Of a stretch of DNA of 64,000 nucleotides, positions 1-64,000 are shown piece by piece. Under the pieces are notes generated by a model. The model saw only the letters and a program-made list of their open reading frames with translations. It searched no databases and was not told the DNA's origin. The number at the start of each line of letters is the position of its first letter. Position 1 is the stretch's first letter. The position numbers and the translations under genes are program-made. This DNA is from Roridomyces roridus (Eukaryota; Basidiomycota; Agaricomycetes; Agaricales; Mycenaceae): positions 186,001 through 250,000 of the forward strand of contig JARKIF010000005.1 in the NCBI GenBank assembly GCA_029378245.1, in the 5' to 3' direction.

Positions 1-1522
1 TACCGCCTCGAGGAATTGGGGAAAAGGTAGCATGTTATATCTTTGGGATTCTTTCCATCTTGACCAAGTCTCCAGTCGGTTCAAGCGCTCGTCTCCCGCG
101 CAGAATTGACGAAAAAGTCTGTCCTGGGTGTAATCGAGTTGATTTACGACGCCAAACAACCGGACGTCAAGCCGGCAGTGAAGAGCAAGATTGGGTCTTT
201 TGTGAAGACTGTGCGGGTGTTACGAAAGCTGGCCAGCGAGGTAAGTCAAAGCAAGTTGAGCTGCAGTTCGTTGATTTGGTGCCAGGGCACCTCTCCGGCT
301 GACCTTGTTCGTCGACTGCTTGATTTGATCGAATATGAAACCCACCTGAAGAAGACGCAGCCGGAGTGGGAGAGTCGGTGGGAGAACGTCCAGGAACTTA
401 TCACATTCGCGAGCGATATCGATAATGATGGGAGCTCGGTCGCACCAGAGGTGGAGAGTGGAGTCAAGGACACGCCATTGCGGTTGTTTCTGCAGGCGTC
501 GATGTTGTCCTCTGAAGGTGATAAGCAGAGTGAAGAGGATAGCAAGGAAGTGAGTGGATCGAAAGAGTGCTTTGCAGTGATTAATCTGCGATTCAGAAAG
601 TGACGATCTCGACCTGCCATGCTGCGAAAGGACTCGAGTGGCCGGTTGTGATGATTCCTGCTGTCGAGCAGGGGACGTTTCCTTTCTACCGAACAGATGA
701 TGTCCCCGAGGAGAGGTTCGTCTATCCGTCTCTTCTAATAAGCGCCTCTTGATGACCTGAAAGACGCTTGTTGTACGTGGCATGTACGAGAGCACAGAGT
801 TTACTGTACCTTTCGCATGCCTCGAAGCGCAAGGTCGGGGGCGAGACCAAGACCAAAGAAATTTCTGAGTTTGTCGCTGCCGCCACGAAGGAGCATCCTG
901 TATGTTTTCCCCGTTCAATCTGTGACTAATTTCAACGCTTTTGCAGGGCATATTTACCGCGCGCACGTCCCAATTTCCGCATACTGAACGCACGGTCATA
1001 TCCAAGGTGCTGGATAGACCCGAAGCAAAGGAAGCTGAAGTCACGAGGAGGATGACCGAATTGTGAGCATTTCGATCGAACATGCTTGAGAACATTCTCA
1101 TGGGATGTAGCCGTCGGACAACTCGACACGAAGACACTTCCGAGCGCAATGAGGTGTCGTGGCATCCTGCGTTGGCTGTAGCCGGTAAGATGTAGTCCCG
1201 GTGTGGTGGATTCTTCTGACGGGTTAGTTCAGGTGTGACACGAAAGACGAATACCAGTACATTCGTGGCTTCTAGTACCATGGCTTCGTTCTCTGCACCA
1301 CGAGCACCGGCACCAGCTACTGGACAAGTTCTCGCGCCTGTGAGACAGAACATGGTTGGGAGTGGACTGCAGACGGGTGCTCTGCTAAAGGTTCAGCCTG
1401 ATTCTTCCTCTGACAGTCAGACCGCGCAACCGACGGGTGGCGTAAAGCGTCGCTTGGGAATGGGAAGAGGGACGATGGGATTCCCAAACAAGAAGTTCAA
1501 GCCACCGATACAGCAGCCGTAG
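1..1522 (+). CDS. SRS2: Srs2-type UvrD/PcrA DNA helicase, C-terminal part (5' end outside window)
   Basis: The 3' part of a superfamily 1A ATP-dependent 3'-5' DNA helicase that removes Rad51 from DNA and limits unscheduled recombination in the nucleus. Seen: after an intron starting near 241 the protein reads through DLVRRLLDLIEYETHLKKTQ and the WENVQELI block near 390, then at 601-720 the helicase motif V region (TISTCHAAKGLEWPVVMIP, EQGTFPF) and, after an intron at about 718-767, motif VI (LLYVACTRAQSLLY). A low-complexity tail with GVKRRLGMGRGTMGF and a final FKPPIQQP ends at the stop at 1520-1522. Introns near 902-945 and 1185-1230 have GT..AG ends. The Walker A part lies upstream of base 1. 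The order of motifs and the WENVQEL signature fit fungal Srs2 better than bacterial UvrD. Identification is firm; the exact splice sites of the last exons are approximate. Confidence 0.85.
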
Positions 1523-1576
1523 ATTCCCATGTACAATCCTCCCTATTATTGCGGGTAAATGAAAACATAAATCAAG

Positions 1577-4531
1577 TTAATCCAGGTTCTCTACGATCTC
1601 CTTCAAACTCTCTCGGATTGCCCGAACGCGGTCCTCCACCGAGTCCAGCGTCGACTTGAGGACATCGAGCTCCAGCTTGAGTTGCACCCCAGTAGACGCG
1701 CCTTGAGCAGGATTTGAAGGTGCCGCTTCGGGGCTGGGGGGAGCACCCAGCTTCAGCTCATCGAAGAGCGCTGTAACGACCCCCGCCACCCACTGCTCCT
1801 TATCATCCACCTTGGCCAGTTCCATCCCCCGCTTCCGCTCCTTGCTCATGGCTTTGCCCATCCGCTTGTACGTCCATACGTTGCTGATCACCAGCACGAC
1901 AATAAGGACATACAAGATGGTCGTCCAAGTCGAGTGCTCCCACGCCTCGTGGATCAGCTCGAGTGCGCCTTTAGTGCTTTGCTTGGCTACATTCGACGCA
2001 CCCTCGAACGTATCCCACGCCCACTGTAGTCCGCGCTGCGAACGCTCCCGCTCGCGTTGCTTGGGCGACGGGTCTGCACCAGCAGCAGCAGCAGTCTCAA
2101 GCGCTGCTTCTGGTTCGGGCGGGGCGAGCTCGGCTGCATCCACACCCGCGGGCATGAACTCGGTCTGGTGGGCGGAGACGTACGACCTCATGGCCTTCTC
2201 GAGATCGGTATGGTATAACTTTTGCCCGTGGATAGCGGAGCTCTCGATGATGCCTATGAAAGACATAAGAACGTCCCAAGATACAATGACGACACTGACC
2301 CTTGATAAAACTGCGGCCAGTCCATTCCACTTCGGTCGTCACGACAACCTTGCTCGATAACGCAGTGGCCCACATAATGCATGTCCTCGTCTTGACGGAG
2401 AATACACCTCCGCTAGGAACGTCAGGGTTCTTTGTGGTCGTGATGGTTGAGGTATAGTCATCGAAATCGAGGTGTATATTCTCGTCTCTGATCTCGCACT
2501 TGGTCTGCTTGGGGCCAATACTGGCGTTCAGCGGCTTGATATACGACATATTGCGCGCAAGAAGCTTGGAACCAGGCGTAGTGGGGGTCCAATCAGCCAC
2601 TTGGATATCTGCAACCAAGGTCAGATAAATCGAATCAGTTCGAGACGAACGCACCAAGTAGCTTCTGGTTGACGGCGAGAAAGTCCTTCATAAAGCCACT
2701 CGCAAACATGAGATTGTAAATCCTGTCCGGAGTGCCAGGTAAGACGATGTCCATCGCACTTTCCTTGTAGTGCTGTCCCTGTTTACCACAGGCGCATTGG
2801 GTTGCTTTACGTTGAACGGCGGCCCCGCCCGCCACCGCCGCAGCACCAATGATGGTTCCCTCGGTAATATTCGCAGGGGGGCCTCCTACCGACCCAGAGC
2901 CAATGGAGGCGGCGTCACTTGGGCGCACCAGTCGCCAAATGTTGTGTATCACGTCAAAAGTCGTGTCCCGGGAGAGGAACGAAGCAAAGGTATTGTCCCC
3001 GCGGGCAGTGACGACCCGAATGGCGTTTGGGATCACAAAAGCAGTCGTTTTCTTCTCCAAGGCGGTAATTTCGTAAATTGGAATCAAAACCTGGAGTCGG
3101 TTAGATAAAATTCATCAGTCAAAGATGGAACACAGACATCAGTAACCCAGCCGAATATGTTAGCATGGAAGCAAAGGTGGTTTTCAGAAACATAAATCCT
3201 TCCTTGAATTAGAATTTCCCTTTGTAGGGCACAACCGTAATCTCAAGAAGGGTAAGATATTTGTCGAAGAGAGAAAACAGTGGATGCGTACCATCAATAA
3301 GATAGTCTCCTTCAGGAATGCCGGGAAACAGCTCATGAAAGTCGGCATTCCTCTTGTTGCTTGCCACAGCAAAGCCGGTGACAGGTATATCCTCTTCTCC
3401 CAAATCCAAGTCTTCCAGATCGCTGCCACTCTCGTCGTCTGAATCGCTCCCGCTGCCACTCTCGGAGCTCTCATCCAGCCCAGAATAGTAGCCGGAGTGC
3501 TCTTCCGGGAAATAGCCTCCCTCGCCATGGCTCGCCACCGAACCACCCGTTGTGCGCCGTCGCTGATGGTCTGGCTTATCCTTGGGTGAGGCGTGCCCAT
3601 TCGAGCCGGTACGACGCCGACGATGTGCAGACTCGGGACTGATTGTCTTGCGGCGCGGGTTCGCACTGGGCGAGGTCACGAGCGAGGGGCCGTTCTCCGA
3701 AGCCTCGTTGGTGTTCATAACCTGCGGGCTCAGCGTCGTCTGATGCGGGGCCGTCATGGCTGGGTTGGCCATCGCAAGACCTGATGCAGCGATCGCGCCT
3801 GCAAGGCCCATGGGCTTTTTGGGCGTGCTTCGCTTCCATGGCCGCGAGGTCGACTTTTTCTTTTGTCCCTGCGACGTGACCGACAGAACATCAGTATCGC
3901 GTCGGGTAGCTGCACGCGGTATTGATATTGACGATGAGGGACTCGTCTGAGGAAAGTCGGTCGGTCGCAGGGCTTCTGGCGAGTCGACTATGGACCGTGG
4001 CAGCGGTTCCTCCTCTTCGTGACCAGAAGAGGATGTGGGTGCGGACGCGGGAGATGTGGCAGCCCGTGTATGAGCGGAGGGCATGGGAGGCACCGGCGGT
4101 GCAAGTTCTTGAAGCTTGACAGACTTGCTTGAAGCGGAAGACTGCCGCCTTACGAGAGGGAGACCACTGAGGGGCATTTGTGGTGATGAAGTTGGGGATT
4201 TCTTCGGTGTCGGTGGCCTAGGAGTTGTGTTATTGGTCGCTGGTAGGCCGTCTATCTTGTCGCCGTTGCTGGTCGGTTCAGATGCAACAACGGGCGACGG
4301 AGGGATCACAGCAACACTAGGATTGTTGGAGGAATACACGGAGACCCCGTTGGTTCTAGTGCCTGTAGAGACTGTATTCGAAGAAAAGCCGGATGTGTTC
4401 CTCGAAGAATTGTCGACGTAAGAAGGGGTGCTGCTGCGGGAGGGGGGAGAAGGAGAGCTTAATGAGCGATCCCGGTTGTTGTTGTTCGTCGCAGGCTTAT
4501 TTACAAGCTTGGAGAGAAAGTTTGGGGCCAT
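1577..4531 (-). CDS. Lam/Ysp2-family GRAM-VASt sterol transfer protein at membrane contact sites
   Basis: Predicted ER-anchored lipid (sterol) transfer protein of the LAM/Aster family, acting at ER contact sites. Seen: the start codon at 4529-4531 opens a roughly 430-residue Ser/Pro/Thr-rich disordered region (MAPNFLSKLVNK...). A GRAM domain follows across introns near 3290-3070 (FHELFPGIPEGDYLI, RIYVSENHLCFHANIFGWVT, VIPIYEITALEKKTTAFVIP). A VASt (StAR-like) domain covers about 2660-2290 (YIKPLNASIGPKQTKCEI, VKTRTCIMWATALSSKVVVT). A single transmembrane helix (TILYVLIVVLVISNVW) lies near 1900 and a C-terminal coiled segment (LDVLKSTLDSVEDRVRAIRE) ends at 1577. GRAM, then VASt, then a TM near the C-terminus is the family's domain order. 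The gene points the same way as EMG1 but 1 kb separates them. Confidence in the family is high; which yeast paralogue it matches cannot be said. Confidence 0.9.
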
Positions 4532-5555
4532 GGCCAGTGAGGGCTTGGCTGTGTTCAGAGTATCTTGCCAAGCGGTCGAGCGATGGTTTGGTACAAGCCA
4601 CGCTCGCGGACCCCGGTGTCGACTTGAAGAACTCAGCGCTGATGCTGACCCTAAGCGGTCGAAATTGATCCGCACAGACCATCGGATGCTTTTTTACCAA
4701 TGCCATCAAAACGCCATCATCTCTTCCTCGTCGCGTGCACCTTGTCTACGCGTCCCTACACCTCTCAATGGACTAGTTTCGGCCTGTTCTGATCACTGGC
4801 GTACCAGACGGATCGTCCATTCAACGACGCGTTGTTATGTAGGTGGTACCGTCGAACTCTCGGGTCATGGAGAGCCCACAGTTCATGCCCTGCTGGCCCG
4901 TATTGCTGCAGGTCTTGTTCATATTTCCTTTACGCGGAACAGGCCATACTCAGGGCAAGACGTGTCTGGAACCATTTGGAATCTGTTAGGGCGTTGGACG
5001 AGGCTGTCTGGTGCGTCATGCGAGCGCCTTAGACGACTACCTGCACTGGCGTTCGAACATCACGCCCTCATTGAACGACTATTTCCCCCTTCGCATCTTC
5101 TTCTCTCCGCTATATGCCGATTCGCTACCAAGGACTGGGTTCTTTTGCACATTCCCCCCACCCGTCTTCCTCGCACGTACGGCAGTTGACATTCAGGCGG
5201 CTGCAGCAGCTGCCTTTCTCATGTTGGATCTTTGGCGGCCTTTTTTTTTGTTAAACCAGTGTGCAGACTCGATGTAGATTAGCTTGACGCCGGGTAACTC
5301 TGCACCTTGCATTCAAACGTGGATGACAGACGGCGTCCCGAGTGGTTATCAATATGCACCATTAAGACTAGAATAAGTAAATGTGGGCAGAACAACTGCG
5401 AGTTGAGTCGCAGAACTCGGCGGGAACCGAGGCAAGCCGCAGAGTATGGGAAGGGACAGTGTTAGTACATACAGTTAAATATAATGCGCGGTTGAAGGCA
5501 CTAGTGATACAAACAATGCGGGGGACCGAGGAAAGTAGAATGCGGCGAGAGTCGT
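4532..5555. other. Intergenic region upstream of the GRAM/VASt gene
   Basis: About 1 kb between the start of the GRAM/VASt gene and the 3' end of EMG1. Open frames here (for example plus strand 4428-5189) show no recognisable domain and overlap the conserved start of the neighbouring gene, so I read this as promoter and 5' UTR of the minus-strand gene plus the EMG1 3' UTR. No clear repeat or RNA gene was seen. Confidence 0.5.
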
Positions 5556-6705
5556 CTAGCAAATATCCCACAGCTCTTCCAGCGCGCAGCAGAACTGGGG
5601 TGCCGTGAGTTTGGGTCATTTCGCATTTAGATCGGAGCACACCTTTCCGCAAGCGACGCTGGCACTGAGCGCGTACTCGCTAATGCTGATCTTCTCATCG
5701 ACGTATGCATCGGCGAAATCATCCCGCCCGCGGGCCATTGCACCGACAAAGACGGCGATCGAGTGGGTCTGGGGCAAGGTTGGTAGGTAGGATGAGAGGC
5801 GTTGAGTTTTGGCGTCGCCAGAAAGAGCTACAGGATTTAAGCGGTGGGAACAAAACGAAAAAGGGTGTGCACGCACTGAGTTTGATGGTGTTGGGAGGAA
5901 GGTGGTCGATTACAGGGTTGCGAATGACCTTGAGAAGCTTCTCAGGACCATTGACGCCGCGGATGGACAGCTTGTGAAGGAGCTGGACCATGAGGCCGCT
6001 GAAGCGTTTGAAGGTGCGGGGTATGCGCACGTGAGGATTGACCTCGATGAGCACGCCCTTGGCCGTGTGGATATAGACCTGCAGCAGGCCCGCCTTGTTC
6101 AGCGGCGAGTCGAGCAGCGTGAGGAGGCACTGGTGGGTAATGTCTGGCCTCGCGTCGGCGATGTCGCGACCGGTTTTGGCCAGTATGCCCTGGTGGTCAT
6201 CGCAATTAAGCAGTGTGTATTTGACTTCTCCCTCGGCGCCACCGTTACGTTTGTTTTTCGAGGGCCCTGAGGACACCCGATAGGTCTCGAGGCAGGCCTG
6301 CTCGAGGATGACGAAGAGACGGCGTTGCTGCGACGCTATGCCGTTGCGGGCAACATGGGCCTGCACGGGGAGCATTGACGGATTTTGGGGAGAGGGATCG
6401 ACGTTCATCTTTGATTTTTTGGGCTTTTGGAGAATGGTGATTTTTCTCACTGGCTCTTCCTCCTCCTCTTCTTCGTCGTCTTCTAGAACTACGGGTTCTG
6501 CGGGGGAAGCGATATCGAGGTCGCTAGGGGCGTCGTCGTCGCCGTGGGGTGGGCTTTTTTGACGACGGCGCTGGTGCGGGCGTTCGCCGGGAGTGCTTTT
6601 AGGGCGAGGGGGTGGGTCGAGACGGTCAGACTCGGGATGGGTTGGAGATGAAGACAAGGAACGTCTTCTGCGGCGAGCGGGGATGGAGATGGGCTCGATG
6701 GTCAT
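5556..6705 (-). CDS. EMG1: Emg1/Nep1, 18S rRNA N1-pseudouridine methyltransferase
   Basis: SPOUT-class methyltransferase that methylates a pseudouridine in helix 35 of 18S rRNA and helps assemble the small ribosomal subunit in the nucleolus. Seen: start codon at 6703-6705 ([15 protein letters not shown]), a basic and acidic disordered N-terminus to about residue 110, then the conserved core ([80 protein letters not shown]). An intron near 5880-5830 is followed by [13 protein letters not shown] and the terminal [16 protein letters not shown] second intron at 5595-5644 leads to a 13-residue last exon, [12 protein letters not shown], ending at 5556. The last exon was found by hand: the GT..AG intron restores the family's usual C-terminus. 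Length of about 340 residues is longer than yeast because of the N-terminal extension. Confidence 0.93.
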
Positions 6706-6779
6706 AAAAGTAGGAAGGAAGAAAACTGAAGCACACAAGAATAGGCCATTTCGATTTCTAATAATCAAACAGATGTAGG

Positions 6780-7510
6780 CTACGAGTCTCCCTGATTCGC
6801 TGAAAAGGCCCTCTGCTCTGCAGGATCTACCCGCACCGTCCCTCTGTAAAGTGTTTTGTTGAGCAAAAAATAGCAAGAGAGAGGAGTTGGCACTCGTACC
6901 TGTTGACCATGGCAAATTCGTGTGCCTTTTGCTTGATTTGCAGCACACCAGCATAATCGGGCTTGTCTTCCCCGCGGGCGGTGAATGTGCGCTGGAGAAC
7001 GTCGATCATCTGACGGGCGAGACGTTCCTCGAGAGTCCGTCCAGGTCGAGATTTAGAGGCCTCGAGTAACCACTCGATGCCGGAACGGGTCCTCTGCTTC
7101 TCGGTGAGGGCAAAAGGTGTGTGCACGACGCGTGCCCCGACTGTCTTGGACCGCACACGGACGGCAGGGGAGGAAAGGAGGACGGCTTCGCGAAGGATCG
7201 GCATTGGCGGTGCACGGGTGAATGCGTGGATGTGCAGCAAAGTTTGTGCCACTCGACGCCGTGCCTTGGCCCGTTCCCCGTGCTTCATAATCATAGACGA
7301 AAGGAAACTGAGAAGGGGGTCCTCTGGAGGCGGAATGTTGATTAGAGGCTCGTGCTTGGGCCCGCGTCGGTAGCTGCCTGGTGGAGGCAGTTCCATGTAG
7401 TGTTTTGGGGGCGGCGGGGGCAGGTCAAAGACGTCGGCACGAGCACCGTCTGCTCGCATGCTCATGCATCGTAGTCTGTGCGATATTGGTCGCAGAGTTG
7501 GCCGCAACAT
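6780..7510 (-). CDS. RSM7: Mitochondrial small-subunit ribosomal protein uS7m (Rsm7)
   Basis: Nuclear-encoded protein of the mitochondrial ribosome small subunit; uS7 binds the 3' major domain of the small rRNA. Seen: start at 7508-7510 gives [20 protein letters not shown], an Arg/Ser-rich and acid-free stretch typical of a mitochondrial presequence. The S7 fold follows ([69 protein letters not shown]). An intron starting GTACGAG near 6896 appears to lead to a short last exon with [14 protein letters not shown] and a stop at 6780-6782; this exon is inferred from splice signals only. The gene is head to head with SMC1; the two start codons are 49 bp apart. Confidence 0.85.
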
Positions 7511-7559
7511 GGCCGAAGGAGGAAGAGATAAATCAATTGCCAAACAACGCGTCTTGACC
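7511..7559. promoter_or_regulatory. Shared divergent promoter between RSM7 and SMC1
   Basis: Only 49 bases separate the start codon of uS7m (minus strand) from that of SMC1 (plus strand), so the core promoters and 5' UTRs must overlap each other or the neighbouring coding sequence. No TATA box is visible. An upstream in-frame ATG at 7458 on the plus strand would lengthen SMC1 but adds no conserved sequence and overlaps RSM7. Confidence 0.55.
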
Positions 7560-10500
7560 ATGCCTCTCATACAGATAGAGGTTTGCGACTTCAAGTCCTA
7601 TCGCGGCCACCAAACCATCGGCCCCTTCAAGAACTTCACGTCCGTCATCGGACCAAATGGAGCCGGCAAGTCCAATCTCATGGACGCGATTTCTTTTGTG
7701 CTTGGCGTCAAGAGTGCCCAGTTGCGTAGTTCTCAGCTCAAGGACCTCGTATACCGTGGCAGACGCCTTGGAAAGGCTGGGTTAGAAGGAGAGGACGCCC
7801 CGGAAGAAGAAGAGGAAGACGAGACCCAGGAGGGCGAAGGTACCGCGAAGAAGGCGTGGGTCATGGCACTGTACGTCGATACCGAAGGGAAAGAGTGGAG
7901 GTTTAGACGGACGTGAGTCCTGCTTTCGTCTCTTCTACGCGCTCTAATTTTCTCAGAATCTCGACGACGGGGGCGTCCGAGTACAAAATTAACAACAAGG
8001 TGGTCACGTACAACGCGTACAATGCCGCCCTCATGGGCCACAACATCCTCGTCAAAGCCAAGAACTTTCTCGTCTTCCAAGGAGACGTTGAAGCCGTCGC
8101 CTCGCAATCCCCGCGCGAACTTTCGCGTCTCATAGAGCAGATCAGTGGCAGCCTCGAGCTCGCGGCCGAGTACGAAAAGGCCAAAGAGTCTCAGGAACGC
8201 GCGACGGAGAATGCGACGTTCAATTTCACGAAACGACGCGGCATCGCGGGCGAGATCAAGACGTACAAGGAGCAGAAGGGTGAGGCCGACCGTTTCGACG
8301 CGCTGTGTCAGGAGCGTGACCAACGCATTCTCCATCGCGTGCTCTTCAAGCTGTACCATCTCGAGGAGGCGATCGAGAATGCCGCTCGCGAGATCAAGGA
8401 TCAGAACAAGGCGCTCAAGGGCCTGCGCGAGGAGCAACGCGTCCACGATCAGGCACTCGAGACGGCCCGTGCTGCTCAAGCCGGCGCCCGCACCGGTGTG
8501 ATGCAGATGGAGAAGAAGATCAAGAAGGCCGAGAAGGGGTTGGATGGGAAGCGTCCCGGCCTGGTCACTGTCGAAGCCCATATCGCGCATGCAAAGCGCA
8601 AGCTCACAAATGCGTCCAAAGCCAAAGCTGAGCTCGAGAACCAGCGCGACGGTCTTCAAACAAGGGTGAACAACCTTCAAAAGGAGCTTGCGAGTGTTAA
8701 ACGAGCAGCGGATGCGGCCCAAGGTGAGGCATTGGATGCTTTTGACCATGTCCAAGCTGATTCTCCAGAGGCGCAAAGGAAAGCTTCCAAACATAACGTA
8801 GCGCTGGGAGAAGAGAGCCTGGCCGAGTATCGCAAACTGTGAGTTGCAACAATTTCTTTCGACGGGTTGTGAACTCTTTGCAGGAAAGCGGCCGCCAGCG
8901 TCTTGGCCGTGGACGAGCGCCAAGCGCTGGAGGCGTTGACACGCGAGCACAAGACGGCGGCGCGCACTCTCGCGCAGCTAACGGAGAAACAGACTGGGCT
9001 GGAAGAGAGCCGCGCAACCCGGCTGGCAGATGAGCAGGTGCAGAAGACGCGCAAGGCAGAGCTCGAGGAAAAGATTGCGGGTTTGAACTCGGACCTGGCA
9101 AAAACCAAGCAGGAGCTGGACAACCAACAATCCGAGCGGACCAAGATTCAGTCAGGCTTTTTCTCCTTTCTGCAATGCTGTATCTCACGTGAGCAACAGG
9201 CAACTGGAGGCTCAGGCGAACGAGCAGCTCAAGAATGTATACGAGCAGCTGCACCAGGCTGGTGGAGATATACGCGAGTCGGAGAAGGAGATTAAGCTCA
9301 AGGAAACGTTGGCGAGCTTACAGAGACTATTCCCGGGGGTGAGAGGACGCGTTGTGGATCTATGCAAGCCGTCGCAACGCAAGTACGAGACCGCCGTGTC
9401 GGTCGTGTTGGGCTGGAATATTGACGCGATCGTCGTGGACACGGAGAAGATTGGCATAGATTGCATCGAAGTGGGTTTCTTTTTCCATCATCATTTTCCT
9501 GGTGTCTCATTTAGAATCTAGTATATGCGTAACCAGCGGTTAGGGCTAGCGACGTTCATCCCTCTGGACACCATCCAGGCAAAGCCCATCAACGACAAAT
9601 TCAGGAGCTTTGCCAAAGGCGCCCGGTTGGCGGTGGACGTCATCCAGTACGAGCCGGCAGTAGAGCGGGCGATGCACCATGCGTGTGGTAACGCGCTAGT
9701 CTGCGATACGATGGAGGTAGCCCGCTATGTGTGTTATGAGAAGGGGCAGGAGGTCAAGGGTGAGTTTTGCGCCGGGTTCCACGACTAAACTAAGCCATAT
9801 TCAGCGGTTACATTGGAGGGAACCATCATCCACAAAAGTGGGCTTATCACTGGTGGAAAGAGTACGCGCAACAGCGGGAAGAAGTGGGACGAGAAGGATG
9901 TACAAGGCTTGATGCGCGCTCGAGATGGGCTACTTGCGCAGCTGCGCGATTTGAGCAAGCAAAAACCCCGAGGAAACACGGACGAAATTCTCCTGGGCGA
10001 TATTAGCCGGATAGAATCTGCCATTACTCTTGCGAAAGACGACCTGGTATGTCACGTGGGTTCTATGAAGCCCTGCTGATTTTGCCCAGAATGCGTGCAA
10101 ATTGCGACTTTCAGGCATCCGGGACGAACTGAAGCATATCGACAAGGAGTTGAAAAAGAATGCTCCCGAGCTTCAAAAGGTGCGGATTCACATTCTTCAT
10201 TTTACTACGCTCATTTCGTATCAGACTCAGGCGACTTGCGATAGTCTCCGAGAGCAGATCACTCAGCTTGCAGAGACCATCAACGACGCGGAAGATGCTA
10301 CGTTTGCGGCTTTCTGTCGCAAGATCAAGGTTGATAATATCCGCGACTACGAGGAGCGCCAGTTGAAGGTCGCGCAAGAGGAGAGCGAAGCGCGACTGCG
10401 ATTTGACAACCAGATTGCTCGGCTTACACATCAGTCCGACTTTGAGACGGAAGCGCTGAATGGGTCTTTGGAGCGAATGAAGAGCCTGGAAAAGACTGTA

Positions 10501-11888
10501 GAAACGGAGGAGGCTAATTTGGTCAAACTGGAGGAAGAGAAGGAGGTGGCGCAGGCCGATATTGCCGAGTCGGAAACTGCCATCGAGGCCTTGCGAGAAG
10601 ATTTGACAGCGCTGCAGGCAACACTCGACGAGAAGACCAAGAGTGTTGACCAAGTAAAGCGAACGACGACGAAAGCTTCCAAGATTCTTGACCAGGCGCT
10701 CAAGGAAATCGCTACAAAGGTTCCTTCTAACACTTGAATTTGATGCGCTTATTAATGCCTCGAATAGAACGACGAAATTGAAAAGTCGGCGCTGGAACGA
10801 TCGTCAATTTACAGAAAATGTCGCCTGGAAGAGATCAAACTCCCGCTTCTACAGGGCAATCTCAAAAATGTGCCCATGGAGGAGGTGGGCCTTATTTTGT
10901 ACAGTTTTTCACTTGACTGACCCCACGAAGAATCTCCGCGAAGAAGTGGCCATGGACGTTGACGAAGACGAGGATGGTACTCAACAGCCGCGGAAAGTGC
11001 AGGACTTTGGAATCGAAGTCGACTTTGACGAGTTGGATGACGACGACCGTGAGGATGGTTCCGCGAATGCCTTGGCAGAGTTTGACGCCGAAATAACGAA
11101 ACTCAATGGTGAGATTGAGCGGATGGCACCGAACATGAAGGCAATAGATCGGTATGCATATTCAAGTAATGCCTCATCGCCACTGACGCCTGCTGTAGAC
11201 TTGAAGATGTGGAGACGAAACTAGCAGAGACGGAAAAAGAGGCCGATCAAGCACGCAAGGAGTCCAAGACTGCTCGGGACGAGTTTAATGAGATAAAACG
11301 TCGGAGGTGTGTGCATCAGGCTCTCTGGCGAAAAATCATTCATTCCCGAAGATGTGAACTGTTCAACAAAGCATACAACCACATTTCGGATCGCATCGAC
11401 CAGGTGTATAAAGATCTCACCAAAGGCAAGGCTTCGCCCATGGGTGGGGTCGCTTACCTGAGTCTGGAAGACAACGAGGAGCCGTACACGGCGGGCATCA
11501 AGTACCACGCCATGCCGCCCATGAAACGGTTCCGCGACATGGATCAACTTTCGGGTGGCGAGAAGACGGTTGCGGCTCTCGCCCTGTTGTTCGCTATCCA
11601 CAGTTATCAGCCTGCACCGTTCTTTGTCCTGGACGAGGTAGACGCTGCTCTCGACAACACCAACGTGGCCAAGATTGCAAACTACATTTCCAGCCAAGCT
11701 TCCGATGCCTTCCAGTTCATTGTCATCAGTCTCAAGGGGTCATTGTACGAACGCGGCAAGTCTCTCGTTGGAATATATCGAGATCAGGAGGTGAACAGTT
11801 CACGGACACTGACGCTGGATGTGAGCCTCTTTTTCTACTGTGACTGCTAGTTCTGACCTTGATTTGCCAGTTGACGCAATACGATTGA
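7560..11888 (+). CDS. SMC1: Cohesin core ATPase Smc1
   Basis: Large coiled-coil ATPase that pairs with Smc3 and Scc1 to form the cohesin ring holding sister chromatids. Seen: start at 7560 ([20 protein letters not shown]), Walker [10 protein letters not shown] near residue 35, long coiled coils, and a hinge at about 9340-9700 ([39 protein letters not shown]). The second coil is followed by ABC signature [16 protein letters not shown] and Walker [14 protein letters not shown] near 11550-11660, then a short last exon LTQYD ending at 11886-11888. I can place introns at 7913-7956, 8839-8883, 9151-9199, 9472-9521, about 9760-9805, 10048-10090, 10182-10230, 10717-10768, 10884-10928, 11152-11198, 11306-11351 and 11821-11870; all have GT..AG ends and are about 40-50 bases. 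The reading frame is continuous once they are removed. Confidence 0.95.
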
Positions 11889-12089
11889 GTTGTTATACCC
11901 CACTGACTCTGCTGTTCCTCTCTTTACTGCTCATTTGAGACCTGTTGTACTACTAAATCGTCTGTATAATATATTGTAGACTGCATCAGGTTTTCAGTGT
12001 CTCTATGCAAACCTATTATTGTACATACATCCACCCAGAGAATACATCAAAGAGCAAGCAAGAAAAAAGTATCGTACAACAACAGACAA

Positions 12090-14712
12090 CTAGTGCGTCT
12101 CTTCCGTTTCCTCAGAAATGATGCTTCCAATGCTTAATGGGTTTTTCTTGCCCACTTCCCTATTGCCCCGAGACGCACTTCCGCTGCGTATTTGGATCAC
12201 AGCATGTGCTCCTTGTGGACTCCCTCGACTAGCCCCATTTGAATCACCTGCGACCTCCTCCTCCCTCGAACGCAGTGGGGCCAGCTCGATGCGAGCGTTC
12301 GGGCTGCGCAGCGCGCCGACCTGGCTTTGCGCTTGCCCTTGAATTTGAGCCGGTTGAGTACCGTTGCCGCCAACAAGGAGATGAGACTGAGGCTGCTGCT
12401 GAGGCTGTTGGGAGTAATCGTTCCAGGCCGGGACTGGCGGAGGCGCAAAGCCACTCGGCGGCGTCCCCCAGGCAGGAGGCTCGTGCTGAGGTTGATGCTG
12501 GGGTTGCGGCTGCGGCTGTGGCTGCGGATAGGGATAATACGGCGGGGCAGCATATGGGCGATAATATTGCTGAGGCGGCGGCGGAGGGCGGGCATTGGGA
12601 TTCATGGTGTTGGGATTGGGTGCCATACTAGGCACCATCGTCGGATTCGCTTGCCCCATGTTGGTATTTTGTGAGGTCTGCGGGATATTAGACGGAACCA
12701 CGTGGCTCTGTGCCATGTTCATGCCCATGCTAGGCACAGTTGGAGTGGAGTTCTGTTGATGGGGAGGCGGCGCTGCATACTGAGAATTGTAGTCATACCC
12801 CTGCTGCTGGTCGTAGTATGGATAGTGCGGTGGTGGCGGGGGCGGGGGATATCCATAATCATAGCGCATTGGTGGAGGCGGCGGAGCATATTGATGCTGT
12901 GGGTGTGGGTGTGAGTATGGGTCGCTGTAGGTCCCTGGCCAAGGCGGTGGATAGGCATGGGGATAGTAGGGGTGTTGATATTGAGCAGGGTGAGGCGCAT
13001 ATGGGTGCGCGTGGGGAGGCGGCGGGGGCGGCAGCATGTCGGCACGGTAACCAGGTGGCGGGGGAGGGGGAATGTGCTGCTGTTGTTGTGGCGGTGCAGG
13101 GATGCTGGCGTCGAACGGCGCATATGGAGCACCTGTCCGCCCATCGTATCCAACTTCTGGTGGTGGCCCACTGGCGTGCGAAACAGGCGGCGGTGGAGGC
13201 GGGATCACCATTTGACCTTGCGTTTGTTGCTGCTGTTGGCCTTGAGCACCCTGTATCTCTGCGCCAGGCGGAAGGTGGGATCAGCGGCGTCGAAGGCCAG
13301 GCGGTACCGACCGGGGGTGCCCCTCCAGTGTTGTTAGAACCTGTACCATCGTCGATACGACTGCGCTTCGCCGGCCGTTGGTTCTAGAGAAAAGATTACT
13401 CTTGCGAAAGACGTGTGGGAAAGTAGCGCACCTTGCTATCATCGACCACGGGCGGATCCGGGTCCACGGTCGGCATCCCCAACGCTCCCATGTCAGAGGG
13501 TGCATCAATCAGCCCGCCACCCCGCTCGCCGGCAACCGGGAGGAGCCCTCTGTCGCCAGCTAAGAGGACACGTTAGAAGGGTCAAAATTCGATGGGACAG
13601 CATACCTGATCTCGCTTTCCTCATCCGAATATCCTTTCGGATGCGAATCTTGATCCCCTGGTCAGCCAGGGAGCACGTGAGCGGGGAAGATTCTGTGCAA
13701 GATTAGAAAATTCGAGGATGGTATATAAACTCACCCTCCACTCCGGGAAATTTCTTGGCCGTGTACACGTAGAACGGTGCACTATAGATGCTCTTGCAGT
13801 GGCGAACATCATTACTGGGCAAATTCAGCACAAATGTTCGGTCAAAAGAGAATAGACGGACCCCACAACCTCGAACAAGCTAAGCTTGAGTCGATATGAC
13901 CCCTCGGTACGCACCGAGAGGTCCGGAAACACGAAAAATCCCGCATCAGAGGCAGGCGATGCTGGGGGTACCGTGAGCATTGCAGTGAGCCCACGAGCAA
14001 ATAATATACCAGTAGTGGGTCCCCCATCTTTATCTTTGCCCGTGCCCGCCGTAGGGTCCTTGAGCGCATATAAGCTGCTCACGACACTTCCTGTGGTGCA
14101 TCGTGTGCGTCCGTCCTTGAGCCAGTGTAGTTCGGTGTCGTCATCCGGCTTGGCTAAGCTCGCAAACATAAAGTAGTAGGGATTTTGAAGGAAGGATTGC
14201 GCATAGCCGGGCAGATTTGTGTAGGGAGGATCGTCCGTTTCCTCTCCAGAGGTCCGCGCTTCTCCGTCTGCTGGAGCAGAGGCAGAGGCAGTGTTGGACA
14301 CGGCAGGGTCCGAGGCTGCGGGGTCGATAACACGGAGCTGGACAATAACAGGCGGGTCGATGGGCCGGCGGTCGGCTGTAGAGTACCAGCATGAGCAAAA
14401 GAAAAGCAGCAAATAACTGATAGACAGACCCTTGCCGCCGATCCCACACATGCGCGCCTGTTTCGGTTCTTGGCGGACAGTGAGCTCGTACTGCCTGATC
14501 ATTGTCCGAGTCGGTCAGTGTTCAATGTAAACGGATGTATGAGCTCAGGCAGGACCCAAGCCCACGGATTCGGTCCATCAGGGCTCAGAGACCCAGATGC
14601 CGGGTGAAAAGTAAAACGGGACGCACAAGCGTAACCTGTCCTGAGCGTAGGTCGCAGGCATCGTGTGCGGCACCATCTCAAGCTCGCCGCCTCCTTCCAC
14701 CGACGAATCCAT
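12090..14712 (-). CDS. Velvet-domain transcriptional regulator (VelB/VosA type) with a long Pro/Gln-rich tail
   Basis: Velvet factors bind DNA with an NF-kappaB-like fold and control development and secondary metabolism in fungi. Seen: a first exon from 14712 (MDSSVEGG...ATYAQD) joins across an intron to QYELTVRQEPKQARMCGIGG. More exons give RPIDPPVIVQLRVID, NPYYFMFASLAKPDDDTELH, WLKDGRTRCTTGSVVSSLYA, FFVFPDLSVRTEGSYRLKLS, HCKSIYSAPFYVYTAKKFPG and LADQGIKIRIRKDIR, which is the complete velvet domain. The domain is followed by a linker containing RPAKRSRIDDG, a likely nuclear localisation signal. From about 13250 to the stop at 12090 comes a tail of about 390 residues of Pro, Gln, Tyr and His (PPPPPP, QQQQ, HPYAPHPAQYQHPYY). 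Introns near 14400, 13830, 13735-13690, 13607-13562, 13432-13385 and about 13311-13263 have consensus ends; the last (GTACCG..GCGCAG) is required to keep frame. The domain call is secure; the VelB subtype is inferred from sequence memory. Confidence 0.88.
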
Positions 14713-15073
14713 TTGGTGCGTGAGTGAGCAAGTTACGTTGGAAGCTGCCGAAGACGGCAAGTGATCAGTTTACATCGTCAACAGTAACTCTCAAGTAACT
14801 CTAATGCTTGGTGCTTTTCTCGAACGGCAATACTATGTGACATGCAGGAATTTCTCGCAAGCTCTCTCGAATCTACCATTAATTCATTTTTCTGGTAAAC
14901 CGGAGACCTGGTGCAAGACTCTGGGAACATCTCGCGAACCTCTCTACTTTAGGCTCAGACTGTGAGATTGGCGGAAAGATGTCGACCCTTGCACTGGTCC
15001 CTCTCTTTGTTTGAAAACAGTATCCCACGTCTCATCCGCATTTCTCACCGAACGGAAAGCGGTATCCCGTTCA

Positions 15074-16607
15074 TTACACCCGTCCATCTTCCCTCCGTGG
15101 CCGGACCCGCAAAGCATGATACGGCTTCCCTGGTAGCCGCACACCGAACGCGGCCTCGGGTTCAGCACCAACGATGATCCCTCCCCGCTGGCGCAACGCA
15201 GGGGAAACTGGCAATTCAGCCTTTTCGACCCGCGTGACCGTCATGTTCCACACGTCAATACTATCCAGCTCGTACAGGCCGTCTTTGTCCTTTGGCAGTC
15301 CGATAGCCCAATGTGCAGGCTGATGTTCTCCAAAATAGAGTAACCGGTACTCGCCTTCGTGTGCGCCCGAGACACGACTAAATTCCCAACGCTCCGTGTG
15401 CTCGATAGGTGTCAGGCCTTGCCGCACATCCTCGTCCAGCAGATCGCGCAAGAACTTGATTCGAGGCGCGCTCTCACCGCGCAGCACGCCACCCTTTGCC
15501 CACCACAACAAATCTTGGTCATGCAGGTACGTCTCGCCGTGGCCGCCGTAACCCCCGCGCAGCACGGTGACCCAGAAGCGATGGACCATTTCCAGCGCCG
15601 ATATGTTGCCCCAGGGACGCGGAATGTTGCCCTCATACTCCATTTCATCGTTGACAACTGGTTTTTTGAATTCAGCGCGCCATTCAGCAGTACGCTTCAC
15701 ATCCCAGTCCTGCACGCAGATATGCGTGATGTAGGGTTTGGTGTAATCGTATTTCGCTGTAACTTCTCCGTTGTGGATGGAGAGCAAATGCTTGTATGGG
15801 TCAGGTATCGTGAACCAGGCGACAAAGCCGGTCCCACCAGTGTAATGGTTTCACATCCAGCAGGAAGTCGTATTCGTTGGCCATTGACCACCACACATTT
15901 CGATATGCAGCAAGCCGGGCAATGACATAGCGCAAATATCGCTCGTCCTGTTCGATAGTCATTTGGCAGAAACCCCAACGGTCGTACGGATGGAACAGAA
16001 TAACATCTGCTTCGATGCCTAGCTTCCCGAGGGCCACTATCTGCCGGTCGAGAAGTTGGAACGCGGCGACGTTTGGTCGAGTCAAGTCGATTTGGTCCTC
16101 CGTCGTTTCAAAGAGTGGTAAAAGTGGTTCGTTTTCACAGTAGATATAATGTTTCGGGAAAATCGCCATGCGCAATTTGTTGAACCCCGCGCTCTCGAGT
16201 GTGGTCAGAGTCTGAGCCTGCATCGGCTCTGGCTGATGTGTCCAGGCGTAGCAGGTCGTGCCAAATGGCCGATAGGGTGTGCCATCTGCATGGGCGAAAT
16301 GGAATTGATTATGAACGTGTACTGGGCCATGGACGCCCGGCAGGGCTTCTATGCAAGTGAAATTGCCCGTTTGACCGTCGAGCGCCGCGACATTGGAACG
16401 GGTAGTGAAGGACCATATGCCCAGTGCGTCCGGCATGAAGCGCACCCGCCAGGTGCTCTCGCCATCGTAGAAACCCTGCACAGTAAAGTCGCGACCGCTT
16501 TGCGTGAATGCAGCGTCGAATTGGGTGGACGTGAAGGGATTGCCAGAACATTGTGCGGTGACTCGGAAGGATGCCTCGAAAGCATCCCACAGCGGGGTTA
16601 CAGTCAT
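15074..16607 (-). CDS. Apiosidase-like glycoside hydrolase (DUF5060-DUF4038-DUF5605), frame broken by one base
   Basis: Putative (beta/alpha)8-barrel glycoside hydrolase related to the DUF4038 apiosidase-like group, probably acting on plant or microbial polysaccharide side chains. Seen: start at 16607 with an N-terminal beta-sandwich (VTAQCSGNPFTSTQFDAAFT, FYDGESTWRVRFMPDALGIW), then the barrel (YRPFGTTCYAWTHQPEPM, FNKLRMAIFPKHY, DVILFHPYDRWGF, NVWWSMANEYDFLLDVKP). The C-terminal half, in another frame, reads HLLSIHNGE, KPVVNDEMEYEGNIPRPWGN and a final beta domain ending at 15074. The two halves meet at 15803: deleting one base there would read through DTDPYKHLLSIHNG, which matches family expectation, so this is a one-base insertion or a sequencing error. 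There is no signal peptide and no intron in 1.5 kb, unlike every neighbour, which suggests acquisition from bacteria or a retrocopy. The substrate cannot be decided. Confidence 0.8.
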
Positions 16608-16779
16608 GGTCAGCTTGATGTGAATTCTTCATAGGTGCATCAGATAGATGGACAAATCGTAATGGTCACAGGACCGTTGCCGTGTTTCCGTATCGATTAC
16701 ATAACTGGAACTTGTTTGTTGTCGCTGATTCAACACAAACAAAAAAACTGGGTCGTTCTTCTCTCTTCCTCCCCTCATC

Positions 16780-19700
16780 ATGGCCGACACAGAGAAGGTC
16801 CCCGGCTCCGAACCCGACCCCGCCCCCGTTTCTACTCCCGCCGCCGATGCTGATGCTGCCCCCGCCCAGCCTGCGCGCACCAAGCGCGAGTACAAGGAGT
16901 TCACGCACGAGGAGGAGAAGGCCACCCACGCCAATGTCGACATGAGCACCATCGAGCTCAAGGCAGAGGACCTTTACGACAAGGAGAAGGTCGACCTCGA
17001 GACGATCGTCATCGAGGACGTCTTCAAGCTCCTCCAGTGCGACGAAAACGGTCTCGCCCCCGAGGAGGCGCAGCGTCGGCTGGGTCTCTTTGGCCCTAAC
17101 AAGCTCGAGTCGGAAGAGCAGAATCCCTTTTTGCAGTTCCTCAGCTTCATGTGGAATCCTTTGTCCTGGGTCATGGAGGCTGCCGCTCTCGTTGCCATCG
17201 CCCTTTCCAACGGCGAGGGTCGTGCTCCTGACTGGCAAGGTCCGTCTCTACTTTACCGTATTTACTACCCCTGACCCCGTTGTTGACCAGATTTCGTTGG
17301 TATCGTCCTACTCCTTTTCATCAACTCTGCTATCGGTTTCTACGAGGAGCGTGGTGCAGGGTAACGCCGTCAAGGCTCTTATGGACTCTTTGGCCCCTAA
17401 GGTTTGTCTTTTCTGTTCCATCTTTAGTCACCAACTCACCTTTTCTTCAGGCAAAGGTCAAGCGTTCTGGCCAGTGGTCCGAGATCGAGTCCGCCGACCT
17501 CGTTCCTGGCGACATGATCTCTTTCAAGATTGGTGACATTGTGCCCGCCGACTGCCGTCTCACGGAAGCTATCAACGTCTCCATTGACCAGGCTGCCCTC
17601 ACCGGCGAGAGTCTGCCCCAGGCCAAGAAGATGGGTGACCAATGTTTCTCGTGAGTGTTCAATAGCTGTACCATATCTTGCTGATTCGCCATAGTGGCTC
17701 CACTTGCAAGCAGGGTGAAGCTGAGGGCGTCGTCATCTCTACCGGCGCCAACACCTTCTTCGGTCGTGCTGCTTCCCTCGTCGGCCAGGATGACGATACC
17801 ACCGGACACTTGCAGAAAATCCTTGCACAGATCGGGTCCTTCTGTCTCGTTGCCATCGGTATCTTTGTGCTCGCCGAGATTTTCGTGCTTTATGCTGGTT
17901 TCCGGTACTCGTACCGTCGCGGTCTCGACAACATCCTTGTCCTCCTCATCGGTGGTATCCCCATTGCTATGCCCACCTGTCCTTTCCGTCACCCTCGCAG
18001 TCGGCGCCCAGCAGCTCGCCAAGCACAAGGCCATCGTCACTCGTATCACCGCCATTGAGGAGCTTGCCGGTGTCACCATCTTGTGTTCGGACAAGACGGG
18101 TACTCTCACCACGAACAAGCTGACGATTGACCGGGAGACCATTATCACCTACTCGTACGTTCTTCTCTTTCACCTTGTTCCACTCTCTCACCGTGTACGC
18201 AGGTCGTTCTCTGCCGAGGATGTTATCCTCCTCGCTGCCTACGCTTCACGCACGGAGAACCAGGATGCGATTGACGCTTCGGTCGTTCAGGCTATCGGCG
18301 ACGTCTCCAAGGCGCGCGCAGGAATCAAGCTGCTTGACTTCAAGCCTTTCAACCCCACGGACAAGCGGACGGAGATTACGTATCGTGAGGAGGCTACTGG
18401 TCAGTCTCTCTCTCCTGCCTCTTTCAGCCGATTGACTGACGCGACTCAGGCAAGCTCAAGCGTGTCACCAAGGGCATGACTGGTGCCATCATTGAACTCT
18501 GCTCACGCAACCGGACCGAGGAGCTTGAGGCCAAGCTTGAGGCTGACGTAGAGAACTATGCTACCCGTGGTCTGCGGTCGCTTGCTGTTGCGTACGAGGA
18601 GCTCGATGGAGATGACTTTGAGGCTGAGGGCAACGGTTTCGAGCTCATCGGTCTTCTTTCCATCTACGACCCTCCTCGTTCGGACACCAAGCAGACGATC
18701 GACGATGCGCTTGCGCTCGGTGTCAAGGTCAAGATGGTTACTGGTGATCAGCTCGCCATTGCAAAGGAGACTGGTCGTCGTCTGGGTCTGGGCGACCACA
18801 TGTACGCTGCCAAGGTTCTCAAGGACGGTCCTGCACCTGGTGGCAAGCACCGGACGCTTGATGAGATGATCATGGATGCCGACGGTTTCGCTGGTGTGTT
18901 CCCTGAGCACAAGTATGAGATCGTCAAGCGCTTGCAGGGTTTGGGACATTTGTGTGCCATGACTGGTGACGGTGCCAACGACGCCCCGGCTCTTTCCCGT
19001 GCCAACGTCGGTATCGCCGTCGAGGGTGCCACCGACGCTGCTCGTGGCGCTGCCGACATCGTCCTTACGGAGCCCGGTCTGTCGACCATTGTCCATGCCA
19101 TCCGCGGATCGCGTATCATCTTCAACGTATGCGCAACTACTCGATCTACGCCTGCGCTGTCACTATCCGTATCGTCGTCTGCTTCGCCATCCTCGCATTC
19201 GCGTACAAGTTTGACTTCCCTCCGTTCATGATTCTTATCATCGCGCTCCTCAACGACGGTACCATCATGACGCTCTCGGTCGACCGTGTCTTGCCCAGCA
19301 ACACACCAGACTCGTGGGACCTTGCCGAGATCTTCAGCTACGCAGTTGCCTATGGTCTTTACCTCACCATGTCCACCATCGCCCTCGTCATCATTATCCT
19401 CGAGACCTCGTTCTTCCAGGACAAGTTTGGCGTTTCGCTCGACTCTTTCCCCGTCCAGCACAACGACCCCCAGCTGCACATGGTTGTCTACCTCCAAGTT
19501 GCCATCATCTCGCAGGCACTCATCTTCGTCACGCGTTCGCACGGCTTCTTCTTCATGGAGCGCCCGTCGACGGCGCTGCTTTGCGCGTTCTGCATTGCCC
19601 AACTCATCTCGAGTATCATCGCCGTCTACGCCGACTGGGGCTTCACCAAGATCCATGGCATCAGCGGTGGCTGGGTTGGTATCGTTTGGGTTTGGAACAT

Positions 19701-20031
19701 TGTCTGGTTCATGCCGCTCGACCTCATCAAGTTTGCCATGCGCGCCACCGTCATCAAATACCTTCGTGACCGCCAGGAAGCAGCCCGTGCACGTGCCGCC
19801 CAGACCTCTCCCGATACCGGTGTCCCCATGACGCGTACTCAGTCCCGTGCGGCATCCATCCACGAGAGCATGTACTCGAACCGTGTCAGCTTTATCCGTC
19901 GTGCTGCCCGCAAGGTTGGCTTTGGTCAGAAGATCTCGATGAAGCCCGAGGAGCTGCAACGGTTCAGCTCGATCCAAGCCCAGCGTACTGGTGCGACGCT
20001 CGCTCGCAACCCCAGTCGGACCGCTGCATGA
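16780..20031 (+). CDS. PMA1: Plasma membrane H+-ATPase Pma1 (P-type IIIA), two apparent frame breaks
   Basis: Pumps protons out across the plasma membrane and sets the gradient used for nutrient uptake. Seen: ATG at 16780; acidic and Pro-rich N-terminus; [19 protein letters not shown] (TM1-2); actuator loop DQAALTGES near 17590; the phosphorylation motif [11 protein letters not shown] near 18088 with the catalytic Asp; nucleotide domain; [15 protein letters not shown]; hinge [19 protein letters not shown] near 18967; C-terminal TMs and a cytoplasmic regulatory tail ending in RTAA at 20031. Introns lie near 17240-17291, 17402-17451, 17651-17695, 18154-18203 and 18398-18450. Two single-base problems interrupt the frame: an extra base at about 17978 between AMPT and [14 protein letters not shown], and a missing C at about 19123 between GSRIIF and [16 protein letters not shown]. 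Since Pma1 is normally essential, sequence error is likelier than pseudogenisation unless another copy exists. Confidence 0.93.
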
Positions 20032-20220
20032 GCGCCTCGTCGTCTCTATTTATCTCACTATCATCATTCCCTAGACAAGACAGCCGGCGACGGCTCCCAT
20101 ACCCTTCGCTTGCCGCCGCGATGCCCCTCACGCCACCATTATCACAATTATATCTCTATACAGTATATGTAGTGCTGTTTCAAAAGTTAATTCATAATTT
20201 GCGGATTAGTTTGCTTGGAA

Positions 20221-21294
20221 TCACTCCAGCCTCGATATCGGTAACAAGTTTTTCCTCTTTCCTGTCAATCCTGCACGCCTCAGGATGCCCAGTCTCCCGC
20301 CGCCTCGTTTAAGAATGTAAACACCCGCCGCCACGCCGCTGCCGACGAGTATATGCCACCAGATACCCAACCAACGAGCGTAAAGACGTAGAAGCTGCCC
20401 TACGTATTTAAGCATGACGCGGGCACCCAGTTTGGATGCACCCTGAGTACGAACACCAAACGCGTAGGGGACCTCTGGAGGGTGAGAAGCACCAGATGGG
20501 ACAGCCAGGAGGAGCTCGAGCGCGATTTTGAAGCCGGCGGGGGAGAGGGCACGTGCACGGAGAAATGCGGCCTTGCGAATGGCAAAGAAGCCAGTCATAG
20601 GGTCGCTGGCAGAGGTGAGCGGCCTGGCTAGCAGGCGCGCCCCCCAGCTGATGACCCGCCGGTAAAGAGGCCAGTTGGCGTCCATCGAGACACCAGCACC
20701 GTAACGCGTTCCAAGCGCAATGGATGGTAGCGTTGGGTCGTCCTCGTCTTCGTCCTCGTCACCGCCGAGAGCAGCGACCAACTGAGAGATAGCAGCGGGT
20801 GGGTGCTGTAGATCTGCGTCCATAACCACAAGAAGCGTCCCACGGGCCCGCTCAAATCCACGAAGTACTGCTGAACTCAATCCCGTCTCGCCAGCAGAAC
20901 GTGGCCGCGTGAGCAGCTCTACAGTGGGGTAGCCTTCCTCCCGTAGTCGCGCGACCTCCTCCTCCGTGCCGTCACGCGAGTCGTCGTCAACAAATAGGAT
21001 TTCGGTGCGTGACGCGAGTGACGGCGGGAGGGCAGCAAACGTTGCACGGACAAGAGGCGCGAGATTATCCCGCTCGTGGAATGTAGGGACAATGATAGAG
21101 GTGGAGATGGATGGACCACTTTGGGGCTGCGGCAGAGAGCTGTAAACGGCGGAGACGTTTGGCGTGTAGAGGCTACCGGATGGTGTCAACAACCAGGACA
21201 GAAAGGTTGCGATTAAGAAAGCGGGGAGTGTGCCCGATGTCAGGTGGCGCGACAGGCGGCGGTTCTGAGCCCATGGGGGCAGCGACGACGACAT
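20221..21294 (-). CDS. DPM1: Dolichol-phosphate mannosyltransferase Dpm1 (GT2)
   Basis: Transfers mannose from GDP-mannose to dolichyl phosphate at the ER, feeding N-glycans, O-mannosylation and GPI anchors. Seen: one uninterrupted frame of 357 residues with its start codon at 21292-21294; an N-terminal membrane segment (LPAFLIATFLSWLL, residues about 23-37); the GT2 core STSIIVPTFHERDNL, EILFVDDDSRDGT (nucleotide-binding Asp residues), LLVVMDADLQHPP (catalytic DxD-type site), SDPMTGFFAIRK and GFKIALELLLAVP. A C-terminal membrane helix (LGIWWHILVGSGVAAGVYIL) follows. The C-terminal anchor resembles the single-subunit yeast type. The extra N-terminal TM and the acidic insert GDEDEDEDD near residue 180 are unusual. 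No intron is present. It is tail to tail with PMA1. Confidence 0.9.
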   Translation of the reverse strand: MSSSLPPWAQNRRLSRHLTSGTLPAFLIATFLSWLLTPSGSLYTPNVSAVYSSLPQPQSGPSISTSIIVPTFHERDNLAPLVRATFAALPPSLASRTEILFVDDDSRDGTEEEVARLREEGYPTVELLTRPRSAGETGLSSAVLRGFERARGTLLVVMDADLQHPPAAISQLVAALGGDEDEDEDDPTLPSIALGTRYGAGVSMDANWPLYRRVISWGARLLARPLTSASDPMTGFFAIRKAAFLRARALSPAGFKIALELLLAVPSGASHPPEVPYAFGVRTQGASKLGARVMLKYVGQLLRLYARWLGIWWHILVGSGVAAGVYILKRGGGRLGILRRAGLTGKRKNLLPISRLE

Positions 21295-21354
21295 TTTGAA
21301 AGAGAAGACGTGTAAGATACATTGCAGTACAACAAATTATCAACTACAAATCAT

Positions 21355-24209
21355 TTAAAATGTTCCCGACCGTCTTGTGCTCCTTCTTGGTCTCCCTGTT
21401 CGCGCACTCGTAGTGGCCTCAACAGGTTCTTCCCCAATCAGGCGTGCCAACCGTCGCAGCTCTTCACGTTGTTCTGGGTCCTCATACATGACCCGTAAGC
21501 TCTGCTCGTCCCCAAGACTCTGCCCCTCGAGAGCGCCGTCGTCAGGGCCAGGGCTCAGCGACCGCCGGCGCTCTCCCCCAAATACATCTTCCTCCACTCG
21601 TGTGTCCGAGTGTTGGCGCGATTGCGGCTGTGGTTCCAAGTGAGAATGTGAAAGTAGATGATGCAAGGGTTGACTGACCTTTGAGCGATGCGGCCGCCCC
21701 CGTTTTCCAGCACGAGTGTCGCCTTCGGGTGTAGCTGGACGCTTTCCGAGCAGCGACACCAGGCTTTCCTGAAGAGCCTTGGTGCGGTGGTCGGGAACCT
21801 GGACAGGCGATACACTGGGTCCGCGGCCGCGTCGGAGAGGAGAGGGAGAAGACGAGGACGGGACGCGTGCGGGGGAGGACGAAGAATGGGCTCGCACCAG
21901 CGCCGCCACTGGCTCTTCGCGGCCCCGTCCCACTCCATCAAAGGTTGCAGCACGCCGTACAGCGCTGCTTTGTGTTGTCACTAGAATGGGTTGCACCACG
22001 GGCGTTGATGTGGGTCGCTTCGACGGACTGGGAGTACGTGGGACAACACGCTTGGATGGGGAATCGTTCGCAGGTCCAGAACGTAGCACAGGGCCTGCTT
22101 CCCCAAATGACGGTCGGGCAGGTGGTGGTGGCGAAGGACGAAGCTGTTATCAGGCTTTGGCGGGTCCTGACCGTCGTAGCTATTGGTGATATCCTGCATC
22201 GTATCCTCCGTCGTTTCCTTTTGCTTGCCCTTTCCCTTGTTCTCAGACTCCTACCAAAAACGCATCCACTGGGGGCACTGCACCCTGGTGTGCCATGGCA
22301 GCGAGCCAGTCCATGTTGACTACAGGTACACCCCACTCTCGGGCCCTGGTGTACTTGGCACCCGTCCCGCTCGGACATAGGAGATGCGTCGTTTGCCGCG
22401 AGAAGGCTGGAGCAAGAGTAATGCCTGTACATGGTCAATAGTGGCAAAACCGCGAAAAACTAACCCACCGAGCGCCTTGAGTAATCTGCGCACCCAGCAA
22501 GCCTCCGACGCATCCAACGTCGAAAAACTCAGGGTGATTTGATCGGCCGCTGGGTTTGTTTATTACAAAAGCATACTGAGAGTGCAACGGACAAACCTGG
22601 GATAGGTAGCTTGACTGAAAGAGGCGTAAACGAGACATGGTCGTCTGGCGCACAGAGTCGACTCGTGAAGAGACATTGTTCGAGCCAGCACTCTGTGCGG
22701 TAGCGCGTGCGAGCAGAGGAGCACGTTTCGGCCTGGTACAAGGCACTGCCGCTGCCACGAAATTGAGTTGAAAAGCGAGGCACACCGGCTGAAGGACAAA
22801 CCTGACAAGTCGGACAAGAACAAGATCTGCAGAGGAGGCACTGCCAACGAGGGTGCCGCCCGCATCGAGTATTGCATCTCGCACATTAGCGCTGTCGGTT
22901 TCCCCTAGGAGGAAGAAGGTGTAGCCAGAAAAGAAGCGGGGTGGAACGGAAGATGGCGGCGGCGGTTCAGGATTGGAATCCCCGCTGGTGGTCCTGCCAA
23001 ATGGCAGTCGACTCGGTCCCGCGCTGGGTTCGCGTGCAGCAGTGGCCGTCGCGCGGGGAACTATGAATGAATTGCTGCGCCGGAATGATGAAAGGACGCT
23101 TTTCGGCTCCTCAGGCATCTCATCCACAGCACCTTGAGCTTGCTTTCGCATAACCATTTCACGTGCCTTGCCTGGACTGAGCATGACACCGCCAGCCGCG
23201 ACCTCGTACCCGCGCCCCTTGAGCAAGCTCTCCCAGAGTTGGAGCGTCACAGCGGGCAAGCGCTGTACTGCGGCCAGCTCGTCCTCCTCCTCCTCGTCGT
23301 CGGCACTTGGGATTGGTAACGGATTCGCAATTTCGGGGGTTATTTCGGGTGCCGCACGCCGTTCGGGACGCGGTTGTCTGACGTGATAGCGCGCCTCGTC
23401 GAATCTTCCACCAAAAACGATGGAATCCCAAAACCACTCCTCCCATACAAGTTGAATCGGCGGGTTCGCCTCACCTGCTCGGTTGAACTTTTCCGCGTAA
23501 CGCATCTTGTCGGTCTCTTCGTCGCCGGCGCAAAGAAGATGAGTGACGCGCACTGGTCGTTCGAGGGCTTTGACATATGTGCCGCCGTTGGCGGTCACGG
23601 CCTTGTTGATTTTGGTGCGGCGGAGTAGTTCCGAGATGCCAGAGACGCAGAGGGTGACGCCGGAGAATATAGGAAGGCGGTGGGCAGCGACACTCTGCTC
23701 AAGATCGACGTCGTCACCGTGCTGCCAGATCCGGTGACTGTCGATTATCCATGACGGGCTCAGAATCGGGATTTTGCGCTCCAAGGCGCACTGGGACGCG
23801 TCAGACGCGTCGAAAAGGAGTAATAAGAGACGGACCAGGTATTTCGCACCGCCGTGGTTCTCTGCAACCAGATGGGTGACACGGTCAGTGAACGCGCTAA
23901 CGCTCGTCGCACCGAGTTCGAGAGCGAGTTTGAACAGGCCGGGCTGCAATAGACGCGTCTGTGAGCATGAATGTACCCGTCCACGTTGCTGTAGAGTACC
24001 TTGTCGAGCACGCCGGTGGCACAAACGATGACGCCCTTGAAAGGACGGGGACATGACCCGCTGGGCATGACAGTATCGTCGCTGCCGATGAGTTGGCTGT
24101 CCTGTGCCCAGCAGCTAGGCTCGGGAGAGGCGCGAGCCTTGGCCGTCGCGTTAGGCGCTGCTGGACGTAGTCGTACATTGGGGATTTTTTTGTTGCCTCG
24201 TCGATGCAT
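21355..24209 (-). CDS. DPB11: Dpb11/Rad4/TopBP1 replication-checkpoint scaffold with four BRCT repeats
   Basis: Scaffold that reads phosphorylated Sld3/Sld2 at replication origins and activates the ATR/Mec1 checkpoint kinase. Seen: start at 24207-24209 (MHRRGNKKIPNVRLR); BRCT1 FKGVIVCATGVLDK, intron, LFKLALELGATSVSAFTDRV, THLVAENHGGAKY, intron, CALERKIPILSPSWIIDSHR; BRCT2 IFSGVTLCVSGISELLR to PIQLVWEEWFWDSI; an acidic linker; BRCT3 SGYTFFLLGETDSANVRDAI, then after an intron RYRTECWLEQCLFTSRLC; BRCT4 TLDASEACWVRRLLKALGG, THLLCPSGTGAKYTRAREWG, VPVVNMDWLAAMAHQG near 22300. The tail has SPSKR motifs and LRVMYEDPEQREELRRLARL near 21450, and ends at 21355. Some intron borders between BRCT3 and BRCT4 are approximate. 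Two BRCT pairs plus a basic tail match the fungal Dpb11/Rad4 layout. Confidence 0.88.
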
Positions 24210-24214
24210 TGGTC

Positions 24215-24273
24215 TGATGAGAGGGGTGCAAACATTGATGAGAGGGGTGCAAACATTGATGAGAGGGGTGCAA
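24215..24273. repeat. Tandem 21-bp repeat, 2.8 copies
   Basis: Two perfect units of TGATGAGAGGGGTGCAAACA plus T at 24215-24235 and 24236-24256, then a third partial unit to 24273. It lies in the 88-bp gap between the DPB11 start codon and the LSM14 stop codon, so it forms part of the DPB11 5' leader and the LSM14 3' flank. Confidence 0.9.
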
Positions 24274-24297
24274 CTAAACATGACAATACAATACTTG

Positions 24298-25597
24298 CTA
24301 CTGCTGCTGTACATGCACATTGTGCCTACGACGCCCTGGTCCCCCACGTCGGCCAGCATTCCCGTAGCCACCCCAGCCTCCAACATACGCGCCCGGTCCC
24401 ATCAAGCCCACGCCGCCAGGTTCACCAAATGTAGCAACATTCCTCTCTCTTTCTTCTTCACGTCGATTGAACCCATATCCACCCCTTCCACGTCCACGTC
24501 CACCGCCTCCTCCTCGCCCACCCTGCCCTCCTCTTGGCCCAAAAGGCGGCGGCGACGACAAGCTGTCAAAGAACGACTTTTGTGGGTTGTAAGCCCCGCT
24601 GTCCTTCTCCTTCTCCTTGCGGCCGTCCTCGTCGTCGCTCGGGTTTGTGTGATCGCTCCCGCTGTCGTTCCCAGGCTGCACGCGAGCGGCGAGGGCTGCC
24701 TTGTCAAACTTGGCATTCATACTCTCAAAGTCAAAGTCGGCGCTGGGCACCGCAACTCCGCCAGTATGATGGGCCTCCTGCCCAGCACCATTGCCACCAC
24801 CTCCGTTACGTCTCGTGCGCTGCCGCCGTCCACTGTTCCCGGCCGCATTAGCATTGGAGACGCGAAGATCACCGAGCGCACGCTCAACAGTCTCTAACGA
24901 AGCCGCAGCAGTGTGGATCGCATTTTGGTTGGCAGGGGCTGTTTGGGGCGCGCGAGGGGGTTGTGAGGGCTGTTGGTGACGTGGAGCTGCGGTGCGTGGC
25001 TGCTGCTGTTGTCCCTGCACGGGAGGAGCCCGCTGTTGCTGTGCTTGCGCCGTCTGCTGAGCATAGGAAGGCGGTGGACCAGCGGGAGCAGGAGCAGGAG
25101 CCTGGCTGGATGCCTGTCGTTGAATTAGAGACGTGAATGAATGAATGATACGAAATAAACTCTCACCCCGAGCACCGCCGGGTCATCGTGAACGCTGCGG
25201 CGGGGCGCGGGTGGCTCGTCGACAGACAAGTCTTTGACCTCTGACGCGCGAAAGATGATGTACTGGTACGGCTCCTGCACGGGTGGGATGTACTCGGCAA
25301 CAGGCCTTGGTGTCGTCAGAGAACAACGACGCGGGAAAACACGTAGGCATACCGACGAGACTCTGTTCCCATAGAGAAGACTGTGGGGATATTTGAGGAA
25401 CGTTGAGAATGGATGCAAGGTTACGAACCATTCGAGAGCTGTATCGTCGAGGCTGCAGGGTCAATACCCGCGAGGATGCCTCTGTACCGGACATCCGAGT
25501 GAGAAATGAGAGAAATCGGTTTTCTGTGGGTAGACAATGTCAGATTCAGACACCGAGACACGCGTCGAATCAAGTACCCAATGAAACTGAGAGCCAT
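24298..25597 (-). CDS. SCD6: LSM14/Scd6/Sum2-family RNA-binding translational repressor
   Basis: Cytoplasmic mRNP and P-body protein that represses translation through an Lsm domain and RGG motifs. Seen: start at 25595-25597 (MALSFIG), intron, then KPISLISHSDVRYRGILAG and IDPAASTIQLSN, intron, and YIPPVQEPYQYIIFRASEVK, DLSVDE: the LSM14-type Lsm fold with its usual YIIFR..DIK-like end. A Pro/Gln/Ala-rich linker leads to the FDF box (FDFESMNAKFDK near 24720), an FFD/TFG-type box YNPQKSFFDSLS near 24580, and a Gly/Arg-rich RGG tail ending at 24298. The small first exon was found by matching Lsm14 N-termini across a GTACTT..CACAG intron. Domain order is complete for the family. Confidence 0.92.
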
Positions 25598-25795
25598 GAG
25601 TGGGAGAAAGAGAAGTGAGATAAACAGAGGTAAATAAAGTAACAGAAATTCATTGTTTCTGACGACACTCGGGGAAAGAAAGACAGTTTATCATTCGTGA
25701 ACTACGCGTGGCTAATGTTAAGGTGGGAATCCTGGCAAGTAAACTTGCATCTCAAAAATTGTATGTAGACCATGCATGCACTTGCATCCGCGGTA

Positions 25796-26663
25796 TTACT
25801 GCACGCACTGGAGAGGGTGTCAGTACTCTAACAGTCATAAAGGTAGAGGTAAGACTCACAGCACTAATCATATCCTGGCTCTTCGTGTTCATGATGAGCG
25901 CGACAATGAGTCCGTACAACCCGAGCACTTCCGCGAAAATGAGAATGAGGATCTACGAGTGCATGGTAAGCTTTCAATCGCAAGACCAAGGAAGAGGACG
26001 CACCATGCCGACAAACAACCGGGGCTGCTGCGCAGTGCCGCGCACGCCTGCGTCTCCGACAATCCCGATAGCAAAGCCCGCAGCAAGACCAGCCAGGCCG
26101 ACCGACAGGCCAGCACCGAGCTGAACAAAGCCCTGGGCAAGGGACATGCGGTAATCCACTAGGGAGTGTTCAGTGGGTGGACAGGGGTTTGGGAGGAGGA
26201 CGGACAGTCAGAGGCGATGAGGACCGAGACGACGAGACCGTAGATCTGTCAAGTTGTCAGGACCTACTGCGCACAAATGCGCAGACTAGCAACTCACCGC
26301 AATGATACCAGCCATGATGACGGGTACGACACACTTCATCATCTGGTCCGGGCGCAGGACGGACATGGCGGCGATACCAACGCCAGACTTGGCGGTTCCG
26401 TAGCTGAGTAGCAACAAGAAATGAGCGCTAGAACAAGTTGCAAAAGTATCGCAGACCTGGCTCCTATGCCTGCAGAATCCGGTCAGAAAGATTCATAAAT
26501 TGGTCACAGAGACGCACAGGTGAAGACGATGGCGCTGGTGCAGCCCTAGGGTGTTGGTCAGTATACCTCTTGCTCTGACGCGTGGACCGAGGGGTACGGG
26601 CAATAACGGACTAACCATGGCGCTAAAGAAGGGAGCATAGACGGGGCAGAAGTCGGACGACAT
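25796..26663 (-). CDS. VMA3: V-type H+-ATPase proteolipid subunit c (Vma3), with a 13-nt micro-exon
   Basis: Forms the proton-carrying c-ring of the vacuolar ATPase. Seen: start at 26661-26663 ([17 protein letters not shown]), then CTSAIVFT, a 13-nt exon at 26457-26469, [88 protein letters not shown] and [20 protein letters not shown], which holds the essential buried Glu of TM4. The stop falls at 25796-25798 after a last intron. At least seven short introns split a protein of about 160 residues. The micro-exon encodes part of CIGAS and is needed to keep the glycine-rich TM2 start in frame. The gene is divergent from SEC1 with 233 bp between starts. Confidence 0.9.
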
Positions 26664-26896
26664 TTTCAATGATTGGAGGGGTCGAGACGAGAGTGGAGGG
26701 AGAAGGCAAGATGGCGACAGGTGTAAAGACGTCAACACAATTCGACACGATTTCAACAAGCACGGTCAATTTGCCAAAGTACATAGGCTCTAGAGCAAAG
26801 GAAATATAGTCGATATATTCTACGGGGAGAGGCACCACGTATACAGTTCGGCGCAGGAGAGACCGACACAGACTCTTGGCAAATCACTGCTTTTGA
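26664..26896. promoter_or_regulatory. Divergent VMA3/SEC1 promoter region
   Basis: The 233 bp between the two start codons must hold both promoters. It is moderately rich in A and T with no sure TATA box. Co-regulation is possible because both products act in the endomembrane system, but nothing in the sequence proves it. Confidence 0.5.
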
Positions 26897-29668
26897 ATGT
26901 CTTCTCTGATTAACACCGTCCGAGACAGTGAGCTGGCCCACGTCCTCGCCTCTGGAAACATCTCTGAACACGCCTGCAGAATTCCTGGACGCTATCCGCT
27001 CCGTCAACCCCCCTGGTAAATGGAAGATCCTCGTCGTCGATGAGCACTCGCAGAAACTGCTGGGCTCGGTCCTCAAGCAGTTTGATATCCTGGAGGAGAA
27101 TGTCACCCGTGCGTCCCTGGCGCCTTTCCCCGCCTACGGATACTCCTGAACACCGTCCAGTCATCGAGTCCATCACCAACTACCGCGACCCCCAGCCCGA
27201 GTTTGAGGCGATGTATCTCTTGATGCCCACCAGTCAGAACGTAGACAGGATCGTAAAGGACTTTTCTGGCGTCAGGCAGTATGCCGGGGCCCATGTCTTC
27301 TTCATTGAAGGCTTGGAGGAAAAGCTGTTCGACCGCCTCGTATCCTCTGCGGCTGAACCATTTCTAAGGACTGTCAAGGAGCTCTTCGTGAATTTCTGGG
27401 GTTTGTCCAGTGTCTGCCGACCTACTTCAGACTCTAAACCATATTTCGCACAGCTGCGGAGGCTCAGACATTCACTTTACAAGCTCCGGAAATGTTTTTT
27501 GGCCTATACAGCCCACCCAGGAGCGATTCGCAGTTCAAGGCCGCTCGGGATCGACTAGAGGAAGAGCTTAGATTTGCGAGTAAAATTGTGCGTCGTTCTT
27601 GTTCTACCCACGTCGTCTTATTCGACATTACAAGATCGCAAACGTCTGCATAACGTTGAACGAGTTTCCTTATATCCGGTACTACGTGCCTCCCAATCAT
27701 ACACCGCTCGGCGCACTCAAGCCCCACCCATCAACGCGTCCTCCTCCGCCACAAGAATCCAGTGGCCGCTGGCGAACAAACCTGGCGCGTGGCTCTGAGG
27801 CGCGTGCGTACGAATCCGTCGAGGGCGATTATGCCACCAAGATCCTCGCGTTCTTTGTGCAAAATAACCTAGACAATTACAAGAAGGCGAACCCCGACTT
27901 TGCCACGACGACAGAAAGACCGCGAGGGACGCTGGTGATCACTGACCGTGTAATGGATATGGTAGCACCTTTTCTGCACGAGTTCACGTATCAAGCAATG
28001 GCGAACGACCTTCTGCCCATCGAAGATGGCACGAGATACACGTTGATAGCCGTCCCTTTCGTCGCAGTCGTACAATGACTGATTGCAGCACAGGTACAAG
28101 TTCCAATCTTCTGTTGGAGCATACGAAGACAAGACCGCAACACTCACAGACGCAGACACGGTCTGGACGGGGGTTCGCCATATGCACATGCGGGAGGCTA
28201 TTGACAAACTCATGGCGGACTTTAACAAATTCTTGGAAGAAAACGCCGTGTTCAAAGGGTGCGTTACTTCTACTTTTTACTCGCATGCGTTTCACAGCAT
28301 TTCAGGGAAGGCGCAGCGAGCTTGAACGACATGAAGGAGATGTTGGCCAGTCTACCGCAGTTCCAGGAGCAACGAGAGAAGGTAAAGGATACCATTGATT
28401 CCCCTTAGTTTACTAAACTGGTCCTAGTTCTCCTTGCATCTTAGCATGGCTCAGGAGTGCATGGGTCTCTTTGAGCAGGACAAATTACCACTTGTTGCTA
28501 CCATAGAACAGGTGCGCTGATCCGCGCTGTGCTTACTAGCTGGGCTCATTCATGCCCACAGGACTGTGCGACTGGCGTTACGGCGGAAGGCAAGACCCCG
28601 AAAAATCTTGTTCAAGATATGGTTCCTCTCCTCGACAGCAGAGAAGTCGTGTACGCCCAACTTTCAATCATCATCCTCCACTCACCTCAGTCGCATATGT
28701 AGGAACTCCAACAAGGTCCGCATCGTGGCGTTGTATATTCAGTTCCGTGACGGTGTGCCCGAGGAAGACCGGCGGCGATTATACCAGCATGCGCGATTGT
28801 CGGTACCTGAGCAGGAAGCTGTGAATTCGTTGGTGCACCTAGGCGTGCGTATAAACAGGGTGCGTGGAACCCTGTTCCAAGCGCGTTGGAGACTGACAAT
28901 TGATACAGGGCGCGGGCGATCGCGATACCAAGAAGAAGATCAAGCAAAAGCCGAACAATGACGAGGAGTACGAGCTATCGCGCTTCAAGCCGTCGATACG
29001 GACAGTTCTCGAGGAACATGTCGCCGATAAGCTTGATAAGACACTCTTCCCGTACGTCAAAGACCAGCCATCGCTGGCTGCGCCGACCACGACGAGTCTA
29101 CGAAGTGGCACACCGGTCCAAACATCGTCACTTCGGAGTCAGAAACCGGCCTGGCACAAGGCGGCAAGGACAGGTGGCGCTGGAACAGACACACGGCAAC
29201 GTTTACTGGTCTTTGTCGCGGGCGGCATGACCTATTCCGAAATACGTGAGGCTTATCAGCTTTCCACTTCTCTAAATAGGGATATATACATCGGTGCGCT
29301 TTTACCAATGGCGTCGATTGTGGTCTCATTTTTCCAGCGTAGGCTCCACCCACACCCTCACGCCCCGCCAATTCATCAATGACTTGCAAGTGTTGGAATT
29401 GGGTGGGATAGGCTCCAAGGCGATTCCCAACGGGTTGAAGGAGAGCCGGGGAGGCCGTTCATTCCAGGAGTTTTATGATGAACGATATTTCACTCGTGAT
29501 GCTCCTCCTCCCCCGCGTCCTGCCCCTGCGGCAGCCTCTGCGCGTCAAGAGCGGCGCCCTGCTGCGCCTCGCATGTCGCCCGCGGCTTCCTACTCGTCGA
29601 ACACGTCGTCTGTAACGCCCTCTGTGCAGGAAGAGAAGAAGAAGAAGAAGGGGCTTTTCCGTTTCTAA
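26897..29668 (+). CDS. SEC1: Sec1/Munc18 (SM) protein of exocytosis
   Basis: SM proteins clasp assembled SNARE complexes; Sec1 acts at the plasma membrane in the last step of secretion. Seen: ATG at 26897 (MSSLINTVRD), intron, FLDAIRSVNPPGKWKILVVD, EHSQKLLGSVLKQFDILEEN, YRDPQPEFEAMYLLMPTS, VFFIEGLEEKLFDRL, NVCITLNEFPYIRYY, then domain 3 (RGTLVITDRVMDMVAPFLHE, FTYQAMANDLLPIEDGTRYT). Further exons carry TVWTGVRHMHMREAIDKLMA, KVRIVALYIQFRDGVPEEDR, RLLVFVAGGMTYSEIREAY and DIYIGSTHTLTPRQFINDL. The last exon ends in a Lys-rich EEKKKKKGLFRF at 29668. At least ten short introns are needed, each with GT..AG ends. The Sec1 branch (rather than Vps45, Sly1 or Vps33) is inferred from the Pro-rich insert near 27700 and the Lys-rich C-terminal extension. 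Confidence 0.9.
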
Positions 29669-30216
29669 TTCTTTTTGTGCATTATGTGCGCTGCTGAACA
29701 TTTATTACTTTACCGGAAAGACACTGTACTCGATACCAAGTTACAATAATAAACTAAAACTGAAGAGTGGTGGTTCACCTACTATTCCTTTGCCCAGAAA
29801 CAAAACCGGAAACAGCCGGTTTTGATGTAGGGAGTTGACAATATTACCTTAAGCTTGCTTGTCCTTGTCAAGGTCTTCCTCTCACCCATTAATCACCTTA
29901 TCAATCTTTCTGTGATGGACATCATGATCCCTTGATGCGCCTGGGCCTTGGGTCTATTGTTTCTTTTGTTTGACAAAAGCTGTGTCCGCCAGTGATGGCC
30001 ATAGGGGCCCTATTTCCACCCCCGCCGACCGATAGGGCCCTATAATAGGGCCTCCAGCATAGGCCCTATTTCCAAAAAAGGAAATACTCCGAACACCACA
30101 AACACCAGTGGTTGGTTCTTGGTTGGTTCATTTCCACAGCACTCTTCAATCTTTCAGCTTTCCATGGACATGGATGGGCTCCCTGAGCTTGCAGACCACG
30201 TCCGTGTGCCCACTGG

Positions 30217-30472
30217 CACAGGGGGGAACCTCACTTTTCCGCACAGCGGGAATTTTATATTTCCGCAGTATTTCCGCATGATTTCCGCAACATTTCCGCA
30301 TGGCGGAAATGTGTTGATTTCATTACATAATCATGAGATTCTCTGCTAAATTGGCAGATTTTGATTTTTATCACCTATTTTCGGAGCTGGCGGAAATGTT
30401 GCAGAAATACTGCGGAAATGTTGCGTAAACAAAGTATTTCCGCGGTGCGGAAAAGATGCCTTCCCCCCTGTG
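30217..30472. mobile_element. 256-bp palindromic CACTA-like miniature element, copy 1
   Basis: Ends are CACAGGGGGG and CCCCCCTGTG, flanked by a 3-bp duplication TGG. The interior is full of TTTCCGCA and its inverse, so much of the element can fold back. A second copy of exactly 256 bp lies at 32537-32792. CAC termini with 3-bp target duplications fit the CACTA/CMC group. No coding frame. Confidence 0.75.
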
Positions 30473-30564
30473 TGGAGCCCCATCGGAGGAGGTGAAGAGG
30501 CTTCGGCGGCGTTTGATCCGGTTTTGATGGTATCAATAGGGCCTAGCCTACCGCTGAAGGTCAT

Positions 30565-31071
30565 TGTTATGTCCCGTTCCAACACCAACTCCGGTACTCA
30601 ACTCCGGTCACACGTCGGGATGCCTCCCGACGTCGAAGTGCATCACGCGCTCCTCGGTTCTATCCGGGTACTCGGGTTTTCACGCGATGAAGGTATCTGA
30701 GCGTTTCCCTCGGACTTGGTATTCATCAGGATATCCACTTGATCATTCCGTGCGGACTTAATCAGCTTATATCCACATAGCCGTATAAGTCCGTTTCTAT
30801 TACTGGTCTGTGGTAATGACATATATCTCTACTTACTCGTATATAAGACTTTCCTTATCTGTATTCAACCTTAGTTGATAATTGACGTTCTTGACTACTC
30901 GTCTTGGCTGGTTCCTACTCCTTCCCTTCCTATCAACATAGCAAGGCATCTTAGACACCCTACTCCTGTGGTGCTCTTAGATCGCTCCTCCGGTCGACTC
31001 CTTCCAACTCCGGTCACTACCGGAGTTCCGGCATCTACTCCGGACTTGTCTTTTGGAATCGGATCGTAACA
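30565..31071 (+). mobile_element. Solo LTR, family alpha, with GTCAT target duplication
   Basis: 507 bp from TGTTATGTCCCGTTCC to GGATCGTAACA, flanked by GTCAT on both sides (30560-30564 and 31072-31076). It is rich in CTCCGG-type short repeats. An inverted relative lies at 61123-61658. No internal region remains, so it formed by LTR-LTR recombination after insertion into the hAT-like element. Confidence 0.9.
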
Positions 31072-31150
31072 GTCATGACCTGTAGGGCCCTATTTTAGGG
31101 CGTGGATAGGCCCTATCGCGTAGGGCCCTATCCCCCCTAGGCCATCACTG

Positions 31151-31562
31151 GTGTCCGCCACCGGCCGGTTTTGTGCCACTGTCATTGTTCAACAACGGTT
31201 GATGCCAAGGGTCAAACCCACGGGCCCATGCCAAAGCGGATCAAAGATGATGAACATGCCGAGCTGAAGAAATCCGGCGAGATTCCCAATGGACCATGGC
31301 ATGTGATTCTTTGTATCCCTCATTCACTGATCTTTTTTCCCGTAGTCCCTTGGGAAACATGGGGACCGTCTATACACTTTCTGATGAAGGACTGGCCTTG
31401 CCCCACCACCGCAAGATGGATCAGGTCACCCGGCAGCTCACCCATCACGCCGTGCCTATGGGTGCCTACAATGTTCATTGGAAAAATCATCACCCCTCGC
31501 TCACACTTTTTCAAACTGACTAGTGCGGTTGTCCTTTGAGTTGAAGCGATATCATGATTTTA
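31151..31562. other. Region without recognisable gene
   Basis: About 400 bp between the hAT-like element and the transposase pseudogene. A plus-strand frame at 31171-31539 shows no domain I recognise. It may be leftover flank of the transposase-bearing element. Confidence 0.4.
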
Positions 31563-32393
31563 TAAGCCAAGACAAGCAAGGTCATCTGCTGGCACAGCCA
31601 GCGTTTCCGAGTTCATCAGAAGAAAGTCAATGAATTCAGAATCAAATTCCATGGCCAGTGTCGTCGCATTGTCATACACGAAAATGTGGTCGTACTTGGG
31701 CCAGCACTCCTTGATGATGGCGATTGCGGCTTCCGCTTGCTCTTGAACCTCGACTGCCGTGAAATAACCGTCCTTATTCTTCCCAGGGCGAATGGCATGC
31801 CTCGCCGAAGCCCCAGTCCCAGGATGCCGAAGCCACCCAATGTCTGCCGAGAAGAAATCCGCCACCATGTAGGAAACACCCTCACCCTTGGGATACGGTC
31901 GTGCAGGAGCATCCTTGTGGTACCATTCCTTCCGGCGTCAGTCGTGAGCGTAGAACACACTCTCTTCATGATACCAGACAATCATGCGGCGGCCGTTGAT
32001 CAGGTGCTCCGTGTCCTGGTGGTTCCCGTTGTCGTTGAAGATCCAAACACGTTTGTGCAATTTGAAGAGGCACGGCCGCACGGAAGGTAGACATGGTCTT
32101 GGTAATATACAACATCCAGCCATTCGTGGCCGTCAACATATTGGCCTTTTGTAGGCGCAGTGAACCTTCCAAATATTCAGCAACAATCGACAAGCCAGGA
32201 GACCCTTACCAATAGCCCAACTCATCAAGGTATCTGCAGGCCGTCTTGTGAGTCACCTCCCGATTGATCTCGTGTTTGAGTCGCACTTCTGGGTTGTGCA
32301 GGAAGGCAAGCACCTTCTCTGCCGTGATGTGCTCCCCGAAGGACTGAATCTCCAGCAGCAAGTCGTTTCGAAGATCCTCGTCGGCCATCATAC

Positions 32394-33220
32394 TGTTAGG
32401 TGCCGGATCCGAGGCTGACTGGAATCCCGGATAAGGACGACCGGAGTAAGAATGACCGGAACTCCGGGACGAAGGACTCCGGAGAGGGACGAAAAGTCGG
32501 AGGAGGGAGATGGAGTCCAACCGGTGACACCACAAACACAAGGGGGAAGGCATCTTTTCCGCCATGCAGAAATTTTACATTTCTGCAGTATTTCCGCATG
32601 ATTTCCGCAACATTTCCGCATGGCGGAAATGTGTTGATTTCATTACATAATCATCAGATTCTCTGCCAAATTGGCTGATTTTGATTTTTATCACCTATTT
32701 TTGGAGCTGGCGGAAATGTTGCGGAAATACCGCGGAAATGTTGAGTAAATAAAGTATTTCCGCACTGCGGAAAAGATGCCTTCCCCCCTGTGAAAGACCC
32801 AGGGTGACCGGGTTCCCTACGCTACTTCCAAGGGAAGCAATCCGGACGAGATGATAAAGGAGGAGAGGAGGGCTCGGAGCAGCCAAGGTCGAATAGACCA
32901 GGAACATTAATATTCCAACTGAGTTACATGGCGGTTGTACAGAGGTTTATATACTAAATGCCCACTGATGTGTACTCAGATGAATATGGAGAAAGTGACA
33001 AGGTAAAAAACTCGGACCCCGGAGTGGAGGTGGATACCCCGGAGAAACCGGAGGTACCGGAGTAAGGTCGAGTGGGTGAAGGATGGAATGAAATTGAAGA
33101 AGGGCAAAAGTCCGAACGAGGACCGGAGTCCGGTCAAGATTGATCCGGGATTGTTGGAGCCGGAACCGGAGTTGGGTCAAAATTGGTCCGGAGTTGGTGA
33201 GAATGGAACGGGACGTAACA
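32394..33220 (-). mobile_element. Solo LTR, family related to alpha, with CATAC target duplication
   Basis: On the minus strand it starts TGTTACGTCCCGTTCC and ends GGCACCTAACA. CATAC flanks both sides (32389-32393 and 33221-33225). About 827 bp, of which 256 are a nested miniature element, so the LTR itself is about 570 bp. Its start matches family alpha over the first 16 bases. It sits within the transposase pseudogene. Confidence 0.88.
32537..32792. mobile_element. 256-bp palindromic CACTA-like miniature element, copy 2
   Basis: Same length and termini as the copy at 30217-30472 (CACAAGGGGG to CCCCCCTGTG), flanked by AAA on each side, inside the solo LTR. The left end, GGGGGAAGGCATCTTTTCCG, is an almost exact inverse of its right end. 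It proves that this family moved after the LTR had inserted. Confidence 0.8.
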
Positions 33221-33779
33221 CATACTCTTGTTCCAGTCACCATGCAGGTTGTACGGGAGAACAGTACGATCGAGAATATATGCACGAGTAAGTGCGAGAA
33301 GGGTGCGTGCACAATACTTCCCGCGCCCTAGCGAGCAAGCCGCCATCTCTCCTGCCTTGCCCCACTGTCCATATGTCAGGGAATCCAGCGAAGAATACAG
33401 ATTGAGCACAGCACGCATGCCATTCAACCGATTCGGCATGCAAACATCAAAGTTCGGCCTCTTGTAGCCAACCCCCGAGCGCCTGAAGAGATCTGTGCCA
33501 CGCAGATCACTGTGAATTGTCTGCTGGATGTCGACAAATGCGGCTTGGGCTTCACTAGGGGCTGGCGCTTCACGGTGTTTGCCATCACGTTTGGCATCCT
33601 CTGCCATACATTCCACAAAAGACTGAGGCACGCGTGGTCTGGGATATGAATCGTCACCAAGGGCAGCACCCGGAATGCATTGTGGGTGCATTTGGCTGGG
33701 ACCCATGGCTGTATTGCAATACGAGCACACCTCGGCCAGCCGGCCAGCATGTGCCCATAATGCATTACGGGTCATAGGG

Positions 33780-34290
33780 TGAAACACAAAAGAACTCAAA
33801 GGTTAACAGTAGGAATCAAACCCAAAACCTCCTGCTGTCAACTGACCAGAGCAGAAGACAGACACCATAACCAACCAAACCATTACGGTAGAGTGCCAGA
33901 TGACTGCCAACATCAAGCCAAACCATGCCCCAAGACAGAGATCCAGCCGTGAATTGGCGGTTAGACAATGGTTAGGTTAGGTTAGGACAGGTTTGGTGTG
34001 GCCCAGGACTGTCAACATCCCCCCCCCCCCCGCGGCCTCGGCTGTGAATACCGCTCCCAGAATCCACTGTGAATTGGCGGTTAGGGGTGTGAATGCTGGG
34101 TTAAGGTTAGGTTGGGTGGCTGGTATTGTATGGGCTGCCAATATTTTAACCAGTATGGTTATTGGAGTGTAGTAGTAATAGTTGCCATTCTGATTACATA
34201 ATGGTGGTCTGGAGGCGGTGGGTTCAATCCAGGCTGCTGGCTGCTGTTTTTGGTTAGGGGCTGTGCTGCTGTCAACAGGCTGTTCAGAGG
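33780..34290. repeat. Possible tRNA-related (SINE-like) sequences
   Basis: On the minus strand GGTTTGATTCC at 33812-33822 resembles a pol III B box, with TGGTTTGGTTGG about 60 bases upstream as a possible A box. On the plus strand GGGTTCAATCC near 34219 is another B-box-like site. GTGAATTGGCGGTTAG occurs twice as a direct repeat (33951 and 34071). A run of 14 C lies near 34018. No complete cloverleaf could be drawn, so this stays tentative. Confidence 0.3.
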
Positions 34291-34295
34291 CTGTG

Positions 34296-34400
34296 TACCC
34301 AGAATGCATTATGGGCACATGCTGGCCGGCCGGCCAAGGTGCGCCCATAATGCAATATGGGCCCCAGCCAAATGAGCCCGCATTGCATCAAGGGTCCAAC
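34296..34400 (+). repeat. Inverted duplicate of the transposase N-terminal coding segment
   Basis: CAGAATGCATTATGGGCACA, then TGCTGGCCGGCCGGCCAA, is a diverged inverse copy of the first codons of the transposase pseudogene (33660-33775, minus strand). The two copies form a large imperfect palindrome with arms about 500 bp apart. The open frame further right (34478-34744) has no domain I recognise. Confidence 0.55.
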
Positions 34401-34979
34401 CACACCTCGAATCATCATGAAAACCTGCTGCTGGCAGTACTACCAGCAGCTCATCTTCATCCTCTGGTACGTGAATCTTGTCCAAAATTTCATCGAGATC
34501 AATGTCGTCTTCTTCACCCATTGGAACCCCTAGATCAGGCTCTCGAGTACCCGGCTCTTCAAAGTCTCCCCATGGGCCTGGGAAGAGAGGCTGCAGTGGC
34601 CAAGACCCAGGCAGAGGAAATGTGCAGGTCGACATTCAATCGTCTTCGTCGGGAACCTCTTCAATTTTGACACCACGCCGTGGCTTTGGCAACCTCCACG
34701 ATGATGCAAGCATGTCTGGTGCACCAAAAGGAACCTCAGTGTGAATGTCACATGGCATTAACATGCTAAATGGGTCACCCGACGTGTCCGACGTGTCAGG
34801 TACGTCAGGTACATCCCTTCATGCCAACTTGAGTACAAGAAATGGCAAGCAGAAATAGGTAGTGCACGGTGTTCTCCTTCTCTACACGCGTGCACTTCTT
34901 CTTTGGCGACAGGTGCTGGTAAATCTTTGAGGGACTGACATGCTCGAAGACGCACTTGGCTGCTTCCCCTACTCTCGAG

Positions 34980-36031
34980 CTGGGAAATGATCAAAGGGAG
35001 GCGCGGCTTGCCTTTTTGGGCGATTTCGGCATTGTCTCGTGACTGCTGCCAGCACACCACCTCCCTTTCCTCTTGCTCTCCCCTTACCTCCCCAGGCTCG
35101 TCCGACTCAGCCCAACGACTACAGCCGTCACAGACCTCCCCAAACTCGCTGGAGACCATCAGAAATCCACGGGACCCACCAAGACCCCGACGAGCACGAC
35201 CAGCCACCTCATCCGCATTCGACCCACACCATAGTCTGCACCTCTTGGCGACCCCACGCCTGACTAGCCGCCGGTGGAAACACGACGAGTCTCAACGCAA
35301 GGGCGGAACGTGCTCGAGAGAGACGATCTGGGGTAGCCAGGGCGAGGTGAAGGTGCGTTCTCATTCTCTTTCTCTATCCGAGGTCGCTAAACACAAGATG
35401 CCTCCTTCGCGAAGGCCCGCTTTCCAGAGACTGCGTTAACATCGCTCTCGCCGTGACCTTCCATGCATGGGATTCCCCACACTTCCCGCCACCTGGCCTC
35501 ACCCTGCTCGCGCCTACCGCCTCGAATGCGCGCAAGCGGCCTGCAGCGCACGTTACGCCCCAATTTCCTCCCCTTCCAACTTCCTACCGACACCGGCGCC
35601 CTGGCTGTCACACAACTTGGAGCCAAGATCGCAAGTCCAGACCGGACGGCGCGATTTTGTCCGTCGTTACCGCGGCTTACTACGCTACTCCCTCTGAACG
35701 CGACGCCCGTCGAATGTGGACATCGTGCGTGGGCGCCTAGCCAGACAGGCAGGTTGTCTGGCTAGGCCCCGACCGAATTGGATCCCTTTCCCTTCTTCCC
35801 CAAATTCTTCCTGTATTGTTACTATTGTATCATTAAATCCTATGTACCAGCAATTTGAATCTTCCCACCCTACTCCTAGTGTATTTAAGAGTACCTTGGA
35901 GGCAATACAACATGAATTTCAGCCTACAGAGGTCGTAAAGACCGGAAACGACCGTTTCTATGCTAAAATCACGTGACAATGCCGAAATCGCCCAAAAAGG
36001 CAAGCCGCGCCTCCCTTTGATCATTTCCCAG
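34980..36031. mobile_element. 1.05-kb element bounded by 63-bp inverted repeats
   Basis: Bases 34980-35042 and 35969-36031 are inverse copies of each other with one mismatch in 63, starting CTGGGAAATGATCAAAGGGA. TCGA lies just outside or at each end and might be a 4-bp target duplication. The 925-bp interior is GC-rich, holds a perfect hairpin at 35735-35767 and has no recognisable protein. Most likely a non-autonomous DNA transposon of unknown superfamily. Confidence 0.6.
35735..35767. repeat. Perfect 13-bp stem, 7-nt loop hairpin
   Basis: GCCTAGCCAGACA and TGTCTGGCTAGGC pair perfectly around GGCAGGT. It lies inside the 1.05-kb inverted-repeat element. No T-run follows, so it does not look like a terminator. 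Confidence 0.7.
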
Positions 36032-36199
36032 ATCGACTGGTCTGTCTATCGACAACTCATAGACAGACCAGCTCTGGTCTATAACCATACACAACTTTCT
36101 GTCCAGGGATTTGAGGAAAGAAGCCCTAGTAAAATATAATACAGAATTTTCTTCATCTACAATCATCCACCACACCCAATATGGTAAAAGTCACACTGA

Positions 36200-36570
36200 C
36201 CCACGTGACGTTTGTCGAAGATGGAAAACATGTACCTTAATTAGAAGGTCAGACCTGCGTAAATGTTGCACAAAGCGCCCAAAGTTTGACTCACCTCTAG
36301 TGTCAGCAGTGTTATGTCCCGTGTTGGCGGAATGCATCGATTCCTAGTAGCACTAGTGGCAAGCCACACTTTGCGCAGGTCTGATCTTCCAGTTAGATTG
36401 CTACCAAAGTTCTGAAAAATCCCAAGATAGCAATCAGATTGGAAGATCACACTTTTGATAGTAATCTAATGACCTTGTGCAAATGCTGCACAAACACAAA
36501 ATTTGTGCGACATTTGCGCAGCGTGCAAAGTTTGGCTTACCTCTGGTGTAGGCAGGTGGGATTAATTAAA
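36200..36570. repeat. AT-rich region with short direct and inverted repeats
   Basis: CAAAGTTTGACTCACCTCTA near 36283 is repeated with changes as CAAAGTTTGGCTTACCTCTG near 36524. Between them GCGCAGGTCTGATCTTCC is the inverse of part of the left flank (GGTCAGACCTGCG). It resembles a decayed miniature inverted-repeat element. No gene seen from 36032 to 36880. Confidence 0.4.
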
Positions 36571-36880
36571 ATCAGACCAAACCAACAATGAACTCGGGGA
36601 TGACAGGCGAGACTGATTGTGGATTATTATGAGGAGATTGAATGATCGGCAGCGTGGGAATGTTTCACATAACAAGCGGATGCCAGCGTGCAAATTAGTG
36701 ATTATTGGTGGTAAGGTAGTACAGTGGAGGTAGTGAACTGAGGGGAAAGTGGGGGAATTCTTTGTGTTTCGGTACTGACAACATGTCGGTAGATACACTG
36801 GCCTTATAAAGAAGATGCACGAAAATGCGATGGGATGGTTATCTCAGAGCAATGACTTAGTTCAGGCCGGGCCCATAACC

Positions 36881-37178
36881 TGTTGAAGCAGGCAGCACAG
36901 ATGAATTGAGGTCAACAGTGAGAAACTCTGTATTGGTGATTATGAAACTACATGCCTGAGGTCAACAGTGAGAAACTGGGGACCTAGGCTACATGACAGC
37001 TGACTATATACGTGTCAGAACAAAGAGAAGTCCTAATTGGTAAATACAATAGGAAAGAAGCATATCATGGGAGAATTCCCATGTCAGATGAATATCAGAA
37101 ACACGGTCACATGACCAGAACACGAGAATGCCATCAGTCCATCAATCAATATCATCAGTTGATCAACAACTTCCAACA
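36881..37178 (-). repeat. 3' LTR of the copia element
   Basis: 298 bp, TGTTGAAGCAGG to ACTTCCAACA on the plus strand. Next to it at 37179-37188 lies CTCCCCCGGG, which on the element strand is the polypurine tract CCCGGGGGAG used to prime plus-strand synthesis. Confidence 0.93.
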
Positions 37179-37204
37179 CTCCCCCGGGACCTGGGCAATC
37201 TCGC

Positions 37205-39521
37205 CTAGCTCCCCCGGATTCCCATAAGTCCTAGTAGATGTTCCAGAGCAGGACGAGGGAGGGGTTTTGTGAGCAAGTCAGCTAACTGCTCCTGGGTTGG
37301 CACATATTCAATGTGAAGAGTGCCTCTGGCAACTTCATCTCGAAGCCAGTAGTGAGCAAGGTCAAGATGTTTCATCCGACCATGGTGCTCAGGATTTTTG
37401 GATACTTGAATGGCAGACTGGTTGTCCATGTAGATCACAGAACTGCCAAACACCTTGTACCCCAACTCCCATAGCAAATTGCGCACCCATTTTGTCTCCT
37501 TGCCTGCATCCACTCCTGCAATGTACTCTGCTTCAGTGGTGGAGAGCGATACTGTAGACTGCAGCTTGCTCTTCCAGCACACTGGTGCACCATTCATCAT
37601 GACAACATATCCACCTGTGCTTTTCCCAGTGTCTTTGCAGCCACCATGATCAGCATCAGTGTAGGTAATGAAGGAAGTGCCAGATGGTGATTTGGTGTAG
37701 GTGAGTTTGTAGTTCAGAGTACCTTTGATGTAGCGGAAGAGATGCTTCACGGCTTTCCAGTGGGCTTCACCGGGATTGCTATTGAAGCGGGAGAGGATGC
37801 CGACAGCAGTGGAGATGTCAATGCGCGTTTGGGTAGCCAGATAGAGAAGAGATCCAACTGCAGAGAGGTAGACAGATTTGTACTGCTTGGACTCCTCTTC
37901 AGTCTTGGCTCCCATTTCCTTGGTCAGGACAAGTCCAGGAAGCATTGGAGTGCTCACTGGCTTGCAATCCGACATGTTGAACTGCTCAAGCATGTTCACA
38001 GCATATTGGCGCTGTGAGAGAGAGACGGTGCCAGCCTCAAGGTCGCGCTCAATCTTGATGCCCAGTAACCACTGTGTGGGACCAAGATCCTTGACCTTGA
38101 CTGATTGGCCAAGTTGAGCAATGACCCTGTCTATGTCTTTGTTGTCTTTGGCAGCAATGGTGCCATCATCAACATAGATAGGAAGGATGATCCGCACTTT
38201 GCCATCATAGTAGACATAGCAAGAGCGATCAGACTGGGTGCACCGGAAGCCCATAGTTAAGAGCTTTGCATTCAACTTCTTGTTCCATTGGCGGCCAGCT
38301 TGTTTCAAGCCATAGATGGACTTGTTAAGTTTGAGAAGCTGGCCCTTCTCTCCTTGTGGAAACCCTTTGGGCTGAGTCATAAAGACATCCTCCTCCAGGT
38401 CTCCATTGAGGTAAGCAGATGAGAAGTCAAATGAACGAAGCTGAAGATCATGCTGAGCAGCCAATGCAAGGACAATGCGCAGGGTGGCATGCTTGAAGGT
38501 GGGGGAAAAGATCTCGTTGTAGTCAATGCCATGGCGCTGACCGCGACCATCTGCAACAAGTCGAGCTTTGTAACGCTCAATTGAGCCATCAGACTTGTGC
38601 TTGATGACAAAGACCCATTGAGAGCGGATTGGCTTGACGCCAGGAGGTGCATCTACAACATTCCAAGTGCAGTTCTCAAGGAGAGAGTTTATCTCTGAGA
38701 CTGCAGCTTCTTCCCAAAGATGTGCATCAGGTTGCCGCAATGCGTCATGATAAGAACGCGGATTGCCTGACTGGATGGCGGACCTGGCATACTCCACAGG
38801 TCGCCGCAGTGCGTCATGATAAGAACGCGGATTGCCTGACTGGATGGCAGACCTGGCATACTCCACAGAAACCGAGTTGGCTTCTTGCAACACCACATCT
38901 GCTGGATTGCCTTCATGAGCAACAATGAGAGCACTGCCTGAAGTGAGCAGCAACTCATCATCGCTTTCTGAGTCTGGATGGGGGATAGGCTCAGGCTCAG
39001 GCTCATCATCAGAATCAGGGACAGCAGGAGTTGGCTCCCTAGGCGTTGTTTTCCACCATTCACCAGGCTGCCGATGTTCAGTAGTTTGGCCATGGAAGCG
39101 GCAACGTGCGGCAATTCCAACTGGTGAAGGCGGGTTTAGAGCTGGATCTGGTGATTGGGAGCGGCTAGGGGGCAGCTCGACTTGAGCTGGTGCTGGTGGA
39201 GGAGTGTGAGGAGGGGAAGGAGGAGGCTCTGGATTTTCAGCCTCAGGGGGTGCTCGATGCACATTGAAACCGTCATCATCGTCATCATCACTATCATTTC
39301 CATCTCCCCCGGCATTGTGCACACCCTTGGGCTTGGTGGCAGGCAAAGGTAGGTTTTGGATGGAGGAGGAAGGAGGTTTTTTAGGGCAACGCCGCAGAGC
39401 TTGTGGGTTATTCCCAGGGAAGTAGCGCTCGTCAAAGACAGCATGTTCTGCAATGACAATCTTCCGAGTGACAGGGTTATAGAATTTCCAACCCTTGTAT
39501 TCTGTTGGATACCCAACAAAG
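37205..39521 (-). CDS. Copia polyprotein, integrase tail, reverse transcriptase and RNase H
   Basis: Open from the inserted solo LTR down to a stop at 37205. Begins with the integrase C-terminal segment (GYPTEYKGWKFYNPVTRKIV), then an acidic and Pro-rich linker, then the copia RT (NVVDAPPGVKPIRSQWVF, YKARLVADGRGQRHGIDYNE, FSPTFKHATLRIVLALAA, LRSFDFSSAYLNGDLEEDVF, catalytic LPIYVDDGTIAA). RNase H follows with TDADHGG, STTEAEY, MDNQSAIQ and the terminal QLADLLTKPL. Catalytic Asp residues are all present and no frame break was seen. A 69-bp tandem duplication at about 38738-38875 repeats 23 residues starting VEYARSAIQSGNP. Activity is unlikely because of the upstream insertion and missing gag. 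Confidence 0.9.
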
Positions 39522-39862
39522 TGTTGGAATAAGAGGGCCGGAGGATGGTCCGCTCGACGAGGTCGACTAAAGGGCGACTAAGAGGAGTATATGAGAAACC
39601 AGTGTATTCGGGTTCTTTCTCTCTGAGGAATAACCTCAGAGAGGGAAACTACTTATACAAAGAGCGGCAGCCAACTAGTAAGCTACTATGAGTATCCAAG
39701 GTCCGTTTATCCGGTATTGGTACCGCTAATGTAACTATATCGAGTCGATCTGTCCCACACGGATCCTGATACATAATTATCGTGTATGTAAACGTCCATG
39801 ACAATCGCGAGAGGGGAAGGGAACCGGGTACCTAACTGCCAACCCGTTCCCACCATTCAACA
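39522..39862 (+). mobile_element. Solo LTR, family beta, with CAAAG target duplication
   Basis: 341 bp from TGTTGGAATAAGAGGG to CACCATTCAACA, flanked by CAAAG at 39517-39521 and 39863-39867. It lies within the integrase coding frame of the copia element, which would be continuous without it. Relatives are at 42814-43151, 62684-63038 and, truncated, 63426-63550. Confidence 0.92.
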
Positions 39863-41273
39863 CAAAGATGCATTTCTGGAAGTGTATTCCAGAGGTGTCG
39901 TGTTTGTCCTTCTGCACAGGCACATAGGCAAGGCAGCCAAAGACCCGAAGATGTGTCACATCCGGCTTCTCCTTGTGCCAAAGCTCATAGGGAGTGGTGT
40001 CATCCGGAATGTGAGACGTAGGATGCATGTTGGCCACATGGATGTAGGACTCAACAGCAAGTGCCTTGAAAGAAGGCGGAAGATTTGCTTCATGCAACAT
40101 GGCAGTTACATGTTCATCAACGGTGCGATTGCCCCGTTCAGCCATTCCATTCTGTTGCGGTCTATTCCTCGTCGAATGACGACGCACAATGCCCTCTGCA
40201 GCCAGAAAGTCTGCAAATTCAGTGGACATGTACTCTCCACCTTCATCATCCTGGAACGCCTTGATTTTGCGATTAAAGTGATTCTCAGCTTGCGCCTTGA
40301 ACACCTTGAACGCTTTCAATGCTCCACTCTTGCGCTTCATGTGCATAGTTGCTTTGAAGCCTGTGTGATCATCTATGAAGATAATACGATGCTTCCAGCC
40401 CTCACAGGTGAAAACCTTGTATTGCTTCAGATCAGAGTGTATGAGATCAAGAGGCGCCTTGGAACGATGTCCAGTGGAGGGAAATGGAGCCGCATTGAGC
40501 TTTCCTGCAATGCAGGGCTCACAGATTGGATCTGGTTTCTGGTTTGAAGTCAACTCCGCACCAGTCACCAGCTCCTTGCTCAAGATCTTCTGGGTGTCAG
40601 CATGATGCCCAAGCCGCCGATGCAGCAGTTCCAGATCAAGAGGCAAGGTGCCAACTGCAGACATAGCTGCATAAGTCGGCTGTTCAATCTCTCGGACATA
40701 TGCCTCGTTCCTCTCATCAATGTCTGCCTCAAATAACAGCTGTCCTTCCCTTTTGAAGGAGATCAGAGACCCCTCCATGAGAATAGAGTAGCCATGAACT
40801 TTGGACAGGTAGGTCTCAGAGATGAGATTATGGGACAACATTGGAACATAGAGGACATTTGTGAGGATTATAGACCGGCTGTGGCGTCCATGTACAAGTG
40901 GCTCAAGCCGGATCTCTCCAATCAGCTCGGAGTATACAGCAACTCCATTGGCCACAAGAATGGCAACTCTGTGCGGACATGCATTGAGCAAGCGTTCACG
41001 CATGTGGGTCATGTGTGAAGTAGCTCCAGAGTCTGGTTTCCATTGTGTGGACTGTAAAGCTGAATTGTAGAGAATGCTTGCACTAGACGCCAAATGAAAC
41101 AACTCTTCACTAGGGGTTTCTTCCCTGTCCTGAAGCAGCTCCAAAAACTGAGAGCAGTTGAACAGGGTGTGACTGGGATTGCCACAACCAATGCACGAGG
41201 CAGGAAGGGCAGGAGGGTTGACAGGAACGCGATATGGCATCGAAATGATAATGGTGATGTGGTGGCAGATCAA
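39863..41273 (-). CDS. Copia polyprotein, zinc knuckle, protease and integrase core
   Basis: Minus-strand frame with zinc knuckle CIGCGNPSHTLFNC (CX2CX4HX4C), protease site WKPDSGATSHM (DSG), the GAG-pre-integrase block LELLHRRLGHHADTQKIL and CEPCIAGK (HHCC zinc site), and the integrase core with DLIHSDLKQY, FQDDEGGEY and RPQQNGMAERGNRT carrying the D, D and E residues. It runs to HFQKCIFV, where the solo LTR is inserted. Upstream of the zinc knuckle the frame has no ATG with convincing gag sequence; a stop lies a short way before it. Confidence 0.88.
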
Positions 41274-41627
41274 ATGATCGCAGGGATTCAGAACGAAGCA
41301 GAGATGCTTATGTCTGATAGATGGATGCTAGAACCAGTGCAGAGCAGCTGGCGCCCTCAGGAACGCGTGTGTGAAAGGATGTGACTAAAACTAGCTCTAC
41401 TGAGCAACCAGTTGTCGAGCACTCGGGCCCTAACCCCAGAAGCAACGGAGTGACTACCGTTTGTTTCCTGGTGGACTAAAGACTACCTCCCAAAGAGGGT
41501 TTGTCCCAACAGTTGAAGCTCCTATCTACAAGGCTCACACACAACGTTATAAGGGTAGCAGAGCGCGGGAAAATACGCGAAAATGCGATGGGATGGTTAT
41601 CTCAGAGCAATGACTTAGTTCAGGCCG

Positions 41628-41639
41628 GGGCCCATAACC
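41628..41639 (-). promoter_or_regulatory. Copia primer-binding site matching the initiator tRNA anticodon arm
   Basis: Directly after the 5' LTR the element strand reads GGTTATGGGCCC. This is complementary to the anticodon stem-loop (GGGCCCATAACC) of eukaryotic initiator tRNA-Met, not to its 3' end. Drosophila copia is known to prime from such a 5' half tRNA. Confidence 0.8.
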
Positions 41640-41937
41640 TGTTGAAGCAGGCAGCACAGATGAACTGAGGTCAACAGTGAGAAACTCTGTATTGGTGACT
41701 ATGAAACTACATGCCTGAGGTCAACAGTGAGAAACTGGGGACCTAGGCTACATGACAGCTGACTATATACGTGTCAGAACAAAGAGAAGTCCTAATTGGT
41801 AAATACAATAGGAAAGAAGCATATCATGGGAGAATTCCCATGTCAGATGAATATCAGAAACACGGTCACATGACCAGAACACGAGAATGCCATCAGTCCA
41901 TCAATCAATATCATCAGTTGATCAACAACTTCCAACA
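41640..41937 (-). repeat. 5' LTR of the copia element
   Basis: 298 bp, two substitutions from the other LTR. It abuts the tRNA-bearing miniature element at 41938 with no spacer. Confidence 0.93.
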
Positions 41938-41947
41938 TGTTGGAAAA

Positions 41948-42023
41948 TGGCTGAAGCAGGATTCGAACCTGCGACCTTCTCAGTATATTCGAGATGCTCT
42001 TTAACCAACTGAGCTATTCTGCC
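41948..42023 (-). ncRNA. tRNA-like sequence in the 3' LTR of the miniature element
   Basis: 76 nt: acceptor GGCAGAA/TTCAGCC (one A-A mismatch), D arm GCTC/GAGC, anticodon stem TCTCG/TGAGA, loop AATATAC, variable AGGTC, T arm GCAGG/CCTGC around TTCGAAT, and discriminator A. A box TAGCTCAGTTGG and a perfect B box GGTTCGAATCC; TTTT follows at once (41947 to 41944). The nominal anticodon would be TAT (Ile), but position 33 is A rather than the invariant U, which argues against a normal decoding tRNA. Confidence 0.75.
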
Positions 42024-42190
42024 GATAGTGTGAAGGGAACTCCCAGAAGGACCTTCAACACTCCCCCGGAACCCGAACACTATTGGCTCTTTGGGATCTC
42101 ACAAAGGGGGGCACCATTTTCCTAGGCACTGGCCAGAATGCGGTCGTTACTCGTCTTACATCTGGTAGTTGCTGCTACCATGTTGGAAAA

Positions 42191-42266
42191 TGGCTGAAGC
42201 AGGATTCGAACCTGCGACCTTCTCAGTATATTCGAGATGCTCTTTAACCAACTGAGCTATTCTGCC
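42191..42266 (-). ncRNA. tRNA-like sequence in the 5' LTR of the miniature element
   Basis: Identical to the copy at 41948-42023 in every base, including the A at position 33, the A-A mismatch in the acceptor stem and the TTTT terminator. Being in the 5' LTR, pol III transcription from here would stop six bases before the LTR end and before the interior. Confidence 0.75.
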
Positions 42267-42303
42267 GATAGTGTGAAGGGAACTCCCAGAAGGACCTTCA
42301 ACA

Positions 42304-42655
42304 TCCACAGCATCTTACCACTGTTGGACGCGTGAAACAAGTCTTGTCGTGACATGCCCTGTTGCTTTGACTCAAAGCCAAGCCAAATACTTGCCAGCGT
42401 TTTCGATCACAACTCTACCTAATCGTCTCCTTGTGGCCAGAAACAGGCGTGTCATGGTTTTGTCCAGTCTGTGCTGAGTTATTCTACTTGTGTATTTGTT
42501 GATGCTCCCAGCAGTCATTGCAGTAAAGCATCTGACATCCCCCAGGAGATAGACGAAGATTTTCAAGACACCAAAGAAGAGGAGGTCCCAGTTGCATCCA
42601 AAGCTGCCCAAGGACGAAACTACACACTACGGCAGATTGCACCAACTCTTCCGCC
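42304..42655. other. Region without recognisable gene
   Basis: About 350 bp right of the miniature element. No domain or repeat match within the window was noticed. Confidence 0.35.
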
Positions 42656-42813
42656 AATGCACCAATGCATGATCTTCAGCTTTGCTCCTTTGACTTCTCA
42701 TCCGCTTACCTCAATGGAGACCTGGAGGAGAATGTCTTTATGACTCAGCCAGCAAGGTGCCAACTGCAGACATAGCTGCATAAGTCACCAGACTCTGGAG
42801 CTACTTCACGCAT
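42656..42813 (+). repeat. Scrambled copia pol fragments
   Basis: Plus-strand HDLQLCSFDFSSAYLNGDLE near 42665 repeats the RT segment of the copia element. It is followed by a piece matching 40649-40676 and then an inverted piece matching 41011-41037. Three distant parts of one element are joined within 160 bp. Confidence 0.65.
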
Positions 42814-43151
42814 TGTTGGAATATGAGGGCCAGAGGGTGTGTCCACTCAACAAGGTCAACTAAAGGGCGACTAAGAGGAGTTGGTGAGAAACCAATGTAT
42901 TTGGGTTCTTTCTCTCTGGAGAACAACTCCAGAGAGGGAAGCTACTTATACAAAGTGTGGGGCTGACTAGTAAGCTACTATGAGTAAGAATAATCCGTTT
43001 ATCCGAGATTGATACCACTAATGTAACTATATCAAGCCAATCTGTCCCACACTGATCTTGGTACATAGATATTGCGTATGTAAACATCCGTGACAATTGT
43101 GAGGGCAAGGAGCTGGGTACCTAACTGCCAATCCGGTTCCACCATTCAACA
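42814..43151 (+). mobile_element. LTR, family beta, second copy
   Basis: TGTTGGAATATGAGGG to CACCATTCAACA, 338 bp, about as long as the solo LTR at 39522-39862 and clearly homologous. Flanks (CGCAT left, TCAAG right) do not match, so it is not a simple solo insertion; one side was rearranged. Confidence 0.8.
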
Positions 43152-43480
43152 TCAAGGTCAGACTCTCACTGCTGTACTGGACGCCCGAGATCAGGCAGCC
43201 CTTCCGGCAGAAGAACATCCACTATCATCGTGTGTATCTTCGCCAGCGCAACGACCGTGCCAAGTTCCTCCAGCTTCTCATTCCCTACATCCAGAGCACT
43301 CTCTTCAAGAAGAATGCCAGCGGTCAAGGCATCATCTTCTTCCAGTCCATCCCTGCCCTTGACACATTCCACAGTCGCTGCAAAGAGCTCAAACTGGATG
43401 TGGCAAGGTCCAATAATGGGTATGCAACGAGAGAGCATCAGGAAAAACCAGATCTGACAATCTGCCACAGATTGTCACCA
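43152..43480 (+). pseudogene. RecQ-like helicase fragment
   Basis: In one frame reads LYWTPEIRQPFRQKNIHYHR, VYLRQRNDRAKFLQLLIPYI and SGQGIIFFQSIPALDTFHSR. This resembles the start of the second RecA domain in RecQ-like helicases amplified in Agaricomycetes, including the GIIF strand. It is truncated by the beta LTR on the left and lost after about 43480. Family call is from pattern memory only. Confidence 0.4.
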
Positions 43481-44219
43481 ATTGGCAACAATCAGATGTT
43501 CTCGGCAATCCTCGACAATTCCCGACAACCCTTGAGAATTCACCACCAATGCTCACCATCAATTCAAACTCGAAGGGCCTTTCTCAGTGCTTCATTCAAG
43601 CTCATTCCCACTATGTAGTTCGGGCTCCTATACTATTATTGCTCACTCACTTATCACCAGACTGGTGCAAAGTCACTGTGTAGGTGTTCATTTGGCCAGG
43701 AATTGGGCCAGTATGGCAGCGAACAAATCCGTGTAATTGACTCACGGTGTGGGCCCTCAGGGACTTCAAGTGAGAGACTCAGAGAGGGACTTGCCAATGG
43801 AAGGAATCGTCATCTTCGGACGCCGTGTTGTCAAGGTGTTGCTGAGATGTGGGAGTCTCGGGCAGAGATCACCCAAAATACGACGTGGCAGAAGCGTGAT
43901 GGGGCATTTTCACTTCTCTCTTCTTAACCACCACCATCTCCTCACCACTCTCCCTTGCGCACTCCAGACCCACTGCTTCCTTGTTCAGCCACCAACCTTT
44001 GTTGACCCCAGTCAGGACTTCATCACTTCCTTGTCCCTTTGATGTCAGTAATCTCAGGGTTCCCCATCCTCCACTCACCTACGTTGCCAGGATGCCCTCG
44101 CACTTCAGTACTCGCAGTAGGAGATCGACCGCATCGTCGGGATGGCTGGATTCATGTACATTGGGTGGCTCGGCTGGTGTGTCTGCTATATCTCTCTCAG
44201 AACCTTCATATGCTAACCA
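43481..44219. other. Region upstream of the oxygenase gene
   Basis: No clear domain. Frames around 43703-44042 may hold N-terminal exons of the TET/JBP-like gene, but I could not join them. Confidence 0.35.
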
Positions 44220-45063
44220 CCACCTTCAGCATAACCATCCCAATCCTCAACGCTCACCGCCGCGTCATCGCCGTGCTCGGTGGGCGACCCAATGACCCCG
44301 AGTATGACCGCGCTACCACAGGTGCTCATGCGATGATGCAGGAGCGCCTGCCGCACCTGCGTCTCACACGGGAACGTTTGAGGCATCGACGCACGCGGCA
44401 TGAGTTTGCTGCCGTCTCGCGGGGTCCATCCTACGGCACTGGTCAAACGGAGCCAGGGGAGCTTTGCAACAACGTCACCAATACGCAGATCACGGACGAA
44501 CTCCTCGCACATGAATTCTTCAAATGCATCTCGGGTTTTGCTAACAGTGGGTCTGTCTCATCTTCCTCCTCACATAGTTTTCTGAATATGTACAGGTTTA
44601 TTCGCAATGTGGGCACCACGACTTTATGCCTACTACCAGATGCAGATGGAGAAGCTCTGCACTTGGAAATCCATGCGCTGGAACTTCCCCGGCTGCGCGT
44701 TCGCTGGTGCCACCTTCAATTTCGGTCCCAAGACGATAACCGCCCCGCACGTCGACTTTGCGAATCTCGCCTGGGGCTGGTGCTTCATCACCGCAACTCG
44801 TCATCCGTTTCCCTCCTGGGTCCACCGTGCTCATTCCCTCGGCGCTCGTCAAGCACTCAAATACCCCAATTGGTCGGAACGAAACACGGAGCTCATTTGC
44901 GCAGTACACGGCGGCGGGATTGTTTCGTTGGGTGTGGAATGGGTACAAGCCCGACTCGGCATTCGACAATGCGAGTGCAGATGTGAAGGCGCAGCGTGCA
45001 GCGGCGGAGGAGGCGCGGTGGGAGGAGGGTGTTGGGATGTTCAGTACTTTGGACGAATTGTAA
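44220..45063 (+). pseudogene. TET/JBP-like 2-oxoglutarate/Fe(II) oxygenase, internal deletion
   Basis: Family of dioxygenases that oxidise 5-methylcytosine or thymine; greatly expanded in Agaricomycetes. Seen: ITIPILNAHRRVIAVLGGRP, a basic helical stretch, SYGTGQTEPGELCNNVTN, LLAHEFFKCISGFAN, then across an intron (about 44547-44595) SLFAMWAPRLYAYYQMQMEK, CAFAGATFNFGPKTITAPHV and DFANLAWGWCFITA, with the iron-binding HxD in PHVD. The frame then shifts near 44794 and continues in another frame as LVIRFPPGSTVLIPSALVKH (with the second His ligand), RSSFAQYTAAGLFRWVWNG and a final MFSTLDEL, stop at 45061-45063. About 17 residues expected between the two parts (containing GGHLVLWDL in relatives) are missing, with a frame change. 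No start codon could be chosen with confidence. Confidence 0.75.
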
Positions 45064-45422
45064 TTTTACTGCTGTTTTTAATGCATAGACTTTGCTCATA
45101 CTCTACTGTGAATGACGAACACTGTTTCTGAAATGACGAACGCGCACAATTCCAGTCGGGAAAGTGACGAACGCGCCTTTCGGGTTTATCGGCATTGCTC
45201 CTCGGGCAGTATTTTTCTAGCTGTAGGGATGTATGGTGTCCTTCTTGAGCTGGGAAATTTTGAACATCTTAAGTTCAAGCCATTATCTCGGACTTTGAGT
45301 GAAAAAAATATTAATTGGTGGGCAGTAGATATTCGGTGCTCTGAATTGACCCGTACAAAGCCTGATCTTCTGTATACTCTCTTGATCAGAAACCACCACT
45401 ACTTCTTCACCATCTCAAACTC

Positions 45423-46092
45423 ATGCCACCAACTCGCCCCTCAGCAAGGACTAAAACACCTCTCGACCCCTCTACTGCAAAGCTCCGGGCACGTTTGCAA
45501 AATACGGCTGCTCAAAAGCGGTACCGCCAGCGCAATCTTGAAGTCACCCGAGAGAAGGCACGCAAGAGAATGCGTCGGTGTGTCGCAGTGCTATCTCTTG
45601 CACTCGTTCTTACTAACTACTGCTACAACAGTCGACGCGAAGCACAGAAGGGTTCTATTGACGCAGAGAAGGCATTAGAAGCTCGTTGTGAGAGAGATGC
45701 CGAGAAGCGTGAAGAGTGCGTTTCCCTACACCTCAGTTGATCTACACCACTGAGTATCTACCCTCACAGAGCTCGTCGAACGTAAAGCCCTCCCCCCTCC
45801 TTCCCCGCTCCATCCCGTCCAAGCTCACCTGCCTTTCAGACAATTCAAAAAATGTTTTGGTGAAGATGCATTCAAACGCCATTATATCCCTATCCTCAAC
45901 AATAAGGATGTTGACTTGCTGCCGTGGGCCCGTTGGGATTGGGTGGAGGAGCAGGAAACCGCGCGCATTCGGGAACTTGACAAGATCATTGCCTCAACGC
46001 GATCGCCGGCAGCGCGTGAGGAGGCATGCATGGAGAGGGAGTTTTTGTGTCAGGGCCCACATTTGAAGAGATTTCGCTCCAAGGCCATTTGA
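45423..46092 (+). CDS. Basic-region (bZIP-like) protein of unknown role
   Basis: Three exons joined by GT..AG introns (about 45577-45631 and 45719-45770) from ATG at 45423 to TGA at 46090-46092. The N-terminus has NTAAQKRYRQRNLEVTREKA and RKRMRRRREAQKG, resembling a bZIP or related basic DNA-binding region. It is followed by a charged helix and a conserved-looking C-terminal block, FRQFKKCFGEDAFKRHYIPI and DVDLLPWARWDWVEEQETAR. I have a memory of similar small proteins in other mushroom-forming fungi but cannot give a function. A leucine heptad after the basic region is weak, so dimerisation by a zipper is doubtful. Confidence 0.6.
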
Positions 46093-46400
46093 AGAGGTAG
46101 CTTGTAGATAGCCCAAAAATCGTAGGAGCAAACTCAAATTGCGGCAAAGTCAGCTAGTCAGAGCGGGGATGGGGAGGTGATGTGAACGCAGCCAGAGTGG
46201 ACCATACATTGAACACTTAGTGTACCGGTTACTTCGCTGCGCCTTCCACTGACGTGCATTTGCAAAACTCCTCACGATCGACCCTCCGGCGTGTTATTTC
46301 TTTGCTTTTTCCTCATCTCGGAACTGCCAAGTTCCACGTGATCATCTCATGCCGTATTCCTCACCATCTATCTCTGTATCTATCACTCTCCTTCTCCACC

Positions 46401-47378
46401 ATGACCTCTGACGACCCTCTCTGTCCATTCGAGATCAACACCGGCACAAACTTCAAAGGCATTGAGGCGCACGACCAAGGCAACGAGTCCTGGTACTTTG
46501 TGGAGAACGCTGCCGTGTGTGCTCAGCAGTAAATGTACTTTCCTCGGATAACCTGGCTTTCATTGATTCCTCTTCCAGCTCAGACGCCGTCCGGCAAGCT
46601 CATCCTGCTAGGAATGGGAACGACATCCATCCTGTCTCCACATTGGCTGAAGCCCGAGCTGAGTGGGAGCGCTTCTGCCACCAAAATCATCAGCACCCGG
46701 GTGGCGCTTTGAGGACGACTTCCCCCTCTACGATCTTCCCGCCACCACTGCTCCTCCAGCACATCACACCACCATTGTGACATCGTCTGTGCGTTCTCCC
46801 CGTGCGGACTTGTCGTCAGCCTCCCGTCGCTCGTCTTTGTCGACGTCCCGCCCTGTCATCGACATCACCACCCCCGAGATGACACCCGATAGGCCGCACT
46901 CAGCGCCCATCTCACCAATCTCGCTGGACCTGTCGACGGACTCGTCACCCTCCCCACCTCCTCCTCCCTATCGTCGGACTGAAACCAGCGATGCTCAATC
47001 TTCGCGTCGTGCCCCTGCGACACCAGCTCGTCGTGCGGATTCACCACCCCTTTCTTTCTTCCCATCCAGTTCACACGTCGCCTTGCATCACAAGGAGAGC
47101 CGGATGAGCATGTCATGACACTGAGGATGGATGGGGAAGTCTACGATGCGGTCGTGGAGCCCGCCTCGCCATCCCCTCGCCCCACTTTGTCGAACAGGCG
47201 GCGTGGGTTGCACACAGTCTCATCTCCATCTTCTCCCTCCGTTCGGCACCTCAACGAGACCACGCGCGTCGTCTATGGGAGTGGGGAGCGGGCAGTGCGG
47301 GAGATGGGGGAGGACGACACGGTGATCATGTCCTTGGGTGTGGAGGAGGTGTTGGAGCGTATGTTGTTGCGGGAATGA
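46401..47378 (+). CDS. Hypothetical protein, Pro/Ser-rich, frame uncertain
   Basis: ATG at 46401 starts MTSDDPLCPFEINTGTNFKG and ESWYFVENAAVCAQ. An intron at about 46532-46580 leads to TLAEARAEWERFCHQNHQHP. The frame then shifts by one near 46700 to PGWRFEDDFPLYDLPA and a long Ser/Pro-rich segment to about 47040. A last part in a third frame reads TRRLASQGEPDEHVMTLRMD and ends EEVLERMLLRE at 47378. I can place one intron but not the later joins, so either further introns or frame damage exist. The WYFV and AEARAEWERF pieces weakly recall the small viroplasmin-like fold, but this is not firm. Confidence 0.4.
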
Positions 47379-47901
47379 GATTTTTACAGGACTCTGGTAG
47401 TATTAGATGCAGACAAGTCTGCCTGTCTACTTATCGTCTACTTATCTATCTATTTTGTCTACTTTGATTGAATGTACGTGGCTCAAGTTCTAGAGAAAGG
47501 GATGAGGATGGGTTTGAATCAGAGAAGTCGAATATGGAGATTGTAAATTTAAATTTAAAAATGCTTTGGTCAGGACTCGAACAAAAGAACGCCAAAAGGA
47601 TCGGAGCTATCAGTCACTGCCCACATTCAGAACCGGAGCAGGTAGCCACTGCACCATTGAAGAATTGAACGCCTTCGGTGGAGGCTAATTGTAACTGCAC
47701 TGCAACCTGTCAAATCCTATTTTACGTTGAAGACACCTCCGTTCTATTTCCACCGTTGACATGGGATGGGAATGCGTGTGCTGGCACGTCTTCTCTCTCT
47801 CCCGCCCTCTTTGCTTTCTTTTTGCATGTCGTTTGTGTCGCTGGGCGGTCAGTATGTACCGCCAAACGCGCCTTGTTGATTCTCGACAGCTATACCACGT
47901 G

Positions 47902-50325
47902 ATGGGAGAATCTTCTGCTTTCCGTCAACGACCATCGCCTTCAAAATCAAGTGCATCCATGGCCTCACGCTCGCGCTCCACCCCTCCTCGTGGCCGCACT
48001 CAGTCTCGGTCTAGCAGTACTCAACGCCACCGCTCTAGCTCTCATGGCCAATCCGAGTCTCGCAGTCCACGCCGCCGCACTCCCAGCCATTCTCGCAGTC
48101 GCTCCCCTCCTCCAAGAATTGCACGCCGAGTCGTTGATCTCGACGAAGACCGTGAGGAGTGGGAGAACGAGGAGGACAAAGTGCTGGAACTCGAAGGTGT
48201 CGGCACGACCAGCCACCGGTCCCGCAATCCCCACAAGCCCAGCGTTCCCGTGCGCAAGCATGTCGGTCGCACTCGTGTTGGTATGCGTGCCGTCCAGACC
48301 ACCAAGCGCATTGCCAAGAACGACCGGCTGGACAAGCTCAAGTGGGAGCTGCACAAGCTTGAAAAGGAGCGTGATGCACGCTTTGTCGAGCTTGCGGCGG
48401 AGTTTGGGATGAAGAAGGAGGAAGTGCACCGGCGTGCCATGGGCGCTGCTCTCGGGAAGCACAAGCACAAATCTGGGGTGTACAATGCCAAAATGTCCTG
48501 GATTGCCAAGAACATGGTGAATAAAGGTATGCGTTCTGTCTTCCTGACTCGTAAGTGTTCTGTCTTCCTGACTCGTAAGTGGTACTCACTGACCTGCATT
48601 TGCAGATCGTCCTGTTGGTACCAAGCTCCGGATGCCCGCCGTCCGTAGGATGGTCGAGGCTGATCCATCGCTGTGGGAGCAGATCACGCCCGAGATGGAG
48701 AAGGAGATATTGGCCGCCCACAAGGCCACACGGGAGACGCAGATCAACGGAACGCGCGCCAACAACCTTGCCTGCCAGATTACCGCAAAGAAGACGGTGG
48801 ATAGTATTGGTGACCAGGTACGCCCCCTCTCCCTCTGTGCACTGAGAGTTGCGTGCTTAACAAACACAGATAATTTCCCTGACCGAGCGCACCGGCGTCA
48901 TTGGCTGCGCCTTCTTCACCCACACCAATGCCCACGACAAAACGACTACCTACTGGGTGGAGTCTGACGCCGCCTCGGACTTCATCCCCCACGCCTTCAA
49001 GAAAAGCATCCCCGACATGATGCAAATGTATGAGCTTTGGGCATTATCACGCGACAAGGGTACGTACGCCATGTGCATCACCGAGTCTTTCCTGACAAAC
49101 CTACAGTCTCGCAAAACAAGGAGCTCCAAGGGCTGCAGCAAGAGTGCCGCGACATGATCAAGACGAATTACTGTGTGTATCTATTTCCGTTGCTCTACAT
49201 ACAACTAATGTACCTACAGTGCTCGTTCGGAAGGCCACGCTTGGCCGCGTCGAATTCGTCAAGTACATTGAGGTCCACGTCAAGAAGCAGGGTGTGGGCC
49301 TTGTCAACTGGCCCAAGGAGGTGCCGTTCCTCCCCGCGGGCCAGATTGGCGCACTCCCGACCATCAAGATACTCCACGAGGCGCTGAAGTCCGGCAAATG
49401 CCACTGGAAGAAGCTCGATGCGAGGCAGAAGGAGAAGCTCATTGAGCAGCACGAGGACATGCTCGCCAGCGGGGAGATCAAGACAAAGTCATCGAAGAAG
49501 GGCGGGAAGGGCAAAGGCGGGGCGAGGAGCAGCCAGCGCAAGGAGGTGGATGATAGCGATGTGGAGATGGGTGTGGGAAGCGACAATGAGGAGGAGGAGG
49601 AGGAGGAGGATTGGGAGATGGTGCAGGGGCGGGCGAGAGGTTCCGAGCAGCGTGAGCGGCTGCTGGCGCTTGTGGCAAAGAAGAAGAAGGCGGCCAAGGC
49701 GGCGGAGCTGAAGACGAAGCGGAGTGGGAAGGGAAGGAAGGAGAAGGACAAGAAGAAGACGAGCAGCAAGTCGGCCGCCTCCAAGCAAGTTGAGCGCCCG
49801 GCCAAGAAGACACAGCGCCGCAGCCGCGATGACGAGGAGGAGGAGGCAGAGGTGCCGGGTGGGAAACGCAAGCGGCGTGTGGGGGAGGACGAGGGGGAGA
49901 AGTCCAAGGCGACCAAACGCGCCAAGGGCAGAGATGCAGCAATGGAGCATTGCGCTCCCCCTAAGCCGCGCGCTTTGCACAAGCCAGATCAAAGGCGTAA
50001 CAAGTCCCCGCCCCGCCGTAAAGAGACGCCTCCTCCTCCTCCTCGTAACGACACGCCTCCTCCTCCTCCTCGTAACGACACGCCTCCTCGTCCTCGTAAC
50101 GACACGCCTCCTCATCCTCGTAACGACACGCCTCCTCCTCCTCGCAAGGACACGCCGCCTCCTCCTCCTCGTAATGACACGCTGCCTCCTCCTCCTTGTA
50201 ACGAGTCGGCACCGGCTCCTCCTCCCACCAAGTCGGCACCGAAGCTCAATGGGGTGAAGGGTAGGAAGGGTAGGGGGCCTCCGGGGTTAAGGCAGCTGCC
50301 TGCGGACTTTGTCGAGGAGGAATAG
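47902..50325 (+). CDS. Lineage-specific hypothetical protein with SR-like head and Pro-rich repeat tail
   Basis: From ATG at 47902 (an alternative is 47959, MASRSRSTPPRGR): an Arg/Ser-rich head resembling SR proteins, an acidic patch, a helical block (KWELHKLEKERDARFVELAA), intron, then DRPVGTKLRMPAVRRMVEAD, ACQITAKKTVDSIGDQ, IISLTERTGVIGCAFFTHTN, YWVESDAASDFIPHAFKKSI, and after more introns VEFVKYIEVHVKKQGVGLVN and WPKEVPFLPAGQIGALPTI. This central part matches a large family of proteins of unknown function that I know from Agaricomycete genomes, often near transposons. The C-terminus is Lys-rich with acidic runs, then eight or so units of TPPPPPRND. Introns lie near 48524-48605, 48818-48870, 49060-49106 and 49174-49219. 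Nuclear location is likely from the many basic clusters. Confidence 0.65.
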
Positions 50326-50685
50326 TGGTGTCCCGTCTTCAAACACGTCAAAAAAAATCTCGTATTTGATACAAATCATGTCTTTTTCGCTTATATATGT
50401 GTCCTTATGTTTCTCTCGAATTATATGCGTTTTTCCAAAAAGTTTCCTTTTTTGGACATGGCAGGCGTCGGGACGTCGGGCACACGTGACGTCGGCGGCG
50501 GCATACATAAGCTGTACTGACTTGTCACGTTCACCTTAGGTCTACAGGAGCATAACTGAAAGCTTTTTTTACTTCTCAGGAGCATGACTGGCAGCATGGG
50601 GCCAAAGCATGAACTCATGCCTCTTAGCTTGGTACCACGGGCCATGGTACCTAGCTTACAGGCTTAAGTATGTGGGTCGCACAGG

Positions 50686-50816
50686 TGCATATATACCAGC
50701 TAGAGTAGACCTGAGTCCCCAGTTTCTCACTGTTGACTCAGGTGTGTATTTCTTCTCATATTGAATAAAAGAGTTTCTCACTGTTGACTCAGTCCACTGT
50801 GCTTCCTGTTTTAACA
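50686..50816 (+). repeat. Truncated copia-type LTR, family epsilon
   Basis: Matches the 3' half of the full LTR at 51372-51659 (CCAGCTAGAGTAGACCTGAG onward) and ends GTTTTAACA. No primer site follows. Left part absent. Confidence 0.75.
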
Positions 50817-51371
50817 ACTAGGGATCACACTGCTGAGCACCAACCTACTGGCTAGATGGTACTGACAGAAATCACCGCAGAGCAAGTTTTCCAGGGCATC
50901 ACAGGCCTCGCCCGCATTGCCCTGTGCGACACCAACCCTGCAGTGTCTTGCTTTCAGAGCAGCGGCGGGACCGTGCAAGCGCCAGTGTGGTGATTATTAT
51001 GGTGATCAGGTAGCAGGTATCCTGAGTATACACCAGGAGAATGTGGCTGTGGCTGCCTTCAAGTATGAGCCAGATCTTTTTGGCTCCTATGAGATAAGTG
51101 TGATGAAGGAGTGGGGGCCTGTCGGCCTGAGTATCCAGCAGTTGGAGGGGTCTGGCAGTGGCCCAGCACTTTTTTCACTGCATGGAACATAAATTGTTTG
51201 AAGCACATACACTGCTTTAGATACTGGGATGGCGACCCTGATTCAGCGGAGAGGTTTGACAAGGCAATACAGGAGTGGTTAAGGACACTGCTGCCCCTGG
51301 GTGCGTGGAAGCGAGTAGCACCAAGCTTTACTCGGTCCAGAGGCAAATGCTTGTTTGACTTAAGTGCATAC
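50817..51371. other. Region without recognisable gene
   Basis: Open frames at 50917-51192 and 51111-51446 show no domain I recognise. It may be a residue of a gene interrupted by the LTR at 51372. Confidence 0.35.
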
Positions 51372-52236
51372 TGTTGGAGATCAGTGATTGTATCATCGAT
51401 CATCGATGGACTGATGGCATGTTTGTGTCACGTTCTAATCATGTGATTGTGTTTGATGGTATCATGCCCTTGTTCCCTTTATGGCATTCCCCTTGTAGTC
51501 TCTTATTTAGGCATTCCCTTTGTCTTGGTACACATATACCAGCTAGAGTAGACCTGAGTCCCCAGTTTCTCACTGTTGACTCAGGTGTGTATTTCTTCTC
51601 ATATTGAATAAAAGAGTTTCTCACTGTTGACTCAGTCCTCTCTGCTTCCTGTTTCAACAGGTTATGGGCCCCGTGCTTAACTGAGTGCAGCATCATCTGA
51701 GATCCTCATCTGACCGCATTTTTTGCGCTTTTCTGCCCCTTTTGTGTGTGCATAAGCTTTGTATATAGGAGCTTCAACTGTTGGGACGAACCCTCTGTTT
51801 TGAGGTAGTCTTTAGTACACTGGAAAACAAACGGTAGTCAATCCTTTTCTTTACCTACCTTTCCTCACACACACATTTGGGGCCATGTCAGACTCAGACC
51901 ACTCCAATGGGCCTCTGCTCACCAAGGATGTCCACTTCCCCAATTGGCAGAGCGATGCCAAAGCGTTTTTGCGTCGCAAGAACATCTACTACTGTTGCAT
52001 CTCATCTCCTAAAGCAGAAGATGCAGCAGATAGGGAGAAATGTGTTGGATATCTTTGGGGCATGCTATCCCAGGATGTCAAGCCCCAGGCACTTTTTGTT
52101 TAAACAGGAAGCACAGTGGACTTAGTCAACAGTGAGAAACTCTTTTATTCAATATGAGAAGAAATACACACCTGAGTCAACAGTGAGAAACTGGGGACTC
52201 AGGTCTACTCTAGCTGGTATATATGTGTACCAAGAC
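51372..52236 (+). mobile_element. Copia-type element remnant: 5' LTR, primer site, gag start, then an inverted LTR
   Basis: A 288-bp LTR (51372-51659, TGTTGGAGATCAG to TTTCAACA) is followed directly by GGTTATGGGCCCC, the same half-tRNA primer site as in the element at 36881-41937. A leader follows, then a gag start at 51885 (MSDSDHSNGPLLTKDVHFPN, WQSDAKAFLRRKNIYYC). After about 70 codons this joins at 52097 to the same LTR in reverse orientation, which is cut at 52236 by a miniature element. Both LTR subfamilies share two copies of GTCAACAGTGAGAAACT. Confidence 0.8.
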
Positions 52237-52440
52237 TGCCAGGATTTGATCATTTGCCGTGGCGGCAAATTTAAAATTTGCTATTTATTGCTACTTATTT
52301 GCGCAACATTTGCTGGGTTGATTTGCAGACCCAGCAAATGTGTAAAGATGTCCACTTCTTCATTGATTGCCGAGAGATTTGCGTTACATTTGCTGGATTG
52401 CAGCATGTCCTTCTATATATGGGAATAAACACCAATAGCC
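52237..52440. mobile_element. TTTGC-rich palindromic miniature element, copy 1
   Basis: Starts TGCCAGGATTTGATCATTTG at the LTR breakpoint; the inverse, CCAATCTTGGCA, ends a second copy at 62365. Interior repeats AGCAAATG/CATTTGCTGG can fold back. The right end of this copy was not found. Confidence 0.5.
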
Positions 52441-55400
52441 TTTATAGGTAATCCATTAGCCTCGCGTGGCCAGGCGTTCTTTCGACACTAAGAATGGTGG
52501 TATTCACAGCTGTATATGAGAATTGATGGGATTTCCGAATGTGGACGAAATCACAAAATTTGATGGAAGATTTGATGGGCAGGAGGGTCTCTAGAACGCC
52601 TGGGGCAATCCATGCAGTGACACCCCCCATCGACTTACGTGATTTCTCGAAAAACTCACATTCCCGGGGCAAAATCCCCCCTAGAGAGGGTTGGGGAAGG
52701 TTGCTCCAATGCTTTAAAGGACCTTAGACTACTCTGCACCACTGACCTGCGGACCCATGCGCGCTGGATGCAAGAACATTTTGACAGTTTTGGCAGGGCA
52801 TGACCCGATGGGGGGTGATCGGACCGAATTGCCCCAGACGTTTCGGAGCGAGCTCTGTCGATCAAACTTTTGTTTGATGAGCTCGTATTTCCCGAAACGG
52901 ATGGTTCACGAGACTATAATCCATGTGTTCACTTGGACTCCGTGCACTCTTGAGGTTCTTTTTCCAGGTCAAATTCACCCAAAACAGGTACTATTCACTC
53001 ATCCATTCCCTATTCGGTCACTACTCACTCATGATTGCCTATTTGGGCATACTCACTCATCCATCTCAGATCTACTCAGTACTGCACAAGAGAAAGAGCA
53101 GAAAAACAGAATTCATTCAGAGGTAACTCCACATGTACTGTGGCTACGTCAGTGTACAGCACGTTCTGACATCAACTCGGGTCACTGGAGGACCGCGCAC
53201 TGGACACCCGCCCAGGCTGCGCGGTGCGTCTGCGAGATCTTTTCACCGACCTAGTGCCTTCGGACATTCGCGCAGTACCGGGACACTTCATGTGAGGGCT
53301 TTCTGTGCCTTTCCAGTTCTCGCACCAATTTTATTGACGATGAACTTATATATTGAATATTATTATGTACAGTACGAGGCCGACTCCCAAGTGACAAGAT
53401 CCAAAGCTGGTGTCAGTTAGAGACTATGGGAAAGTGAAATGCTTGCAATGAACACTCCATGTTCTTGGCTCGAAGTCGATAGGTGGGTCGGTGGGGAACT
53501 GGGAGGGTAGGCGGCGGCGGCGTGGGGTTTCAGCGTAAGGGTGACTGTGGCAGCAAACAAGTCGATGTTGATGGGGCATTGGAGGGTCGATGAATCTGAG
53601 GACAGGATCAGCTGGCAGAAAACAACTGTAGAGTGAGCGAACCAGAGGGACTAGAACTGCAGACTGCCCTGCGCGCTCTCGAATGCCGCCTGCTGCAATT
53701 TAGCTTTGACACGCCTCGCTGCGATCCTTCCCACTGCTCTCCTACGGTGACCGTAAGCGTCGTCGTACCCACCTCCCGCCTCCCCGCCCTCCGCACCCAT
53801 TACTTTCCCTCCGCACTCGCTACCCGCCTCATGCTTGCGTCCTGAACCCCGGTATGGGATGACAGTTGTCACCAGGTTCTGCGAGTGCTCGAGGCTGCTG
53901 GCAAACCTCACGCCCTCGTCATCCGAATTGGGGGACCCTTTGGGATCGTCTGCGTGGATTCTTTTGCTGAGGGAGTGGAGATAGAGATGGAGAGTATGGG
54001 CAGCGCATAGTGTACGGACGGAAACCGTAGCGCGCCCGTTTCAGCACAGCTGGCCCCATCCCTCCCTTGTATCAGCCCTGCAACTGTGCTGGCTGCCCCA
54101 TGTGCTTCATTCCCTTCGCATACGCTCGATTCGTCGTCATGACTCTGCTCATCATGTCCTTCGTGGGTTCGTGGTTTGTGCGTTGAGTACCGGAGCCAAA
54201 CGGGAGGGTGGGATGGTGGGCAATATGACGAGGGAGGAGGATGGCGGGGAGTGCGAATTTGCGATGGCAAGGATTGAGACGGGGTGGGCGGATGGAAGAG
54301 CAGTGCTGCAGGGAGATGGACGGCGTCGTGACAACGACGACAATGGGCGTCAAACATGTATGGTGCAGCGACGCAGCCTACGAGTCCTACGAGTCGTGAG
54401 TCTTGGGCTACGAGAATGAAAAGAGGATGGAGGGCAGAAGGCGGAAGGCAGGGCCAACGCGGGTTGGGAGTTCCAAGAGGGCGGATCTCTTCCCGGCGGT
54501 TTAGAGCTCGCCCGAATGCACAAATGAAAAGAGAGGAGGATGGATGCTTACTCGGGGTAGTACTCCCTCAAATACGGCCTTTCGCTCAGGAGGGACAGAT
54601 GCGGCTCGGGTCCAAGCTGCGGAGTGCTGCTTGGCGGGCTTGGGAAGTTCCTCGCAGCCGGTAGAAAACAGTGCAGAGGGAGGGCGAGATGCCACGTAGC
54701 CGTTGTGACCACACTGCGACAAGCGTGCGCGCCTACAAGTCGTGCACGACTTGGGTGTCATTGAAGAGTACATATGGGAGGTATTGGTTCTACAGCAATG
54801 GTCAGCGAGAATGCCCGCTTTCGACAGGTTAGCAACGCACCAGCATCCCAAATGCTCGACAGCTCATTGCAAGACAGCGGTGAGTGAAGGGTGGCCAACG
54901 AGTGAGTTGCAAGAATATCTTTTGAGTCAAGAGACGGCGGCGTTTGTGTGGGAGTTGTCCAGGACAGTGACATGCGGAGACTCGAGAGGCGATGGCGGGA
55001 GGAAGAGGAAAGTTGGCGATCACATGACTGATCAACAAGGCTCAATTGCACTGTAATTTGCACAAATCCATCGCAAACGCGCCAACGACCATTCAACCAT
55101 CAGTCAAAAGAGTGGCCTGGTAGTCTCTCCATTCACCGGAGCTCCGTCTAACACCCACCATTTTGTGCAGATAGTAATGAAATTGTCCTGCAATTTCTTG
55201 CTCACTCATCGTCTCGGTGTGGACGGCGCGTGTGCGCTTGCTGAGTTCGATTATCAAGACGACTTCACATCCTTGCAATGCATAAGACTTATACGATGAC
55301 TCCTGCACGCATGGGAAGTTCCCGAGCATTTTATTCTGGCACGAGAATGAGTAACTCATGGTGTCCCCCAACCACCCTTATTGGCCGCCCCAATGCATGG

Positions 55401-57770
55401 GTTTCGTCAAATTCAGCAGTCGAAGAGACCTGTGACAGTCCATTTTTGTCACTTCCAAGTTTCCGAGCTTGCTGGCTGGCAGTATACTTCACGAACACAT
55501 GAATCATGCTTTCTGAAAATCAACCTGTGCACACGCAATCCGGGCGTCCGAGGGTCCGATTTCTCGCGGGCTACCTTCTATTCCATTGTATGGCACCGAA
55601 TCAAGTTGAATTTTAACAAATGAGAAAGGTTTGAGTCCGCCTTGGGTGTCGTAGCAAAGACATCACGCTGTGGGCTAGGGGCAGGCACAGTAAAGACTTG
55701 ACCCAGCCTGTCCCCAATGGACGCGAAGGAAGGGGGCAAAGCGTCGCCCTGGGACGCCAAATCCGCGGGGAACAGGTGGGCAAGGTCGTCTGGAACGATG
55801 AAGGGCATAGTGACAGACGACCTGTAGACAGTGGCAGCCGGAAGAGGGTGATGGATAAGGAGAGCAGGGAGCTGCAAATTCTCGCGGGCGCCCGCGAGTT
55901 TTTGACGCGTTGGGTCACAGAAAGGCCTGGGTGTGACTTGGTAAACAAGCAAGGAGGAGGGAGAGGAGAACACATTTGTTGATTGTTGATGTCCCAAAGG
56001 GGAAACACCGTCTTACTTCCGTCCCTCCTCCTTCACCCTCTCGTTTTGGTCTCCTCCTGCTGCCCTCAACCTCTCTGCTGCTCCCCTACATGCCCTAAAC
56101 GATCCGGACCGTCACTTTCTGAAGTCACAATCTCCAACGACCTTCATTTCCCGGTGCACCAAAATCCAGACCAAGACCTCGGCATTACTTTGGAACTTGA
56201 ATGGCTGCAGTCAAGCGGAGGAGGAAGACCGAAATAGATGCACAACACCGCTCCTTGGGTGGATACTTTGTCTAGTCAAGGAGGGAGGAAGAGATGAGGA
56301 TGGTGTGGCAGACATAGAGGTGTGTGCACTCTGTTTTTTTTTCGGAGTCTCAAGTTGTGACTGGATCTCAGTTTGCTACTCCCAATGGACACTGGGCACT
56401 CTCAATTGACTCCCTAGGGGCGCGCTGGCCGGCTCTGGGTGGCATCTGCCCGGGTAGGAGACCAGACTGGATGCCTCTTACACAAAGTAAGTCTGCCGGC
56501 TGCACCTTTGTCTTCTCTGATATAACTGCCCGTTTTGCAGCATCTGCACGCTCCAACACCCCCAGCTGCAATGCTCACGTTCATCCTGTCAAGCCCGCAC
56601 CACTCGGAAAACGAAGATTCTACAGCAGAGGTGCTGTATGACAAAGTGAGTATGGCACATCCAGTTCTCATCCAATCAGGCTGAAATAATTTTTCTCCCC
56701 TTTGTTAACCTCTTCCCCAACGCCCCCTTGAGACCGTTTGAGCCGCTCAAGTCTCAGGGCCTTGCCGTTGACGGTCTGGGGCATCACATGACCAAGAATC
56801 ATGTTTCTGGACAAAAGTTGGTCGTTCTTCCCCATGCCTGTCCCGATTCAGGTGAGTCTTGCTGAAACATGTACTTTGGCATACCCCTCAGGCATCCATA
56901 CAGCTCGTTCGGGCCACCAACGCGTTTCGCACTTGGTCCACAACACTTTTGATGGAGGACCAAACCAGGCATTTGCCAAAGTCCGTGTTTTTGAGTCCAA
57001 AGTTCGTTGTCTGTCCTCACCACAGTGATTGATCTGTTCCCCAGCAGTCTATAAACGACTACCCCATGGCCGTACTCCTCCCTGCTGCAGTCTGGTCGTT
57101 GTCGTCGTTCCACAGCCACATGTCACCGGCGCACTTGACAAAGTAAAAGTAAGTACTGCAATTCCAATTCTCATTCATCCAAGCTGAAAACACTTTCCTC
57201 CCCTTCCTCAGCTTCCTCCCCCACCCCTCCTCAAGATTTTTTCGGCTAGCATAGGCTTGGGGTCTTCCAATCGACGCTCTGGCGCATCACATGATCAATA
57301 GACAAGCATTCACACAAAAGTGAGTTGTTCTCAGCCAAACCTCTACTAGTATCCGGGAGCCTTACCACGATATGTACCTTAGCATCATCCCCAACTAGAT
57401 ATACAGTTCTTCCGGGACTTAAATCTCTTCTACCCTTGGCCGCCGCCTCTTTCCGTGGAAGAAGAAATAGAGGCTTCTCCAAAAGTGAGTGTAATTAATT
57501 CTATTCTTCATATCCTGCCTTGAATACTGCCTTTCCCTGTTGCTTCAGGGTCTCCCCGAGGGCTGCTTATGCTCATATTGCTCAAAACTGCAGTGTGTGC
57601 TCGCCGTCGTTGGTTCACAGCCACACTTCAGCAGTAGAGAGCTACCAAGTAAGTCGACTTCTCTGATTCTGCATGGATTATTGGTGACTTTGATATAGAT
57701 ATCTACATTCCTTTGCTATTGTGTTCCGTTCATGTACAAGTACATATGTCAAGCCGAATACATTGTGCGA
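52441..57770. other. Long stretch without recognisable genes
   Basis: About 5.3 kb in which no frame on either strand shows a domain I recognise. Open frames are short and low in complexity (for example 53908-54357 minus, 55578-55997 minus). A diverged tandem duplication can be seen between about 56640 and 57640, including CACAGCCACA-type and GACAAAGT sites. No RNA gene was noticed. Confidence 0.4.
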
Positions 57771-59060
57771 TCAATCCGAATTACTATCCGAGTCTGATTC
57801 AGTCTCCTCCTCAAGCTCATGCCGGATCCTGGACATGAAATCCAAGGCCTGAGCCCAACGTGCTGCCCGCGGGTACCATATCTGCCTTGGGAGAATAATT
57901 GATAGCTCCTTCCCTTGGGTTCCCGGCCGAAATACCTCAATCTCCAGGTAATCCTTCTCCTCCCATTCTTCCTCCAACACCCCGTATTCCTCGGGGAGGA
58001 TGTCGGGCTGCAACTGTAGTGCGTCAAGCTGCTGCACAAAGAGATTCTGGAGCTCTGCATCTTTGAAGGGTGAGCGGTGTCGGGGAACTTTGACAGGTTC
58101 GTGCCGTATATTCTTCTGCAGATCCGCCCCTATCTGATTCTCCAGTTCCTCCTCCTCCGAGATGTCTACATCCGCGCTGTCCTCCACCGCTTCATCTGGG
58201 TCATTCCCAGCACCTGTTATATCCATGTCATCCCGACTTCGATCCGAGGCCCTCCGATCCCTCCGGGCCCTCCGATCCCTCTGGGCCCTCCGGTCCCTCC
58301 GACCTTCCGGCCTCTTCCATCCAAGATGCATTCGATCACGTCATATTGCACAATCTTACGTTGTTATATCCATGCATGTCCAACTCTCCCGACTCTCCCT
58401 TGGACCTTCCGACTCCTCCGGTTCGGATCATTTCCGACTGATCCGGACATTCCGACCTTGATGCATCCGATCTGTTCGTATTGCACAATCCTATAGGGTT
58501 TTCACGCAATGAAGTTCTTCTGAGCGTTTCCCTTATTGTGATTATCTTTATCTTCTCTCTTATTGTTGTAGTATAGATCTTATTGTCTTTCATACTTCTG
58601 ACTCCATTAGGTCGTGTCATACTTACTTAGTATATATAGGCGATACGACTTTGATGTACCTCAGTAGTTAATTAACGTGTGTTGCCTCCACAACTCCTCT
58701 GTGCCATCTAGTCTCCGAGTAATCCTCTCTCGGAAGTCAAGTGGTTGGTGCGCTCTCCCTCCGAGTAGCGTTCACCTCATCCGGATCACCTTCGGTCATC
58801 ATCCCACGGTCCTCCGACCTCCGACCCTCCGACCTCCGACCTCTGGTTCCGGCCCTTTGTCCTATCCTCCGGCACGGACATTACAGCACCAGTCTGATTC
58901 CATGCACAGCGTAGGCGTGGACCGTGAACACCGTAGTACCAGTTAATGGCGTCTGGATGTATTCCGTCCAAGGGGTCTTCTCGGTAGACACCCTCTGTGA
59001 GCTGTCCAAGGAAGCGCAGGTCCTGAGCTTACAAGTTAGATGGAGAAATGTTTTCCATGT
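57771..59060 (-). pseudogene. Unknown Agaricomycete-type gene fragment split by a solo LTR
   Basis: On the minus strand GIHPDAINWYYGVHGPRLRC and AWNQTGA (58970 to 58886) run into a solo LTR (58215-58885). Without it they continue as GNDPDEAVEDSADVDISEEE, RHRSPFKDAELQNLFVQQLD, LPEEYGVLEEEWEEKDYLEI and LSIILPRQIWYPRAARWAQA to a stop at 57771. The WYYGVHG and Pro-Glu-Tyr-Gly-Val pieces remind me of C-terminal parts of integrase-core-like proteins common in mushrooms, but this is weak. The 5' part beyond 59060 is missing. Confidence 0.5.
58215..58885 (+). mobile_element. Solo LTR, family delta, with GCACC target duplication
   Basis: 671 bp from TGTTATATCC to CACGGACATTACA, flanked by GCACC at 58210-58214 and 58886-58890. 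Rich in CCTCCGAC-type short repeats at both ends. A reverse-oriented copy starts at 63551 and leaves the window. Confidence 0.88.
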
Positions 59061-61122
59061 GTGTGTGTATTATTAAATATACAAAGTGACCATCATAGTC
59101 TGGGACCGGTGTTACTCGATAAAGTGCTCACTCAATTTATAGATGAACTGAAAATATAAACAATGGAGCAGCAGAGTTTCAAGAATTAGGGTACGCCGTA
59201 AAACGCGCGCGAGCATCGACATCTTGGATTGTTGATGGGTCATGTGACCACGTATTCTCTCTTCCGTACCACAACCTCCGAATCTTCTTGTCGTATCCAG
59301 GATGTCCAACGCGCTCAAATGACACCATTCAACACAGAGATTGACGCCCTCAAGTTCTGGGATGCCTTGGAGGGTGGGGCAAGCGGTGGATGACGTGGCA
59401 TCCTGCAGGTGCGTCGCCGCCATCTCTGGCGCCATTCTCATTCTGACAGCCGCCAGACTGTGCTCGTTCCAGCTCGCTGTCTCTCCCTTTGGCCATGGAT
59501 GTCAATGTGCGCCCGTTTTCTGCGGTCCAACAATGCCCACAGTGCGTGCTCTCGACTTGCCAATTCCCACATCCATCCTTCTATGCATGAGCCCGATTCC
59601 CACCACAGAGCAGGGTATCCATGCCTACCACTCCCATTTTACATTCACTATCAATTTGGCGCTTTTCTTACGCCTTGCAGGTGCCAGACGATCTTCCCTT
59701 TCTTGCGTTGGGCCATCTGTGCACTCACGGTGAGTATCATCTTGATCGTTCCCTCCCCTCCCCTCCCTCCCTTGCGCTCTGTAAACCGACGGCAAGAGAC
59801 GCACCCTCTGGGACTCCCAAGCCTCGTTTGTCAGTGCTTCATTCCCCTTCAAATTGTGCCTCGGAATTCAAGCTAACGTGTAATCGCTAGATATACATTC
59901 CATTTCGGCCTCATGTACCTGTGCACATCATGCGAGTTTGACCTCCCCGCATCCCTACCTCCCTGCGTGCTACCCCACCATATACCCCACCAACCATGCA
60001 CAGTGGATTGTTACTGGCATCGCATGTGAATCCATTCTTTCACACCCATCCGCGTTATCATCTCAGCACACCGGCAAACTCACGACGACCACACTCCCTG
60101 GCCGCTCAATGCCCGGGTGCTCATTCATCCCCCTGCGCTTTTCGACTTCCTTCCCCTCCAATCACTCCAGCCTTGCCTGTCACCTGCTCGCGCTTCACTT
60201 GCCATCTTCCCTTACCACCGACGTTACACAGCAGCATCGACAATGTCGCCTCCGCATCACCGCCCCCATCTCTTGCCTCCCGCACGCCGCACCAGCAGCA
60301 CACCCCATATATGTACATGTTCGCCTTGCCGTCGCGCTGCAGAGCCTCATTTCCGAGGCCAAGACCGCGGCTAAATGAGGCTCTGCCGGTCGGCGTGAGT
60401 AGGGATCATGCAGATATAAGGGAGGGATAGGGCCGACTGAGCTCAAAACAGCGTTGATGAGATGCCGAGCGGCGTGAAGAGATTGAGGAGAGCGATCGCC
60501 TGGTGCTGGTAACGAGCGTAAGCGATGAGCATGCGGGGTGTGGCGGAGTGGGGAGCATGACACAGGGCGGGAGGGAGGGATATCGGGGTGGGGCAGGAAG
60601 CGATGTGTACGGGTCGGAGAGGACTCTGAAGAGGAACATTTGGGCCTGGAGGATGTAGCATTCGTTTGGGAAGAGTCAGAGGAGGACTCATGGGACAGGG
60701 GTGGGATCATTGAATAAGGATCCTTGGCGGGTTTTTGGCATGAGCCGGTCGACCAATGTTTTCTCTAGCCAAAATGACCTTAAATGATTTCCAGATAAGA
60801 ACGAGGAGGATAGATATAGTGAGCCATGCCCATTCTCGGAGATAATCAGTGAAAGTTGGCTGTTTTAGGCAATGATGAGTGAAAGCCAGCTGACTGTCCT
60901 CGTGGTAAGCCTCATGGTCACTTCATGGGATGCTGCTCCGTCCGGATCCCCTCTTGCTTCCCAACCACCACCATCTCCGTTCCCAGTCCCCCCTCCTCCG
61001 CTGGCGCTAACCACGCCAGCATTGGACTGCAGGCCTCCCAAGCCAGCGGTCAATGGAGGAAATCTCGCTCGCTGGCGCTGCTGATCAAGCGGCGCCGGTA
61101 CATGTCTGCGCGGTTGAGCGGG
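59061..61122. other. Stretch without recognisable genes
   Basis: Frames at 59341-59876 and 60195-60710 are Ser/Pro/His-rich without domain matches. Possible decayed exons exist but cannot be supported. Confidence 0.35.
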
Positions 61123-61860
61123 TGTTACGATCCGATTCCAAAAGACAAGTCCGGAGTAGAAGCCGGAACTCCGGTAGTGACCGGAGTTGGAAGGAGTCGA
61201 CCGGAGGAGCGATCTAAGAGCACCACAGAGGAGTAGGGTGTCTAAGATGCCTTGCTATGTTGATAGGAAGGGAAGGAGTAGGAACCAGCCAAGACGAGTA
61301 GTCAAGAACGTCAATTATCAACTAAGGTTGAATACAGATAAGGAAAGTCTTATATACGAGTAAGTAGAGATATATGTCATTACCACAGACCAGTAATAGA
61401 AACGGACTTATACGGCTATGTGGATATAAGCTGATTAAGTCCGCACGGAATGATCAAGTGGATATCCTGATGAATACCAAGTCCGAGGGAAACGCTCAGA
61501 TACCTTCATCGCGTGAAAACCCGAGTACCCGGATAGAACCGAGGAGCGCGTGATGCGCTTCGACGTCGGGAGGCATCCCGACGTGTGACTGGAGTTGAGT
61601 ACCGGAGTTGAGTACCGGAGTTGAGGTTCCGGAGTTGGTGTTGGAACGGGACATAACAGCGGGATGAGATAGCTGGACTCCTCTTGCTCACTAGCACTGG
61701 TTCGTGTCTGTGCCTTGACCAAGTGTGCGGTCGAGCGGGATGAGGGATACTTGGATACTTGGACTCCTCCTGCTCACTAGCGCTGCTGACCATGCGGCGC
61801 TGGTTCGTGTCTGCGCCCTGAACAAGTGCGCGGTCGAGCAGGGCTTGTCTTGGTGGAAAG
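61060..61860. repeat. Imperfect tandem repeats around the alpha solo LTR
   Basis: Units containing TGCTCACTAGC, GGTTCGTGTCTG and GCGGTCGAGCGGG recur about every 80-90 bp to the right of the LTR, and a related unit lies just to its left. The solo LTR therefore inserted into a tandem array. No gene seen. Confidence 0.6.
61123..61658 (-). mobile_element. Solo LTR, family alpha, second copy, with GCGGG target duplication
   Basis: 536 bp, inverse of the LTR at 30565-31071 (TGTTACGATCCGATTCC to GGGACATAACA on the plus strand), flanked by GCGGG at 61118-61122 and 61659-61663. It carries extra copies of GAGTACCGGAGTT compared with the other copy, which explains the length difference. Confidence 0.9.
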
Positions 61861-62204
61861 CTCGGTGCTGCTGACCATGGGTTTAAGTATGTCTGCGTGC
61901 TGCCCTCGGTTGAGTGGTTGCTTTTATCTTTTGGTATTTACTCTACTTCTTTTTCTTGTCCGTAGCAATAAAAATTCATTCCAATCGTATACTGTGAGCC
62001 TACACCTATGGGAATACCTGTTTTGGCAGTGATAAGTGAAGACAGCCGTTTCGGGCAGTGATGCGTGGTGAGTGCCCATTTCAGGCAGCGAGTGGCGCCT
62101 GTCTTCTATTAGCATTTCCGGTGGGTGTACGGGGTCCTGGTTCAACTATTACCTGTTATGGCAAGTGTTGGCCCCATTTTTTAGCCTTTCGGAGGTAGGC
62201 AGAA

Positions 62205-62516
62205 TTTGCCGACACAGCAAATGTTATGCTAAGCGAGACATGTGAAATCCGGGGTTTGATTTGAATGCCGAAACATTTGCTGGGCCAGCAAATGTTGCGC
62301 AAATAAATCGCAAATAAATAGCAAATTTTAAATTTGCTGGCCCGGCAAATGTTCCAATCTTGGCAGTGAAAGGGAATGCCTAAATAAGAAACTACAAAGG
62401 GAATGCCATAAAGGGAACAAGGGCATGATACCATCAAACACGATCACATGATTAGAACGTCACACAAACATGCCATCAGTCCATCAATGATCGATGATAC
62501 AATCACTGATCTCCAA
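62205..62516. repeat. TTTGC-rich miniature element copy 2 joined to a truncated epsilon LTR
   Basis: 62205-62365 has AGCAAATGTT palindromes and ends CCAATCTTGGCA. 62366-62516 is the first half of an epsilon LTR in reverse (ending GATCTCCAACA). The break in the LTR falls at nearly the same place as in the copy at 52236. Confidence 0.55.
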
Positions 62517-62683
62517 CACTTTTGACATTCAAATAACAGTATTTTATGAAGCAATTGGCCGACCTGCTACTGACATAAAAGTCGTTCTGGATGTGAATGG
62601 TTTACAGCTCTCTGGTTCACCCCACAGCTGCTGCTTCATCTCAGTGAAGAGATCCGGCACGCTAACAACCATTTTGAGGAAGC

Positions 62684-63038
62684 TGCTGGAATAAAAGGGC
62701 TGGGGTGTGTCCGCTCGACAAGGTTGACCAGAGGGCGACTAACAGGAGTTGGTGAGAAACCAATGTGAATAATTTGGGTACTTTATCTCTGGAGAACAGC
62801 TCCAGAGAGGGAAACTACTTATACAAAGACAAAGTGTGGGGGCTGACTAGTAAGCTACCATGAGTTATAACCAAGGTCTGTTTATCCGAGATTGGTACTA
62901 CTAATGTAACTATATATCAAGCCAATCTGTCCCACACTGATCTTGGTACATAGATATCGTGTATGTAAACGTCCATGACAATCGCGAGAGGGAAAGGAAC
63001 TGGGTACCTAACTGCCAATCTGGCTCCACCATTCAACA
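62684..63038 (+). mobile_element. LTR, family beta, third copy
   Basis: TGCTGGAATAAAAGGG to CACCATTCAACA, about 355 bp. No matching target duplication (GAAGC, GGGCT). It is followed by helicase-like sequence and a reversed beta LTR. Confidence 0.75.
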
Positions 63039-63425
63039 GGGCTTTCCTGGAGCAATCCCACCCAGCGCCAGCTCTGATGCTTCTCCTGCATCCTTCTTGT
63101 TCATCTGCATCCCATACGTATTTGGTGCGGTGGAATCTTTGATAGGATGCGTCCACGTTTTGAGCTGGCAGACAATGTCTGTTTTGTTGTTGCAGTTCCC
63201 ACACTCAAGAGCGCCGGGAAGCTCTCGACATGTTGCATAGCTGTTGGGTGCAGGATCGAGATGCTTGTTGAAGGGGATTCAAAGACACTTCACCAGCCCG
63301 CAGTCCACAAACAGCTCGGCCGAGCCGGCAAAGAGCTCCTGAGATCCCCAGGCATCTCGGACTGTACATGCACTCTCAGTGTTCCCACATGTGTTGCGAT
63401 GAATGCCCATGATTTCTGCCTACAC
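63039..63425 (-). pseudogene. RecQ-like helicase zinc-region fragment
   Basis: On the minus strand one frame reads CRELPGALECGNCNNKTD and VCQLKTWTHPIKDSTAPN. The cysteine spacing recalls the zinc-binding end of RecQ-like helicases amplified in mushrooms, matching the helicase piece at 43152-43480. It lies between two beta LTRs in opposite orientation. Weak evidence. Confidence 0.3.
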
Positions 63426-63550
63426 TGTTGAATGGTGGGAATGGGTTGGCAGTTAGGTACCTGGTTCCCTTTCCCTCTCGCGATTGTCATGGACGTTTAC
63501 ATACACAATATCTATGTACCAAGATCAGTGTGGGACAGATTGGCTTGATA
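63426..63550 (-). mobile_element. LTR, family beta, fourth copy, truncated
   Basis: TGTTGAATGGTGGGAATGGG onward matches the inverse of the beta LTR end and stops at 63550, where a delta LTR begins. Its remainder probably lies beyond the window. Confidence 0.75.
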
Positions 63551-64000
63551 TGTAATATCCGTGCCGGAGGGTAATGACAAAGGGGCCGGAACCTGAGGTC
63601 GGAGGTCGGAGACCAGAGGTCGGAGGTCGGAGGGACGTAGACCGAGGGTGATCCGGATGAGGTGAACGCTACTCGGAGGGAGAGCACACCAGCCACTTGA
63701 CTTCCGAGAGAGGAGTACTCGGAGACTAGATTGGCACAGAGGAATTGCGGAGGCAACACACGTTAATTAACTACTGACGTACATCACAATCGTATGTCCT
63801 ATTTATACTAAGTAAGTATGACACGACCAAATGGAGTCAGAAGCGCGAAAGACAATAAGCTCTATGTTAAACAATAAGAAAGAAGATGATAAAGATAATC
63901 ACAATAAGGGAAACGCTCAGAACGATTTCATTGCGTGAAAACCCTATCGGATTGTGCAATACGACGAATCGGATGCATCATTGGTCGGAGCGTCCGGAAC
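63551..64000 (-). mobile_element. LTR, family delta, second copy, runs out of window
   Basis: Starts TGTAATATCCGTGCCGGAGG, the inverse of the end of the LTR at 58215-58885, and follows it through the Cys/Pro-free AT-rich centre to the window edge. It was inserted into the beta LTR; the presumed 5-bp target copy on the left is TGATA (63546-63550). Confidence 0.8.

Follow-up and report, generated by a model that had tools for sequence, protein, structure and literature searches.

What kind of element lies at positions 41938-42303 (minus strand) of the window, the whole stretch of 64,000 nucleotides of Roridomyces roridus DNA analysed here, and which enzymes would transcribe and move it? The original prediction described a miniature LTR retrotransposon in which both LTRs contain a tRNA-like pol III gene. 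Anatomy, ARAGORN and Rfam support this description, and the 123-bp identical repeats, the 120-bp interior, the primer site, the purine tract, the boxes and the TTTT were all found where they had been placed. We consider it rather likely that the element is a Helenus-type TRIM with a tRNA-derived internal pol III promoter, served by the enzymes of an adjoining Copia element termed Copia-X.

Anatomy and classification of the element

On the minus strand, the 366-bp element consists of a 5' LTR (42181-42303), a non-coding interior of 120 bp (42061-42180) and a 3' LTR (41938-42060). Both LTRs are 123 bp long and identical over this length, each starting with TGTTGAAGG and ending with CCAACA. The interior opens with TGGTAGCAGC flush with the first LTR and closes with CCGGGGGAG flush with the second. 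The primer-binding site (42167-42180) comprises 14 nt complementary to the 3' end of initiator tRNA-Met with CCA added, and the nine closing bases (42061-42069) form the polypurine tract. By eye, a possible hairpin TGGTAG-CAGCAA-CTACCA (42163-42180) encloses the primer site.

ARAGORN reported a tRNA-Ile(UAU) on the minus strand of both LTRs, at 42191-42266 in the 5' LTR and at 41948-42023 in the 3' LTR. Each LTR carries an A box TAGCTCAGTTGG (42248-42259 and 42005-42016) and a B box GGTTCGAATCC (42202-42212 and 41959-41969), in agreement with the Helenus motif set TRGCY, YGG, GGTTC. TTTT (42187-42190 and 41944-41947) stands directly 3' of the tRNA-like sequence and six bases from the LTR end; the coordinates of boxes and TTTT were converted from LTR positions 45, 92 and 114. 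In the covariance-model check that had been proposed for the LTR, Rfam family RF00005 scored 56 bits per tRNA-like copy at a cut-off of 29 (E 2.8e-10). An Rfam scan of 38000-46000 with E up to 1 returned tRNA only and no 5S rRNA family.

Kojima (2024) gave the name Helenus, a TRIMp3, to TRIMs with a tRNA-like sequence in the LTR, reported from rust fungi, three Agaricomycetes, animals and a lycophyte (PMC10886601). The initial view that no family with this layout had been described is thus wrong, since the layout is that of Helenus, Agaricomycetes included (PMC10886601). The parallel drawn to the plant Cassandra elements was right and is made by Kojima as well. Cassandra, as described in PMC10886601, is likewise a TRIM with a pol III gene in its LTRs, this gene being 5S rRNA in contrast to the tRNA-like sequence found here.

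In common with published Helenus elements, the present one is short (below 1000 bp) and non-coding, with no coding capacity claimed for its 120-bp interior; it has two LTRs holding a tRNA-like sequence with A and B boxes, a primer site and a purine tract (PMC10886601). The fungal families share further traits with it, i.e., 5-bp target duplications, the 3' end of initiator tRNA-Met among the primers and inferred Copia partners (PMC10886601). The tRNA type differs: it is Ile(UAU) here, whereas His or Thr was obtained for those fungal families that Kojima considered capable of encoding a tRNA (PMC10886601). The assignment to Helenus, made via defining features rather than published consensus sequences, is near certain. 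Because the defining features tested are present, Copia mobilisation aside, the element is an added member of Helenus and not a new kind. Other papers on TRIMp3 (any year) or on Helenus (2024 onwards) were not located in the literature searched.

The Helenus family and its transcription

A search of the source genome (90.8 Mb, 501 contigs) yielded at least 37 matching places, which were merged into 34 units on 19 contigs. Fourteen units have both LTRs (two of them interrupted), two are truncated and 18 are single LTRs. One two-LTR copy is interrupted by Copia-X with a 5-bp duplication and has a second insertion in its 3' LTR, and in another the 3' LTR is split. The 5-bp target duplications proposed as a check are exact in 19 of the 34 units, or in 16 of 30 after removal of four small-contig units repeating the flanks of others, though no target duplication exists at the window copy, where one side abuts a Copia LTR without a gap. 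Of the 12 LTR pairs measured within copies, 10 show 0-2 differing positions and the other two show 3 and 4, and the family therefore looks young.

Two identical tRNA-like copies 243 bp apart might also have come from a local tandem duplication of a tRNA locus. This origin is refuted by the dispersed copies and is hardly credible any longer, given the number of places in the genome, the clean 5-bp duplications, and a primer site and purine tract that directly adjoin the LTRs. The second refuting outcome named in advance, a single copy genome-wide, failed on the same dispersal.

LTR pairs about 3.4 kb apart at two loci, L027 and L028, had the look of an autonomous partner, i.e., a larger element with Helenus LTRs. 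This candidate was rejected: the pairs are single LTRs, separate from each other and set among nested repeats. A duplication of its own, CCGAC, flanks the outer LTR, and L027 and L028 share flanks. At L013 (contig C68), two oppositely oriented Helenus copies, both flanked by a duplication of their own, are separated by 171 bp, and a 12.6-kb contig (C438, locus L016) repeats the L013 flanks as an alternative haplotype would. At L014 (560-966), a complete Helenus is immediately preceded by part of a second Helenus interior, which in turn comes after a Copia-X LTR end; we read this as the trace of a tandem Helenus with Copia-X in it.

The original prediction spoke of a complete tRNA-like gene. 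Both ARAGORN and Rfam match the sequence, but 'complete' is generous, since a reading of the Rfam alignment gives an A instead of U at position 33 (anticodon loop AATATAC) and one A-A mismatch in the acceptor stem. U33 is near-universal in working tRNAs, and the tRNA-like part is taken here as a promoter rather than a working tRNA. Compared with 16 native tRNA genes, it is closest to Ile-AAT (59 of 76 letters, a loose count as that gene bears an intron). Among the tRNA matches listed in the genome, 27 of 61 fall inside Helenus LTRs, which are a warning for annotators of tRNA genes.

Transcription of Helenus by pol III is a plausible prediction. To describe variation in the promoter, changes were counted by letter in 46 LTRs, 27 of them distinct and 16 identical to the window LTR. 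The 12 positions of the A box hold two changed letters, both indel letters and none a substitution, small numbers in a box that has no CpG; many changes in the LTRs are C-to-T or G-to-A. Changed letters number 10 in the 11 positions of the B box, 35 in the 53 other tRNA positions, 2 in the 4 of TTTT and 21 in the remaining 43 of the LTR. B box conservation is not above that of the rest, and the 46 LTRs give no sign of its upkeep among integrated copies.

In either LTR, the TTTT comes after the promoter. A transcript initiated in the 5' LTR would therefore reach it before the interior, and full-length Helenus RNA would need read-through. The first T run is exactly four in 9 of 18 native tRNA genes read (several being near-copies of each other), and TTTT is for this reason probably an effective stop; most transcripts may end there. 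Cassandra avoids this problem because its RNA ends upstream of its own start, in contrast to the arrangement found here (PMC10886601).

Both the TTTT in the 5' LTR and a B box kept no better than its surroundings speak against the pol III model and would suit transcription by pol II from the LTR, with the tRNA-like part as a passenger or as the source of a short pol III transcript, about 90 nt long. We hold this possible, albeit on the unlikely side: many published Helenus families keep the layout with conserved A and B boxes (PMC10886601), and the A box of our sample is free of substitutions, within the small numbers given above.

Copia-X as probable mobiliser

The proposed mobiliser is a near-full-length Copia-X at 36881-41937 (minus strand), whose LTRs (36881-37178 and 41640-41937) are identical at 296 of 298 positions and in which two open stretches encode domains of reverse transcriptase and integrase. 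For the polymerase stretch, the best named protein match among 8000 candidates scored comes from Mycena citricolor (68% identical across 67% of the query). A nearer match in the same set is an unnamed metagenome protein (76% over 66%).

Several further repeats occur around this copy. Directly after its 3' LTR, positions 36817-36880 hold the first 65 bases of another Copia-X interior, and Copia-X therefore stood in tandem here. A piece of about 344 bp inside the interior (39522-39865) recurs alone at five loci (L027, L055, L056, L058, L065) and in this resembles a solitary LTR from a further family. At 50705-52208 and 62436-62488, pieces with about 72-85% identity to Copia-X belong to an older or related Copia family. 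Beside the repeat cluster, window positions 1-30000 are gene-bearing DNA with matches to the EMG1, BRCT, glycosyltransferase 2, FDF and Sec1 families, obtained by scanning 20 stretches in the whole window.

Copia-X was followed through the genome by a 29-base LTR word, allowing up to 3 mismatches, which gave 83 matches. We analysed 14 contigs of at least 1 Mb bearing the word (13 contigs) or Helenus (12 contigs). All but one of the 48 words on these contigs lie in one cluster per contig on 13 contigs (outlier C442:363428), and the clusters, Helenus copies included, span 7-37 kb. The same contigs hold 21 Helenus places; all 20 on word-bearing contigs are within 12.6 kb of a Copia-X word, and the 21st is on a contig (C24) that has no word. 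In 10,000 trials of random placement, 0.67 of the 20 places fell within 25 kb on average, and never more than 6. Nested and doubled places are not independent, and the placement figures therefore describe rather than strictly test. Genome searches of two other contigs above 1 Mb (C35, C124) found neither Helenus nor the Copia-X word.

Other reverse transcriptases are not placed in this way. At least 55 hits fall on the contigs analysed (150 listed of 256 candidates), and among those listed 36 of 55 are away from Copia-X words; none of these 36 has Helenus within 25 kb, and the shortest distance is 90 kb. Four 5-kb cluster pieces share 44-60% of their length mutually and four controls 0%, which carries little weight as the pieces were chosen around Copia-X words and the sharing is partly by construction. 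A further LTR family occurs in the same clusters. One main cluster per contig, as at centromeres, suggests that these regions may be centromere-like.

Insertion-tolerant heterochromatin would also give shared clusters: if selection removes insertions in genes, those in gene-poor DNA survive, and Helenus and Copia-X would meet there without sharing an integrase. The clusters are indeed repeat nests. The many reverse-transcriptase hits that persist elsewhere with no Helenus near them, together with the like placement of young Helenus copies, argue against survival as the cause, and we regard it as unlikely.

Joined insertions bring the two elements closer still. At L027 and its duplicate L028, the 5' end of a Copia-X LTR directly abuts the 5' end of a Helenus LTR, and a single CGACC flanks the joined pair on either side. 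The join lies inside the LTR of another family, of which L027 has an uninterrupted copy at 3011-3290. Since two successive insertions should leave a further duplication between them, a single ready-made composite insertion fits better. At L023/L065, TCACTGT, 29 A and CGGGGGAG stand in this order between a Copia-X 3' LTR and a Helenus LTR, an arrangement that looks like a chimera made by reverse transcriptase passing from Helenus RNA to polyadenylated Copia-X RNA. This locus is weaker evidence because the Copia-X part stops 1.3 kb into the interior, with no matching duplication there; its far end is rearranged. In the window, no base separates the Helenus 3' LTR from the Copia-X 5' LTR (41937/41938) and no duplication is present, and the history of this join is hard to read because the 65 bases of the second Copia-X start adjoin Copia-X. 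A scan of the genome for one form of flush join returned six sites (L027, L028, the window, C57, C224 and C491:132585). Blunt cDNA ends would yield such joins, as primer site and purine tract are flush with the LTRs in both elements. A paper on Triticeae deals with complex insertions through template switching between LTR retrotransposons (PMC1950507).

The two elements also resemble each other at their ends. The nine-base purine tract is common to both interior ends, and both LTRs start with TGTTG and end with CAACA. Beyond the purine tract, the longest word that the interiors have in common is 10 nt, which lies within the range of shuffled interiors (mean 9.1, maximum 12), and only the nine end-anchored bases were counted as interior likeness.

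Primer sites and LTRs differ. An initiator tRNA-Met gene with the 3' end GTTGCTGCTA was found in two places in the genome by its T-arm pattern. Both genes (L035, L036) were missed by ARAGORN and have, by reading, an apparent intron after the anticodon. In Copia-X, the primer site matches the spliced anticodon arm of this tRNA with 14 complementary nt, given the intron ends as we read them, and the first six bases of the site are without complement in the unspliced gene. Since the two primer sites fit different stretches, Helenus and Copia-X would use different parts of one tRNA.

This difference, which speaks against Copia-X, would be explained if Helenus were moved by another Copia that uses the initiator tRNA-Met 3' end, targets similarly to Copia-X and is extinct or absent from the assembly. 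Kojima matches Helenus to Copias via the primer site, and a Copia using that 3' end is reported in Puccinia hordei (PMC10886601); the further LTR family in the clusters may be counted on the same side. However, genome pattern searches found no Copia with the Helenus primer site near the clusters. They returned this site beside an LTR end in Helenus copies plus scattered single hits, unread, and the joined insertions involve Copia-X. That no Copia with the Helenus primer site was found near the clusters weighs against Copia-X as well. We consider another Copia rather unlikely.

Copia-X is held to be the probable mobiliser of Helenus, on the strength of co-location, common ends and joined insertions, and against the dissimilar primer sites, LTRs and interiors, a poly(A) chimera seen at one rearranged locus and a window join devoid of duplication. 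Under this reading, the 3' end of initiator tRNA-Met would prime the first strand at its complementary 14-nt site and CCGGGGGAG would prime the second. Co-resident Copia-X would supply the enzymes, and its integrase would insert both cDNAs, with 5-bp duplications, into the centromere-like regions found once per contig, a step of which co-location, duplications and joined insertions are the observed parts. Occasionally, as the joins suggest, the two cDNAs may be joined or recombined in a shared particle before integration.

Comparison with centromeric Copia systems and implications

Comparable systems have been described in other fungi. In several yeasts, Ty5-like clusters occupy one place per chromosome, and Wickerhamomyces anomalus has Ty5-like elements together with a non-coding Ty5.L whose LTRs differ and which is thought to use the proteins of its neighbours (PMC12711049). 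Copia-X resembles the Ty5-like elements in its one-place clusters and in a primer site on the anticodon arm of initiator tRNA-Met; Helenus resembles Ty5.L in being a non-coding companion with LTRs unlike those of its partner (PMC12711049). Ty5.L, however, has a 2.4-kb non-coding interior and the primer site of its partners, whereas Helenus would use the other end of that tRNA, and the passages on Ty5.L do not mention an LTR tRNA (PMC12711049). GlCEN427 is a centromeric Copia of Ganoderma leucocontextum, restricted on each chromosome to a single predicted centromere region (PMC10817607). Likened by description, it and Copia-X are both Copia elements of Agaricomycetes with one main region per chromosome or contig; the main text on GlCEN427 mentions no companion TRIM, nor does the term TRIM occur there (PMC10817607).

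According to Kojima, how TRIM dependence on an autonomous partner is maintained is not known, and nothing indicates the partner of Cassandra (PMC10886601). The tie of Helenus to one Copia family, Copia-X, looks new. Placement in one cluster per contig and Copia-joined insertions are added here to the published picture of Helenus, the main text of which is without centromeres (PMC10886601). More tentatively, Helenus could be a TRIMp3 living in centromeres, transcribed by pol III and parasitic on a centromeric Ty5-like Copia. Unlike this Copia in both LTR and primer site, it would be inserted by the integrase of the Copia and so spread tRNA-type, TFIIIC-binding sites through centromeres, a view we consider doubtful at present.

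In fission-yeast centromeres, tRNA genes act as boundaries or as sources of centromeric RNA. If this wider view of Helenus is true, tRNA-type sites in the centromeres could act likewise, as boundaries or centromeric RNA sources. One genome offers a concrete candidate pair of TRIM and Copia whose LTRs are alike only in their five-base tips. The two have an insertion niche in common and occur together in a joined insertion bounded by just one target duplication, as well as in a poly(A) chimera. Should the pair be confirmed, the use of a Copia by a TRIM would need neither LTR nor primer-site likeness, and tRNA-like pol III sites would be placed in centromere-like DNA.
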